A stretch of DNA of 64,000 nt from Papiliotrema nemorosa (lineage: Eukaryota; Basidiomycota; Tremellomycetes; Tremellales; Rhynchogastremaceae): NCBI GenBank assembly GCA_032158125.1, contig JASKOT010000007.1:682001-746000 (forward strand), written 5' to 3'. Position numbers and translations under genes: made by a program. The notes beneath the pieces were generated by a model. It was given only the letters and a program-made list of their open reading frames with translations. It did not search any database and was not told the origin of the DNA. Numbering within the stretch: position 1 is the stretch's first letter; the number at the start of each line of letters is the position of its first letter. Positions 1-64,000 of this stretch are shown here, piece after piece.

Positions 1-1356
1 TATAAGATGAGAAGAGGGAAGAAGTGGAAGAATGGGCAAGGAGGTAGTCTACCGGGGGGAATTGGTCCGAGGCGTCGTTCAGGGCTTCTCTTCTCTGCCA
101 GATCGCGGACTTCGCCTTTCGGAAGGATGGGTTATGGTCGCCTAGGGCGTATAGGGGAGTCCCATGGGACAGCGTGGAGAGGGCCAAATGCTCGTGCTTC
201 TCGGCAATCTACTCTCTCTGGCGAGAAGGGGCGAGAAGGAGTCGCCGTTGAACCACGCAGGACACCATAGAGCCGAGCATAGGGGTTCCATCTGGCTCAA
301 GACGGAGGTCACGGAGGTTTAGCTTAGCGCCGACACTCCTTGACGATCCGGATCAGAGTGTTTATTTGACAGACAGCGACCTCGTGGGGCGAGGTGCGAA
401 TGGCACGAGGAGACTTGTGCAGTGGGAGACCATTCAGGCCCTACATGCGCAACGAAAACTCTGTATAGGAGGCGACGTGGGTAACAGTAGACCAGCTACG
501 TGAAGATATGCCAGATTTGATCTCACGACCATTAGCTATTGGGATGCATGCCTGTATTCGAGCGTCTAATGCGACCTGGACGCAGCAGTCGATCAGCGTC
601 AGCATACATGCAGCTCTGCGACGAGTTGAGTGAGTGCAGAGTAGTTTACTTTATATGAGCACGGCGTCGAAGCACGTTTGCGAAATCCCCTTTGACAAGG
701 ATTCCACCTTCGCTCTGTCTACCTCTACTGATACAATTCTCTCCTGGTCGACTGAAACGACCCACTCCCTCTTGCAGGTTGTATCGGACAAGGCTTGGAC
801 ACGTTCGAGATGCTCGAAGCTGGTTCAGCGACATGTGGAATAGGTGACACGCTAATGGACGATAGTTCACTCCACATACTAGATTCCTCGATCCTCCTCA
901 CTCTCCCTGTATGACTCTTGATCGTCCACTATACCTACCGTATCGGACTACCCATTCCTGCAAACACACTACAAATGGCAAGTGAGATGGAACGTGCTGA
1001 TCATACGGGGAGAGTCTAAAATACACCCCCACAGCTGGACACCCATGGTCTGTTGTTGTGACTCTGCTTGGAACGTGCGTGAACGGTACTCATCACCCTT
1101 CCCCACTACAGTCACCTTCTCCATGTTGCCACTATACTCACTGTATCTATACCATCACTCGAGTATCTCTTACTGATCTATACTCATCTTGTGCATAGCC
1201 ATACCACCCCCAGCGGCCCACGACCAGGAACCTCGACACCGACACCGAGATCGACACGAGGACTCCACCTTCGCGTATCATTACCTGGACACAGCAGGCA
1301 CATCAATACCTCCCATCGATCACCGTTCACACTCCCTGACTCACGCTTGACCGGAA
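1..1356. other. Region without a recognisable gene; upstream of the glycosyltransferase
   Basis: Short open frames on both strands, but none gives a protein with recognisable composition, splice continuity or domains. The last 200 nt are C-rich and probably hold the promoter and 5' leader of the glycosyltransferase that begins at 1357. The far left end could be the tail of a gene cut by the window edge, but I see no coding signal that supports this. Confidence 0.5.
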
Positions 1357-3959
1357 ATGACGGGACGTAAAGCGCCCAGCACAACGACCCCAGGCGGGAC
1401 ATGGATGTTCACACCTCCTCTGACCCCTTCCACCCCTGCCCACTCTTCCCCTCTACGCATCAGTACTCTACCTCCCATATCTTCCGTCCATCTGGACACG
1501 TTCAGCTTGCCTCCGCCTATGGCAAAGTCGGACTTTGGTCTGACACCGATCGCGACTGCCCATCCGGATGGGTTGACGGATGAACAACGGGCAGAACTGG
1601 AGGAAGAGGCGAGGTTGCATGCCTGGAAGAGTGATATGACGCCTCAGGACAAGGGACAGCGGGTAGAATGGTTATCGAAAGGGAGGGGGAGGAGGGGTTT
1701 GAGGATAGTCATCGTCACTGGTGAGTCATTAACCTCGCCTCCACCTTCACTACCCCTTGATCCAAGCTGTGTGCATAGTGAAGCTGACGAGTAGAAAACT
1801 TCCTGCCTAAAGTCGACGGAGTGACACGGACACTGGCAAGACTTCTTGAACACCTCAAGAACGAAGGACACCAATGTATGCTCTTAGGTCCAGGATCCGC
1901 AGGGATGGAGACATATGCGGGTCATCCGCTAGTCGGGACGTTGGGCGTTCCACTGGTAGTGTATCCAGGCTTGAAGGTGAGCCCTCAAGTCGACTCCGAG
2001 TGTCACAATCTTACAATCAGCTCAACTTCCTTCGGCCGAGGTTTCTGCGGACGATCAAGGAATTTGTGAGTTATCCTCCTGAGAATTACGGTCCGCGCTG
2101 ACTGGAAGCAACCGGACGTCGTCCACTTTGTCGACCCAATCTGGTTAGGCGCTCAGACCCTCATTGCTATGGAGCTCGGCTGGGCCGGAGAGTGAGTACT
2201 GTCATCCGTCAAGTGTGCACACTAAACATTCAGACAATGGGTGACGGAAGATGGACCCGCCTTGGGGTCTGGAATCAACGGACCCATCGTGGCAAGCTAC
2301 CACACGTGAGTACCTCGCTCAAAGCTCTGGATGTTGGGCGGGGGGCTTCCAAGGTTGACCACACAGTAACCTCGCTACGTATGCGACATTGTTCGGAATG
2401 CCGTGGCTTGAGCCGATACTCTGGCGATTCCAATGTTGGCTCTACTCCAAGTAAGAGTCCCGCTGCGTTGAGGATCCAGAGCTGAAGCGTTCAGGACACT
2501 GATCACGCTCTGCCCTTCACCATCAACAAAACAAATGTTGCACTCGAACAACTTTCTCAAAGTCAATTTATGGCCTCGAGGAGTCGACCTTTCCCAATTC
2601 TCACCTACCAAACGATCTCCAACACTGCGGGCCGAGTGGGGCGTTGGACCTGCTCCTTCCTCTTCGCCTGTCAGCATTACGGAGCCGCTACGTGTCAAGG
2701 GAGTGAAGAGGTTACCGACCATACATGAAGATATGGGGATCCACTTCCAAGGTCGTAAAGCGAGTCTGCCCCTCACACCGCCCGAATCACCCGCGGTCGG
2801 TCCTGGAGAGGGCGCGGAGAGCGTGGAAGAGGTCATCTCCCTCTCACCATTGGTCAATGCGTTGGACAGTATATCAGAGCAAGAGCCATTGGTGGATCCC
2901 AGTCTACCTCGACGCGTTGTTCTCCTCTTTGTCGGGAGAATGTGAGTGATTCCATTCACACTGCCCTAGTTATAGCTAATGGCAGCTCTTGGGAGAAGAA
3001 TATCCATCTCCTGCTCAAAGCATACTCCCATCTCCCCTCTATTCTCCCACCCGGATCTCTTCCTAAATTAGTCTTTGTGGGTGATGGCCCCGCTCGAGCC
3101 GAGTTGTCGGGTATCTGCCAGACGAAGGGTTACGACGCGGTATTTATGAGTCAACGAGTGGGAGAAGACTTGGCTAGATGTTTCGCCTCTGCCGACGTGT
3201 TTGCCTTTCCTTCTTTCACCGAGGTGAGCCATAGGCTCTCACCAAAGTAACTGGCTTGCTGATGCTCAGACATTCGGTCAAGTCGTCCTGGAAGCTCTTG
3301 CTTCGGGCTTGGTGCGTTGCCTTGAAGCATTGTAAAGAGATTGAAGCTGACTTTCAGCCCGTGGTGGGCTTAGACGCAGAAGGGACGCGAGATTTAGTCC
3401 AAGACACACAGACTGGTCTCCTCCTGCCCCTTCCTTCAACCTCGGTCACTTGGCCCACCACTCTCAAAAATCCCTCTACGGCAATCTTTGACACTTGCGC
3501 GGTAGAATATGCCAAGTTGTTGGCTCGAGCAGTAACGGATCATGACCTCAGAACGGCCATGGGACAGAGGGCAGCTACGGAGGGTATAAAGGGGTTCACA
3601 TGGTGGGACGCCATGGAGAGCTGTGTGGATGGGTATCGAGAATCTATCCGGATCCACCGTCATTCCAACTCATCCGAAAAGGCGGCTGTTGCAGGAGCAG
3701 AAGAAGAAGGCGAGGGGAAGACTTCAAGGGTGAACAGGATGAACAGGGTGGTTTCGAGGAGTTTGGCACATCGGGATGCCAAGCGACCCGATACGAGGGA
3801 AACCATCTGGCACCTGAGTACGTCGACCATAACAAGGGACAGGAACATGACTGATGGATAGAAACATTGTTCAAGTTTTTGTTCATGCTTGGTTTGGTGT
3901 GGGTGGCATATCGAAGACATCTGGCCAGTTCAGCCACCACCCTTCCGATTTCGGCTTAA
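1357..3959 (+). CDS. GT4-family glycosyltransferase with C-terminal membrane anchor
   Basis: Predicted retaining GT-B glycosyltransferase using a nucleotide-sugar donor; closest in style to SQD2/GDP-mannose alpha-mannosyltransferase-like GT4 proteins. After an N-terminal extension of about 115 residues the exons give TENFLPKVDGVTRTLARLL (the usual GT4 opening loop), PDVVHFVDPIWLG, NGPIVASYHTN, WPRGVDLSQFSP and, in the C-terminal lobe, LFVGRISWEKN, FVGDGPAR and the donor-site stretch FPSFTETFGQVVLEALASGLPVV. About 90 low-complexity residues (around 2640-2930) separate the acceptor lobe from LFVGR. The last intron (3818-3861) leads to an exon ending at 3957-3959 that encodes the hydrophobic LFKFLFMLGLVWVAYRR, a likely tail anchor. 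At least seven introns. The first ATG of the open frame was taken as start. Acceptor and donor sugars cannot be read from sequence. Confidence 0.85.
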
Positions 3960-4204
3960 AAGGGATGAACTCTACCTCTGTCTAAAATCGTCGTCTCCAG
4001 GTTGTAACGAGTAATTTCATCACATGTTCGTCCATCTCCAGATCGAGTACTATTGTCACGACAGTGTAATGCTATGCATCGTAATGTGATGTGGAATGAT
4101 CACATGAAGAGAACGGCATGAAGATAAAATCGATCATCGAAAGATCTCAAATTACAGTGCTTGTCAATGCGCTCTTCTCATGAAGAGGTACGAGCCCCCC
4201 GTCC

Positions 4205-6666
4205 TTACATGCCCATCATGCCGAAGCCGCCAGCGTAGGCCATGGGCTTGACATCTGGATGAGGGACATTGACGAATTGTTCATACGTCAACTCTCCATC
4301 CGCCTTCATCCTCACCACCGCTCCCTGCTGATCAGCATTTCTCATCTCAGGCACCATATCGAGCAATGCAGGAGCAGAGGATGGGAACAGGGCGGTAGCA
4401 GATGGTGGAGATAGATGGTGACGGAGACATACCTTGTTACCTGTTTGATCGCAGTAATTCGGTGCGCTAAACACGGTGATACACAATCCACCTTGCTCAA
4501 TGGCATAACCTTCCTGTCGGACTTCATGCGAACGGATGATCGCTGTAATGCCGTTTGTCTCGCAGAATCGTTGTGTCACATCGGGCCCAAATGCCAATCC
4601 CACTCCCTGAAATTCAGCGACTTTCTTCACCGCTACCCCGGCGGAGACGTACCCTCTTCGAAGGCGATCGACCAGGTTGTTCCTGTGGATCCGTCCACAA
4701 CATCTCACACATGATCCCTTCTTGTCCAGGTTGCCGACCGTACCTCTCGACTTTACTTATCTCCTCCAAAGTCACACCGTCTTTGCTGACGGGGGGACCA
4801 CCGTGTACGACCAGATACCGCTTTTTACCCTCGGGCGAGAAGATGGCAGGGTGTGGGCCAGGAGATTTGTGTGATGAAGGAGGGAGAGAAGAGGTGAGGA
4901 GTGTAGCGAGGGGCACTGCCAGTCAGCTTGAGATTGACCGATGGTAGAGTGAACTGACGAGCAGTGAAAACATCAGCGAAGAGCTTGTATGTTTGTTCTC
5001 CGTGTTTGCTCTTGGCTTCTCCCTCAAAACCATACACCTTGTTCATGTCTGATGTCAGCCACCAGACCAATATCCCACAGTCTCGACTTACCATTTGTCT
5101 CGTGGTTACCTCTGTTGAGGAAGACTCGGTGTGGGTACAGCCATTTGTACGCAAACACTGTCAAAGCAACCTCGATAGACCAGCTGCCCCTGATCAATTA
5201 GCACAACATTCTGTGTCGCGTGTATTTGGACTGACCTGTCGACAAAGTCTCCGTTGAACACTATCATATGATCCTCTGATGGTGGTTTGATGATGGACAA
5301 GAGGTTACACAGGTCGTAGAATTGCTTTCACGTCAGCTTGTCCGCTCAGACATCAGTCTATCGAGCTCACTCCATGCGCTACCTGTCAGTATCACCATAT
5401 GGCAGATGCAAGGCTGGGACTCACTGTCACCAACAATGTCACAAGTCACTCCTTCCGGGACGACGACTTCCACCAGACTCTTCTCCTTCAACGCAATCTC
5501 CTTGACACCCAGGATAATCTCCCACGCTATCCTCTTGGAGACCTTGCCGCCCTTCTTGAAAGTCTCTATCATGCCATCCACAAACTCTTTTGTAGGTTGA
5601 TACCTCCCAGCCGGGTCTTCCGGGATGATAGGTAATGGGCAATCCGGTGCGATAGATGTGTCTAATTGACATGCGCCATTTTGGATGAGGGACAGACATC
5701 GTTCTGATGCCGTTTCGGTGTCGCCTACTGAGATGGCCTAATTATCAGCCAAAACGCCCTGACACCAATGAGTTCACATTGGGGAGAGAGAAGCGAAAGG
5801 AAAAGGAAATCCATGCGCACCTTTTCAAAAGCAATCCGTCTGATAAGTTTGACCGTAGCATCCAGCTGGTCCCTTGCAGCTCTGTTCCCCGGCTCAATAG
5901 CCAGCGCCTTTTTGAAATCCGGTACAGCGTCCGTTGGTCTGAGAATGGCCAAGTAAGAGTTTCCACGTCTATAGTATGCTTTGCCGTAGTTTTGATTGAT
6001 CTCAATTGCCTTGCCTGATGAGTCAGCTCAAGCCCAGCGCACTTTACACCGTCACGCGACCCCGAGATAGGGCACGAGAGGACGGACGACGGACTAGCGG
6101 TAGAAGTAGAGAGAAGAGCGCCTACTCACTAGCATCTGCGATTGCGGATCCATGCTCTTCTATCTTTGCCTTGGCCATCGCTCGGTTGTTCCATAATGTC
6201 GATTCTTTAGGGTTGAGCAAGATTGCCCGAGTGTACATCTCGATCGACCCATTGAAGTCTTTCGCTACGCGAATGAGCTTGCACACCCAAAGGATATTTA
6301 TGTGGTCTATTATAGATGAACTGTGACTCACCCGCGAAAGCCTTGTTGGCTTGAGCTTTCAACTCGATGGCCTGAGCTTCATCCTCCTTCGACACGACTT
6401 TATCCAGATCGACCTCTTCCTCCAACTGCCCATCGCTCGTCACTGCCATCAGTACATTCACACTATCGACTACACATACATGACAAGCCGGCGAGAGCTT
6501 TGGCGCTGAGCACGGGAGAAGGAAAGGGGGTGAGTTCATCATCCAACGACCCGTTACTTGGGGTTGTCCCGTCATAGCTACTCGAAGAGGCCGTCGAGCT
6601 GGAAGAGCCGGAAGAGGGGTTGATGATTGACCCGAGGGAGTCCACCAAGGTCTGTTCTATCGTCAT
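4205..6666 (-). CDS. PPT1: Serine/threonine protein phosphatase 5 (TPR-PPP type)
   Basis: Ser/Thr phosphatase of the PPP family with N-terminal TPRs, the Ppt1/PP5 architecture that acts with Hsp90. A Ser-rich N-terminus (about 60 residues) precedes TPR helices ([49 protein letters not shown]). The catalytic core holds all PPP motifs: GDTHGQ, GDFVDRG, RGNHE, VVHGG and RSHEVRQ, ending in SAPNYCD and a short [13 protein letters not shown] tail. The gene has many short introns. GDTHGQ exists only if an 8-nt microexon at 5371-5378 is spliced in, flanked by two 46-nt introns. The start is the ATG at 6666. Its 3' end faces the glycosyltransferase, 245 bp away. Confidence 0.92.
5371..5378 (-). other. 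PPT1: 8-nt microexon inside PPT1
   Basis: On the minus strand the upstream exon ends GGT GAC A at 5425, followed by GTGAGT. A 46-nt intron (5379-5424) ends in GGTAG. The exon CGCATGGA is followed by GTGAGC and a second 46-nt intron (5325-5370) ending in GAAAG, then CAA TTC TAC GAC. Joined, this reads G-D-T-H-G-Q-F-Y-D, the metal-binding motif of PPP phosphatases. Using the nearer ACAG acceptor instead (a 12-nt exon) shifts the frame and destroys the motif. Confidence 0.85.
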
Positions 6667-7213
6667 CTTGCCCGGATGTCGAGGTGATGATGAAGAATGG
6701 ATCTAAAGGGGATGAGTGGAAATTTCAGATTTCAAAGTTGTTGCAGGCACGCGTCAGCGGCAGCAGTAGTCCTCTGTCGATCATCTCAACGGCAATCCCT
6801 TATTTCAGTGCAGCAGTGGGAGCCAGGCAAGTCTGGAAAGAGCTAGCTGTATCCTTGGTTGACATCTGGCTCCACTTGACTCAACTGCACCCGCCCCCAT
6901 GAAGCACAGATGTCGCCGAGTGGCATACACCACCTCCAAGCACTTTGAACATGTGGCGGAAGTCAGACCTGGATGGGGGTAAACTCCATGCAACATGAAA
7001 CGTCGTCATAGGCGTCTGTCCTCTCTTTCAGCTTGATCGAATGCACTACTTTGTTCGTCTAGCTATGAGAAGCATTAAACGTGTCTTTCGCGAGCAGAGA
7101 AAATCGTCTCATACATATCGTGAGCGCTCGAGATCCTCCCCCTCACCTCTGGCCAGTCTGCCTGTGGCAATGCGGACGAAGTTGCAAGCTTCCGGTCTAC
7201 AGAGGACCTCGAT
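6667..7213. other. Intergenic region between PPT1 and the first tandem paralogue
   Basis: Divergent promoter space for PPT1 (minus) and the gene at 7214 (plus). Part of 7040-7213 may be a 5' exon of the plus-strand gene: its frame is open from 7126 after an in-frame TGA, and CTGGCCAG at about 7149-7156 looks like a 3' splice site. No other structure recognised. Confidence 0.4.
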
Positions 7214-8233
7214 ATGCCTGAAGATGATTCTGGCGCATACTTCTTGAGGGTCCCGGTCATTGGCTACCGATATCCGATCGAAATATGGGATGACTGGACA
7301 ATCGGGAAGCACCAATGTTTGTCTTCCCCGCATTCTGGACAGCAGGATGAGCCTGATGAGGTGGATTCAATCGAGGGTCAAGATATGAGCATGAGGGATA
7401 TGCACTCGGCGTTCAAGAATCCGATCACATTCCGTCACCCTGTTTTCCCTAGCATGGTGCTAGGCGATGACAATCACCATGAGGTTGCATGGCTCGCACA
7501 CGTCCAACACCCTTCGGAAGGGTGGAAAGTACCAGCCCAGGCGGATGCTTTGGACGGAGGAATGTTCGATCTCTGGGCGCATACCAACAAGCACAGAGGG
7601 ATCAACGTACGACTTTACTCGGAGTACGGGGACTCTGGTGCTCCTGTCATCTTATCTGATGGGATCACCATCCTCGTTCATTCCATGAGAGCGAGCCATC
7701 ATTCGTCGAATCCTCCTACGTTTCATCCAGCAGATGAGGTAGATACCAGCGGAGATCCCCACTACATCGCCGAAGCTGAATATTACTGTCATGGTGAGAT
7801 CGATCTGTCAACAAAGAAGGTCAAATCCCTCCCATCGGTCGTGGTGGACAAGGCGATCGTCACCCGCCAAACGTCCACAGACCACTTGGGAAGGGCAACT
7901 ATGACCTTCCAAAACATTGGTGAAGCATCTATCAACTTTCCCCTCGAGGCATTCGTCCAAGAGCAATCCACGTGGGTATCTGGGTTCGACTTGTCTGGTC
8001 CAGTGAATACAGCTCTGGCGATGCCGGCGGGTGAATTCGCGCTGAGAGAGGAGGAGGAAGGTATACACACCGTCAACATCATCCGAACAGGCTACCCTAT
8101 GAGCTCCAAGCCGACAGTAGCGTTGATAGAGCATCTCGTGGTGGATGAGAGAACAGAGGCGGATTTCCGCGAGGAGGTTGAGGAGGGTCTGAGATTAGGC
8201 CGCATGCCGTTGGGAGATTGGCGGTTTACCTGA
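7214..8233 (+). CDS. Conserved protein of unknown family, tandem paralogue 1
   Basis: Intronless from the ATG at 7214 to the TGA at 8231-8233, 339 residues. No known domain recognised and no signal peptide or membrane segment seen. It is clearly related to the next gene. Both contain a WxH-N-x2-RG-x-N motif, a PVxLSD loop, an SHH motif, E-x-EYYC/EFYC-x-G, (K)DxAIVTRQ, VQE, GE-x-AL, GIHxxNIxRxGY and a terminal EHLV-(8-12)-GDW stretch. Paired His/Cys residues (SHH, YYCHG) could bind metal, but that is speculation. The reading frame is open upstream to 7126 and a splice acceptor lies at about 7156, so a short 5' exon may be missing from this model. Confidence 0.65.
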   Translation: MPEDDSGAYFLRVPVIGYRYPIEIWDDWTIGKHQCLSSPHSGQQDEPDEVDSIEGQDMSMRDMHSAFKNPITFRHPVFPSMVLGDDNHHEVAWLAHVQHPSEGWKVPAQADALDGGMFDLWAHTNKHRGINVRLYSEYGDSGAPVILSDGITILVHSMRASHHSSNPPTFHPADEVDTSGDPHYIAEAEYYCHGEIDLSTKKVKSLPSVVVDKAIVTRQTSTDHLGRATMTFQNIGEASINFPLEAFVQEQSTWVSGFDLSGPVNTALAMPAGEFALREEEEGIHTVNIIRTGYPMSSKPTVALIEHLVVDERTEADFREEVEEGLRLGRMPLGDWRFT

Positions 8234-8961
8234 TATTCTGAGACCGGGCCTCCCAGCTGCCCGGTGTAGATAAACTACCCAGCTGATTGATCAAAGGGTG
8301 AACATGTAGGGATTTGACAACACATGTGAGAGTGCAGTCGGTGAGAAGAGGCAGTAAGGTTGGTCAGAGGTAAATTACCAACTTGGATGTGAGTGCAGTG
8401 ATCTCAAGCTGTCAAGATGTGGATTTGCACACCTATGCTGTACATAGGCACCTGTCATCTGTCAATTTCATCTTTGTAGCCTGATTTCTGCCTGCCTAGA
8501 GCCTACACCCGAGCCTGCACCGCCCTACAGCATCGTCATCAACGTGCTTTGGTACCGCAGGGAAGACTTCTCACCGTCATCCTCTCTCGACTGGACAAAC
8601 TGCTCGTCGAGGGTTCTCACAGTCGCTATACCTGACAGCTGGCGGAAATACGTCTACTGTAGAGCAGGAAGTGACTAGAGTTTTCCGCTTGCTCACGATA
8701 AACACGCCTCATCGCAAAAACGAGCACGAAATTTCGAGTTCCATATCTATCCTTTCTGAAGAACGGTACGGGTATAGTAGAGTACAATCTCAAAGCTCGA
8801 CGGCAAATGAAGAAAACCTTGAGACTGCTCGACATCATGGGCCCGACTGAAAACCATACTCAAACTGCGTCCACTCCAAACCACAGGCATCATTCCGATA
8901 CCCGGCTTCCCAGGTCGTGACCTTACGTCGACATCTTGCAGCAGTATGGAATGGATGGCCG
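8234..8961. other. Spacer between tandem paralogues
   Basis: About 700 bp between the two related genes. The downstream frame is closed by a TGA at 8848 and has acceptor-like CACAG (8882-8886) and CCCAG (8909-8913) sites, so the second paralogue may have a 5' exon here. No repeat or mobile-element remnant that would explain the duplication was seen. Confidence 0.4.
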
Positions 8962-9870
8962 ATGACATGTGCCGATCCGTCCGCACAAGTAATCGACCGT
9001 TTGTCAGATGCCACCCAAGCTGAGGAATCAACGACGTTGAAAGACGGTTACTTCCGATTCGGGTCTGTTCTTCAACGAGCAGATGTCACCTCGTCTACTT
9101 ATCTGCATGTTGATTGGCTCAATATCCTTCCAGATCCACCGGGCGGCTGGTGCAGTATCACTGAGACGCCTGTTGGCGGGGGCCAGCCGCTATCAGGGAG
9201 CAAATTCGACTACTGGGAACATATCAACGAAGTACGAGGAGCCAACTTCAGGATCACATCGCGGGAGCCAGTGGTCTTGTCAGATAACACAAAAATCCAC
9301 CCAACTACCATTAGATTCTCCCATCATACTTCTTATGACGCAGAACATTTTGAACTGGATGAGCAAAGAGACATGAGCCAGTCCGATGCCAGACTATACG
9401 TGACTGAGGTGGAGTTCTATTGTCCCGGGAGGATGAACCGCGATTCTATGAGAATCTACTCAAATCAAGAGGTCTGGAAGGACAGGGCGATTGTCACCCG
9501 GCAGCTTCTGAAAGACGACTTTGGCAACTCGGTGTTGTCCATTCAGATGCTCGGTGAGAAGTTTTCCCAACTCGGTGTTACAGATGTGGTACAAGAACAC
9601 ATATCGGATAATCCAGTCACCACTCTCACCGTCATGAGCGGTGGCGAATCGGCGTTGAAGGATTCAGAACAGGGTATACACGCCATCAACATCGTTCGAT
9701 CAGGGTACATGATGGACATTCTGCCATCTGTGGCGGCAGTTGAACACCTCGTCACGGACCTTGGAGACCCGGAAGCCTCTAGGTACGACGCCGAATGTCA
9801 GTTGCGGACTGGGCAAACGTTACCCCCCGGAGATTGGATTCACGTGCCAGAGGACAAGTTCACATTGTAG
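8962..9870 (+). CDS. Conserved protein of unknown family, tandem paralogue 2
   Basis: About 300 residues with no visible intron. It shares with the preceding gene, in the same order, DYWEHINEVRGANFR, PVVLSDNTKI, FSHH, VTEVEFYCPG, KDRAIVTRQ, VVQEHI, GGESAL, GIHAINIVRSGY, AAVEHLV and PPGDW. Overall identity looks moderate (roughly a third by eye), so this is an old rather than recent duplication. The first in-frame ATG is 8962. The frame stays open to 8851 without an ATG, so a 5' exon is possible. Function unknown. Confidence 0.62.
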   Translation: MTCADPSAQVIDRLSDATQAEESTTLKDGYFRFGSVLQRADVTSSTYLHVDWLNILPDPPGGWCSITETPVGGGQPLSGSKFDYWEHINEVRGANFRITSREPVVLSDNTKIHPTTIRFSHHTSYDAEHFELDEQRDMSQSDARLYVTEVEFYCPGRMNRDSMRIYSNQEVWKDRAIVTRQLLKDDFGNSVLSIQMLGEKFSQLGVTDVVQEHISDNPVTTLTVMSGGESALKDSEQGIHAINIVRSGYMMDILPSVAAVEHLVTDLGDPEASRYDAECQLRTGQTLPPGDWIHVPEDKFTL

Positions 9871-11420
9871 ACATCAAGGTCAAGCGTAGATCAGCGGAAG
9901 TGCGGATATGGGGTTCGAGAGTGATATCCATGAAACATAGACTGGGATTCTTCTAGAACGGTTCTTTGGGCGTGATCATCGTAGAATGATCATGATACGG
10001 ATCTTAAGCACATTCCAGTAAAGTCTTTCGGTTCAAACTTGCCGAATAACCCTGCCCATCACTACCCACACCCGTATGCAGCTACTCGGCATTGTCCGAT
10101 ATCGTGAAACGGATTCTCCCCGAAAGGCATTTGAAGCGATGATCACTCCATTCGACCGAACATCCTTTGTCTGTTTACCCCTCGCCACCTTTGACGAGGA
10201 TCCACCACGAGACCCCTTCCCGCCATCTGCGGGCGGATCGTGCGCGATCGTTTGGATTATCCCGTGGTGATCGGCTGGAATAATCTCGGAGCATACGAGA
10301 GGCCCGGCTGCTCACGCGGTTAAAACGTTGGGATCCCTGTGGACTCGCGTCGATCCATCCCTCTCTGTCATCTTTGTTTCTCGTTTGACTCGCCTCACGG
10401 GGCACAACTCGCAGGACCCCCTTTGACAGATCTTGGATCGTCAGTGAGGCCAGTCGTCAACGTCATTCACAAGGAGATCGTCCTTGGAGTACAGGTTAGT
10501 CCTAGTTTATCCGAGAGATAGTAGGACCACTCCTGATTTTGGCAAGCTCCATATCCTTCTTTTATTTTCCCCACCCCATACCCCTCACACTCACTCGTCA
10601 CCGTCACATATCGCACCGAACAAGCGTCAGTCCTCAAACGAGACGTCTTGGGCCAATCCTCCCTCCCTTGTGCATTCGGGTGAACTCGCATGCCCTCTGA
10701 GCTTTCATCCGGGCTCGGAACACCTCTGCTATCGCGAAGGCTTTCAGCTCATATAGCAAGACCCCCACACTGCCCTTTGATCCTCCTCATCCTTATCTCC
10801 GGCTGCCCATTCCCACCACCGACCTATTCAGCCTCAACCGAGGCAGAACACCCTCTCACCTCCTTCCTCCCTTTGTTTCCCGTCCCCTCTCACACCCCAA
10901 CAGAGACATCAACGCGTAACGCCTTCGCTCTGACGCCACTAGTGACATCCAACATTCCTATTTCTCCCTCCGATCGGTCGAAAGTCTTCTGACTATCCAC
11001 CGAAGGGAGAGTCGTTGTAGGATAGACCCATTCGCCGCTCCCCGCACTATAATCGGCAGTATCGGTTTTCGGCTCTACCCAGACCTTGGTCCTTCTTATT
11101 GATAACAGCGCATTCTCGACGTACCGATCCATTGTCCTTGGAACAGCACGACGTCAGGTTTGTCAGTACAATCTAGCCGCTTAAATCGGAATATCCTATA
11201 TTTTCCCAGTTCACGTTTTCACTCTCGACCATCACCCTCCTCTTGGAGCCGGCCATCCCACCCAGATTTCAGCATCAGAAGGGTGGACTCGTCAACCAGT
11301 CTGACTGCCGACCTCAAACCTCATTGAGAAAAATCGTGACAAGACGGGGTCCAGATTGGACATCCGCAGTTGACATCGTTTCCCTCCCGCGCCACTTGAT
11401 GCACCTGGACCGCGAAGATC
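9871..11420. other. 1.5-kb region without a supported gene; long leader of the next gene
   Basis: Only short, mutually overlapping open frames. The stretch around 10555-10910 is strongly pyrimidine-rich on the plus strand (many ccc/ctc/tttt runs), as in fungal promoters and 5' leaders. An ATG at 11243 opens a 72-codon upstream frame that overlaps the start of the next gene at 11421 in another frame and could act as a uORF. Confidence 0.4.
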
Positions 11421-12290
11421 ATGCCCCATACCTATCCGTCGCCAGCTCTACGCAGGCATGACACGCCGCATCAGAGTGGCAAGACTCACTCTCCACTCGT
11501 CGGCAACATCCCACCCCGTCCACCCATGTCGCCCAACAACTCGCGTTATCTCTCCCCGCATCAACAAGCCCGTATCCTCTCCTGGAGGTCAAACACCACA
11601 TCCTCTTTGGCTTTTCACGGGACGACCTCTTCGCCCAGCTCTCATTCGAACCCAAACAAGGTCAAGTCTGCCCCTGCTTCGCTGAATCTGATCAATCAAG
11701 GGTTTACAACCGGGGGAAGCATAGTGACGTCTGCTTGTCCTGCTTGCGCTGCCAAATCCATCTGTTCGTGTTCCACGGCATACACCAATAACCCGTCCAA
11801 GAGCCCTAGGACAGGCTCAAGGCAGAGAGGATATTACTCGAACAAGAATAAGAAGACGTCGACAACGATGACGAGCTTGATGAGTCCTCCTGGGCCTGTG
11901 ACACCGGCGACAAATACTCCTGCGCAGAGCAAGAGTGGACAACCGACAGCGGATCAAGTGAGAGCGCATGCAATGGGAACTCCACCCATACAACAGTTTG
12001 GCACTGCGCCGGCGGTAGCACCCCCAGAAGTCGCAGTGGCTGTTCCGCCTTCCAAACCCGACTTACCCAGAATCGCTGGGGTTCGTGATCCGATTTCACA
12101 AAACTAGTGAGTCCCTGTGACACGGCAAGTACCGTGTCTGACTAGACCAGTTTTCGTCAAATGTTTCCACCAGCTGGAATGCCCTTTGCCCAACCTGGAA
12201 TATACGTGAGCTGAAGGCTACCAAGACAGAGTTGACGTATAGCCACCTATGATGTTTGGCATGCCTGGAAGAGGGCCTTGGGGACATTGA
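11421..12290 (+). CDS. Pro/Ser-rich protein of unknown function
   Basis: Three exons. The first runs from ATG 11421 to about 12104 and encodes a Ser/Pro/Thr/Ala-rich, probably disordered protein with a small Cys cluster, CPACAAKSICSC (C-x2-C-x4-C-x-C), near residue 105. Two short introns (GTGAGT...CAG and GTGAGC...TAG) join it to YFRQMFPPAGMPFAQPGIY and to PPMMFGMPGRGPWGH, ending at TGA 12288-12290. The Met/Pro/Gly-rich end resembles low-complexity tails of RNA-associated proteins, but no domain supports a function. A clean splice-restored C-terminus argues that it is a real gene. The start is uncertain. Confidence 0.55.
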
Positions 12291-12845
12291 GGGGTTCTGT
12301 AAGACCCAAAAGTATTAGTAATGACGAATGAGCCCATCTAAGTGATGGTCGGCTTGAAGGGAGAAATTCCATCGAGGAGCAGTTTTGGTCAGTAGTTGAA
12401 GGTAGTCGTATGCACACAGCCAATTTTTGCGCATCATATTCGACCGCTTGAAGTACAGGAACAGGGCAACATGCCTTGATGCCATTTCGATGAACCACTT
12501 GCCGGCAAGGCTCAGTCGCCTCGTGAAGCTCTTGAGGTGAAATCTTCTGTACAGTAGATTGAATTTTGACTAGCTTGTTGGATGTGACTGGCCTGGAGGA
12601 GGTATGAGTGCGTGATTTACCATCTGCCCAATCGTCTCTGCAGCAGCATCACCCTGTGCAGAGGCCGGATGGCCGTTGCGGCGAGGCTCAAAACTCGATA
12701 CAAACCATTGTGACCGTCTTGGAACCCACTGTCGCGATGTCGGACGAGGTGTTTACGGTCGAGGTAGAAAAGCAAGATTGAGGTCGATCGCTTGATCGTC
12801 AAATCCTCGTTTTTCCCACTTTGCATCTCTTCCATCCAACTCATC
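12291..12845. other. Promoter region of PPN1
   Basis: Region of 555 bp between the orphan gene and the PPN1 ATG. I see no gene. No CACGTG is present here; one lies in the first intron of PPN1 (12987-12992). Confidence 0.4.
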
Positions 12846-15108
12846 ATGCGCCATACACCCTTTGTCTCCCTGCTCTGTCTAGCTATAACAGCCTGTGCGA
12901 TCTCACAGCGCCCTCTCGAAGCATCTCACTCGAAATCCGTGGTCAAGAGCAAAAAGCGTGAGCTCCAAGGCATCTACGCGCTCAGACACGTGTGTTGACG
13001 CATTCTGCAGCGTTGACAGGTCGTTTCTTGCATATAACAGATTTTCACCCTGACCCCCATTACGTCGCTGGAGCAACATTCCAATCTGGATGTCATGAGA
13101 AGCCGAAGAAGGAGAAGAAGAAGTCGGTCGAGGGCGACGAGTCGGGAGATGAAGATGCTCTGAAGAAGGGCAAGGTGGATTTGGCAGGTCCATGGGGTTC
13201 GGGTGTCTCGTGAGTCTGACCTGTGATAGGGATGATGTCAATGATGACCCTGGTAGTGACTGTGACTCGCCCATGTCTTTAGTGAACATGACCTTCGACT
13301 GGCTCAAGAAGGAATGGGCGGACGAGGTGGATTTTGTGGTTTGGACAGGGGACAACGCTAGGTCAGTTGTCTGCTTTTCTCTCTGGCCTGATCAGAAGCT
13401 GATTCATTAGACACGATATAGATCGAAATCTACCTCGTACACCACGAGAGATCTTCGCTCTGAACCAAATGATGGTGGACAAGTTTAGGGAGACGTTTGG
13501 CAAGGATGTGGTGATTGTTCCGAGTATAGGAAACAACGACATTTACCCTCACAACGTCTTGGCTCCTGGTCCCAATGCCGTCTCGTCAGAGTTTCTCAGG
13601 TGAGTCTCACCTATGAATGAATGAGGATATATCTAATATCAGGCTGTGGAAACACTTCATCCCGGAAGACTTCCGGCACGTCTTTGAACGAGGCGTATAC
13701 TTCTCCAGAGAAGTCATTCCAGATAGACTGGCCGTCATCTCTCTCAACACCCTCTTTTGGTACGATTCCAACACCTGTGAGCTTTCCATCCACTTGGCGA
13801 AGAATTAGCCGCTCATGTCGCAGTGGTCGACGGGTGCCGGGATAGGTCGAATGACCCGGGAGCTTTGCAGATGGATTGGCTGGAGGTCCAGCTCTCAGAG
13901 TTTCGGGAACGGGGAATGCAGGTCTGGCTGTCGGGCCATGTCCCTCCTCACATGGGTGTCTACTTTGATAACTGCTGTGAGCAGGACACAATCTCACCAA
14001 GTGGACTTCGCGCTGATTCTTCCAGACTTGCGTTACGGAGACTTGGCGTTGCGATATCAGGACACAATCGTCGGACACCTATATGGTCATATGTGAGTCC
14101 AATCCTCCGCTCGCGAAGGGATGTTGACAATCAGGAACATTGATCACTTTTTCTTCATCGACGTGGACGAGCTGGAAGCCACCTCGATTTCCGCCAAAAC
14201 AGCCAACATGTCTGCTTCCCTTGATTCTGCCTTTGCAGGCCCAGACCTCCGTCACGGCCAGCACCTCTCTTCTTCTGGTCGGTATAAGATCAAGGGACGG
14301 GGGTTCAACAGTGGGCTTAGTGCTGAGCTCAAGAAGGACTGGGGAGAGATGCCGGGTCCTCAAAAGCTCAAGATGAAGGATTATGCGGTGATCAACGTCT
14401 CGCCCAGCGTCATCCCGACGTACCTGCCTGGGATTCGGGTGTTCTCGTATGTCATCTGGTGTCGGACACTTGCACATGCTGATGGACAGGTACAACATCA
14501 CCGGAGTCGAACGACCCGATGAGGACGATGAGGAGTATTTCCAGCAAATGGGTGATGTCAACGCCTCGAAGCGCAAAAGCGGCCATCGGCACAAACAGCC
14601 CAAGGACGATTGTTCAAGGCCTGAAAACGAAGACAAGCCTCATTGCGTGTTCAAGGACCTACCTCGATTCTACAACAAGTCTTCTCCTTCCCGGTCAAAC
14701 CAACCTCTGACCCCACTTGGATTTACCCAATTCTACCTCCCTGACGTTGACACGCATTCTACCACGCCGCCAGATTGGGTCGTAGAATACGCTACTTTCA
14801 AACCTCGACACTTGTTCCCCAACATGTCAGAATCGACTCAACCTCCGCCTGTTCCTTTCCACCTCTTGCCGGATTACACCCCCGGTCTGGAAGAAGCCAC
14901 GGCGGAAGAGAGGGAGACTTATATGAAGAAGCTGAAAAAGGTCACTCCGTGGAAAATGAAGGATCTGACCATTGGAAGTTATATCAAGCTGGCGAGGAAA
15001 CTGGTGATTGAGAAGAAACTGTGGAACAAGTTCACAGAATACATGTGAGTCAGCAATGGCTTCGAGTAGATTCGAGCTGAAATATGCAGGTTTGTCTCCT
15101 CAGAGTAG
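12846..15108 (+). CDS. PPN1: Endopolyphosphatase (vacuolar, metallophosphoesterase)
   Basis: Cleaves inorganic polyphosphate chains internally, in the vacuole. The N-terminus [20 protein letters not shown] is a signal peptide or signal anchor. Intron 1 (about 12957-13009) links KSKKP to [17 protein letters not shown], the first metallophosphoesterase motif. WTGDNARHD supplies the GD motif, [11 protein letters not shown] the GNxD/H block and WLSGHVPP the GHxP block, all in the order of the Ppn1/Phm5 family. The last coding exon carries the YATFKPR- and NKSSPSR-type C-terminal region, and a final mini-exon adds FVSSE and the stop TAG at 15106-15108. A Lys/Glu-rich insert (about residues 65-85) separates the first motifs. 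Six or more introns. Confidence 0.88.
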
Positions 15109-15348
15109 AGGCCGGCACTGCTCGAAATGTTGTTCTTTCTCGGCAGTGTTTTGCCATCTTGTTGTATCCATACAGCCAATGGAAGCGATTGGTTGCTTTG
15201 TCCACGAGGAGACTCAAATGACTCTGGCGCGATGCCGATCTGACGATGACGATCCTCGCAACTCAAGTAAGGAGAAGGACTGCTGGCCCAACCATTGAAT
15301 GCGTACCCGATACATGCGAGGTGAAGAACCAATACAATCGTGAGAGAC

Positions 15349-16872
15349 CTAATGACCATTCCTCTGAACTTTTTCCGGCTCTGCCTCTCCCTTTGCACCC
15401 AAGTTTCCAGCTTGCTTGAAGAATTCTCCGAAAGGAATCAACTCTGCTTCGGGATTCAACTCCAACCCGAATCCAGGTCCACAGTCTTTCAGGTCGACTT
15501 TACCGTTCACCGGCAGGATCTCATTGGTGAAGAGGTTTCCGAATGATGGGTGGACGGTATGTCCATCTGGGGAGTTTGCAATATATTCGCAGAATTGAGA
15601 GTTGGGGAAGGAGAGAATGGCGTGGAAAGAGTATGGACCCGAGCCGTGGGGTACGACGGGGATATCGTATGCGTGTGCTTGGCTACACAGTCAGCGCTGG
15701 ACGTATCGAGCTTGGGATAAACTCTGCGACTCACGCAGCTACACGGATGAGCTCGGTAAGACCTCCCAGCCACATGACATCGGGTTGCAGGATAGCAATG
15801 GATCGATCCTCGATGAGTTTTCTGAAACCATACCTATCATTAGTGGTAGATCTCCAGTCGAGGACCCGACTCACTTGGTGTACTCGTGTTCACCCGTGGT
15901 AAACTTGACATAAGGGAAAGCCTCTGCCAATTTCTTGTGACCGTCAAAGTCGTCCGGGTGAAGAACCTCCTCCCACCAGTTGATATCGATGTTGGCATCC
16001 AAAGCGGCCTTGACGAGCTTAAGGGTGTATGGCTAAGCACTCAGCCGGGCCTACTCAGGTGCAAGGTCTGGGATGTACTCACCACATCCAGAGACATCCA
16101 ACAGTCAACCATGAGAGGGTAGTTGGGTCCCACCTCTTCTCTCTTCGATTTAAGGTACTCGATATTCTTCCTCAATCCCTCATCTCCATCTGGGGGTCCA
16201 TGAGGCAAAGCAACCTTTCCACCGAAGAAACCGAGCTTCTTGGCTGAAGCAGGTTGAGGACCGGTCAAGTAGAGTGGGATCTCGGTCTTGGTTCGTCCAC
16301 CGATCATGGCGTAGATGGGCTCATTTCGGATTTTACCCAGCAGATCCCAAATGGCCAAGTCGACGACTGAGAGAGCAGCCATGGGAAGACCTGACGTCAA
16401 TGTCGACGTTGATAGTTTCCTTGCTCGAGCGGACTCACCCTTTCGGCCGTAGAACATGCTGGCTCGGTACATCTGGTCCCAAATCTTGTTTGTATCCCTA
16501 GGATCGGCGCCCACCACAAACCGCTTGTAATGCTCCTCAATCAGCCAACAGGCTGGTGGTCCTCCGAAACCGGTAGCATATCCAATCGTACCGTCCGAAG
16601 CGGTGAGTTTGACGAAGATCGATCCGAGAACTCCGATACCCCACTTGGCTCGAGATGACCTCCAGTCGGGGTACTGGTGCATCGGGCAAGAGATATTTCC
16701 CTGGATGACTGGACATCAGCACTCATTCCCAGCGACACGGAAACTCCAGAAGTCGAGAGGGAGACTCACTCCAGTGTTCACCACCTTGACGGTGGTAATC
16801 ACCTCCAGCTCCATGAGCAGAAGGGATGAAAGTTTCTAGCTTGGTGATTGTAGGGAACTCTCGACAAGGCAT
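15349..16872 (-). CDS. LRA3: L-rhamnonate dehydratase (enolase superfamily)
   Basis: Dehydrates L-rhamnonate to 2-keto-3-deoxy-L-rhamnonate in the non-phosphorylated fungal rhamnose pathway. Visible blocks are the capping domain (FIPSAHGAGGDYH), TASDGTIGYATGFGG, DLAIWDLLGKIRNEPIYAMIGG, LYLTGPQPASAKKLGFFGGK (the segment I find most diagnostic), the metal-ligand strand PLMVDCWMSLD, WWEEVLHPDDF, the acid/base region FTTGEHEYTKYG, and LQPDVMWLGG. It ends LGAKGEAEPEKVQRNGH with TAG at 15349-15351. The first in-frame ATG is 16872; the longer open frame begins with TTG. A TATA-like CTATATAG lies about 70 nt upstream of that ATG. About five introns. The protein is cytosolic. Confidence 0.88.
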
Positions 16873-16940
16873 GGCTGCGAATTTTTCAGGACTATAGAGT
16901 GACAATGAAAGGTCAACTAGACGGTGTAGTCCCTCTGCAC

Positions 16941-16948
16941 CTATATAG
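16941..16948 (-). promoter_or_regulatory. LRA3: TATA-like box of LRA3
   Basis: CTATATAG sits about 70 nt upstream of the LRA3 ATG at 16872, a usual distance for a TATA box in these fungi. It is self-complementary, so strand is assigned from context only. Confidence 0.45.
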
Positions 16949-16980
16949 CATCCATCGTGACCTAGCCTACAACATAGGGG

Positions 16981-17137
16981 GGCACAAAGATGTACCGACC
17001 TGCAAAACCAGAGTGGACGGCCCGATAGACATACCGAAGGTGGGTCGCCACGCTTTTATTTACCGCATCGGGAAGTTTTGCCTCTGCGGAGTGGCATCGC
17101 ACCGGGACGCCTGTACGGACCGGTACATCTTTGCGCC
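16981..17137. repeat. Imperfect inverted repeat upstream of LRA3
   Basis: GGCACAAAGATGTACCGACC at 16981-17000 is mirrored by the reverse complement of 17117-17137, which reads GGCGCAAAGATGTACCGGTCC. Of about 20 positions only two or three differ. The arms are about 116 nt apart, and a weaker match (TGCAAAACC against GGCAAAACT) lies inside. It could be a paired regulator site or the remnant of a small inverted-repeat element. Confidence 0.6.
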
Positions 17138-17728
17138 ATGAAGGTATAGGTCTCCTTCTCTGATCAGGCTAGCTGCTCCGTCCACAGCCTCTGGACTGGC
17201 CCGGACACGGCTATACTGGTACATCGCATCGATGCTCCAAAAGCATCTCTCAGACATGCGCCTCGGCTTTCGTTTTCCTCACTCGCTCAGCACCCATCGT
17301 CATCTCGATCACTCCCCTATGGCTGCGTTCTACCAGGTGAGAAAGACATCGGTCCCCCCTGGCGCAAAGTCAGACTCCCAAAAGGTAACCCCGTTCCCGT
17401 CGGCCATCGGCACCCCGTCGAGAATGAAAACATAGCGCCCATCTTGTTCCGGGCGACACCAAGTGATCGGCATGTCTCGAAGAGCTTCCTTGGCACATTG
17501 CAAATCTGGCTATGCATGGATCCTTCCTCCCTACGAAGCCCCAGGGCACGCCTGTACACACTGGCCTATTGCACTGGAAGATGACCATTATTCCGGACTA
17601 TTTCCCATCATTCCTTCTTCTCTCTTGTATGTGTTTGGGCATTAGGCTGATTTGCGCTCACAGAGTCAGGCCAAACATTGTCACTTCTCCCGTCTGTGTA
17701 TTAACCGAATGATAAACCTGGAAGGAGG
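17138..17728. other. Gene-free spacer between LRA3 upstream region and aspartic protease
   Basis: About 590 bp between the inverted repeat and the stop of the aspartic protease gene. The open frames here are short and have no splice continuity with either neighbour. I see nothing further. Confidence 0.4.
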
Positions 17729-19943
17729 TCATTTCAATGTCCACTCGCGCTTGAGCCGACCTACATTGACTAGAAACGTCCCGCCGAGCAAGATCAGACT
17801 GTCGTCCACTGATTGCATCAGCGTTCATAAGGCGCAGGATCAATTTTGGGCTCGACTCACGCGACATGAACGCTCCATAGCAGAAATCAGGATACTCCTC
17901 GACTGGCCCATACCTAGACCGTCAGCCTCTACTTACGTCATCGTGGGTATAAGACACACAGCACGTCTTGAAACTGAAGTGGGAACCCGACACCGCCCAA
18001 TGTCAGTGTGAGCGCTATCGCTGTCGGTGGCATGAGGTTACAAGGGACCAGAAATTCATTGTTCAAGGGGTGATTGATCAGTGTGCCGTTCATCAGTGTT
18101 CCAAAGATCGGTTTCAGCATCTAAGAGTCAATCTTCGCATACGATTCCGGTCCATCTGACACTGTAAACACTCACAGATTGCGGCACGATCAACATCGTC
18201 GTCCTGAAGATCAGCGACTGTGCTCACATTCGCTTTAGCTCACCCAGTGTCTAAGATAACCTTTGACCCCTCAAATCCAGTAACCGCGTTGCCCCAAGCA
18301 GACATCCCGTCAAGTTTGACAGTATAATGACCAGAATCATCACCGTATCTAGGCAGCTTTGCCGTAACCTCCCGATTGATAGGTATCGAGAGCTGGTCCA
18401 GATTCAGGGCATCGCCAATGATGACTTCAGACACTCTGGCGGAAGTATCGTTCTCCCTCACTAGGTAGAATCCGACTTCCGGTGCGGAGATCGTATGGTC
18501 AGCATACCAAGTGTCTATAGGCGTGTCTCCCAGTGCGTTCAAATTCTGGCATGAGTATGAGTAGTATGAGACGCAGGCAGAGATGAGTGGCGACTCACTT
18601 TACTGGCGATCCCCCACATCCCGCTGAACAGTTTAGTACGACACAACTTTGGAAGTGGATTGATCCGACTCACGAGTATACATCACCCAGTTGAGCAGTA
18701 TCCTTGTCGATCGCGGTTACTCCCACCACTGGGAAATTCTCCAAGTACAGCTCTCCAATCCCAATTCGAGTGTTCCGGACGCACCCGTGAACTTTTCCCT
18801 TTCCTGGCTCATCAGTATCCCACTCAAGCCGACCAAAAGGATAGAAAGTAAAGCGATATGGAGTTATCACTTACCATAGTAAAGACTGTTGGTCTCCTTA
18901 CCCTTTGGACAGGTATCCCCCATATCGAGAGACTGGGTCATCTTGCTAGCTGTACAGGAAGAACATTGACTGGTCGTGGCGCAATATTGACACTGTTTAG
19001 AGGCTACCCAGAAAGTCGCGGAGCCCGTATCGACCTGGTACTCAGCACCCACTCCCATCGCAAGATAGCAACCTGTTTTTGAGGCTTATTGGGATGAGCG
19101 GACGGGGCTTACCAGCACTGGTACGGGGGTCTTTTCCTCGCCGATCTGAGCGTCGATCGTATATGCGATCCCGAATTTATCGTCTAGCCCATACGAGAGA
19201 TCAGAGGGTTGAGGTTGAGGCGCGCGGCTGAAACTCGACCCGGTACTCTGACTTGTTGATGATTGACCAGAGGATAAGCTGGCAGATGGAGAAGTGACAG
19301 AGACGGATATGATAGTTGATGCACTTGAGGAAGATGCAGAAGCCGCAGAGTTCTGGCTAAGCGATGGGCTGGTTGATGGGCTTTGCGACGCCGAGCTAGG
19401 CGATACGATAGTTGAAGGGGAGGGTGAGGCCGAGTCCCCTACGGCTGCAGCCCATCGATACTGCCCATCGTCGTAGGGGTGCGATGATATGCTTGATGAG
19501 CTTGAATCATTGATCGTCGGACTTGCCGCAGATGAGGAAAAGCTGGGGTCTGAGTTTGCGTCAGATGTCAGTTGGGACGAGGTGGAGGATGCCGGGTGTC
19601 CAAATTGCCTCTTGGATATCAAAGCATGCCGCTTGACGGGCACAATGTGGTCAGACACATTGGATGATTTGACCCGAGAATCGTATTCTTCAACATATCG
19701 ATAGACCAAGCCCCCTTGATCTCTCTTATCGAGACCTTGATCTATCCTGGCCCTTTGAACTTCTTCCGCATGTCGCTTGAGGAGTCGTCGATGTTCTGCC
19801 TTGTTGGGGACTATACCCCTTCTTTCCAAATGTTTGAGATACGCCGCTGCGTCTGTCTTGTGTTTGGTCAATTTGAGGGATGTTGCTGCGCGGGCAATAC
19901 CGGATAGTGTCAGGATGCACAGGAGAATCTGAGTGATCCGCAT
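17729..19943 (-). CDS. Secreted pepsin-like aspartic protease (A1 family)
   Basis: The N-terminus MRITQILLCILTLSGIARA is a signal peptide, followed by a basic propeptide-like stretch with KR pairs (LLKRHAEE, GLDKRDQGG). Next come about 120 Ser/Thr/Pro-rich residues (heavily glycosylatable), then the protease domain: DTGSATFW (first catalytic Asp), GIGELYLENFPVVGVT, YSGMWGIASK and VILDTGTTMLIVP (second catalytic Asp). The C-terminal exons splice to EEYPDFCYGAFMS, LILLGGTFLVNVG and the stop TGA (17729-17731). Joining the last but two exons in frame needs the donor GTGTGT, because the stronger GTAAGT a few bases on would leave an in-frame TGA. No GPI or transmembrane signal at the end, so probably secreted. 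About six introns. Confidence 0.82.
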
Positions 19944-20586
19944 GGTAGGCTATACGTATTGTGTCCCAGAAAGCTTGGGAAGAGGCGGGGTTGCGGGCTC
20001 GCGCTACGTCTAGGAAGTCTATGTCTAATCCGAGAAAATCATACTGGTGATTACGGATGTTGATACTTGCGGGACGTTACGTTGGATTTTTTTGATTCAC
20101 TCCTCGAGTGAAGTTCACAGACAGTTGAATATGTCTACCCGGTCGCGTCAGTATACCGACAGTGTCAATACCAAGTCAGTAAGAGTTTGGATGGAGCAGC
20201 GACAAGGCGAAACGCAAGCTCGAGCAGGTAAGTGGGGCAGCTAAAACACGTCACAATGATCAGACGTCTGATCCCTAGCTTCAAACAGACAGAGATGATC
20301 GACGTCCTTTGTGCCTTGTAGGAAAGATCGACGAGACAAGGTGGATCCAGGAGAAAGGATAGATGGGGGCTCGGTCACGGTGGTAACGGTCGATCATCAC
20401 CACTGTCGAGACGGGATACGACGTTTACGCCGTGACACATGCGCGTGTCGGGTCCAAATATTTTCATGTAATTTTCTACCTATATATTCAGTCTATTCTC
20501 ACAGAGACAATGGGTTGAGAAGTCTAAAATTGGCCGTTGTGCTTATTCTTTGGTGAAAGCCCGTTGAAGGACGTTTTCGAGATGCT
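19944..20586. other. Upstream region of the aspartic protease gene
   Basis: About 640 bp between the protease ATG and the stop of the Gfo/Idh/MocA gene. It should carry the protease promoter. I see no gene or obvious repeat. Confidence 0.35.
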
Positions 20587-22312
20587 CTAAGCCTTGCCGT
20601 ACTTTTCGAGCTGCTTCTTCGAGTTGATCTCCGAAGCATTTCTGATGGCCCATGTAAACTCGTAAGTCTGCGTTGCGTCGTCGTAGGTCGACAAGATGGA
20701 CGGGTTAGGTCCGCCTTCAATCTGCACAATCAGCGAAAGGCCGAAGTCCCAATGGTGAGGAGCTTACAGCATTGATGAAGTGGTCCATTTCTGTTTGGTA
20801 TGGATCATCCTCAATCTTGATGATTTCCGACTCATCCGAGTCGGGTCTCCGGATTCGAAGTTCAGGAGTGCCGTAGGGATCCGACAGACTACTCAATCAG
20901 CAGGGAACCGCGTTGGTTGGCTGGCCTACATGAATTGGTACTACGAGTCAGCTTGCTAAGGCCTAAGAAGCGGCCACGACTTACCCCATCAGCGAAAACC
21001 TGCAGCTCGATAGAATCGTTGGTCCCATGAAGGGAAACCCCATGCATCATGGTTCCCACACCTCCGTTGGCGTATTTCCTACGCAATGTCAGAAATGTTT
21101 TACCATACGCGCAGAAACACACCAAGACGCAGTGGTAAATCGTGGGATCCGGTCATTCTCAGGAATCTTCGACTCGTCGATCTGGATCGCGCTGAGGTGT
21201 CCAGGCTTCTCGTGCCATTCTACCGAAGCGGCAGAAAGAGTGTCCAGATTGACTGGTCCACCAAAGTATCTAGACAGATCGCCTGGAGCATTCAGCCTGG
21301 ACAACTGGTTTCGCAAGAGGTGGACCAGACTTACAGACATGGGTGGCCTGCTCAATGACTGGACCTTGCAGAATGGCTTTGTTCCACCAGTCCTAAGCTG
21401 TCAGAATGACACCCTCATGCGTCTGAGCGCCCACGTACAAGCTTGATCCCACCGGGGTACGCCATGATCCATCTGGCAAAGGTAGCCATGCTGGAAGTCA
21501 GTCAAAACAGTTGTCATCCTGTATTCATGTCAAACTCACACGTGAAGGTTGTTCTCTTCGATGATCTTCTTGATGATCTGCGACGCCTTTAAATACCTCA
21601 AGACATATCCGATCGAGATGATCCCCTTGTGCTCCGCCTTCAACCTCTTTGCAACTTCGTACGCTTCTCCGATCGATTCTTCCCAGGGTGCACCCGTAGC
21701 CACCGGTTTCTCGAGGAAAATCGGGGTGGAGGGGAAGTGTTCAATCAGCTGAAGCTCCAGATCTCGGGGTGACTTGAGACCGCCACGGAAGGCTGGAGGG
21801 GTAGCTACGAAGATCGCTCTGTGCGTCAGGTTGCAGTCATTATGATTTGGCCAGGGGGAAACGATCAAAGTGACATACGTCGGGGCGGTGAGATTTCCAT
21901 TTTTGACCTTCTCCGCGAAGCTCTTGACGTCGGGCAAAATGACTGTATTGGCGTAGACCTTGGCACTGGGTGATTCGCTCTTCAGCTTGAGGGCAGCTTC
22001 AGCACGAGGAGGATCGACCTCGATGATAGCGTCTACGACGAGTCGCTCGACGCCGACTCGAGCTTCCAGTCGTTTGGTCATGTTCCACGGTCCTGCTCAT
22101 GAGCGGAGACTTCCCAGACGCGCAAACGATATCAGATCGGCGATCAAGCAGAGATCTGCCCATCCACCACCGAATCGGACGACATGACTGACCTTCTGTC
22201 GTGCCGAACATGGCCTACATGTCAGTGTGCATACATAAGGAGTGATTCAAGGCAAACATACAAAGCCAGCTCCTATGAGTAGGGCATGGAACGTGTCTGA
22301 CTGGGCGGACAT
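20587..22312 (-). CDS. Gfo/Idh/MocA-family NAD(P)-dependent oxidoreductase
   Basis: Probable sugar or inositol-type dehydrogenase with an N-terminal Rossmann fold. The first exon, MSAQSDTFHALLIGAGF, continues after an intron into AMFGTTEG, giving the GxGxxG-type loop. Next are VDAIIEVDPP (end of beta-2 with acidic ligand), AIFVATPPAFR, and PIFLEKPVAT, the conserved EKP motif whose Lys is catalytic in this family. The C-terminal half contains GPVIEQATHVCDLSRYFGGPV, where the conserved His/Asp pair is typical, and NGGVGTMMHGVSLHG. It ends INSKKQLEKYGKA with TAG at 20587-20589. About seven introns. The substrate cannot be told from sequence. Cytosolic: no targeting signal seen. Confidence 0.82.
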
Positions 22313-22715
22313 TTTGGTGTCGGTCGAGGTGTGGTAGAGGCTACCTGTCAACGTCATTCCTCACGCGGAGTAGAGGATTGTCTCAAGACTCACAGGAGAG
22401 AGACTGTTCTAGACCGGGATGGCTATGCACAAGAGGGAAGAGCTGAATGAAGGATGGGATCGAGATGAAGATCTACAAGACACCCACCCCCAAGGTTTGT
22501 ACCCGATCCCCGGATGTTTTCCATCGATTGTCAACATGACGCCATGTGTTGTGTGAATGTATAGATCTATGCTTGACAAGAGTATCTTCATATCTATGCA
22601 TGCATCCGATACTGCAACAGACACGAGCAAATGCACCGGAAACAAGTAGCATGCATGGTCGTGAGATGTACAGAGAAAGGCGAACAGCGAATGCATGGCC
22701 CTATCGAGACGATGA
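22313..22715. other. Spacer between the Gfo/Idh/MocA gene and NUG1
   Basis: About 400 bp: promoter of the oxidoreductase gene and 3' flank of the GTPase gene, both on the minus strand. No gene seen. Confidence 0.35.
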
Positions 22716-24883
22716 TTACCGCCTCTTTCGTTTGTTGCCCTTGACAGGTCGGGTATCCTCCAAGACTCGAATGTCGTTCTTACCGAATGAGACCCTCTTG
22801 GCCTTCTTTGGGGGGACCACCGCAGCGTCAGACTTTCTCTTTCGCTTTTGTGTGACCATTGGAGGAGGAGAAGGCGATCGCTCTTCTTCCTCTTCATCCT
22901 CTTCCTCGTCCTCGTCATCTTCATCATCTTCGACGTCCGAGCCTGACGAAGGCTCGGGTCCGTCCTCCAAATCGAGCTCTTCTCCTTCATCTGCGCCAAT
23001 GACAAGGGCATCTTGGACGTCCTCATCTTCGTCTTCTTCCTCAGCATCTTCGTCCTCTTCATCCTCCTCTTCATCCTCTTCCTCACCCTCATCCTCATCA
23101 TCGTCTGAGCCTTGCAGCATTTCGATGTAATTGTCATCGACAATCACCTATGAAGGATCAGCAGGGAGTACCGGAATATGATGAGTATGCTCACATCTCG
23201 AGTGTCAATGTCCCCTCCAGCGAACCGCACGACTCCCTTGCCAGTAGCCCTCAACTCCTTTCTTGTCCTGCACAAACTGAGAACACAGTCCAAATCTGTC
23301 CTCTCGGTCGTTTTGGCTGATGTGGGTGGTGTGGAGTAGTAAGGGAAAGTGTTGTGAGCCCAATCTCGCAGAACGATTCTGGCCGCAGAGTCGAGATCCG
23401 CATCACCGTGCTACAATTGTAAGTTCACATCCCTGTTGTTGTAAGGCAAGCCGACGACTGACCTTCCTGATTCGCCCGTTTGCTCTCGCCAAAGCAAGCA
23501 GGAAAGCGTCGACATCACCATCTCTAAAGTAGGGGATGTTGTACGCCAACATGAGGTCTTGAGCGTTTGAACGCCTGACAATGTAGTTGACTGAGATTAG
23601 CACAGTCCGAGTAATTGGATAAAGCCGTACCTAGTGGGAAGACATCTTTAATCCTGTCGACTCGACCAAGGTTCCGCCTCAACAAGTCACCCACGACTCT
23701 CTGCTCCATCTGATTCCACTTTTCCTCATCCATATCTTCCTCTTCCTCCGCTTCATCCACCTCGTCCTCGATGAACTCCCATCCAGGGGTGTCAATCACG
23801 GCGACAGTCCTGCCTTCCACGGATAAAGTCACTTCGACAGGCTTGACAGTGGTCGGTCGGGGGTTCTTGGCGGCAGCAGCGGTGGGGACGAGAGGAGCGA
23901 CGCCATACTTGGTGCTTCCGAGGAGAGTGTTAAGCACGGATGTCTTTCCGGTGTTCGGGAGACCCATGAGTGCGACAGTCAGGTTGCCGTCCTTTTTCTC
24001 GGTCGCCCACTGCGAGAGGGCAGCGAGGAACTCGGTCTTGCCTGGTCGTGTGGACGAAGATGGGTCGGACACTGGTGGATTGGTGGAGAAGAGGTATGTT
24101 TGTCGAGGGAGATGTTGCACCCAAGAATTGAGATTCTCTCGAGGTACGAGGTCTGGCATCAGCACTGTCTAGTCCCCTTTCGGACGATTTGCTCACCGAT
24201 TTTGTTGACGAGCAGAGCATATTTTCCACCGGAATCCTCGACCAAGTTCTGGATCCAAGCACTCCTTCCACCCTGAATATCCCTCGAATCGACAACTTGA
24301 ACGATCACGTCCGACTTGTCCATCGCATCTTGTAGAGTAGCAAGAGCGGTATCCACCAACTCGGGAACATCTGCCTCGTCCCCGTTGAGCTCGCCCTCGG
24401 CAGCGGCCACCGGCGCAGAGGCGCTCAGGACGCCAGACGTTAGAGAGATAACTCCCGGGGTGTCTTCGTCCTCCTCCTCTTCCTTTCGCTTGTTGGCTTC
24501 TCGACGAGCTTGCTTGGCCTCTTCATTCTGAAGTTCAGCCCCTGTCCACTACACCTCGTGACTGTACAACTCACCCTCCTCTTCTCCTCGGCCATTTCAG
24601 CGAGGACTCGGTCCTTGTAGGGGAAATTGTTGGGCACACCAAGCTCGGCCTTCTTTTCTGCGAAACATTAGCAGCCATATCACTCGGCAGGTGGAAAGTG
24701 CGCACTAGACTTCCAAGTGACATCTCGTTTGCTATCCCTTCGAGACTTCTTTCGATGTTCAGCGACCTTTTTGTTGATCTTTGCCCGATCTCGGGTGTTT
24801 TGTCGGTTTGACGTCTCTGCATAAAGTCAGAATGCATTTCATCGACTTCCCCATACACACTCACTCTTCCTGATTCGAGGCAT
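22716..24883 (-). CDS. NUG1: Nucleolar circularly permuted GTPase, 60S export (Nug1/Grn1/GNL3 type)
   Basis: Required in this family for large-subunit maturation and export. The N-terminus is basic (MPRIRK, KINKKVAEHRKKSRRD) and contains the family signature LGVPNNFPYKDRVLAE. GTPase motifs come in permuted order: LLVNKI(D) (G4) first, then GLPNTGKTS (G1, P-loop), then DTPGWEF (G3). This is followed by the C-terminal VNYIVRRSNAQDLMLAYNIPYF and RIVLRDWAHNTFPYYSTPP blocks. The tail has a long Glu/Asp-rich run encoded by GAA/GAG/GAT repeats, then a basic nuclear-localisation-like end (KRKRK, KKAKRVSFG, KGNKRKRR). ATG at 24883. About six introns. It diverges from the CDC11-like gene across 237 bp. 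Confidence 0.9.
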
Positions 24884-25120
24884 CGTGACTAGAGATGAAT
24901 GGGGGTTGCGTATGGAGAGGGGGCCGGTTCAAAATAATTGTAAACTGAAAATCCACACCCATCGTCGGTCATCGCCGCCTCCACCCGGCACCGAAAGTAA
25001 GTCTTACGTAAACTATCTTCTCTTGGTTGTTTACGCCCGACGCGAGTGCTTTTCTTTTCCGGGCAACCTTTTCAACGCTACATCATTCGACAACTCGAAG
25101 CGAAGCGTGCGAAGAGCGCC
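24884..25120. promoter_or_regulatory. Bidirectional promoter between NUG1 and the CDC11-like gene
   Basis: The two ATGs are 237 bp apart and point away from each other, so this segment must carry both promoters and 5' leaders. Part of it (25046-25120) is open in the CDC11 frame and could code, but MAVPAWQTDDLEEEW at 25121 looks like the natural N-terminus. Confidence 0.55.
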
Positions 25121-28100
25121 ATGGCTGTTCCAGCATGGCAGACGGATGATCTGGAAGAAGAATGGGTAGATTCATCGCCCTCGCCTCCTCCTTCACTCAA
25201 GGCGGTCCCCGCAAAATCAGCTCAAACAGAATCACTCCCTCGACATGATCCCGCATCCATCAGAGCCAAACGGGGATCTCTACGTGCGCTGGGTCACTCT
25301 GCAGCTCGCTCCTTACCTTCTCGGGCCGCTTCTTCGCCACAAGCTGGATCACCTCGAGTCGTATCGGGTCACGGGGAGGGCCGAGTCCTCTCTGAAAAGG
25401 TCGAAAACAACACTGCAATCGGTCACAAAGTACTCTCCCCGCCTACATCCGACGCTGAGAAAGATGGTGGAGCGGGAACATTCGTGGTGAAAGATGGAGT
25501 GGACGATGACCGAGGGAAACATCTTGCTAGGAAGGGCAAAGATATGTTTGGTCCATCAGCGTTGGAAAAGATGTTCAGGCCTCCTTCACCGATCGTCGAA
25601 GAAACGCCGGCAGTCGTACCTACCACCCCAGCTCCTGCTTCGACCTCTCCTCCCTCTACCAACCATATCGACAGTATACGCAGGGCATCGAACCCATACG
25701 CCCCGACAAACCCCTCGAGACTCAGTAAATCGGTCACTCCTTCCAACATCTCTAGCTCATTCTCGGTCACACTGCCACACGAGGGCGATTCGCAAAACAC
25801 GACCATTTTGCACGATGAAGAGGATGCCTCGAGCCTTATTGTGGATGTGGAGAGGGACACGGATCGAACTCGTGAATTGAAGAGTGGAGAGATCGAAACA
25901 GATATGAGTCTACCTCGACCTGGCCAGAATTACCCATTCACCTTCTCGCATCCAGTCGCCGACAACGCCAAAGAGGTTTCGCCCAATCCCTCTTTATCCC
26001 CCTTTGACCCAGAAACCAAGTCGCAGTCTACGATCCACAACCACTCTCCGCCCAAACCGGGGCTTCGACTCTTCCGTTCGGCCTACGATACGTATACTCG
26101 AGAACACCTTTCTGCTCTTGTCGACAGCATCGCGATCGATGCTAGTCCGTCTCCTCCACCGTTTGGCGCCACAAGTGCTCGATATCACGGATCGCGGGTC
26201 GAATCATCATCTGGATCCTCGGAACAGAGCGGTCCCATCAGGTCCGGATCTAGGCAGTCATACAGTGACGAGTCGAGAAGCTCAAAGAGGATGAGAATGA
26301 GCCCTTCATCACCCGGACGGCGGCATAACGGGGTGAGAGACTGGGCAGCAGAAGGAAGGGTCATGATGGATAGACTTCGAGCTGCCGCCGAGAGTACAAC
26401 CACCGGGAGTGTCTCTCGCTCGGATGGTAAGCTACCCATGCGACGTTGACTAACGTCCCAGAGAGTCGATCGCAGGAGTACGAGCAGAGCAGCAGTCAAT
26501 CTCCTGAAAGATACCCCACGCCACCTCCCCTTACTCAACAAAACTTGGAGCCATTCAAGCCAGCTCACCGGTCTAATCCAAGCACAACCTCTTCCACATA
26601 TCTCAAACGAGCAGAGGAGATGATGGCTGCCATCAGAGCTCGAGCGGCGTCAGACTCACTCTCGACATCTGAGTTTACCGGGACTGAAACTGGATCCTCT
26701 CGCGCTCCGTCTAACGATTGGGATATCGAGGCAATCGCCCGACGTGCGAGGGAGGAAAATGGTCTCAAGGGAACGGGTCGCGCAGAATTCAGTGAAATCA
26801 GTAGTGAAGCTCGACCTGGCGCTGCTGCAGAGTCGAAACAACGCTTGGACAACAGGAGGCCTACCTCGGCGGCTTCATCGGGAGATGAGCAGGGCGTGCC
26901 GGTAAGACCAGACCAGGAAGACTTCAACCGCTTTGTCTCTGCAACTACGGTAGCTACGGCCACTACAATGTCCACCTCATTCGTCAAGCATCCTGGTCCA
27001 AGACAAGGGGCAAACAATATTCGAAACATTCGACCAGACGAGGTACAGGGCATCGTACCTGACCGAGTGGGGAGGATGCGATATGACAAGGGACTCATGC
27101 GATGGGTCAAGGATCGAGCACCTCTCAGCGGGATCGATGAAGCGGGTGAAGGTAGTGCCACGGGCAGCGGGAGTGGTGGAAGGACTAGCCGTGGCAGTCG
27201 AAGCCAAAGTGGAGAAAGCGAAGACGTTTTTGCAGGGATTGACTCCTGGGGCCACGAATCGAACCAGAACGTCACCGTCCCGCAAGGCGGGCAAGAAGAA
27301 GAGAGTGACGATGACGAGGACGACGAGAATGTCATTCGACAAGCGGATACCACCCGGATCTTTGATGATACCGAATCAGACAGCTCCCAATCGGAAGGAG
27401 CGAGCGAGAACGAGATGGTCACTGCCCTGACGCACGCCCCTCCGGCTGAAACGCCAAAGTTCACCTCTCCACCTACTCGACCAGTCGTCCACCATGCGTC
27501 TTCCGCTCCTGCAATCATGACCCCTCAAGCTAACCTGGCCGTCCGACCCATCCGATCTGCACTACGGAACGCTCGCGGGAATTCGCTAACTCCTGGCGTT
27601 CGAAAGCAGACTCAATGGCATGAGAGCGTCACTCCAGCGCCGGACTCTGCTGCTCGGCGGAGTGTCAGCTTTTCCGATGGGAAGAAGTCGGGCAAGATGC
27701 GGGATTGTCATCCGGACGAAACTATCGAGACGGTAGACTCGGAACATACGGATCATGTTGGTAAAAGGACTGATGAGGCGAAGGGAGGCGACGAGGAGTG
27801 GTTCAGAGCTGGAGAAGGCAGCTGGATGCCTAGTATACGGACACAGCGGATCGAGGGAATGATGGAGGATATGAATGGTTTGAGTGAGTGATAAGTCTTC
27901 GTTTTGAGGGATACTGACGAGGAAAGGCCTGGACGACGGGACACCGTCTAAACCCCCAAAGCCGATCGCAGATTCGCTGATCGCGTCGCCAGAGCAGATG
28001 CTCGAGGGAGCGACGAGTGAAGAAGTGGATCGAACAATACGCGGAGATACGGTCCGACCTCGACACTCTCGTTCTTCCCGATCTCGACATAACGACGCCA

Positions 28101-29900
28101 ATGCTACATTCCTCACAGAGTGCTCGTTCGGTGTCACCCACGACAAGCTCGTACAACTCATCACGGACGTCTACGGTTCCGAGCCATACTGGGACCACCT
28201 CACCTTGCTGGATCTGCGAGGCAAGAGCGTAGACAGCGTGACGAGGCTGAAAGAATTTTTGCCCGAATTGACAGAAGTATACCTGTAAGTCGACTTTCCA
28301 CCTCGAAGAATTGGCCTAATAAAGCAGCAATGACAACAAGATCTCATACTTGTCTGGTATTCCTACCAGCGTCACTCGGCTTCATGTGCCGCGAAACCGA
28401 CTCACGGCAATGTCGAGTGTTGATCACCTCGAAAATTTGACATATCTCGATATCTCGCACAATAACCTTGATTCTGTTTCTCGTGAGTTAAGTCTTATGG
28501 GAAGCCGGGCGGATACTGACTGGATAGAACTTTCTTGCCTGACGCAGCTGGTCGAGTTAGATCTCGATAACAACTTGATCAAGGATCTCACCGGTATTTC
28601 TGGCCTTCGCAGTCTCGCCAAACTCAGCGCTAGCAATAACAAGATTTCTAAACTGGACTGCTCATTCACTGCATGGTGAGCTTCCAACCTCGGTTTATTG
28701 GGCCAAGCTGACCGTTGTAGGCTGTCGCTAGAGTCGCTGAACTTATCGGGCAATCGTCTGTTACAAGTCGAAAGCTTAGGTCGCTTAACCAAACTCAAAG
28801 ATCTCAACCTTGGTACGTTCGATTGAGTTTTTCGCTGTTTGGAAGCTCATATCTCAGATTCTAATCGTATCGATGAGCTATACTCTGCAACACCGATAAC
28901 GTCCCTGCGCACGCTACGGATCTCGGACAATGACCTAACCATGATCGACATCTCGCTGTTCCCGAAGCTACGAACCTTGTATGCCGATCGTAATGCCATC
29001 AGCAGACTTGAGGCGAGGTTCGGTGCGCAGAACCGGTTGGAGAATCTCAGCTTGCGCAATCAGTCTGTCTCTGGATTATCGCTCGACTGGACCTTTTTGA
29101 CTAGTTTGAAGAGGCTTTACATCTCTGGCAAGTCACCACATGATTTGTGGAGATACATCACTGACCGTTCAGGCAACCCTCTTTCCGATGATTTCTTCCC
29201 TTTGCGTCCGATGGCAAGTATGTCTTACCTCGAGGCCGCTGCTTGTTCGCTTTCATCATGGCCGAAAGACGTCGGAACATCTATGCCACACCTCGAGATC
29301 CTCAATCTGAACTACAATTACTTGCAAAATCTCGATGGTCTTGCTGGATTGAGGTCGTTACGCAAGGTCAGTGTAGTCGGGGCGAGATTGGGTGGAGAAG
29401 GTGGAAAGGGCGTTATGAGGGGTTTGAAGGATCTTGCGGCACTGGAGGAAGTGGATCTACGGTGAGCCCTGCATTCACTCACTCAACTTAGGCACCGCTG
29501 ACGATACAGTATGAATCCATCGACATTAGGCTTCTACTTGCCTCTGATGCTCCCTTCGACCACCTCGAGCCTCGAGCCTGACACACTTAACGAGCCGAGA
29601 GTCGCTCAAAATCCACTACCGAATGTCACCTTGGCCACAATTCGACCGCCCGACACACCCGGTCCGAAACGGCTGAACCAACTTGCCAAACCTAGCCAGC
29701 CCTCCACAGCAGACTGGACCAAGCTCGATGCGCAATTTAGGAAGAGTCTACCGGATGAATGGTATTCCAAGAGGTTGGTTTACAGGGGGTTGATCATGGG
29801 AAAACTGCCCCGATTGAGGATGTTGGACGGGGTAGTAGTGGAAGAAGCAGAGAGGAGAAAGGCTGAGATGTTGCTTGATCTGGCCAAAGATGCAATCTAG
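25121..29900 (+). CDS. CDC11: Leucine-rich SIN/MEN scaffold protein (Cdc11/Nud1/centriolin-like)
   Basis: Spindle-pole-body scaffold that recruits septation/mitotic-exit kinases. The first two exons (to about 26430 and 26460-27880) encode roughly 900 Ser/Pro-rich, disordered residues with many possible CDK sites (SP/TP). Embedded in them is GIVPDRVGRMRYDKGLMRWVKD, a segment that fungal Cdc11/Nud1 proteins keep. Several short exons follow with about ten SDS22-type leucine-rich repeats (LTLLDLRGKSVDSV, ISYLSGIPTSVTRLHV, LVELDLDNNLIKDLTGI, LESLNLSGNRLLQVE, LRTLYADRNAISRLE, LEILNLNYNYLQNLDGL). An LRR-cap-like C-terminus ends LRMLDGVVVEEAERRKAEML, stop at 29898-29900. Around ten introns. The two long 5' exons contrast with the finely split LRR part. 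Confidence 0.87.
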
Positions 29901-30131
29901 AGCCGTGGGAGATCCGGACAATAGGTGCAAGCGTGATGAGGGATTTGTTGAAGACGGGATGCGCTATATATTGGATGGACTTTGGAGGTCTTGTATTCGG
30001 GTGAAGGCATCACACAGTACTCGTACATGAATGTAAACTTAAACTGCTACTCGTACATAATTCCAGCAGGATGCAGGATGACGAGGGTGTCTGCTCTGTA
30101 TAGTCCATGTCCACCTCCCTGTTTGCCAGTC

Positions 30132-31365
30132 TCATTGTATGAGCTCTACCAACCTGGTCCACAACTTTTGCCTGTTCTCCTCGTTCCGAGACCACACACC
30201 CGGCAAGATGGCTTTTAGGTTGTGATTGAAGAACCTATCTGAACCCAAGTCCGATCTCCTCTTCTCATCCACCACTGACAACTGCCCATCAGCGCCGTTC
30301 TGGTATGTCGTCCATGATCGATAAGAGATGGCATGGAGGAGCGGGACTTACGTAGACTGGGATGTTGGCGATGTGTTTTGGGGTCGTTGCGAGAGTGAAA
30401 TACGCCGCGGTCATCAACCATGAGAATGGACGCGGGACAATCGAGAGGTCTATCGTGGCTGTCTTTACGAATCCTGCGTGTCAGACGACCAAGCAGTGAG
30501 AAGCGCGCAGCGTGCAGCGAGCAGCGAGCAGGGACATACCAGGATGAACGTGATAAAAGTGGTAATCGGGATACCGGATAGTCATCTCCTACCCTGTCAG
30601 CCCGCCCACCCATACTCGATATTCTCACGCTGAACTCACTTGGAGAAAACTGTCGAGGACAGTACTATCCCTCATACTTTGCTGAACAAACAACTTTGCC
30701 GACCATGAGTTCTCCCTCTTCTTCAATGACAAGTCGTCGACGTCCAGATCGTTCAATGATACACCCGGATTCGCCAGACAAACGACCCTGGCCCCTCTGG
30801 CCAGACCTTCCGAGCCTATGAGAGAGTACGCGAGGTGAAATCGGGATAAAGCCTGGACGGCGAACCCAAAGCCGTTTCTAGATAGTATGAGTCACTATCT
30901 TGTTGCATTGCAAGTTGTAAGAAGGACGTACCCATCTTCGGTGAGTTTGATTTCCCCCGTTGGCATCCCATTCTGACACATGATCAGGGAGTCCACCTTG
31001 ACTCCGAGCTTATCCACTTGATCCTGTATCGCTCGATGTATCCCCGACATCCCTTTGAGTGTCCTGGGTATCATCAGCCAAGGGATACCTGATGGAGGAT
31101 GTACTCACGAGAGATCCCCCTGTATCATACTATACTCCCCGAAGTTGTTCTCCTCTCTCATCTGATCAAGAACAATTTCGCCGGCAGTAGCATTTCTACC
31201 GACGATCACGATGCGGCGACAACCTATTCGAGCGAGAGATAAAGCTATACTGGGTCCAATCCCTGTCGTTCCACCCGTGATGATTGCGAACTTGGGTATT
31301 TCTCCCGATACAGTCCCGGTGGACAGCTGTGAGATGTAGTCTTTGGCTTCTTGAATGGATGTCAT
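30132..31365 (-). CDS. Atypical short-chain dehydrogenase/reductase
   Basis: Rossmann-fold protein with FAIITGGTTGIGPSIALSLA (the TGxxxGIG cofactor loop) about 30 residues from the start. Then come RRIVIVGRN, a D-L-S segment, KVDSLIMCQNGMP (equivalent of NNAG), GFAVQALSRFHL, ARVVCLANPGV, and HVHPGFVKT after the active-site region. At the position of the catalytic YxxxK the sequence reads SWSAKLF: Trp replaces Tyr while Lys is kept, and the usual catalytic Ser is not obvious in ANPGV. It may be a non-catalytic or altered SDR. The last exon ends GVWSRNEENRQKLWTRLVEL with TGA at 30132-30134. About five introns. Substrate unknown. Confidence 0.78.
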
Positions 31366-31984
31366 TGCTGTTGCGCGCGAGATGTCTTGTAGGTTTGGAA
31401 ACACTAAGAGGAAGAGTGGGTAGGTGAGGCGTGTCTTGGACAACTGCCTCCCCTTTATATCTCTTTGCATGCAGTCCATACCACCCATCGGCCATCGGCT
31501 ACGCCCAGTGTTCCCACACTCCATACGAGTAATCATCATGCGAGGAGCGCGGAATGGGTGTCGTTCCGAGGATCAACATAATGGGCGAGTGGTCGAGGAT
31601 GACCGTCGTGGAGTTATTGCAAATACATACCGGGAACGGCCATGGCAACGTTGCAGACCTCTTCACGCTCGACAGCATGGTGACTATGCATTGACTTGAA
31701 CAATCGCTCTATCAACGCGTATATTGGAGGTACGAATACTAACAATACACATGCCTCTCACCTCGCAAGTCAATTTGCGCAGAGTGTGAAGGACCTTTGT
31801 ACCCATACAACGTGGGCAGCGGGACCTATGTGACCAACTTGGGACCCCCTTTGGTAAGCTGCAGATGCCAGGGCATGTCTTCGCACCTGATCCTCCCGAG
31901 TGTTGACTACGAGACATTCTCGACGACCAGTGTCTTACCGATCATGACAGAAGACACATTCGCCCAACCGGGGCATCTGTATTG
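31366..31984. other. Spacer between the SDR gene and the RNA-repair gene
   Basis: About 620 bp: promoter of the SDR gene (minus strand) and 3' flank of the next minus-strand gene. No gene recognised. Confidence 0.35.
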
Positions 31985-34524
31985 CTAACGCACATCGTTC
32001 AATACCAGTGTTTGTTTCCCCCAATGTTGGTTACCAGCGATGAAATCCCCTCGAACGACTTTCGACCTCTCCACCGTCCTTTGTCCCGTGGGATCCTCTT
32101 TCCTGACGTAGATCCCCTCAATGCATGAATCCCCATAAGAGCTGATGGTAGCTAGGTGACGGTGTATCTGCTTCTCTTCCAACGTGTTCACACGGTCGAT
32201 AAGCGGGACCTGACATATACCCGTTCCCTCCAGTGCAGTCCCCAAGACTCCCCTAGAAACGAACGTCTGGGTGTACCGATCGTACAGGTCGAAAGCGAGG
32301 AATCGATCTGGTAATCTCGTATAATGGATAGAATGTTTCGCAACCACCCATTCTCCATACAAGATCCACCGCTCGGGAAACGTCGGATCTTGGTGCAATA
32401 ACTTCTTCAGGGCAGTCTCACGATCTTCGATCCATTTGGTCAAGGGCTTAAACTGCGCATGATCGTTCGCCGAGATCCAATGACTCCGATTTTGGACCCG
32501 GATAGAACCATCAAAATCGAGTGATATGCCCATGTTCGCCCCGTCGATCTTTTCTTCAATGACAAGGTTCCCCGTCAGAGTCGTAAAAGCGGGCAAGACG
32601 AGATCATCGTCTGTTTTCGCACCGAGATTGAGCAGATGGGGCGTCCGTGGGAACTTGACGATCACGGGAGGGTTCGAAAACAGGTCGATGGCTTTACGCG
32701 CCGCGAAGAAGCTCGAGATAGTGACGATCCCCGCGAAGCCCTCATCCATAGTAGGCGGCTGCATATCCCGATCCATCTGTGTCAATGCGTTGTTGCCTCT
32801 TCCGGGTCGAAGCGTCGGATGAGCCAGACGCCGATTGATCCTTTGTTCGCAGAGATCTTTCGTGTAATCAAAGTAGACAGCAATAGCTGGACGGTCGATC
32901 AGCTCCATCCAGACTTTCCGATCGTCCATACGGGGATTGCACCGGTCAAGGATGATCAGTGTGTCGTCGGGAACAGAGGTCCCCAGTTGTCGCTCACATG
33001 CCGATCTCGACCCTGATTCATCTTGACTAACCACCATGGTTTTCCGCCTTTTCGAGAGTACATCAGATAACCAAGATTTACCAGATCCCGGTCGACCCAC
33101 GAGGAACAGACATATCGGTCCGGGAGGTACAGGGGTGTGTGAGAGTAACGAGACCGGTTCGATGATCTCCAGAGTGTTGCCCACTTTCCACCGATGGGAT
33201 ACCCATTTGGCAACAAACTCTTCCTGCTGTCTCGATTCTAAAGACCTAGGTCGGGCCTGTCGTAATAGGCTGATGGCTGTTTTGGCGTCCAGTATCGGAT
33301 ACGTAGATTCTGATTGATCACCTTCTCCCAACATGGCTATGAGACACGCCAGAACTGTCCCTGCTCTGCCCACCCCTCCTCCACAGTGGATGACCCACTT
33401 GCCCCCTTCCTGGACTTTGTCCCAGATCAGATCCATTTCTGCTATTGTGGGCGGGTCCCAGTTCGGCACGGGAATGTAAATGTGCGTAATAGGTATGAAC
33501 CTGAACCTTTCAGGATCGAGCGGAGTTTCCGCCGTCAAGGTGAGTATATGGGTGAAGCCGAGTTTTACCAATATATCAACATCGTTCGCATTCCTCGGTG
33601 TCGACATGCCTGCGATGTTGGGGTAGAGGTACGAGAAGTTTCTGGGGAGTTCGTATGAATGATATATGGCTCGATCGCGTGATTGAGTAGGGTGTAGCGT
33701 CAAATAAGGGGGGAGATCAGGCCAGGGTAGTGCGAGATGGGGTACGAGGTCCGGGTTGATATGGTGCAGCTCGGTAGCTGCAGCCACTGGACCAAAAGAG
33801 GACGCATCTCGCAGGGAGATCAGTCGCTTGAGGAGAAGTGGGAGAGGTTTGAGAGCGTATGCGCGACCGTAGCATAGTGCGGCGAGTTTTGGGTTGGATC
33901 TCTGCGATGTCTCGCCGAGCCGGATGTAACCTTTGAAGGAGTCTGGCCAGTGTAAGATCATCCGTTCCCCGAGGACATGTTGCTGAGCATCAGGCAATTG
34001 CCCAAGTGTAGTTTATGTCACAGAGAATAAGAGCAAGACTCGATGAAGAGATTACTTACAAGATGGGATGAGGCCTTTGCCCAAGTATGATCCATCGCTT
34101 CCTCCCCTATGGCTTCTAACGTCCGAGCTAAACAATTCACCTCTCTTTCGTCTCGGACACCTCCTAGACCCTTGTCCACCGCAAGATCGTCCACCTCTGA
34201 CAATGTCACATGATAGTCTTTTGGCGGTAATCCGATGGTTTTTCTCCAGATATCCGCATGGTTCCAAACGATGATGATCCACGATACGCCTGATTTCGTC
34301 ACCCAAGTCAAGGCATAAATGTGGCCAACCGAGATGCTGGGGATAACGGGTCGTCCAGCTGCTTTGTACTCTGTAGCTGATACGAGGGTAATATGTAGAG
34401 GATGACCCAAAGGCAGTTGTATGTCGGGACACAATTCTTCAATGACAGTGTCAAGGGATATCCCGATCAAGGCTAGTCCGCCGCGGTACGGCTGGATCTC
34501 GAGGTGTTCTTTCGGGACCTGCAT
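31985..34524 (-). CDS. RNA-repair fusion: 2H phosphoesterase, DSP phosphatase, polynucleotide kinase and RNA ligase
   Basis: Two exons (34060-34524 and 31985-33982) around a 77-nt GTAAGT...CAG intron give about 820 residues. Domains in order: (1) residues 1-155, a 2H/LigT-like phosphoesterase with two HxT motifs, HIT 44-46 and HVT 105-107, expected to open 2',3'-cyclic phosphates; (2) about 160-200, TPR-like helices; (3) about 265-400, a DUSP23-like phosphatase with HCGGGVGRAGT (Cys 355, Arg 361) and general-acid Asp 331; (4) about 445-590, a P-loop polynucleotide kinase with GRPGSGKS 451-458, SQDESG and ILDRCNPR; (5) about 610-820, an RNA ligase with EEKIDGANMG (nucleophile Lys 633), YGEWVVAKHS (motif III), FLAFDLYD (IIIa), EGIYVRKE (IV) and KVVRGDF (V). 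Yeast Trl1 is ordered ligase-kinase-CPDase and has no DSP. All key residues are present, so it looks active. The final 2 kb have no intron, unusual here. An upstream 5' exon cannot be excluded. Confidence 0.85.
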
Positions 34525-35893
34525 GATGTGTCAGCGTTTGCGTTTGCGACGGTGTAAAGCGTAGTAGAGATGATCATACTCGTCCATCTCGCTCTTGTAC
34601 GTTTGCCCACGAAAGGACATCTGCGTTGACTCGATCATGAAAATGGTGGTTGTCAACAGGAGAGGGGTACTTCTCGGATCCGAAGCAGGGAGCTTCTTGA
34701 AACTGGGCTCATAGCCCATGCATGCATGCCAGCCGGCCTAAACTGCTCGTCACTCTGATCGTCGATAGGTCAAGCAGCGAAAGCATGCAGTGAACATACA
34801 AATTGAGGCAGTCTTAACCGTAAGCGACAGTTGGCAGTCGCACAGAGAATGCCGCATTTTTCAGCTTGGATGATAGGGCGATGCAACGGGTCGCCTCGCC
34901 AGACCAGCAAACTGAGCATCCGCAATCACAGGTTGATCCGCAGCGGAGTAGCGCTCGCAGATAGAGCCCTAGGATGCAAATGGCCTGACATGAGCGTCGA
35001 CGATCACGCAATTCGACAAATAAACAATCCCATAACGCGGGTGGAGCCAAGAGTCGTCAGGTCTTTATACACCCCCAAGACTTTTCTAATTATACGCCTC
35101 TGCTCCTCTTGGAATCTGGAGTGATTCGGTATTCACCACACGAGAGTTACTCCGACGGCTCCATTAGAGCATAAGCAGTATCCGTGTAGGCGCGTGGTCA
35201 GTTTGATTCATTTATGCAACGACGGGAAGTCTATAATCGATCGGATTATGTCCACGAGGAACTCCTCCAGCTCTCCCCCCTGATACCCTTCTTTCGGGTC
35301 TATGACGGATCTCCTACTGTGCCATTCAAGCGTGACAAGGTTGACATCCGGCGTGGACCAAATGATCTATCTCGGCACGGCATGCATGGTTGTTGTCTGC
35401 TGTCTCGGCTGCTCGGAGTAACTCCAGGACCGAAAGCGTTACACCCCCCAACTAATTACTGGAACTCAGCTGGGTCAACGTAAGCGAGTACGCGTACCAT
35501 AAGTCTGGTATGGCCGCTCGGACAACACTCCTCGCTCGCTTGATTCGACTGGCCTTGCAGATGGTACATGGCTGTGGTTGAGCCCGATGCCTGTAGAGAC
35601 GATGAAGGAGTACGGAGTGTTTTCGCTCATCTGCTTCCCGATGATTATGATCGGCCAAATCGTACCATTCGCCCCACTTGATTGAGGGTCGACGACTGGC
35701 GAAGTCGATGGGGCTGATGTATGTACATCTTAGCGTACATGCCGAGGTGCAAGTCAGCAAGATCTGTCAGATCGTCGAGGTATATATACTGTCCACTCAT
35801 CCTCAGAGAGCGGACAACCAGCTACTTTACCACTACCGAACACTCGCAAAACCATCACCCACAACACACAACAATACCTACCTTGAACCAACC
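34525..35893. other. Divergent intergenic region between RNA-repair gene and secreted-protein gene
   Basis: About 1.37 kb. A minus-strand frame at 34531-34719 abuts the RNA-repair start and ends at an in-frame stop; it could be leader sequence, since no donor in the right phase was found. The right end carries the TATA box of the plus-strand gene (35781-35788). Nothing else supported. Confidence 0.4.
35781..35788 (+). promoter_or_regulatory. TATA box of the small secreted-protein gene
   Basis: TATATATA lies 106 nt before the ATG at 35894, followed by a C/A-rich leader (CCACTACCG, ACACACAACAATACC) typical of strongly expressed fungal genes. Confidence 0.6.
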
Positions 35894-36619
35894 ATGTTGA
35901 CCATCTTCACCGCCCTTACTACCCTCTCCCTCGCCATCGCAGCACCTCTCTCGCCCAAGGCGCTTCTACCCAACCTTCCAGCTCAGGCCGACCTCCGAAC
36001 TGCCTCCCGACAGATCCTAGACGAAGCAGCAACTTTCACCGGTCGAAACAACCAATACAACAACTATGGAAATTACCTCCAAACCGTCGTACCCGTAGCC
36101 AACACCCTCGACCAGACTATCACCCATGATAAAGTCACCGAGATTGATATTCTCGCCGACCGACTTTGTATCGCTGGAAAGGGCCAGGGTAGTCTGTGTA
36201 ACGAGATCATCGGATACGCGTATGCTTGGTATGTCGCCCAGCAAAAGGGTAAGACGTACCAAGAGTTGGCCACTATTGTCGGAGTGAGTCATGCCTTCTT
36301 CATGTGAAGTATTGGATATAGATGACTGATCGGTAGGCAAGCAACATGAAGATCATCAATGATAACCTCAACGTACTGTGCTTCGGAAACGAAGATTCAG
36401 TCAACGACTTCTATGTCAACCTATGTGAAGTCGTCCTCGAAGATGTGGATGTCCTTGCCAACTCGATCATCGGTGACTCGGTGAGTAGACAACACTCATC
36501 CCGTAGTAGCACGTCACTGACTCTACCAGGAACTGTCAGAGGACAACAACAACTCCAACTCTCTCGAATACTTTGGTCTTGCCAACCTCCTTCCCGCCCC
36601 GACAAGCTTGGGACTGTAA
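35894..36619 (+). CDS. Small secreted protein of unknown function
   Basis: About 200 residues in three exons. MLTIFTALTTLSLAIAAPLS is a clear signal peptide with likely cleavage after AIA or AAP. The mature part is polar and mostly helical in character, with four Cys (LCIAG, SLCNEI, VLCFGN, NLCEV) that could form two disulfides. Exon junctions are TIVG|ASNMK and IGDS|ELSED. The end is NSLEYFGLANLLPAPTSLGL, TAA 36617-36619. No transmembrane or GPI signal. A strong TATA box and A/C-rich leader suggest high or inducible expression. I recognise no family; it could be a cell-wall-associated or effector-like protein, but nothing in the sequence proves that. Confidence 0.72.
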
Positions 36620-36837
36620 TGCGGGGGAGGACAGACTAGAAGTTGAATCAAAAGAGAAGATGTAAGGATAAGTCAGAGGTATGACGGATCGGTGAAGCGC
36701 CCAGTGGACACTGTAGCGACTATAATGCTTGCAGCTCAATGCATTTTTGTATTTACAAACGGGACCTCGTCCATGGTGATTCTTCCCCTGAATCCTCATG
36801 CGCACCTGCAAGTCTCGCGAGACTAGTCCTTATGGTC

Positions 36838-38083
36838 CTAGTAGACAGATCTGCCTTTGCCCATCTCGACACCGTGAACAGCGGCCAATTGTCGGTCAAA
36901 CTCTGCTGCGAGCGATCCCACGTCTGTACAGATTGAAACCATATCGAAACCTTGTTCCAGCCGTTGTTTGGCAATCGCACCAGATGAGCCTGTGATTAGA
37001 TCTTGACCGAGGGGGTGGGAAGGGCGACAGGAAAAGGCCATTCATAACTCACAAAAGATGGCTGCCTTCTTTCCAGCTTTGTGCGCCGTGCTCAACACTT
37101 TGGCGATGGCAGCTTCATGTTCCTCCCCTCCAAATTGGACATTCATAAACTTGCTCAAATCGAACGGACCTGGAAGTGAGCGGGAGTACTAACCGCTGAA
37201 AAAAGCGGCATCCTAATTGGGCAACAAGTAGGAGAGAGCGGATGACGAGGTGATGAGAGTCCAACTTACCGACAAACAACACATCGATACCTTCCACCGC
37301 AGCGATCGCCTCTACATTCTCCACCCCTTGTCTACTTTCGATCTGGACAATGACCAGCAGATTCTTGTCGGCCTGAGTAGGGTACTCTGGCTCGGTGATC
37401 CCGAATGAATGGGCCGAGAACATAGGTCCGAATCCTCTTGTACCCAGTGGAGGGTATTTATTCCACGAGACAATCTTCTTTGCGTCGTCCTTGTTCGTTA
37501 GCGCCCTATATGTAGTGGTGTCAAGTATAAACACGTACGGCAGTATGACACATTGGAGTCATGACACCATGTGCACCGGCATCTAAAGCCCGTTTGATCA
37601 GATACTCTTCAGCGTTGGGGACTCGGATAATGGGTGATGCGCCAGAAGCCGCTATGGCCGTGGTGAGCTATCATCAGCGATAGTCCTATATAGAATGGCG
37701 AGGTCCTCCATGGAGCAACAAGATAGGCTACTCAAGAGGAAGGATAAGGGTATCAGGGTGTGGCATTTAGCGCCCCTCACCTCGTAGTAATCTGCGTCGG
37801 TGATTTGACCATGCTCGGCATCTACCAATACCCAGTTGAATCCACCGCCAGCAAGAATCGTCTTGACTATATGGCTTTTGGGGAAGCTGCGATCGTCAGC
37901 ATGGCTTTGTCCGAAGCTCTTCCCGTAAGGTCTATACCTATTGAGATAGAGACTGGATGTCGCGCAAGACTGAACTCCACAGGGGCAAGATGGGAGGTGC
38001 ACCTACGTGAGCCAGAATCCAATCCCATTCTTCCCGCTATCGAGCGCAGACTTCAACTTTGTAGCGTCGGTAAATGAAGGCAT
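36838..38083 (-). CDS. HpcH/HpaI-family aldolase (2-keto-3-deoxy acid aldolase)
   Basis: Class II, metal-dependent aldolase of the HpcH/HpaI family, which cleaves 2-keto-3-deoxy (di)acids to pyruvate and an aldehyde. The start is MPSFTDATKLKSALDSGKNGIGFWLT at 38083. Then come NWVLVDAEHGQITDADYYE (the catalytic D-x-EHG block), PNAEEYLIKRALDAGAHGVMTPM (the A-G-A-x-G-V-x-x-P motif), [47 protein letters not shown] (metal ligand Glu and the GxxDLS motif), and GFDMVSICTDVGSLAAEFD. It ends GKGRSVY, TAG 36838-36840. About five introns. Some fungal 2-keto-3-deoxy-L-rhamnonate aldolases belong to this family, and LRA3 is 20 kb away, so a rhamnose role is possible but unproven. Confidence 0.85.
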
Positions 38084-38438
38084 TTTGTAATAAGCTATGT
38101 GAGTGATGTTGGAGCTTGTGCAATGAAAGCAGTATCAGAGAACAGAGTAGAGGTGATGTAGATGATATTCTGAGAGGAAGCGATGAATGTTTCGGTGGAT
38201 CGGAGTGAACTTGTACCGAAGTGGACAAGGTGGGGGGTAATCAGGCGGATTCGGTGCCGATCACCGAATCGCTTCTGTAACGACTTTCGGTGGTCCGAAG
38301 GGAGGTCATCGCACGGATCAAGGCGGAGGTACATGCATATGCCCTGCAGTATGATTCATGACAGTCGACAAGGTGCATGAGAGCCTTGTCTGACTGGAGA
38401 CTTCAATGGCGGTTGCTGCCTACCGCAGATAAGCGGCA
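38084..38438. other. Promoter region of the aldolase gene
   Basis: About 355 bp upstream of the aldolase ATG, also the 3' flank of the next minus-strand gene. No gene seen. Confidence 0.35.
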
Positions 38439-40845
38439 TCATTCAATCTTCTTCCCCTTGTCCCTGACCTTGTCCCTTCCTCTCTCAGTTGCCGACCTTG
38501 TCTTCAAGCTGGATCCAAGACCGGTGATCGCCCATGTACCCTCTATCAACTTCATATTGCCCCATCCCCAGAACCATCCAAGCGTGAGGATCAGCACGGA
38601 TGTTTGGACCAGACTGCCAATGTCGGACAAAGCCGATAGAGTGGGCGAAGCAGAGTGCTGTAAAGGACGAAAAATGGACGCAAGACCGGACACGGCATAC
38701 AGGATCTTCAGGCTATCAGTTGAAGCCTCAAGTGAATGAGCCCATCCGTGTGAACTCACGAGGCCTCCAGACCGTATTACATCGCTCTGGACGTATAGGG
38801 GGTTATAACCGATGATCCAGTCCCAAAATGCCAGTGTAGATATGCGTCCCACAAGTGGCAGCAACGTAGGAGTTGTCGCAAATGACCTGCTGATGAGCTT
38901 CGACTAATATCCAGCCTGGTGCCGTAATGAGCAAATGACATACTGCAAGGCGACGAGGTTGTTCAACAATACGCCCATCTCCCATACCTCGTTTTCCCTC
39001 ATTCCAGTCTCTTTACCCCCTCGGAGACTCATCATGAGTCCCAAAGGCAACAAGACCCCCGGAAGGTCGTCCAAGCTCCATGTCGAGGTTGGAGCAAAGA
39101 TGTATGCCGCTATGGCCGTACTGAACAGAGCGGGGAGTAGGTGTCGAATTGTTTGAGGTGGCGAGGTGGACATGGAGCTGGCGTTGCCTATGGATAGTGA
39201 AGCGTAGAGGAGAATCAGGATTGATGGCGCAATAGTGACGGCAGTGGCCAATATGGATATCTACCCGTTAGCGAGAAACCACAACAGGAAAAGAGATAGC
39301 TCACCCAGACTTGACCGACCGGAGTAACAATCGGCAACCAAGTTTTCAGAATCAGCCAGGGTGGAGTCGCCAATGGCGATGTGTCCGCAGCGGACTTGTC
39401 AATCGGCATATACCCTAGCAATCGGTCGATCGTAAATCCAGTGTAGTGATGAACGATGGGGACCGAGGTCAGCGCAAGGACCCACTTTCCCGCGTGCCAC
39501 AAGCTAGACATGGTCAGCGCTCTGCTCTGTCATTGTCATGATCCACTCACCCACGGCGGCCTCCTATCCAGATGCTCTTACCCCCTAGATATGCCGCGAC
39601 AGAGGGGATGTACCACCATCCGCTTGACCTCATGACTGCGGCGAGTGAGAGTGAGAGTCTGGCGGGGATATCCTGATCTGCCGAGAGAAGGGTGATGGTC
39701 CAACTCGACAGTCCGAGCTGTATCACGCTAGAAGACTGCTCAGCGTAGGTCCAGCCTATGATAAAAAGGATAGATAAGCACGATGAGGGTGACGCTGTAC
39801 ACAAAGAGACAAGCGAGGGCGACAAGAGGATGGTCATGATACCCGACCACTGTTGATTAGTTCTCTCCAGTACCTCGTAGAAGCGATACACAAGCGCAGA
39901 ATAGGCTCACCTGACTTCTCCAGCTCCTCCCTTCTCTCTTCGCACGGAGAATGATCCAGCTGATCACGCCTGACCAGACCGTTAGGCACTCTACGCCCAA
40001 ACTCCACACCGCTTCTCTTCCCTGTGCTCCGCCCCGAGACTTCTCAAGGACGAGCAGAAGTATCCTTTGAAGTAGGACCACCCCGATTCCCAACGGTAGA
40101 CTGAGATCACTCCATCCATGCGTTGAAGCCCATCTGATGGTCCTTCTGAGCGGACTATCATACGCTTCCCCTCTCAAAGTCGACTTCCGTATCCTCTCTT
40201 CCCTCCTCTTCTTCCTCCTAGCTCTATCCTCCTCTATACTCGTTGACACCCTGTACTGTGTACTCGCTCCATGGTATGGAGCAATGGACGGTGACTGAGA
40301 AGAGGAGGAAGAAAATGCTCTTTGTCGAAAATCAAGCCCGGGACTGGGAGAGAGACCGTGTATACTTGATGGAGAGGGCTGTCGAATCCTGCTGGGTCCA
40401 GCGTCCCCATATCCAGTAGATAGATGTGATGGTCCATGGGGTCCATTCAATCCATGCGACGTGGATGCGTATCTCGATGACCCGTCAAAAGGCACGCTAT
40501 GGCTATGCCCATTGGAGGAGAAAGAGCCAAGACGAGGTGAAGGAAGGGGCGGGTTGGAGGTGAGATAGGACGAGTTGGATCGGTACGTCGAGAACGATGC
40601 GAGAGACTCTGCATCCGTCTCGCTCCTGATGGTTAGCGTTGACCTCTCAGATACGTCTCTGAAATGGTCCAGTGATCATTCACCCCTGTCTGACCAGTCT
40701 GCCTCAGGCCAAGTCGACGCGTTGTACAGCTGCAACAATACTTGGAGAGGTATTCGACTCACTCTATCACGCTCGTCCCTCTTCCCCTGCCAGACGGGCT
40801 GAGCAGTCTACCAGCTCTGTGCTGCTCATACGATCGCCTCGGCAT
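38439..40845 (-). CDS. Polytopic membrane protein of unknown function
   Basis: First exon MPRRSYEQHRAG... from ATG 40845. A roughly 108-nt intron (GTGAGT...TTTCAG) joins it at VIE-DVSERSTLT to a long Ser-rich, Arg-rich cytosolic-looking N-terminal region of about 150 residues. This ends in a dense basic stretch, RARRKKRREERIRK. At least nine hydrophobic helices then follow across several exons (LSLPLGIGVVLLQRILLLVL, SLGVECLTVWSGVISWIIL, SLVSLCTASPSSCLSILFIIG, WHAGKWVLALTSVPIVHHY, ATAVTIAPSILILLYASL, LLPALFSTAIAAYIFAP and others). It ends with an Arg/Lys-rich tail, TGA 38439-38441. No transporter or enzyme signature recognised. It may be a fungus-specific membrane protein. Confidence 0.68.
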
Positions 40846-41078
40846 GGTGTATGTTCTACACAATCCAGAAGACAGAATGTGGAGATGAGGTGGACAAAGG
40901 AGGGCGAACGGTCGTTGTTGATCTCCTCTAATAGCCGTTTCAACCGGTCACCATTTCGCAACTCTCTCGCCATACATGTATCATTGGGCATTCTGTTCAC
41001 ATTCACTACACCCCAAGACGTCCAAAACGTATATACGAGTCTACACCACAGGTGCTGCTGCATACGCAGCATCGCAAT

Positions 41079-43451
41079 CTACCACACCTTCTTCACAATC
41101 TTCCACGCCTCGTCATTCTCAGTGACCACCTTTCCGTTCAGCTTGGGCAACACAAATGCCCTCGCGCCTGATCCGCCTCCTACGCCAATAGCATCCGCCA
41201 AGGCATTCATACCTTCACTGGAACCGCCTATGGGTCCATATGCCTGTACCAGACCGTTTTCCAATTGCTCATAGGCATGGCGTAACTTGGTGGGGATATC
41301 AGAAGTCCCGACGAGGTTCTGAACCTGATTCAGACGATGGTGAATTTCTTGTTTCCATCCGGCTTTGGATTGAAGTGCAGGTTGGGCATGATGGTAGACC
41401 GACAAAACCCACAACAGGGTGATGGCGATTTGAGCCTGACCTATCGCGTCCACACCGCCTACGAGAGATGGATTGGCCGACCAGAGATCGATAGCGCCCA
41501 CAGCGGCGGTATAGACATTCTGCAACGTGTCGGAGGATGGAGCGGATGCGGAAGCGCTCGGTCGGTAGAGGAAGACTTTGGCGCAAAAGTACTGCACTTT
41601 GAACCAGCTCGGATCGGCAGGTCGGACACCCGTAATCTTCGTTGACGGACTCGTCGCGAGCCAGCTATCCAACTGGGCCAAGATGCTTGAGACGAGTCCT
41701 GGCCGCGTCTCGATGGTCGTGGTGTGGGCGGAAGCGGAAGACTGGAGAGAAGAGCGAATCTGGCTGATCATCTGGTAGTACTTGATTATATGAGTGAGGA
41801 TTTTGGCTTTGGAGCTTCCATCGATCGTAGAGTCAAATATGAGTGTTTTCGGCATCTAACATCAGGCACAGAACAATGGGTGTAAGGCATGACTTACCTC
41901 GACAGACATCTCCGTATCGCTGAAAGACAGAGGTTGTCCCATTGACCACGCCACATATCTGTCCAGGTTGTACAGACTCCAGAAAGCTCGTTTCCTATTT
42001 TCCGCCTCTTCGAGCGAGACGATCGAGTCGTCTTGGCGGTGAACACCTAAAGAGATGGCTGTTCGGATCGCAAGGGCAAGGATTTGGGTCGGGTTGCCTG
42101 TAGAAGGTATAGCGAGGTTGTACAGGGCAAGCAGGATCAGAGATTGTACCGAGAGCTGAGCGTTAGCAAAGTCTACCACTTTTGAGCGTGCTACTTACCA
42201 GTGTCTCTGTCGCCAGAATCGAAGATAAATGGGTCATTGCCTTTTCCTTGAACTTTTGAAACGTCCCCTTCTCCACCTCTCCATTGGCTTCCTTGCCGAT
42301 AGTCCCTAGCGCGAATACCATGTACAGCACAAACTCTTTCCCTCGAAGTTCATCCGTTGAAGGTACGAATGCCTCGCTAAGTCGGACATATGCCAGTTCC
42401 ATATCTTTGACCAATTCATGTTTGTCCAAAAACGGATAGACGAGATCGAAATTGGTAAAGAAGGTCTCGACGGCCGACTGGGCGATCTCGTAGGCGGGCA
42501 AAGAGGTCGAGGTATCTGAGCTGGATCTGACACCCAGGATGGTCCGCGCTAGAGCGGAAAAGTCGGTATCGGCCTCTGTGAATGTACGATTGTCGTAGTA
42601 TCGGGTATCGGGTTCGATGCCGAATTGAGACTGGGCACCCCCTCCTCTCTCCAGGGCCGAGACGACGGATTCGAGTTGAGCGATACGTTCCGTTGCCGAG
42701 GCGATTTGGGTGGACAGAGACGCGTTGTCACTCTTGAGGTTGGACACAAACCTAGGTATGAGCCTTGTAATTGGGGATCACGAGTCACTCACAGAGACGT
42801 AGCGGGGGAGAGCTCAAACACACACGGCACATCACTCTTGCTACAACCTGCACAACGAGGTCTAGCCTGATCACATTTCCTCTTAATCCGATGACATCTC
42901 ACACATGCCTGTGCGGTACCTGGGGGAGGGTGGATAAACACCGGACCAGTCTTGACATCCTGATCTGGGTTCTCAAACTCCATCTGTTCAAGTTCCAGCT
43001 GATCTTCCCTCTCCGCCTTGGGAACTCTAGGTTTGGACACTCTTGGTCTCTTTTTAGGTTTCGGGTTATCTTCCTTTGGTGGGGAAGCTCCGGTGGGATC
43101 AGGTTGAATGCCCGCTTCGACGGTGTTTACCGTAGATGTAGGATCGTACGTGTATGCCGTTTCGTCCCACTGTCGATCAGACACACCATACGACTGGGTC
43201 GTATCCCACGTAGCGGATACATCCTCGTCTCCACCTCTCGCGTTTGAATTGGCGAAATTGGGATAAGCCGAAGAGGGTTGTTGCGAGTCCACCGACGGAC
43301 TCGTACGGTGTGGAGCGTGTCCGTTGACGCTATCAGCCGTGTGCACCCCTTCGCCTATGAGTTCTGGAGCGATAGGAGTCGCGTCAATGTCGCTGCTCGA
43401 GACGACACCTCCTCCGCCGATATCTGCCAATGTGGACAGGTTGAAAGACAT
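41079..43451 (-). CDS. Zn2Cys6 fungal transcription factor
   Basis: Zinc-cluster regulator. The Zn2Cys6 domain is at about residues 183-210, with spacing C-x2-C-x6-C-x6-C-x2-C-x6-C (CVRCHRIKRKCD...). It is preceded by a basic KPKKRPRVSKPRVPKAER segment and followed by a short coiled coil (SNLKSDNASLSTQIASATERIAQLESVVSALE). The middle part has features of the fungal-specific transcription factor domain: YEIAQSAVETFFTNFDLVYPFLDKHE, LYMVFALGTIG, LIALAIRTAISLGVHRQ-type helix, NRKRAFWSLYNLDRYVAWSMGQPLSFSDTEM. Stop TAG at 41079-41081. An ATG at 43730 is also in frame; 43451 (MSFNLSTLAD) is preferred because the extra sequence looks unlike protein. It diverges from the ketopantoate reductase gene. 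Confidence 0.87.
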
Positions 43452-43926
43452 GGAAGGCTGCTTGGGGTACCTGTTGTGTATGCGGTGGTCGCCGTCGTCC
43501 TGATCGAGAGAAACGGGGGGTGTTGACGACGAATGAGGAGGTGGTGAACACCGCCGAGAGGGTGTTGGGGGGCGGGTGGCGAAGGAGTGAGCGGGATCAA
43601 AATATAATGGAATCGCCACCACCTCCAAGCCGAAAGTGGAAATTCCAGTCATGAAGCACGTGACAGAGAGACGATAGGCCCGTAGATGGCAAGAGTAGCC
43701 GATCAGGGCGCCTATTCCTTCATCGGCCATACCCGATCATCGCGCTTGATTTCGACATGACCCTTATCGACTCGAGGTCTACTGGGTGCAGTCATCTCGA
43801 GAAGTTTGTTCAGTGTTGGTATCAGGAGTGGTGTATATGATCAGAGTGACCTTTCGGTCCGTACGTGCACTACATTATTCTCCCTGGCGCCGTCTCCCGA
43901 AGCGACAATATTCGGATCTAGCAAAC
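43452..43926. promoter_or_regulatory. Shared promoter region of the Zn2Cys6 factor and ketopantoate reductase genes
   Basis: 475 bp between divergent ATGs. Autoregulation or regulation of the reductase by the factor is possible. I could not pick out a convincing CGG-type inverted or everted repeat by eye. Confidence 0.4.
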
Positions 43927-45393
43927 ATGGCCGTCATCAATGGGACAGCCAAAGAGTCTAAACCGCTCGACATCCTTCTCATCGGTCTGGGTTCAATAGG
44001 ATCCGTCTATGCGTATATCTTGGAGCGTGTAGGTATGATGCTCTCAAACAAGGACGCTTGTTCACGACAGTCGGGTCGGGCTAGAGTGACAGCTGTTGCT
44101 CGATCGAATTACAAGACCTACACTTCAGGTCAAGTCACTTTGGACACGGAAAGATTCGGGAAACACCCTGGATGGAAGCCATATAGAGGTAGGCAACTCC
44201 CTCACCAAGCGCAAATGAGTGCAGCTGAATCACAAGTCGTGAAATCTCAAGCAGAGGCATTGGAGGGAGATGTGAAATACGACTTGGCATTGATCGCTAC
44301 GAAATGTCTACCTGATGTTCTACCCACGCCGAAGCTGGCGGAGGAAGCCATCCAGAGCGGGAAAGTCGCGGCTTGGTCTCTTATACAAGTGAGTTGTTAT
44401 CATGTCCATGAGCTGATGGGAGAACGGTCTCGGGGTCGAGGAAGATTTGTACCAAGCGGTGAAGCATCTGGATACACCCATCATATCGAGTTGCGCCTGG
44501 ATAGGAATCATGACCTCCCTTGATGGATCAGAAGTGACGTGGCGAGGCACTGTGAGCGACTCTTTCTCCCTTCTAAACATTGGCAGATGGTTGACAGATG
44601 TAGGAAACGCTCGTATCAGGCATATACCCCCCACTTGCGCCTATCGACCGTCCACAAGGTCGACAATACTCTCCAAAGGAGACCAAGGCCTTAGATACCT
44701 GGTTGGAGGTATTGAAAGCAGGAGAGGGAAATGTCATAGCCGAGGACAGGATAGACAGTATCCGATTCGCCAAGGTGAGTCTTCTCCGTATTCTAGGTCT
44801 TCCTTGTTGTTCCGGGTGAGCTGATGCAGCAGAATGTCTGGAACTGTAGCTGGTCTTCCCTCCAAGGTCTCATTCGCGGCACCCCAGACACTTTCTTTGA
44901 CTTCCCGGAAGAACAACTCGTTCCACTGAAGACGTTTATGCGGGAGGTAGTGGATACCGGTTTCAAGTCTGGCTTGTTGCGCGAAGGGATGACACAATAC
45001 CCCGGTGGAGGGAAAGTCGGGACCGCCGAGTCTGTAGCCGAGGACGCTTGGTCAAAGGTGAGCACCTCCGTCGCGGATTGGAGGGAGGCTGAAGGGTAGA
45101 TATACGACATGTCTTACAAAAAGATCCAGCAAGGTCTACCACCGCACAAGATGTCTCTGTTGATCGATATCGAACAAGGGCGACCGTTCGAAGTGGAGGT
45201 CATCACGGGTGCAGTGCTCCGGCTAGCACAACAACACGGCTTGGAGACTCCGAACTTGGCTCTGATATATTCCTTGATGAAAGGCCTGCAGGTGAATATC
45301 CTCAAGCAAAAGGCGGCTCGGGACGCTCGTTTGAATCGAGGCGCCCCGGGGTCGACCTTACCCATACATGAAAATCGATCTTCAGTGTCATAG
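43927..45393 (+). CDS. Ketopantoate reductase family protein (ApbA/PanE)
   Basis: NADP-dependent reductase of the 2-dehydropantoate 2-reductase fold. The Rossmann start is LDILLIGLGSIGSVYAYILER (GxGxxG near residue 21), followed after an intron by SGRARVTAVARSNY. YDLALIATKCLPD and VAAWSLIQNGLGVEEDLYQ (the N-G motif), then IISSCAWIG and the C-terminal helical domain with KNVWNCSWSSLQGL (family Lys/Asn-W-N), and the substrate-loop region YKKIQQGLPPHKMSLLIDIEQGRPFEVEVITGAVLRLA, where the S-x-x-x-D-x-x-x-x-RxxE pattern is visible. ATG 43927; stop at 45391-45393. About six introns. Fungal genomes carry several such paralogues, so the substrate may not be ketopantoate. Confidence 0.86.
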
Positions 45394-46095
45394 CTGGAAT
45401 GCCATGTTCTCGGAAGACAGTCGTCGAGTGCTTGTAGTCCCAGTGTCTGTGTTGTACCAAGGTGCTCGGAAGACGGGTCAGCCCCGCGCACCCTAATGGT
45501 CCCGGCTCAGCGTCAACAACAAAGACGCCTCTAGAGATTGAAATGGGTGACAGCAATATTGCCCCCTCGCGTGTTCTTGTTACTAGAATGACAGAACGAC
45601 AGTGGTCCGAGCTACAATGGGCCGTTTAGGCGGGTGTGCATGAAGTGTTTAGCAGAGGGTTCAGACGCGACGCCAAGGGGATCTACCGTCAAAACGCCGA
45701 GTGGGCCGTACGGGGTGCAGATCTGGGCAATAATGGAACCCAAAATTGCAAGTGAACCCGTGTACCAGATCGAGATCGCGGATCACTCTGAGCCGATCGA
45801 CCTCGGTGTGACTCTTTCCGTACTCTGGATGATGGTGATCTGATGCATGCATCGACATGTGATCGGAAATACATCCGATATCATACCCCTTGCTACTGGG
45901 TAAGGAGATCTGTTGGCCGAGACGTGCATACGGAAATCATCTCGCCGAGAAGACACTGTCTCGGACAATAGATGTTGTCCTCGAAGCGGGGAGGTGTGAG
46001 GTGTCCCAGTCTGGGTCTCCAAGTATATAACACGAGCACGGAGCCTCCTCTGGGACCTCACAGCCTCACAGCGCTCTTTTCGATACGACAACACG
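45394..46095. other. Upstream region of the MFS sugar transporter gene
   Basis: About 700 bp with no supported gene. It holds the transporter promoter; a TATA box is at 46024-46030. Confidence 0.4.
46024..46030 (+). promoter_or_regulatory. TATA box of the MFS sugar transporter gene
   Basis: TATATAA 65 nt upstream of the ATG at 46096. Confidence 0.6.
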
Positions 46096-47809
46096 ATGAG
46101 TAAACAGCAAACAATGGCTTTGGGTCCCGATTTGGGCTATGACAACAACAACTCTGCTTCCGGGGAATTGGTCTCGGCTGAAAAGGGAGATGTGGTCCAC
46201 CAAGACCATACCCAACAGACGGCCACTCAAGATGTTCTCGAGACAAAGTATGCCTGTGAGTATATCCGAGTCGACGCAAGGGTATCACTGACCCCAAGCT
46301 TTGGGTCGATGGGAATCTGCACGAGTATTCTGGAAGGCCATGTTGTTCTGTTTGATCCTCAACTGGGCTGCACTCAACGATGGATTCCAACAACAAGTCC
46401 CCGGAAACGTCATTCCCATGCCGGCCTTTATCGCTCAAATGGCAGATACAGTGATCGACGGACAACCTGCCATTTCCGCCAAGGTCGTTTCGTTTTGGCA
46501 AGGTTTTGCCGAAATGACCAAGACCTTGGGTATGTTTGCCGGTGGATACTTTGCCAATCGATTCGGACGAAAGAGAGCTTTTATCGGTGCAGTCGCTGTT
46601 CTTCTTGGGGGTTCCATCGCGGAGATTACTGTCCAAAACTGGCAAGGGTGGCTCGGAGCCGCGATGCTCGTTCGACTCGGTGTTGGACTCGCCCAGTCCA
46701 TCCTCATCACCTACGTTTCTGAACTGGCGCCTTTCCAAATCAGAGGATTCATGATTGGAGCTTATCAACTTTGTCTTGGGTTCGGTCAACTCATCAGTGC
46801 CGGTGCCACCCAGATCATCGTCACCCAGACCCCACACAAATGGCGAACCATCGTCGCTACCGAGTTCCTCTTCACCGGCGTGTTGATCCTCATGGTCGGT
46901 TTCCTCCCCGAGTCTCACCTCTACCACGCTCGAAAGGGTAACCACGAAGAGGCCAAGAAGTCCATGTTGAAATTGTACGGCACGGCACCCGACTACGATG
47001 TCGAGTACGAATACCGAGTCATTCAACACGGTCTTGAAGCCGAAAAGGAATGGAACGATGCCTCTGCCAAATCGTCCTTTTTCGAAATCTTCCAAGGAGT
47101 CAACTGGAAACGAACCCTCGCTGGATGTGTGGGTATCTGCTCTCAATGGGCGGCAGGTGCACCAATCGTGTTTGGCTACTCGACATACTTTTTCAAAGTT
47201 GCCAATCTCGGTACAGACCCATTCTTGATCACCATCATCACCTTTATCCTCCTCATTGTGGCCATTTCCGCCTCGCTCGTCGCATGTGAATACATTGGTC
47301 GACGACCTCTTCTCATCGGCGGTACATTCCTCATGTTGGTTTTCAACGTCGGTCTTGCTTCCACTGGATTCTCCAAATCCGAAGCATCAGGTAAAGCCGC
47401 CGTCGCTTGTCTTCTCCTCTGGGTGTTCTGCTACGGTGCTTCAGCAGGACCTATCGGTTTCGTCGCTGCGGGTGAGACTTCCACTCCTCGACTTCGAGCT
47501 CAAACCACCTCGTTCAACCTCGGATGTTACGGTCTTGGCTTCGTCGTCTTCAACTGGAGCGTGTCATACATGATTTCCCCTGATGCGGGTAACATGGGTG
47601 TCAAAGCCATCTACGTCTGGGCCGGAATGCTCGTGCCCACCGTCATCATCCTCTACCTCTACTACCCCGAGACATACGGCAGGACCTACTGGGAGCTTGA
47701 TGAGCTCTACGAGCGAGGTATCCCAGCTTGGAAGTTCTCCACCACCCAGACTTCCGCCCAATCTTCGGGATACAAGAGCAAGGCGGTCCCCATGTCCGTT
47801 GGTCATTAG
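46096..47809 (+). CDS. MFS sugar transporter (alpha-glucoside permease type)
   Basis: Proton-sugar symporter of the plasma membrane. Two exons: the first (about 53 codons) is a hydrophilic N-terminus, and the GTGAGT...CAAG intron at about 46257-46298 joins KYAS to LGRWESARVFWKAMLFC. Twelve hydrophobic helices follow, with sugar-porter signatures: GGYFANRFGRKRA (loop 2-3 D/N-R-x-G-R-R type), VRLGVGLAQSILITYVSELAPFQIRG (PESPR/E-x-AP region), LPESHLYHARKG, CEYIGRRPLL (loop 8-9), AAGETSTPRLRAQTT, and YPETYGRTYWELDELYERGIPAWKF after helix 12. The length of about 540 residues fits fungal maltose/alpha-glucoside permeases. The sugar itself cannot be read. A GH42 beta-galactosidase lies 5 kb downstream. 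Confidence 0.87.
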
Positions 47810-48259
47810 GTGGAGGAAACGAAGAGCGTCCAGGGGCGTCTGGTATATCCATGAACACCTGCAAGGTGACATCAGTCGAGTGGTCGGGTCCACGTGTAGT
47901 TATGCATTGTCCGATGTGCTCAGAACGGTTGATGCATTTCCGGGAGGTTTCACTGATTGGTCTACTGATGCTCGATTCCCACCAATCGGGCTCAAGTCTC
48001 ATTCAGCTAATGGCGGTGTCAAACTGCGCCCTGATGAACTTTCCCGCGGCTATGACACCTGGTGGCTTAACCGACCCTGCTGAGGCTCTCTGGGCAAAGC
48101 GACCGTTAGGCTCTTTTCTCGCACGAGGGGGGTTCTAGGCATGATCGCCTGACCAGCTCGTAAGTTACCCCGCCGCGCCCAATCTGGCTGCGTATGCCTC
48201 GTTTACGCAACAACCTGGACGGTCGTGTCCATTTAATTCGAGTGGATCGTTCATCCGGG

Positions 48260-48319
48260 GATAAGCAGGTGCAGTGCTATTGGCCCATTTCCCTCCGCCA
48301 CATGATAAGGGATGATAAG
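48260..48319. promoter_or_regulatory. Cluster of three GATAAG boxes
   Basis: GATAAG at 48260-48265, 48304-48309 and 48314-48319, the last two only 10 bp apart (one helical turn). The cluster ends 54 bp before the TATA box. GATA factors (AreA/Gat1) control nitrogen-source permeases in fungi, which fits the permease downstream. Confidence 0.6.
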
Positions 48320-48372
48320 GGATCCACCCCCTTCGTACTCTTTCACTTTGGCACAAATCTCTTCACTGACAG

Positions 48373-48380
48373 TATATATA
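48373..48380 (+). promoter_or_regulatory. TATA box of the NCS2 permease gene
   Basis: TATATATA 54 nt before the ATG at 48434. An earlier in-frame ATG at 48404 would lie only about 24 nt from the box, so 48434 is the better start. Confidence 0.6.
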
Positions 48381-48433
48381 CAGCACAGAGGTGACTTCTC
48401 CGCATGCATAGTGTCCCCTCAAGCCCGTGCATC

Positions 48434-50480
48434 ATGTCGATCACCTCTCAGCCAGACTCACATCCGCCCATGGACCGAGCCCCATTCTACAAACGGGCCA
48501 TCCAAAAGGTCTCCACGAAAGAAGGATGGTTGGGCGATTACGATTACAAGTACATGTGTCTCCCCCAATTCCCATACGGTAAACGGGCGGTGAAAAAGAA
48601 TCCACCATTCTACAGTCTCAATGCGGATCTACCTCTAGTCCTCGCTATCGTATGCGGTGAGTTCAGCTTCACTCATGATACCGCGGGGTCTAATGAACAG
48701 GTTTCCAACACTCTCTAGCAATGCTCGCGGGAGTCATCACTCCCCCTATTATCATCGCCAGTCAACTCTCCTTTCCCGCGGAATACCAGTCCTATCTCAT
48801 CTCTGCTTCGCTCATCTCTTCGGGTATACTGTCAATGGTACAAATGTCCAGATTCAAGATACCCAGGACGAACCGGTACATTGGAACAGGTCTGATCACC
48901 GTCGTAGGAACGTCCTTTGCCAGTCTGTCAACTGCCAGTGCAGTCTTTAATGCGCTGTATGCGGATGGGACCTGTCCATCAACTACCAATGCCCAGGGCG
49001 AGACCACCCGGGAATTCTGTCCAGAGTGAGCAGAAGACCCTCCTGGGTCCCAAAATGTGCTGACTCTTAGTGCATACGGCAAACTCATCGGAACCTTCCT
49101 CGTCACTTCTTTCCTCGAAATGCTCATGTCCTTTGTCCCTCCTAAGAAACTTCGCAAGATCTTCCCTCCCCTTGTGACCGGTATCACAGTCGTCATCATC
49201 GGTACTTCTCTCATCGGCGAGTCGGGATTCCTCAACTGGGGAGGAGGAGCCAACGACTGTCATCTCCGTCCTGACGAACCGTCCATCTTCCACTTGTGCC
49301 CTACCATTTTCGCCAAGGGAGCCAGACAATGGGGATCACCCCAATACCTCGGATTGGGATTCTTGAGTTTTGTGACCATCATCTTGGTGGAAATCTTCGG
49401 GTCGCCATTTATGAGGAACGCGAGTATCATCATTGGCCTGATTGTCGGCATGATTGTCGCTGGAGCTACGGGATATGTCGATTCGAGTAACATCAAATCG
49501 GCACCAGCCATCACCTTCTTATGGGTCAAGAGGTTCAAATTGGGTGTTTATGGACCAGCGGTGTTGCCTTCCCTGGCGGTGTATGTGGTATTGGCAATGG
49601 AGGCTATTGGCGACATCACCGCCTCTGCCGAGGTTTCGAAAGTCGAGGTCGATGGCGTGAGTCATTCTGCCCCGCGTAGATGGGCAAGCACTGATCATAG
49701 CTTGAGTTTGACTCGCGAATTCAAGGAGGTGTATTGGCAGATGGGATGGCGGGTTTCTTCTCGGCCCTCTTTACCGTTACTCCGATGAGGTGAATCAACT
49801 TGGTCCAACCGTGTACCAGTGCTGATAACAGTATCTTTGCCCAAAACAACGGTGTTATTGCTCTCACTCGATGCGCCAATCGACGTGCCGGATACATCTG
49901 TGCCAGCTTTATGATCCTCTACGGAGGTGAGTGTTTCCCCGATCGTGTGTATTCACAACTTACTCTAGTCCTCGGTAAAATATCTGGAGTCTTCCTCTCG
50001 ATCCCCAACCCTGTCCTTGGGGGAGTGACCACCTTCCTATTCGCCTCCGTCGTCGCATCAGGCATCAAGGTCATCTCATACATCAAATTCACGAGAAAAG
50101 ACCGATTCATCCTCGCAGCAGCAGGCGCGTTTGGCTTTGGCAACTTGCTCGTTCCCGATTGGGCTAGTTACCTGTTTGCCGATGTCAACTCGCCCTCTTC
50201 GTCTTTACAGGGGTTCTTCAACAGTATCGTCATTGTCATCTCGACACCGTATCTCATCGCTGGATTGGTCGCTTCGATTTTGTACCAGATCATACCGGAT
50301 GAGGTCGCCGAGGCAGCCCCTCCCAGCCCTTCGTTTGTAGAGTCGGGCTTGGAGGCCGGTGTATCAGAGCTGCCCAGAGAAGGTCCAAGCGAATCGTCAG
50401 AGAAGGAGCAGGACTACAAGGCTCGAGGTGTAGCTCAGCCCGGGTCATCGGGTGCAAAGGTGGAGGTACTGGATGCTTAG
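48434..50480 (+). CDS. NCS2 nucleobase transporter (urate/xanthine permease, UapA/UapC type)
   Basis: Plasma-membrane symporter for xanthine/uric acid. The N-terminus keeps the DYDYKYMCLPQFPYGKRAVKKNPPFYSLNADLPL block found before TM1 in fungal NCS2 proteins. About fourteen hydrophobic segments follow, with the hallmark signature SIFAQNNGVIALTRCANRRAG (QNNG-x4-TR) and the TM8 block VVLAMEAIGDITASAEVSKV. The QNNGVIALTRCANR form matches the urate/xanthine subgroup rather than uracil permeases. The C-terminal tail is Ser/Glu-rich and may be regulatory. Introns at about 48658-48717, 49027-49070, 49657-49701, 49784-49832 and 49927-49971. Stop TAG at 50478-50480. Promoter with three GATAAG boxes. 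Confidence 0.9.
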
Positions 50481-50866
50481 TGTGTTGCCTGGCGAAAAGA
50501 CTGTCGAAAGTTTCACGACCTCTTATTCTAATGCGTGTTACTCTACCCTTAATATCGTGCGATCTTGATATGTAAACGAGCTTCTCCAAGCGGTCCATTA
50601 CTCGTAGAGCTCGGTCGGACTGCAATACACCGAGAGGGGAGCATCGCGGGGGATATGCGCTCCATGGTGGAGGGAGCAAGACTCCATATCGGCCTCCACT
50701 TGGACCTCCACTCTGAACATGACGATGAGGATCTAGCATACTTACCACAAGAGGCGCGCTATGCAGGTCCATCAGAATCGCCGGCCCGAAAAGACAGGAC
50801 ACTGTCAGCATATATAACCAAAGACCAGAGCTCAAGGTCGTGTCAGAAGAACCCCTCGACTTCACC
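50481..50866. other. Promoter region of the epimerase gene
   Basis: 386 bp with no gene. TATATAA at 50811-50817, 50 nt before the ATG at 50867. Confidence 0.5.
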
Positions 50867-51775
50867 ATGAGAATCGTATTCACTGGAGGATCCGGTAAAG
50901 CAGGCCGACACGCCATCCCTTACCTCCTTTCCCAAGGTCACAAAGTGCTCAATCTCGATCTGGTCCCTCTTGACAACCCGGATGTCTACACGCTCAAGAC
51001 CGATCTCACAGACTCTGGGCAAGTCTTCAACGCCCTGTCGACTCACTTCGACATGTCAGAATACGAACTCCCCCATCCTCCCGCACCCCCGGACGCCGTC
51101 ATCCACTTTGCGGCTTATGCCCGGAACATGCTCGTTCCCGATTCAGCCATGTTTGCATCCAACACTCTCCAAACGTACAATGTCATCGAAGCGGCTTGCA
51201 AATTGGGGATCAAAAAGGTGATTATTGCCAGTTCAGAGACTGTCTATGGGGTGTGTTTCACCCAAGGTGATTCCGATTTCCACTCGTTCCCCCTGGAGGA
51301 GGATTACGATTGTGATCCGGTAGATTCATACGCTACGAGCAAGTTGTGTGGGGAGAGGATCGCCAGGTCTTTCGCCAGGAGATATGCCGATCGTGGAGTC
51401 GACGTTTACGCCTTTAGGATCGGAAACGTCATTGAACCACACGAATATGCCCAAAACTTCCCGGCATTCTTGAAAGACCCTCCGTCGAGAAAGAGAAATG
51501 CGTGGAGTTATATCGATGCGAGAGATCTGGGAAAATTGTGCCATTGCGCGGTGAACAAGAGTGGTCTAGGGTTCCAGGTGTTCAATGCGACCAATAATAC
51601 CATCACGCTCGACACGCCGACAGAGGAGTTTTTGGCAAAGGAGTGCCCGAATGTCAAGATTACCAGGAAAATGGAGGAATACGAGGCGCCGTTGACAAAC
51701 AAAAAGGCGAGGGAGGTATTGGGTTTCGAAGAGGAGCATGATTGGAGAAACTATATCAACGGTGACAAGAAATAG
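50867..51775 (+). CDS. NAD-dependent epimerase/dehydratase (extended SDR), intronless
   Basis: 302 residues in one exon. MRIVFTGGSGKAGRHAIPYL gives the extended-SDR TGGxGxxG cofactor loop. Then LNLDLVPLD (acidic end of beta-2, so NAD-preferring), VIHFAAYARN, VIIASSETVYG (catalytic Ser/Thr) and SYATSK (Tyr 155, Lys 159). RIGNVIEPHEYAQNFPAFL and WSYIDARDLGKLC complete the sugar-nucleotide-epimerase-like core. The protein is short for a true UDP-galactose 4-epimerase and may be a sugar lactone or uronate-type dehydrogenase. It lacks introns, unlike most neighbours. The 3' end faces the next gene at 97 bp. Confidence 0.83.
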   Translation: MRIVFTGGSGKAGRHAIPYLLSQGHKVLNLDLVPLDNPDVYTLKTDLTDSGQVFNALSTHFDMSEYELPHPPAPPDAVIHFAAYARNMLVPDSAMFASNTLQTYNVIEAACKLGIKKVIIASSETVYGVCFTQGDSDFHSFPLEEDYDCDPVDSYATSKLCGERIARSFARRYADRGVDVYAFRIGNVIEPHEYAQNFPAFLKDPPSRKRNAWSYIDARDLGKLCHCAVNKSGLGFQVFNATNNTITLDTPTEEFLAKECPNVKITRKMEEYEAPLTNKKAREVLGFEEEHDWRNYINGDKK

Positions 51776-51873
51776 AGGATCGCAGTGGGATTGTGAACCA
51801 TGCAACCTGTTGCACATGTCTGAGAGGGACGATACAAGCGCTTCATGAATCTTACTACAACACGGATCAACCA

Positions 51874-52424
51874 CTAGGGGGGGCCCATGTAATGAAGTCC
51901 GTACCCTGGAGGTAATTGTGACTGAGATCAGCGAGAATCCATGACTAAGCTCCAGACTGCGGGACATACCTGCAAAAACGGATTGTCTTTTGACTGCCTT
52001 TTCCCAAGCCTTTTTCTCCTCCAGCTCCTCGGGTGTCATCTCCGACACTTTCTTCGGTCGAGGTCTCTTCTCGATCCACACGTGGAAAGACCTCCAATCA
52101 CCCTTCATCTCGATACTCCAATGGTAATCATCATCGTCTTCCCCCTCTTGTTCCGGCATATGGGTCATGAGGATCCCCGTGGGATCGTTGTCCGCCTCGT
52201 AAGAAAGCTTCATCTCTTGAATCTCCTCTGCGTGCTTGACAGCCGTGTCGAAAGTGAGGTATTTCCCGTGAATGTGATCGTGCTTGCCGACGATGGTGGC
52301 GCTGAGGGGGAGATCATGGAATTTGGCATTGAAATTGGCTGCAGTGTGAGCATCGAGCGCCTCACTGGGATCATGACCGGATCTTACCTTTGAGAACGTA
52401 CTGATGAGTCGATTTAGCTGGCAT
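51874..52424 (-). CDS. Small acidic conserved protein of unknown function
   Basis: Three exons. MPAKSTHQYVLK joins (GTAAGA...CTGCAG) to ANFNAKFHDLPLSATIVGKHDHIHGKYLTFD, followed by an acidic EQEGEDDDDYHWSIEMKGDWRSFHVWIEKRPRPKK segment and a charged helix (TPEELEEKKAWEKAVKRQ). The last intron (GTATGT...CCTCCAG) leads to VFAGYGLHYMGPP and a TAG at 51874-51876. About 140 residues, no signal peptide or membrane span, cytosolic or nuclear. The alternating His/Trp-rich strands look like a small beta-sheet domain, but I do not recognise a family. Confidence 0.7.
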
Positions 52425-53051
52425 GGTGGGTGAATGTCTGCTACATGATGCAGACGGGTTGTTCAGTACGACTATCTTATGCTGTGGTCGCTGGAAAAGA
52501 AATCAAGACGCGTCATAAAAGATCAGCTCCACTTGGCCGAGAGCTACGAGTACTGATTTTCTCACCCCTTTTCTACGTGCCTGCCATGCATGCACAATCG
52601 ATTGGGCTATTATACCTTGTTGGGGGTCCAGTATGTCAGTCAAAGTACCCCATGACGTGCTCGCCGCAAGGGATGTAGCCTTGACACCTGGGGTCGGATG
52701 GCGGCCTTCAAGCGGGCGACGCCGTTGTGATCCCCACTGCGCCCAGATCCTGTGTCAAGCTGAATACCGCACAACAGTCTCATTCGCATGGAGATGAACG
52801 CCGGTCGGTAGGATCCCTTACGACTGCTGCAACTTATGCATGGCACAATCCGGGACAGCACATGCAACCGGTGAGGCGCTTGGAATCGACGCGGACATCG
52901 ACACGGAAGCCGACACGGCTTCTCTCTCAACGGAGGTCCTGGACGGTATGGACCGGGTAAGTATAAGACAACATGGACGAATCCAACCTGGCCTATCACC
53001 CGTCCGCTCGTCGAAACTCTACGTACACTCGTTACTCCAGCCACGTCTACC
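52425..53051. promoter_or_regulatory. Divergent promoter region between the small orphan and GH42 genes
   Basis: 627 bp. A TATA-like TATAAG lies about 85-90 nt before the GH42 ATG at 53052. No gene seen. Confidence 0.4.
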
Positions 53052-55022
53052 ATGTCCCCAACGTTCCAATTCCCCAAGGGCGATTCTCTCTTTTACGGCG
53101 CGGATTATAACCCGGAACAATGGCCTCGAAGCGTATGGAAAGAGGATGTCGAGTTGATGCGTAAAGCTCACGTCAACGTCGTCTCTCTCGCCATCTTTTC
53201 CTGGGCTCTCATAGAGACGGATGATGACAAGTGGGACTTTGGATGGTTGGATGAGATTGTGGAGTTGCTGCATAGTAGCGGTATAAAGATTTGCCTTGCT
53301 ACAGCTACGGCATCACCTCCACCTTGGCTCACCAAGAAACATCCGGAAATACTCCCCGTCACGAAAAACGGCGAGACACTCCATCCTGGAGGACGACAAC
53401 ACTGGCGAGCTACATCTCCGGTATTCCGACGATATGCTCTTCGACTGGTGGAGAAGCTAGCGGAGAGATATGGCAAACACCCGGCTGTGGTCGCTTGGCA
53501 CGTCAACAATGAGCTTGGATGTCACAACTCGGTAGACTACTCGAGCGATGCGGAGGTCGCGTTTCGAGTATGGCTGCAGAAGAGATATGAGACCGTCGAG
53601 AAACTCAACGAGGCGTGGGGAACGGCGTTCTGGTCTCAACATTATAACGATTTCGATACGATTCTCCCGCCCAAACAAGCCGCTACGTTCCCCAACCCCG
53701 GACAACAGCTGGATTGGACCAGATTCAGCTCGGATATACTAGGCGAATACCTCGACGCGGAAACTGAGATTCTACACAGATTGAGCTCAGTCCCAGTGAC
53801 TACCAACTATATGCTCGGGTCCGGAAGTCGAGCCCTCAACGTCGTTGATTGGAAAGTCGACTTTGTGTCGAATGATCACTATAGGCAAGATGCGAAACCC
53901 CATTCAATAGACGAGCTGTCATTCTCCGCGAGTCTGACGAGTGGAGTAGCAGAGTCCAATCCTTGGTGGTTGATGGAGCATTCCACCAGTGCAGTCAACT
54001 GGCAACCAGTCAACCGAATCAAGAGCCCAGGCGAACTCGCTCGAGATAGTCTGACACACGTGGCTCATGGTGCCGACGCCGTGTGTTTCTTTCAATGGCG
54101 ACAGAGTCGAGCCGGAGCGGAGAAATATCATTCATCGATGGTTCCTCATGCTGGGGAACAATCGCGTCTCTTCCAAGACGTATGTGGTCTAGGAAAGACA
54201 TTGAAGAACCTAGCGGAGATTAGAGGATCGAAAAGGGTTCGAGGAGACGTGGCGATCCTGTTTGATTGGGATTCATGGTGGGCTAGCGAGCTCGATTCTC
54301 ACCCGTCCTCCTTGATTGACTATTATCGGCAAGCTCTCGACTGGTATGTCGCACTCTTGGACGCAGGGATGCGAGTCGACGTGATACCAGCCAGATCAAA
54401 TTTCGAGAGTTACTCTCAGGTCTTTGCTCCGACATTGTATATGGTCGACAGCAAATTAGAAGAGAGAATCAAGAGATACGTCGAGAAGGGCGGACATCTG
54501 GTCACGACATTCTTCTCGGGCATAGTCGACGAGAATGATCACGTCAAATTGGGAGGATACCCTGGTGCCTCCCGAGACCTGCTTGGTGTACGAGTGGAGG
54601 AATTTTCCCCCTTGTTCGCGGATGCCAAGGTGGAGCTGGAGGAAGGCATAGATGGTGCTTTATGGTCCGAACAGGTGGACGTGCAGCATGGCACCGAGTC
54701 AATAATTCGCTATAAGAGTGGCTCGCCGGCAATCACGCGGAAGAAACACGGAGAGGGATCAGCGGTGTACGTATCCACATCCTTAGGGGTCGAGGGGATC
54801 AACAAGGTGTTGAATCGGATATTGCAAGTGAAGAGCGCCCTCCCTAAACAGCTCGTGGGCAAAGTAGAATATGTCATACGGGCTTCGAAAGGTCAACAGT
54901 GGGCGTTCGTGTTCAACAGAAGCGGCGGGGAATTTGAGATTGAGAACATTCCAGGGGAGCTAGTGGCGGGAAGTAACACACTCGGTCCAGCTGGCTTTGC
55001 CGTTCTTAAACGGCAAGATTAG
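53052..55022 (+). CDS. GH42 beta-galactosidase, intronless
   Basis: 656 residues, single exon, no signal peptide, so presumably cytosolic hydrolysis of beta-galactosides. The GH42 TIM-barrel start is FYGADYNPEQWPRSVWKEDVELMRKAHVNVV, with TASPPPWLTKKHPEILPV, GGRQHWRATSPVFRRYA and AWHVNNELGCHNS (acid/base Glu 154). WLMEHSTSAVNWQP holds the nucleophile (Glu 309). The trimerisation-like second domain has ILFDWDSWWASELDSHPS, and a short C-terminal beta domain ends GFAVLKRQD. All catalytic residues are present and the length is normal for the family. GH42 is mainly bacterial, and the lack of introns here suggests acquisition from bacteria. A sugar transporter sits 5 kb upstream. Confidence 0.93.
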   Translation: MSPTFQFPKGDSLFYGADYNPEQWPRSVWKEDVELMRKAHVNVVSLAIFSWALIETDDDKWDFGWLDEIVELLHSSGIKICLATATASPPPWLTKKHPEILPVTKNGETLHPGGRQHWRATSPVFRRYALRLVEKLAERYGKHPAVVAWHVNNELGCHNSVDYSSDAEVAFRVWLQKRYETVEKLNEAWGTAFWSQHYNDFDTILPPKQAATFPNPGQQLDWTRFSSDILGEYLDAETEILHRLSSVPVTTNYMLGSGSRALNVVDWKVDFVSNDHYRQDAKPHSIDELSFSASLTSGVAESNPWWLMEHSTSAVNWQPVNRIKSPGELARDSLTHVAHGADAVCFFQWRQSRAGAEKYHSSMVPHAGEQSRLFQDVCGLGKTLKNLAEIRGSKRVRGDVAILFDWDSWWASELDSHPSSLIDYYRQALDWYVALLDAGMRVDVIPARSNFESYSQVFAPTLYMVDSKLEERIKRYVEKGGHLVTTFFSGIVDENDHVKLGGYPGASRDLLGVRVEEFSPLFADAKVELEEGIDGALWSEQVDVQHGTESIIRYKSGSPAITRKKHGEGSAVYVSTSLGVEGINKVLNRILQVKSALPKQLVGKVEYVIRASKGQQWAFVFNRSGGEFEIENIPGELVAGSNTLGPAGFAVLKRQD

Positions 55023-55133
55023 GACAGATGAGGGGATGGACGGACATGCATCGAGATGACAGATAAGCATGTGCGACAAGGAGGAGATCAAGGAAAGGAC
55101 AATCAACAAAGATCAGATTCAAACTACAAAAGA

Positions 55134-56464
55134 CTAATACACTACATTCCCCTTGAGCTTGGCGATACCATCCACGTAGGTCGCGTTCATTCGCATGTTG
55201 ACGTATTCGTGCGAAGTGATGGGTCGATATTTTTTGGGCCTGGTCTCCGACCTGACAGTGAGCATGAAATCTCCATATACACTTCCGGACGACTCACCAG
55301 GTGCCTGGGATAGCATCGATCAAAAGCCCCGGATCAGCAGAAATGAACTGAATATCAGCCTACGTCTTGAATGACAAGATGTAACTCGCGTATGGAATTG
55401 AGAATCGCTCTGGGGTCATCACTTCGTCTGGTGATCTCGGTGTGGGTGCGACGACACGATGTAGAGTCGATTTCAGCTCGTCATTAGACCATCTCATGAG
55501 AAAGTCGCCAATGTTGAAGATGATCGCTCCCTTGACCGGCGGTGCTGGTACAAACACTCCCGGCCGGTGCTAAGTATGAGCCAATCACTGTTTTTTGGGT
55601 ATAGACCTACGTTGTCCTCGACCTCTAGACCTCCGCAATCATCTTGGAAAAGCATGGTGCATGTCGAGAAATCCGTGTGAGCGTTGATTCGTCCCTTTTC
55701 ACCTTGATCAAAGTCTGCCCTCGGCGCCGAGGGATCTGCCATCAGTGCTGAGCAAGGAACAAGAGCTCACAATGTAGTAGACGAAGCTGGTTGTCTGCCA
55801 ATGTGTGGAAGGGAACGAAAAAGTCGTCGGGTACGCCTGGCATGCCGAGGGCCAACGCTTTCAACACCCTCATCTGGGTGGTGCGACATCGCTGGAAAAA
55901 CGCCATCGACTTGGCTCGGAAACCCGGTAGATATTCCTCATCCAGCCATATATTGGGCTGATCCTCAGAGTTTTCATTACCTGTCGCGTCAGAACAACAT
56001 GATGCTCGTGAACCAACCCATATCGTAGCTCTCCTTGAAGTCCGCTCCCTTTCCCCGCATCTCGGCGAGCTTATCCTCGTCGAATACCATCTGAGAGACT
56101 TGCTCAACCCCAACAGCCGAGTATCCTCTATCCATCAGCACCCAAGTATCGACCTCCACCTACCGGTGATGTTCACCACCTGGAGGATGCGGCGCCGTCA
56201 TCTTGACTTCTTTGGGCAGCTCAAACAGACGTTTGCTCCAGCTAAACATCTCATCGACCTCGTCTTGTGGTATCCCGTGATTGATGAGGTATGCGAATCC
56301 GACATCTCTACAAGCACCGTAGAACTGTTTGCCGATCTCCCTTGCGCGCTACGATTCAGCTCCAACCCTGAGAGCAATAACGCCAGAATAAGGCTCACTT
56401 CGGATGTGCCATCGCCAAACTCCTCAAAGTCGATGAAAGGGATCATGGAATCTTGAGCGGGCAT
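55134..56464 (-). CDS. 2-oxoglutarate/Fe(II) dioxygenase, isopenicillin-N-synthase-like
   Basis: Non-haem iron oxygenase. MPAQDSMIPFIDFEEFGDG is the usual DIOX_N start; FSWSKRLFELPKEVK and GYSAVGVEQVS follow. The iron facial triad is visible as INAHTDFSTCTMLFQDD (H-x-D) and STLHRVVAP (distal His), and the 2-oxoglutarate-binding R-x-S as RFSIPYA. GGLEVED and PGVFVPAPPVKGAIIFNIGD complete the jelly-roll. It ends NATYVDGIAKLKGNVVY at 55134. About seven short introns. It diverges from an NCS1 nucleobase permease over 290 bp with two GATAAG boxes. Fungal thymine-7-hydroxylase belongs to this broad family, so a pyrimidine substrate is a reasonable guess but not shown by sequence. Confidence 0.83.
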
Positions 56465-56755
56465 TTTGTTTGTCGTTATGATCTTGCGATTGCCTACTGA
56501 TTTGAAGCTTCTTATCAAGCACTCCCGGTGAGGATGCAGCAAACTGGTAAAGTGGAGGCGTCGTCGTTGCCCGGAATCTGCCCACCGGAACTGCCCAACC
56601 GCCCACCGAATACTCGCCCACCCGTCAAACATACCCGATAAGGACAAGCCCACCCGTCTTGATATGCAAGCGAAAGCAATTAGTATAAGTGGATGCATGA
56701 CCCTTCGCTTGGAGTAAATCCATTCCCCCATCTTGTCGATCCTGAGATCAAAACC
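56465..56755. promoter_or_regulatory. Divergent promoter of the dioxygenase and NCS1 permease genes
   Basis: 291 bp between ATGs. GATAAG occurs on the minus strand at 56511-56516 (as CTTATC) and on the plus strand at 56637-56642, suggesting shared nitrogen control. Confidence 0.5.
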
Positions 56756-58754
56756 ATGCCTCTCCTTAGCAAGGCGGTTTTGAAGCGACTCGAGTGTCCC
56801 GTCGATGAAGACGCGGGTTATGTCAATGATAGATGGACAAATCGAGATTTGATCCCCATTCCACCTAATCGAAGGACTTATCGAATATGGAGTTTCGCTG
56901 TTAGTCTGGCACATTCTGGTACAAAACAGTGCGAGTACTCATTGCAGATCTACTGGTTCGTTTCGGGATTCTGCATTTCCGCCTACTCGACCGGATCATC
57001 CTTATTGGCCTATGGTTTGACCGCCCAACAGAGTATGGCCTGTGTGGTCATAGGTGCGATCATCACTGGTCTATTGTCGGTCGTATCCGGTATGCCTGGT
57101 GAGATTCACCACATCGGGTTCACCGTCATCAGTCGAGTCAGTTGGGGTATGAAGGGGTCTTACTTTGTTAGTCTGCCTTAATGCTCTCATGTGCATAGAC
57201 TGATAGCGTAGCCGGTGTGTTTACGAGTGTTCACCAGTATCTGGTGGTTTGGTATTCAGTCTTACTGGGGTGGACAGGCCGTCAGCTTGGTATGTGTTTT
57301 CTTGCCTTGATCATCAGGCCTGACCACTAGATGCTTGGCGCTCTCAGTCCATCGTGGAAACATCAAGCCTCGACTATCCCATTGTCATCGCATATCACGC
57401 AACAAGACTTAGTCGGAGTCCTGCTCTGGTACATCATGTACATTCCTCTGGTCATGGTCCCACCAGAACGACTTCAACGACCTTTCATCATATCATCTAT
57501 CGCTTTTGGTGCGACTTCCATCGGTCTGCTCGCATGGGCGGTTCCTAAGGCTCATGGTGCCGGACCATTGTTCAAGACGGAGAACACGGCCTCATCCACT
57601 CCGTTCTCCATGATGCTGGGTATCACCAGCATCTTGAGCTCTTGGGGATCTGGAACCATCGGTCAAAGCGATTGGGTATGTCGTGAAGTACGATTAGAGG
57701 TCGAAACTGATGCGACAGGTCCGATACTCTGAAAGAAGATATTACCCTTTGTTGTCGCAGCTCTTCGCGGCCCCTTTCATGATTACCATTTGCGCCTTGG
57801 TTGGAGTCGTCGTCACTTCTGCATCTTCTCAGATCCTCGGAGAGATCATTTGGTCGCCCATCGGCCTTCTCAGTGCGTTACCGATTGACTCATTTTGACT
57901 GACTACAGGCGCCATACAAGACTACTACAATTCTAGCTCAGCAGTTCGAGCAGCCGTCTTCTTTGCCGGTATGGGATGTACTGCCGCTCAACTTTCAATC
58001 AATGTCCTGCTCAACTCCGTATCAACAGGTATGGATATGGCTGGTCTGATGCCAAAGTACATCAACATCAGACGTGGAGCTTACATCTTGGCCACCGTAA
58101 GGACTCCTACTGCATGTGACCGAAGTCTTTTCTGATCAGTAGCTCGGTCTGGCGTCCAATCCATGGCAGATTCTAGCTTCAGCTTCCATTTTCCTCAATG
58201 TCATTTCCGGATTAGGTGTATTCATCGCTCCCATGACTGGGTGAGACTTAGTGCTTTCGAGCGGTATGGAGCTGACATACAGTATCATGCTTTGCGACTA
58301 CCTCGTGATTCGAAAACGCAAGCTCAAGGTTGAAGACTTGTACAACGGGACACCCTCGTCAATCTACTGGTATCAAAACGGCTTCCACTGGCGAGCAATT
58401 TTGGCCTTCGTTCTCAGTGCTTGGCCCTTTTGTCCGGGATTCATCATGAGCTTGATCGACGCTAAGACTGTCAACAATTGGACTAAGCTGTTCAACATTT
58501 CTTTCCTCGTGGCTATCACTTTGGGATTCATCACTTTCGGCGGGATATGCCTCATTTCTCCTCCTCCTCACCTTGGCGAGGGTTTGGACTACCTTGTAGG
58601 TCCCTATCTATATGGTCTTGTGAAGCGGAGCTAATACCAGGACGATGACAAGTTCTATAACTCTGTCGGTGGTCCTGCAGCCCCTGCATCGGATTCGGAC
58701 GAGGGCAGGGATCTCAAGGCTGCAGAGAGCGATGTGCAGGTTCTGACAGTGTAA
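56756..58754 (+). CDS. NCS1 nucleobase/allantoin-type permease (Fur-like)
   Basis: Cation symporter of the NCS1 family for uracil, allantoin, thiamine or related compounds. Near the N-terminus WTNRDLIPIPPNRRTYRIW is the family's opening motif; YWFVSGFCISAYSTGSSLLAYGLT is TM1 with the conserved substrate-site turn. GMPGEIHHIGFTVISRVSWGMKGSYF, FTSIWWFGIQSYWGGQAV, WGSGTIGQSDWVRYS (TM6 region with conserved Asn/Gln-type site) and GIMLCDYLVIRKRKLKVEDLY are further family blocks. About twelve hydrophobic segments. Six or more introns, several within loops. Ends in an acidic tail EGRDLKAAESDVQVLTV, TAA 58752-58754. An upstream in-frame ATG exists at 56693; 56756 is my choice. Confidence 0.87.
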
Positions 58755-59152
58755 TTCCTCTTCGGACGACCCACTCTCATCCAACAGCTGTGTTCCAGTG
58801 TCCGTAAGAATGCGCTGGCAGGTAGTATCTCTATAGAGTCATGTTTACCGTTCTTGTAGTCTCTTCCCGTATCTTGGTTGATCATCGATGCAACACAGTG
58901 AATCGTTTCTGAGGCATTTAGCTGCTATTCATACGCATGTCGATGATATGTTCCAGGTGGAGAACGGCACGGTCCGGGAGAGTTGCAGCAGGGAGAAGTG
59001 ACCGGTCATGACACACAGCCACCAGGGGCACAAGGAGACTCGATTTAGCCAACAACAGAGGAATCTCAGGCGTGTGTACCCTCGCGTGCACTCCCCCATT
59101 TACTGTCCAAGCTGTAGCATACACTGTATACGATAGTAGGATCAGGAAACCG
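58755..59152. other. Convergent 3' spacer between the NCS1 permease and aldo-keto reductase genes
   Basis: 398 bp between two stops. No gene seen. Confidence 0.4.
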
Positions 59153-60255
59153 CTAGTTATTGTCATCGAGTCCTTCGTAGAAGTTGTACATGGTGATATG
59201 GCCAAAATCGCAATACCTCTTTCGCAAGCCTTCACAGGATTTATTGATCGCAGCAATGTCTTCCGGATTGAGTAGAACCGTCTTGAGATTCTCCGTAATA
59301 CGCTTGGGGCTGACAGATTTGGGTAGAACTGAACATCCTTCCTGTGATGGTAAGAATGCGCATACTTGCAAGCACTCACTGAGAGCTGCAAACTGATCAG
59401 GACGTTTGCAGGTGAGATACTGTACTTCGCGGCGATCGCTTTGACCGTGCCGTTCTGAAGGATCGGAGGGAGACTATCTCGATCGGCGAACGATGGGTTG
59501 GTGTTGCCGAGAGGGGAGTACGCGGTTACATGGACACCAGCGCGTCGGTGAAAGTCCATAAAAGCTCTTTGGGGAAGGTAACAGTGCCTCTCCATCTGGT
59601 GAAGGGCTGGTCGAATCCGGCAGCTGCCAAGCAACTTCTCCATCTCGATCTGGGAGAAGTCTGAAGGCTCAATTTCGACTGGGTCAATTATGACAGGACT
59701 CACTGGACACTCCAATGTTTCTTGCCAACCCAAGATCTACGCATTCCTCCATGGCTTTCCAAGTTTCGGTATACGAGATATCGAGAGCTTGGATCTTACC
59801 GATCTCCGTCCCTTTGTTGGCCTGATTTTAGCGAGAATGGGCGGATGGACTCACGGCTGGATAGTGCATTAGCCATAGATCCACGTAATCAAGACCAAGC
59901 CTAGCGAGAGAAGCTCTGAGAGCAGGCAACACATCTTTTGGATCGTGTTCGGCTACTTGTTCAGCCTGTACACCTTGTTATACTAGAAGTATCACGCACT
60001 ATTCCATAACTTGGTCGTCACCCAGACGTCCTTTCTATCGACACCGCTAGCTTTGATTCCTTTTCCGAGAGCTTCCTCATTTCCGTAGATTGTCGCTCCA
60101 TCGATGTGCCTGTAGCCCACTTCCAAAGCGTGCTTAACTGCTGGGACGAGCTCATCGTCTGAGCTCTGCCAGCATCCTAGCCCGATCGTAGGCACTAGGT
60201 CTCCAGAGGGGAGCTTGACATGGGATGGCGGAGCGGTCGCTGGTGTGACTGTCAT
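59153..60255 (-). CDS. Aldo-keto reductase
   Basis: NAD(P)H-dependent carbonyl or sugar reductase, TIM barrel. MTVTPATAPP then LPSGDLVPTIGLGCWQS; GYRHIDGATIYGNEEALGKGI gives catalytic Asp and Tyr, VTTKLWN the Lys, and LGLDYVDLWLMHYP the His of the AKR tetrad. NIGVSNFSQIEMEKLL is restored by removing an intron that starts GTGAGTCC. YLPQRAFMDFHRRAGVHVTAYSPLGN, and in the cofactor region VLPKSVSPKRITENLKTVLLNPEDIAAINK (the K-S-x-x-x-R/K-I motif). It ends HITMYNFYEGLDDNN, stop at 59153. About six introns. It diverges from the hydantoinase gene. The family includes xylose and glycerol reductases; the substrate is not evident. Confidence 0.87.
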
Positions 60256-60562
60256 TTTCGGTGGAATAGGGAGCAACTTGTCGGCTGAGAGCTCTGTCGA
60301 GTACTACGACCGCTCTGTGCCTCATATTTGCCTCTTTCTCGGTAGCCGGCTGGCACTTATCTCGCTGCTACCCAATCCGCGGAAGGTCACTTGCTAAGAT
60401 GGGCTTAATGAGTGGAGGTGAGTGGGCGAAGAGGGTGGGCGTCCAAGCCGTATCGCCAGGCCGCGGTGGGCGAGTGTGGAGGGGTTCCCATCTGTCATGC
60501 ACGCAGATATATGCAAGGACGCCTGCTCGCTAGTAGATCGTACACCAGTGCAACTCATCGAG
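60256..60562. promoter_or_regulatory. Divergent promoter of the aldo-keto reductase and hydantoinase genes
   Basis: 307 bp between ATGs with one GATAAG (minus strand, 60356-60361). The segment is also open in the hydantoinase frame, so the true start may be a little upstream (ATG at 60497). Confidence 0.45.
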
Positions 60563-63500
60563 ATGACCATTGTGAACAAGAGAACGCTTAGAATAGGGAT
60601 CGATTGTGGTGGGACCAATACGGACGCCGTCGTCGTCGACCTCTCGCCGGGCGCGCCTAAAGTCATCCTGGCGACGACAAAGACCCCAACGACACCAGAG
60701 GTCACTCTAGGAATACAGACAGCCATCACCCGGATACTGGACGCTCTGTCAGATGGAGACCGTGATGATATACAAGCCGTGTCGATCGGTACGACCCACT
60801 TTGTCAACGCGTTGATTCAGCGATCAGCGGATTGTTTGAGCAAGGTTGCGGTCATTCGACTCTGCGGGCCGTTCTCGAGAAACACGCCTCCCTTTGCTGG
60901 ATTCCCCTACGAGCTGAGAGATCTTCTAGAAGGGCCGCATTTCTTTGTCGATGGGGGATTGCAGATTGATGGGAGCGAAATTGCACCTGTAAGTCATAGG
61001 GTTGAAACTTGCAAGTTGAGGTTGACTGTTCTAGGTGAATGCAGTCGAGATCGAGCGTGTCTGCGAACAACTGCGAAAACAGGTATATGCTGCCGCAACG
61101 CTAATACTGAAATCAGAACATACGCTCCGTCGCCATCTCATCCGTTTATGCCCCCATCGACTTTGAGATCAAGCAAGAGGAGCAAGTTGCGACCATCATT
61201 AAACGATTATGTCCCGACGTCCTCACAACCTGCTCCAAGACCGTCGCAAACATCGGTATGCTCGAACGAGAAAACGCAACCATTCTCAATGCATCGCTAC
61301 TGCATTTTGCCCAACTTACGGTGCACGGCTTCCGGGTCGCGGCCAAAGAGCTCGGATTGCCTTGTCCTGTCTTTGTCACAAGCAATGACGGTACACTTCT
61401 GACCCTTGAACAAGCTGCGAGTTTGCCCATCCGAACATTCAGCTCCGGACCGACTAATTCGATGCGGGGAGCGAGCTTCTTGGCTCGATTGGCGGATCCC
61501 GATGCAGCAGGACAGACGGCGTTGGTAATCGACATTGGGGGCACGACAGTGAGTACACATGTGTAGTGCAGCTGACGATCAGACGGAAGTTGGTGTACTT
61601 CTTGCGTCAGGTTTCCCACGACAAGCCGCAGCTCGCTATGAGCTCTGTGGTGTCTCGCTCAATTTCTCCATGCCGCATGTTACCAGGTGAGTCTACCAAC
61701 GGAGTTCCGCTCACCGTGTAGTATGGGTCTCGGAGGAGGTTCGCTGGTCCGGCAGGATGGGAGCGGGAAAGTCACGGTTGGACCAGATTCCGTTGGTTAC
61801 AGGATAACGGAACAAGCCATGGCATTTGGAGGAGAGGTCTTGACGGCTACCGATATTGCCGTTGGTGCTGGAGACGCTCCGGGGGTAGGGGTCCCCAACA
61901 TGGTCAAGGTGTCTGCGGAGGTTTTGGAGGCGGTGAAGCAGAGGATGAAGACGATGTTAGAGACTACGTTGGATTCCATGAAAACCTCAACAGCGGTGAG
62001 TCTGCTCGAGCACCTCGTTCTTGTCCAGCTCATTGGTTAGAACATTCCCGTATATCTTGCAGGAGGGGGAGCTGTCCTTGCTCCAGACACTCTGGCAGGA
62101 GTCAGCAAAGTCCATCGTTTCCCTCACTATCAATGCGCCAACGCCGTGGGAGCTGCCATCGCCCAGATCTCAGGCATTGTCGACTCGGTGGAGAACATCG
62201 ATGGACGATCCATCGCGGAGGCTCAACGTGATGTCGAGAGAAGAGCAATCGAGTTAGCCGTGGAAACTGGTGCTGCGAGACATACGGTGAATGTTGTGGA
62301 ATCCGAGGCGATACCTATTGCCTATACCGCCGGAAAATGCCGTTTTGTGGTCAAGGCAGCGGGTGAATGGACTGGCATGGCGAGCACCAAAAGAGCTTCG
62401 CTCGAGGAGAGTAGCGCTCCTCCGCGCCTTGTCCGGAACAATGCCGTTTCATCCGGTCGCCATGACTCCTCTTGGACCCCAGCGGAGATCCACGCGTATC
62501 GTCCCAGCGTAAAGAGCGGTATCTGGTCACTTTCAGAGATTGACCTCGCCTGGATCTGTACGGGATCATACATATTAGGATGTGGAGGAGGAGGTGACCC
62601 AGATCATACTTTCCTTGCAGCGAGGGAACTATTGAGAAGCGGTCAAAGCATCAAAGTTATAGCACTGGAGAGTCTCTCTGCGCAGGATTTGATTGGATGG
62701 GGAGGAGGCATGGGCAGTCCCGAAGTCGCGAGTGAGAGATTGATGAGCGATGAGTCAGTGATCATACATATTATCAGGCTGATGTCAGATATCTGGAGGC
62801 TACTCAAAAGCTCTACCAATTCATGCGCGTGAGTCGATCCACTTTGTGAGTTTCGCTGATCCCAGGTGGACAATGTGAAAGCCCTTGCAGCCCTGGAGAT
62901 CGGCGGATCGAATGGTATGATTAACGTAAGCAAGCGCAACATCCACTTCAGTGAAGCTGACGGATGTCCAGCTGGTGGAGGGAGCCTCTGGTCGACTAGA
63001 CCTACCGATCGTCGACGGCGACTTTATGGGCCGAGCATATCCTACAGGATGGCAAACGACACCGAATGTGTATGATACATCAGGCAAGGGCAAAAACTTG
63101 CTTCCTTGTTGCTATGCAAGCGGTGACGGCAGCGTCATGGTAGGTACAGGCGTGCATTCGAGGCTGAAATATCAGTTCATGACGGAGAGCAAGACGGATC
63201 GACTCATCGATGCTGCTACACGCGCTTCTTGCACCGAGAGTGAGTTTCGCTTTAGATCAGGATACTGAAAATAGTGGGGACACTCGTTGGCCACGCCAAC
63301 CGACCATTGACTGCAGAATTCTGCCGTAGAGCAATGATCAAGAACACTCTATCTCTGAGCTGGCGCATCGGTCGAGCTGTCATGCTAGCGAATAAGGAGG
63401 CTCAAATTGGCAGGATCGGCGAGGTCGTCATCGACGCTTTAGGAGGCACTCGGACAGGGCGGGTTCTGTTTGCAGGCAAGATCACTTCTGTGACTAGAAA

Positions 63501-63928
63501 GGTGTACAAAGGTCATACCGTCGGGGAGGTAATCATCGGCTCAGTGCTTCCTGATGAAGATGATGGACCTCGTTTCGAGGGCTCACTAAAGAGTAAGCGG
63601 GGAACAAAACCAGGACTGAATCGCAGTCCCTTTCAAAAACGAAAACCTTCTTGCGGAACATACCACAGAGGGCGGATCGACCATATTATGCACGGTGCCG
63701 GACCTCATTTCTGTCCTCGATGCAGGAAACGGCCGTGCATTAGGTACACCAGACTACAAGTATGGGCAGAGGGTTGTCGTTATCGCGATATGTGCCGCTC
63801 CTCAGTGGACAGACACTGAGAGGGGATTGGAAATAGGTGATTTGCGAGCATTCGGATATGAAAACATCCCTTACAAGTCGGTGGGCGAGTATGTGGAACC
63901 AATCAGTGTGATCCAAGAGTATAGATAG
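60563..63928 (+). CDS. Hydantoinase-A (N-methylhydantoinase/oxoprolinase type) fused to DUF917
   Basis: A protein of about 950 residues. The N-terminal half is an ASKHA-fold hydantoinase A: RIGIDCGGTNTDAVVVD (phosphate-1), SIGTTHFVNALIQRS, VYAPIDFEIKQEE, NATILNASLL, VFVTSNDGTLLTLEQAASLPIRTFSSGPTNSMRGA, VIDIGGTTTEVGVL (phosphate-2), SMGLGGGSLV, IPVYLAGGGAVLAPD, and HYQCANAVGAAIAQISG. The C-terminal half is DUF917: WICTGSYILGCGGGGDPDHTF, GWGGGMGSPEVASERLMSDE, ALEIGGSNGMI, PIVDGDFMGRAYP, LGTPDYKYGQRVVVIAI, and a PYKSVGEYVEPISVIQEYR end with stop at 63926-63928. About eight introns, one only 35 nt (GTCAGT...GTCAG, about 62752-62786). It likely acts on hydantoin-like rings in nitrogen scavenging. 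Confidence 0.86.
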
Positions 63929-64000
63929 GATATGTATACATGCATGCCCATCCACCTTGCCCACTCGAGTGTTTCTGTCCCCACTTGGGTCGACTGTGAA
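63929..64000. other. Window end, 3' flank of the hydantoinase gene
   Basis: 72 bp of 3' flanking sequence; nothing recognised. Confidence 0.5.

Follow-up and report, generated by a model that had tools for sequence, protein, structure and literature searches.

Proteins known as 'Swiss Army Knife' (SAK) RNA repair proteins were reportedly described by Burroughs and Aravind in 2016 and 2023, and we know of no activity shown experimentally for them. Metal-independent RNases and ribozymes cut RNA to 2',3'-cyclic phosphate and 5'-OH ends. In yeast and plants, CPD domains of the 2H type yield 2'-phosphate/3'-OH ends, on which ligation there typically depends, and T4 Pnkp yields a 2',3'-diol; in the T4 system, in which Pnkp acts with Rnl1 or Rnl2, the phosphatase is aspartate-based and the ligase and the kinase/phosphatase reside on separate proteins (PMC3400036, in part). 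The phosphatase, kinase and ligase activities of Pnkp1-Rnl-Hen1 jointly repair ribotoxin-cut RNA; this system consists of three proteins, has a T4-Pnkp-like phosphatase and adds a 2'-O-methyl mark (PMC4411300, in part).

Here we describe a gene in a window of 64,000 nucleotides of the fungus Papiliotrema nemorosa (contig JASKOT010000007.1, positions 682,001 to 746,000; the assembly searched comprises 19.19 Mb in 68 contigs). Its product, whose activities, substrates and order of steps are predicted, is probably an enzyme of the SAK kind that both heals and seals RNA ends in one chain. Like Pnkp1-Rnl-Hen1 it unites phosphatase, kinase and ligase, but it does so in one protein, in which Pfam gave no match for a methyltransferase. 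We infer that it is used against RNA damage rather than in tRNA splicing, and it offers a small, readily testable example of RNA repair kept separate from tRNA splicing in a eukaryote.

Gene structure and motifs

The two exons (Table 1), when spliced, encode 820 aa. The intron begins with GTAAGT and ends with CTCAG, its retention leads to an in-frame stop, and another in-frame stop lies 3 codons upstream of the ATG; the predicted exon junction was placed from these consensus signals and from the domain order. A stop-to-stop frame as long as the 675 codons enclosing exon 2 has a chance of ~8e-11 at the stop frequency of the window. Since, in addition, four separate stretches exceed the curated Pfam cut-offs, a chance alignment of motifs was ruled out.

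Table 1. Features of the gene (window positions)
Feature	Position	Strand	Basis
Exon 1 (residues 1-155)	34060..34524	minus	ATG at 34524, open frame, GT donor after end
2H phosphoesterase domain (residues 43-109)	34198..34398	minus	Pfam PF22547 2H-SAK
2H motifs HIT; HVT	34387-34395; 34204-34212	minus	Within 2H-SAK match
Intron (77 nt, GT-AG, phase 0)	33983..34059	minus	Sequence signals only
Exon 2 (residues 156-820 and stop)	31985..33982	minus	Inside 675-codon open frame
Middle segment (residues 156-267; 'TPR-like' in the sequence-only reading)	33647..33982	minus	Pfam: none
DSP/PTP phosphatase domain (residues 268-412)	33212..33646	minus	Pfam PF22784 PTP-SAK; PDB phosphatases
Cys355-x5-Arg361 loop; Asn329	33356-33388; 33461-33463	minus	
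P-loop kinase domain (residues 447-569)	32741..33109	minus	AAA_33; GRPGSGKS at 33074-33097
RNA ligase domain (residues 592-820)	31988..32674	minus	Pfam RNA_ligase; motifs I, Ia, III, IIIa, IV, V

All the motifs listed by the sequence-only reading were found in the spliced translation, in the order it gave and in a single 820-residue frame with one small intron: HIT (44-46), HVT (105-107), HCGGGVGRAGT (354-364), GRPGSGKS (451-458) and the ligase motifs EEKIDGANMG (631-640), YGEW (697-700), FLAFD (716-720), EGIYVRKE (777-784) and KVVRGDF (796-802). Further H-x-T triplets occur at 252, 543 and 708, and only those at 44 and 105 fall within the 2H match. Pfam profile searches of both exons at curated cut-offs likewise bore out the four enzyme domains claimed for the chain, each of 2H, DSP, kinase and ligase scoring over its cut-off.

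Two neighbouring frames on the minus strand were noted. The short open frame at 34531-34737, ending in MDEYDHLYYALHRRKRKR with its stop 6 bases before the ATG of the gene, may be an upstream exon or the tail of a preceding gene. Downstream, the frame at 31105-31572 resembles by eye part of a short-chain dehydrogenase (TGGTTGIG).

The putative end-healing domains

The 2H segment matched PF22547 (2H-SAK) with E=2e-11 and 44.7 bits (cut-off 27; profile 37-119 of 124), the only over-cut-off match in the genome among the best candidates of a six-frame search; it gave no match to PDB sequences up to E of 1, and the predicted model of exon 1 has a mean pLDDT of 47.6. The same profile matched 6 of 398 genomes from a single bacterial phylum, and 0 of 8 others. 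In these six genomes (L190-L195, near 5 kb each), the matches are stand-alone proteins of 178-241 aa whose N-termini look hydrophobic by eye. Nothing matching a ligase, a kinase or a DSP was present within about 5 kb of them; a long frame upstream in 3 of the 6 resembles, again by eye, an NAD-dependent DNA ligase. Because the six are short stand-alone proteins, the 2H-SAK name alone is no proof of membership.

The middle segment, which had been called TPR-like, did not bear out this label: Pfam gave nothing up to E=10, pLDDT in the predicted model is below 50, and only visual inspection suggests one TPR-like helix pair.

The phosphatase segment matched the full length of PF22784 (PTP-SAK; profile 1-153 of 153) with 8.7e-39 and 133.4 bits (cut-off 27). 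Among the best candidates of the six-frame search, this gene was the only one over the cut-off, with a weaker match below it on contig C6. The Tc-R-P and Y_phosphatase models, which overlap the DSP, also pass their Pfam cut-offs. PTP-SAK matched 8 of 14 control genomes as well, over the cut-off in 6, and since 2H-SAK for its part occurs stand-alone in bacteria, the SAK labels are unspecific. Neither the 2H nor the DSP segment found a relative in viral contigs with a single-sequence pattern, which detects close relatives only.

The nearest solved relative of the phosphatase segment in a PDB sequence search was DUSP23. We found that Asn329 aligns with an Asp of DUSP23 (4erc/2img), 25xa and 9e9l, and thus occupies the place that the Asp of the PD motif, presumably the general acid, holds in DUSP23, 25xa and ShufPTP; Asp331 follows two residues on. 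Judging from this alignment, Asp331 may serve as a substitute general acid, or the substrate of the DSP may be a different one; hydrolysis of monoesters may therefore depend on Asp331 or be weak.

Kinase and RNA ligase domains

The AAA_33 match of the kinase segment (7.6e-7) exceeds the curated cut-off, with a best stretch of only 30 residues. Against the PDB, the segment matched 9d8a (4.9e-15), a named Rhizopus azygosporus kinase, 9drz (5.8e-13) and mammalian PNKP (about 1e-5); the P-loop is present, and in these alignments Asp476 corresponds to the Asp of the NRD of PNKP. The NCBIfam equivalog for PNK-3'Pase (TIGR01663), which models the whole two-domain PNKP, scored 19.3 bits, below its cut-off of 502.8. 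These matches suggest a polynucleotide-kinase-like domain with 5'-OH RNA as its putative substrate.

The ligase segment matched PF09414 (RNA_ligase) with 7e-32, the only match to this family in the assembly. Its predicted nucleophile is Lys633, and the core ligase motif residues are invariant among its relatives. A PDB sequence search of the segment gave no match up to E of 10; the predicted ligase fold, the only reliable part of the exon 2 model, matches NgrRnl and T4 Rnl2. Since the Rnl2 equivalog TIGR02307 scored 16.5 bits, below its cut-off of 197, the ligase is, as judged from its profile matches, Rnl2-like and not Rnl2 proper.

Relatives of the ligase and their gene neighbourhoods

Plasmid, phage, viral and bacterial collections contain many relatives of the ligase alone, with up to 44-45% identity, and the phage matches extend little, if at all, beyond the ligase. 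A tree was built from 140 rows (the window and 139 of 170 loci, matches shorter than 180 residues being dropped). In it, the window ligase stands with moderate support (85/87) beside three Myxococcota ligases (L023, L024 and L027), the highest identity to which is 44%. At these three loci (~3.95-5.96 kb), the RNA ligase is directly followed by a gene with HD and AAA_33 kinase domains, the HD match in L027 being 0.5 bit under the cut-off; the pair is probably a two-gene RNA repair operon. Such bacterial pairs, which we take to be HD-Pnk, differ from the window gene in being two genes and in having an HD domain in place of 2H and DSP.

Among the best 80 of at least 537 bacterial loci, some of them cut by contig ends, an HD-kinase lies near the ligase in 8, genes matching HEC-03A and/or HEC-03B of PADLOC in 60, neither in 12 and both in none. 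The 60 HEC-03 loci of this sample comprise 43 with A and B, 15 with B only and 2 with A only. HEC-03 matches were found in 3 of the best 80 of 138 viral loci and an HD-kinase match in 6 (two of them in the kinase part alone).

The RNA ligase adjoins these HEC-03 candidate-defence genes in the 60 loci (within L023-L102, the best 80 of at least 537) and in L017-L020. HEC-03B is a DUF3696/AAA ATPase, and HEC-03A is a protein of about 175 aa with the motif DTNVLL, PIN-like by eye only and without a match in Pfam. In all 45 HEC-03A loci among the best 80 of at least 537, HEC-03A is on the same strand as the ligase, with alignment ends -22 to 81 nt apart. Of 12 plasmid records in which HEC-03A was found, nine have the ligase too, in one case interrupted by an insertion sequence; the 3 without it are from Acinetobacter soli. 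PADLOC had no match for the two ligases searched. A ligase-bearing subtype of HEC-03 is possible, and was not found in our literature search.

Because the nearest tree rows of the window are not HEC-03 ones, the link to conflict holds for the broader group of ligases, and RNA conflict is a possible source as seen from the bacterial neighbours. The earlier suggestion of a role against RNA-cleaving toxins stands to that extent, as an association through bacterial relatives beside candidate-defence genes. Genes acquired by bdelloid rotifers and annotated as RNA ligases rise on fungal attack, and repair of ribotoxin damage was suggested for them (PMC11258130, in part); by analogy this would fit the conflict reading, but it concerns other proteins.

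We rejected the idea that the protein came from bacteria or phages as a unit: when its 2H, middle, DSP and kinase segments served as tblastn queries (E 1e-3), none turned up in 170 ligase-bearing loci (L012 and L014-L182), which were chosen for the ligase and carry flanks of up to 4-5 kb rather than whole genomes, L013, the window's gene, serving as positive control. Stop-to-stop N-terminal extensions of bacterial ligases were also considered as fungal-domain fusions and were read by eye as overlapping-frame read-through; in the largest case (L034, 990 residues) the extension is in part the C-terminus of the HEC-03B-like gene.

Proposed repair route and alternatives

In the route that we propose, the N-terminal 2H domain would hydrolyse the cyclic phosphate, giving a monoester that the DSP would strip to leave a plain 2',3'-diol, the P-loop kinase would convert the 5'-OH to a 5'-phosphate, and the Rnl2-like ligase would adenylate itself on Lys633, activate the 5'-phosphate and seal. 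The halves would then be joined by an ordinary 3'-5' bond, free of the 2'-phosphate left behind by Trl1. From family knowledge, a 2H domain beside an Rnl2-like ligase would leave a phosphate that must be removed, and the DSP sits between the two.

We tentatively extend this, with somewhat less than even confidence, to a second, scarless RNA repair enzyme beside Trl1 and Tpt1, in which the DSP with its displaced general acid would be an RNA 2'-/3'-phosphatase and which, with the bacterial kin of its ligase mostly in candidate-defence cassettes, would be an RNA-damage immunity enzyme built from acquired parts. If the DSP does remove terminal 2'-/3'-phosphates, sealing in a fungus would be possible without the 2'-phosphate of Trl1 and without Tpt1.

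It is unlikely, though worth weighing, that the DSP of the same chain instead removes a 5'-tri- or diphosphate so that the ligase accepts primary transcripts, the 2H product being tolerated or processed elsewhere. RNA triphosphatases of the DSP superfamily act on anhydride substrates with a good leaving group, and an Asn at the general-acid position would suit these. However, the best solved relative is DUSP23, and since Rnl2-type ligases require a 3'-OH, the 2'-/3'-phosphate left by the 2H domain might block sealing. Among the fold matches, ranks 45-46 are the human capping enzyme RNGTT (E ~0.005, rmsd 23 A, probability 0.44-0.54), too poor a match to speak for or against this reading.

A second ligase for splicing of the tRNA or HAC1 type, redundant with Trl1, is improbable. 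Phosphodiesterase-, kinase- and ligase-type domains are present as in Trl1, but the ligase is Rnl2-like rather than Trl1-like, the domain order is reversed, and profile searches, as the earlier reading had proposed, located a separate Trl1 on contig C2 (three families on the minus strand, with ligase, kinase and CPD parts in order from 256273 to 253740) and Tpt1 on C27. The presence of both makes a system apart from tRNA splicing, as had been claimed, plausible. That at least one of the 2H and DSP domains acts on small nucleotides or proteins instead of RNA ends, in scavenging or signalling, would agree with the solitary bacterial 2H-SAK proteins and with ordinary DSPs, whose substrates are phosphoproteins, but is very improbable for a chain that fuses a polynucleotide-kinase-like domain to an RNA ligase.

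Comparison with known systems

The protein resembles Trl1 in joining a ligase, a P-loop kinase and a 2H-kind phosphodiesterase in one chain, but differs in its reversed order, as the sequence-only reading had recognised, in a PF09414 instead of a PF09511 ligase and in the extra DSP. The Trl1 families PF09511, PF08303 and PF08302 (ligase, kinase and CPD) were absent from both exons up to E=1 and matched C2 instead; a Trl1 variant was ruled out on the missing families, the order and the separate Trl1.

The novelty claimed for the architecture did not survive: since the Pfam descriptions of both the 2H and the phosphatase domain say 'Swiss Army Knife', proteins of this kind have already been described. 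A literature search, which was not exhaustive and is no proof that none exists, found no paper on the 2H-DSP-kinase-ligase architecture, nor one for the PDB entries 9d8a and 9drz. HAD_SAK_1 (PF10307) had no match in the genome, and the controls were equally silent. The likeness to the SAK proteins lies in 2H and PTP domains that exceed the cut-offs of SAK-named models in one chain with a kinase and an RNA ligase; healing domains, kinase and ligase are thus fused, across a splice junction predicted from the sequence. We consider the protein a sound finding that, by its domain matches, would belong to the already named SAK family, its predicted phosphatase step being the interesting part.
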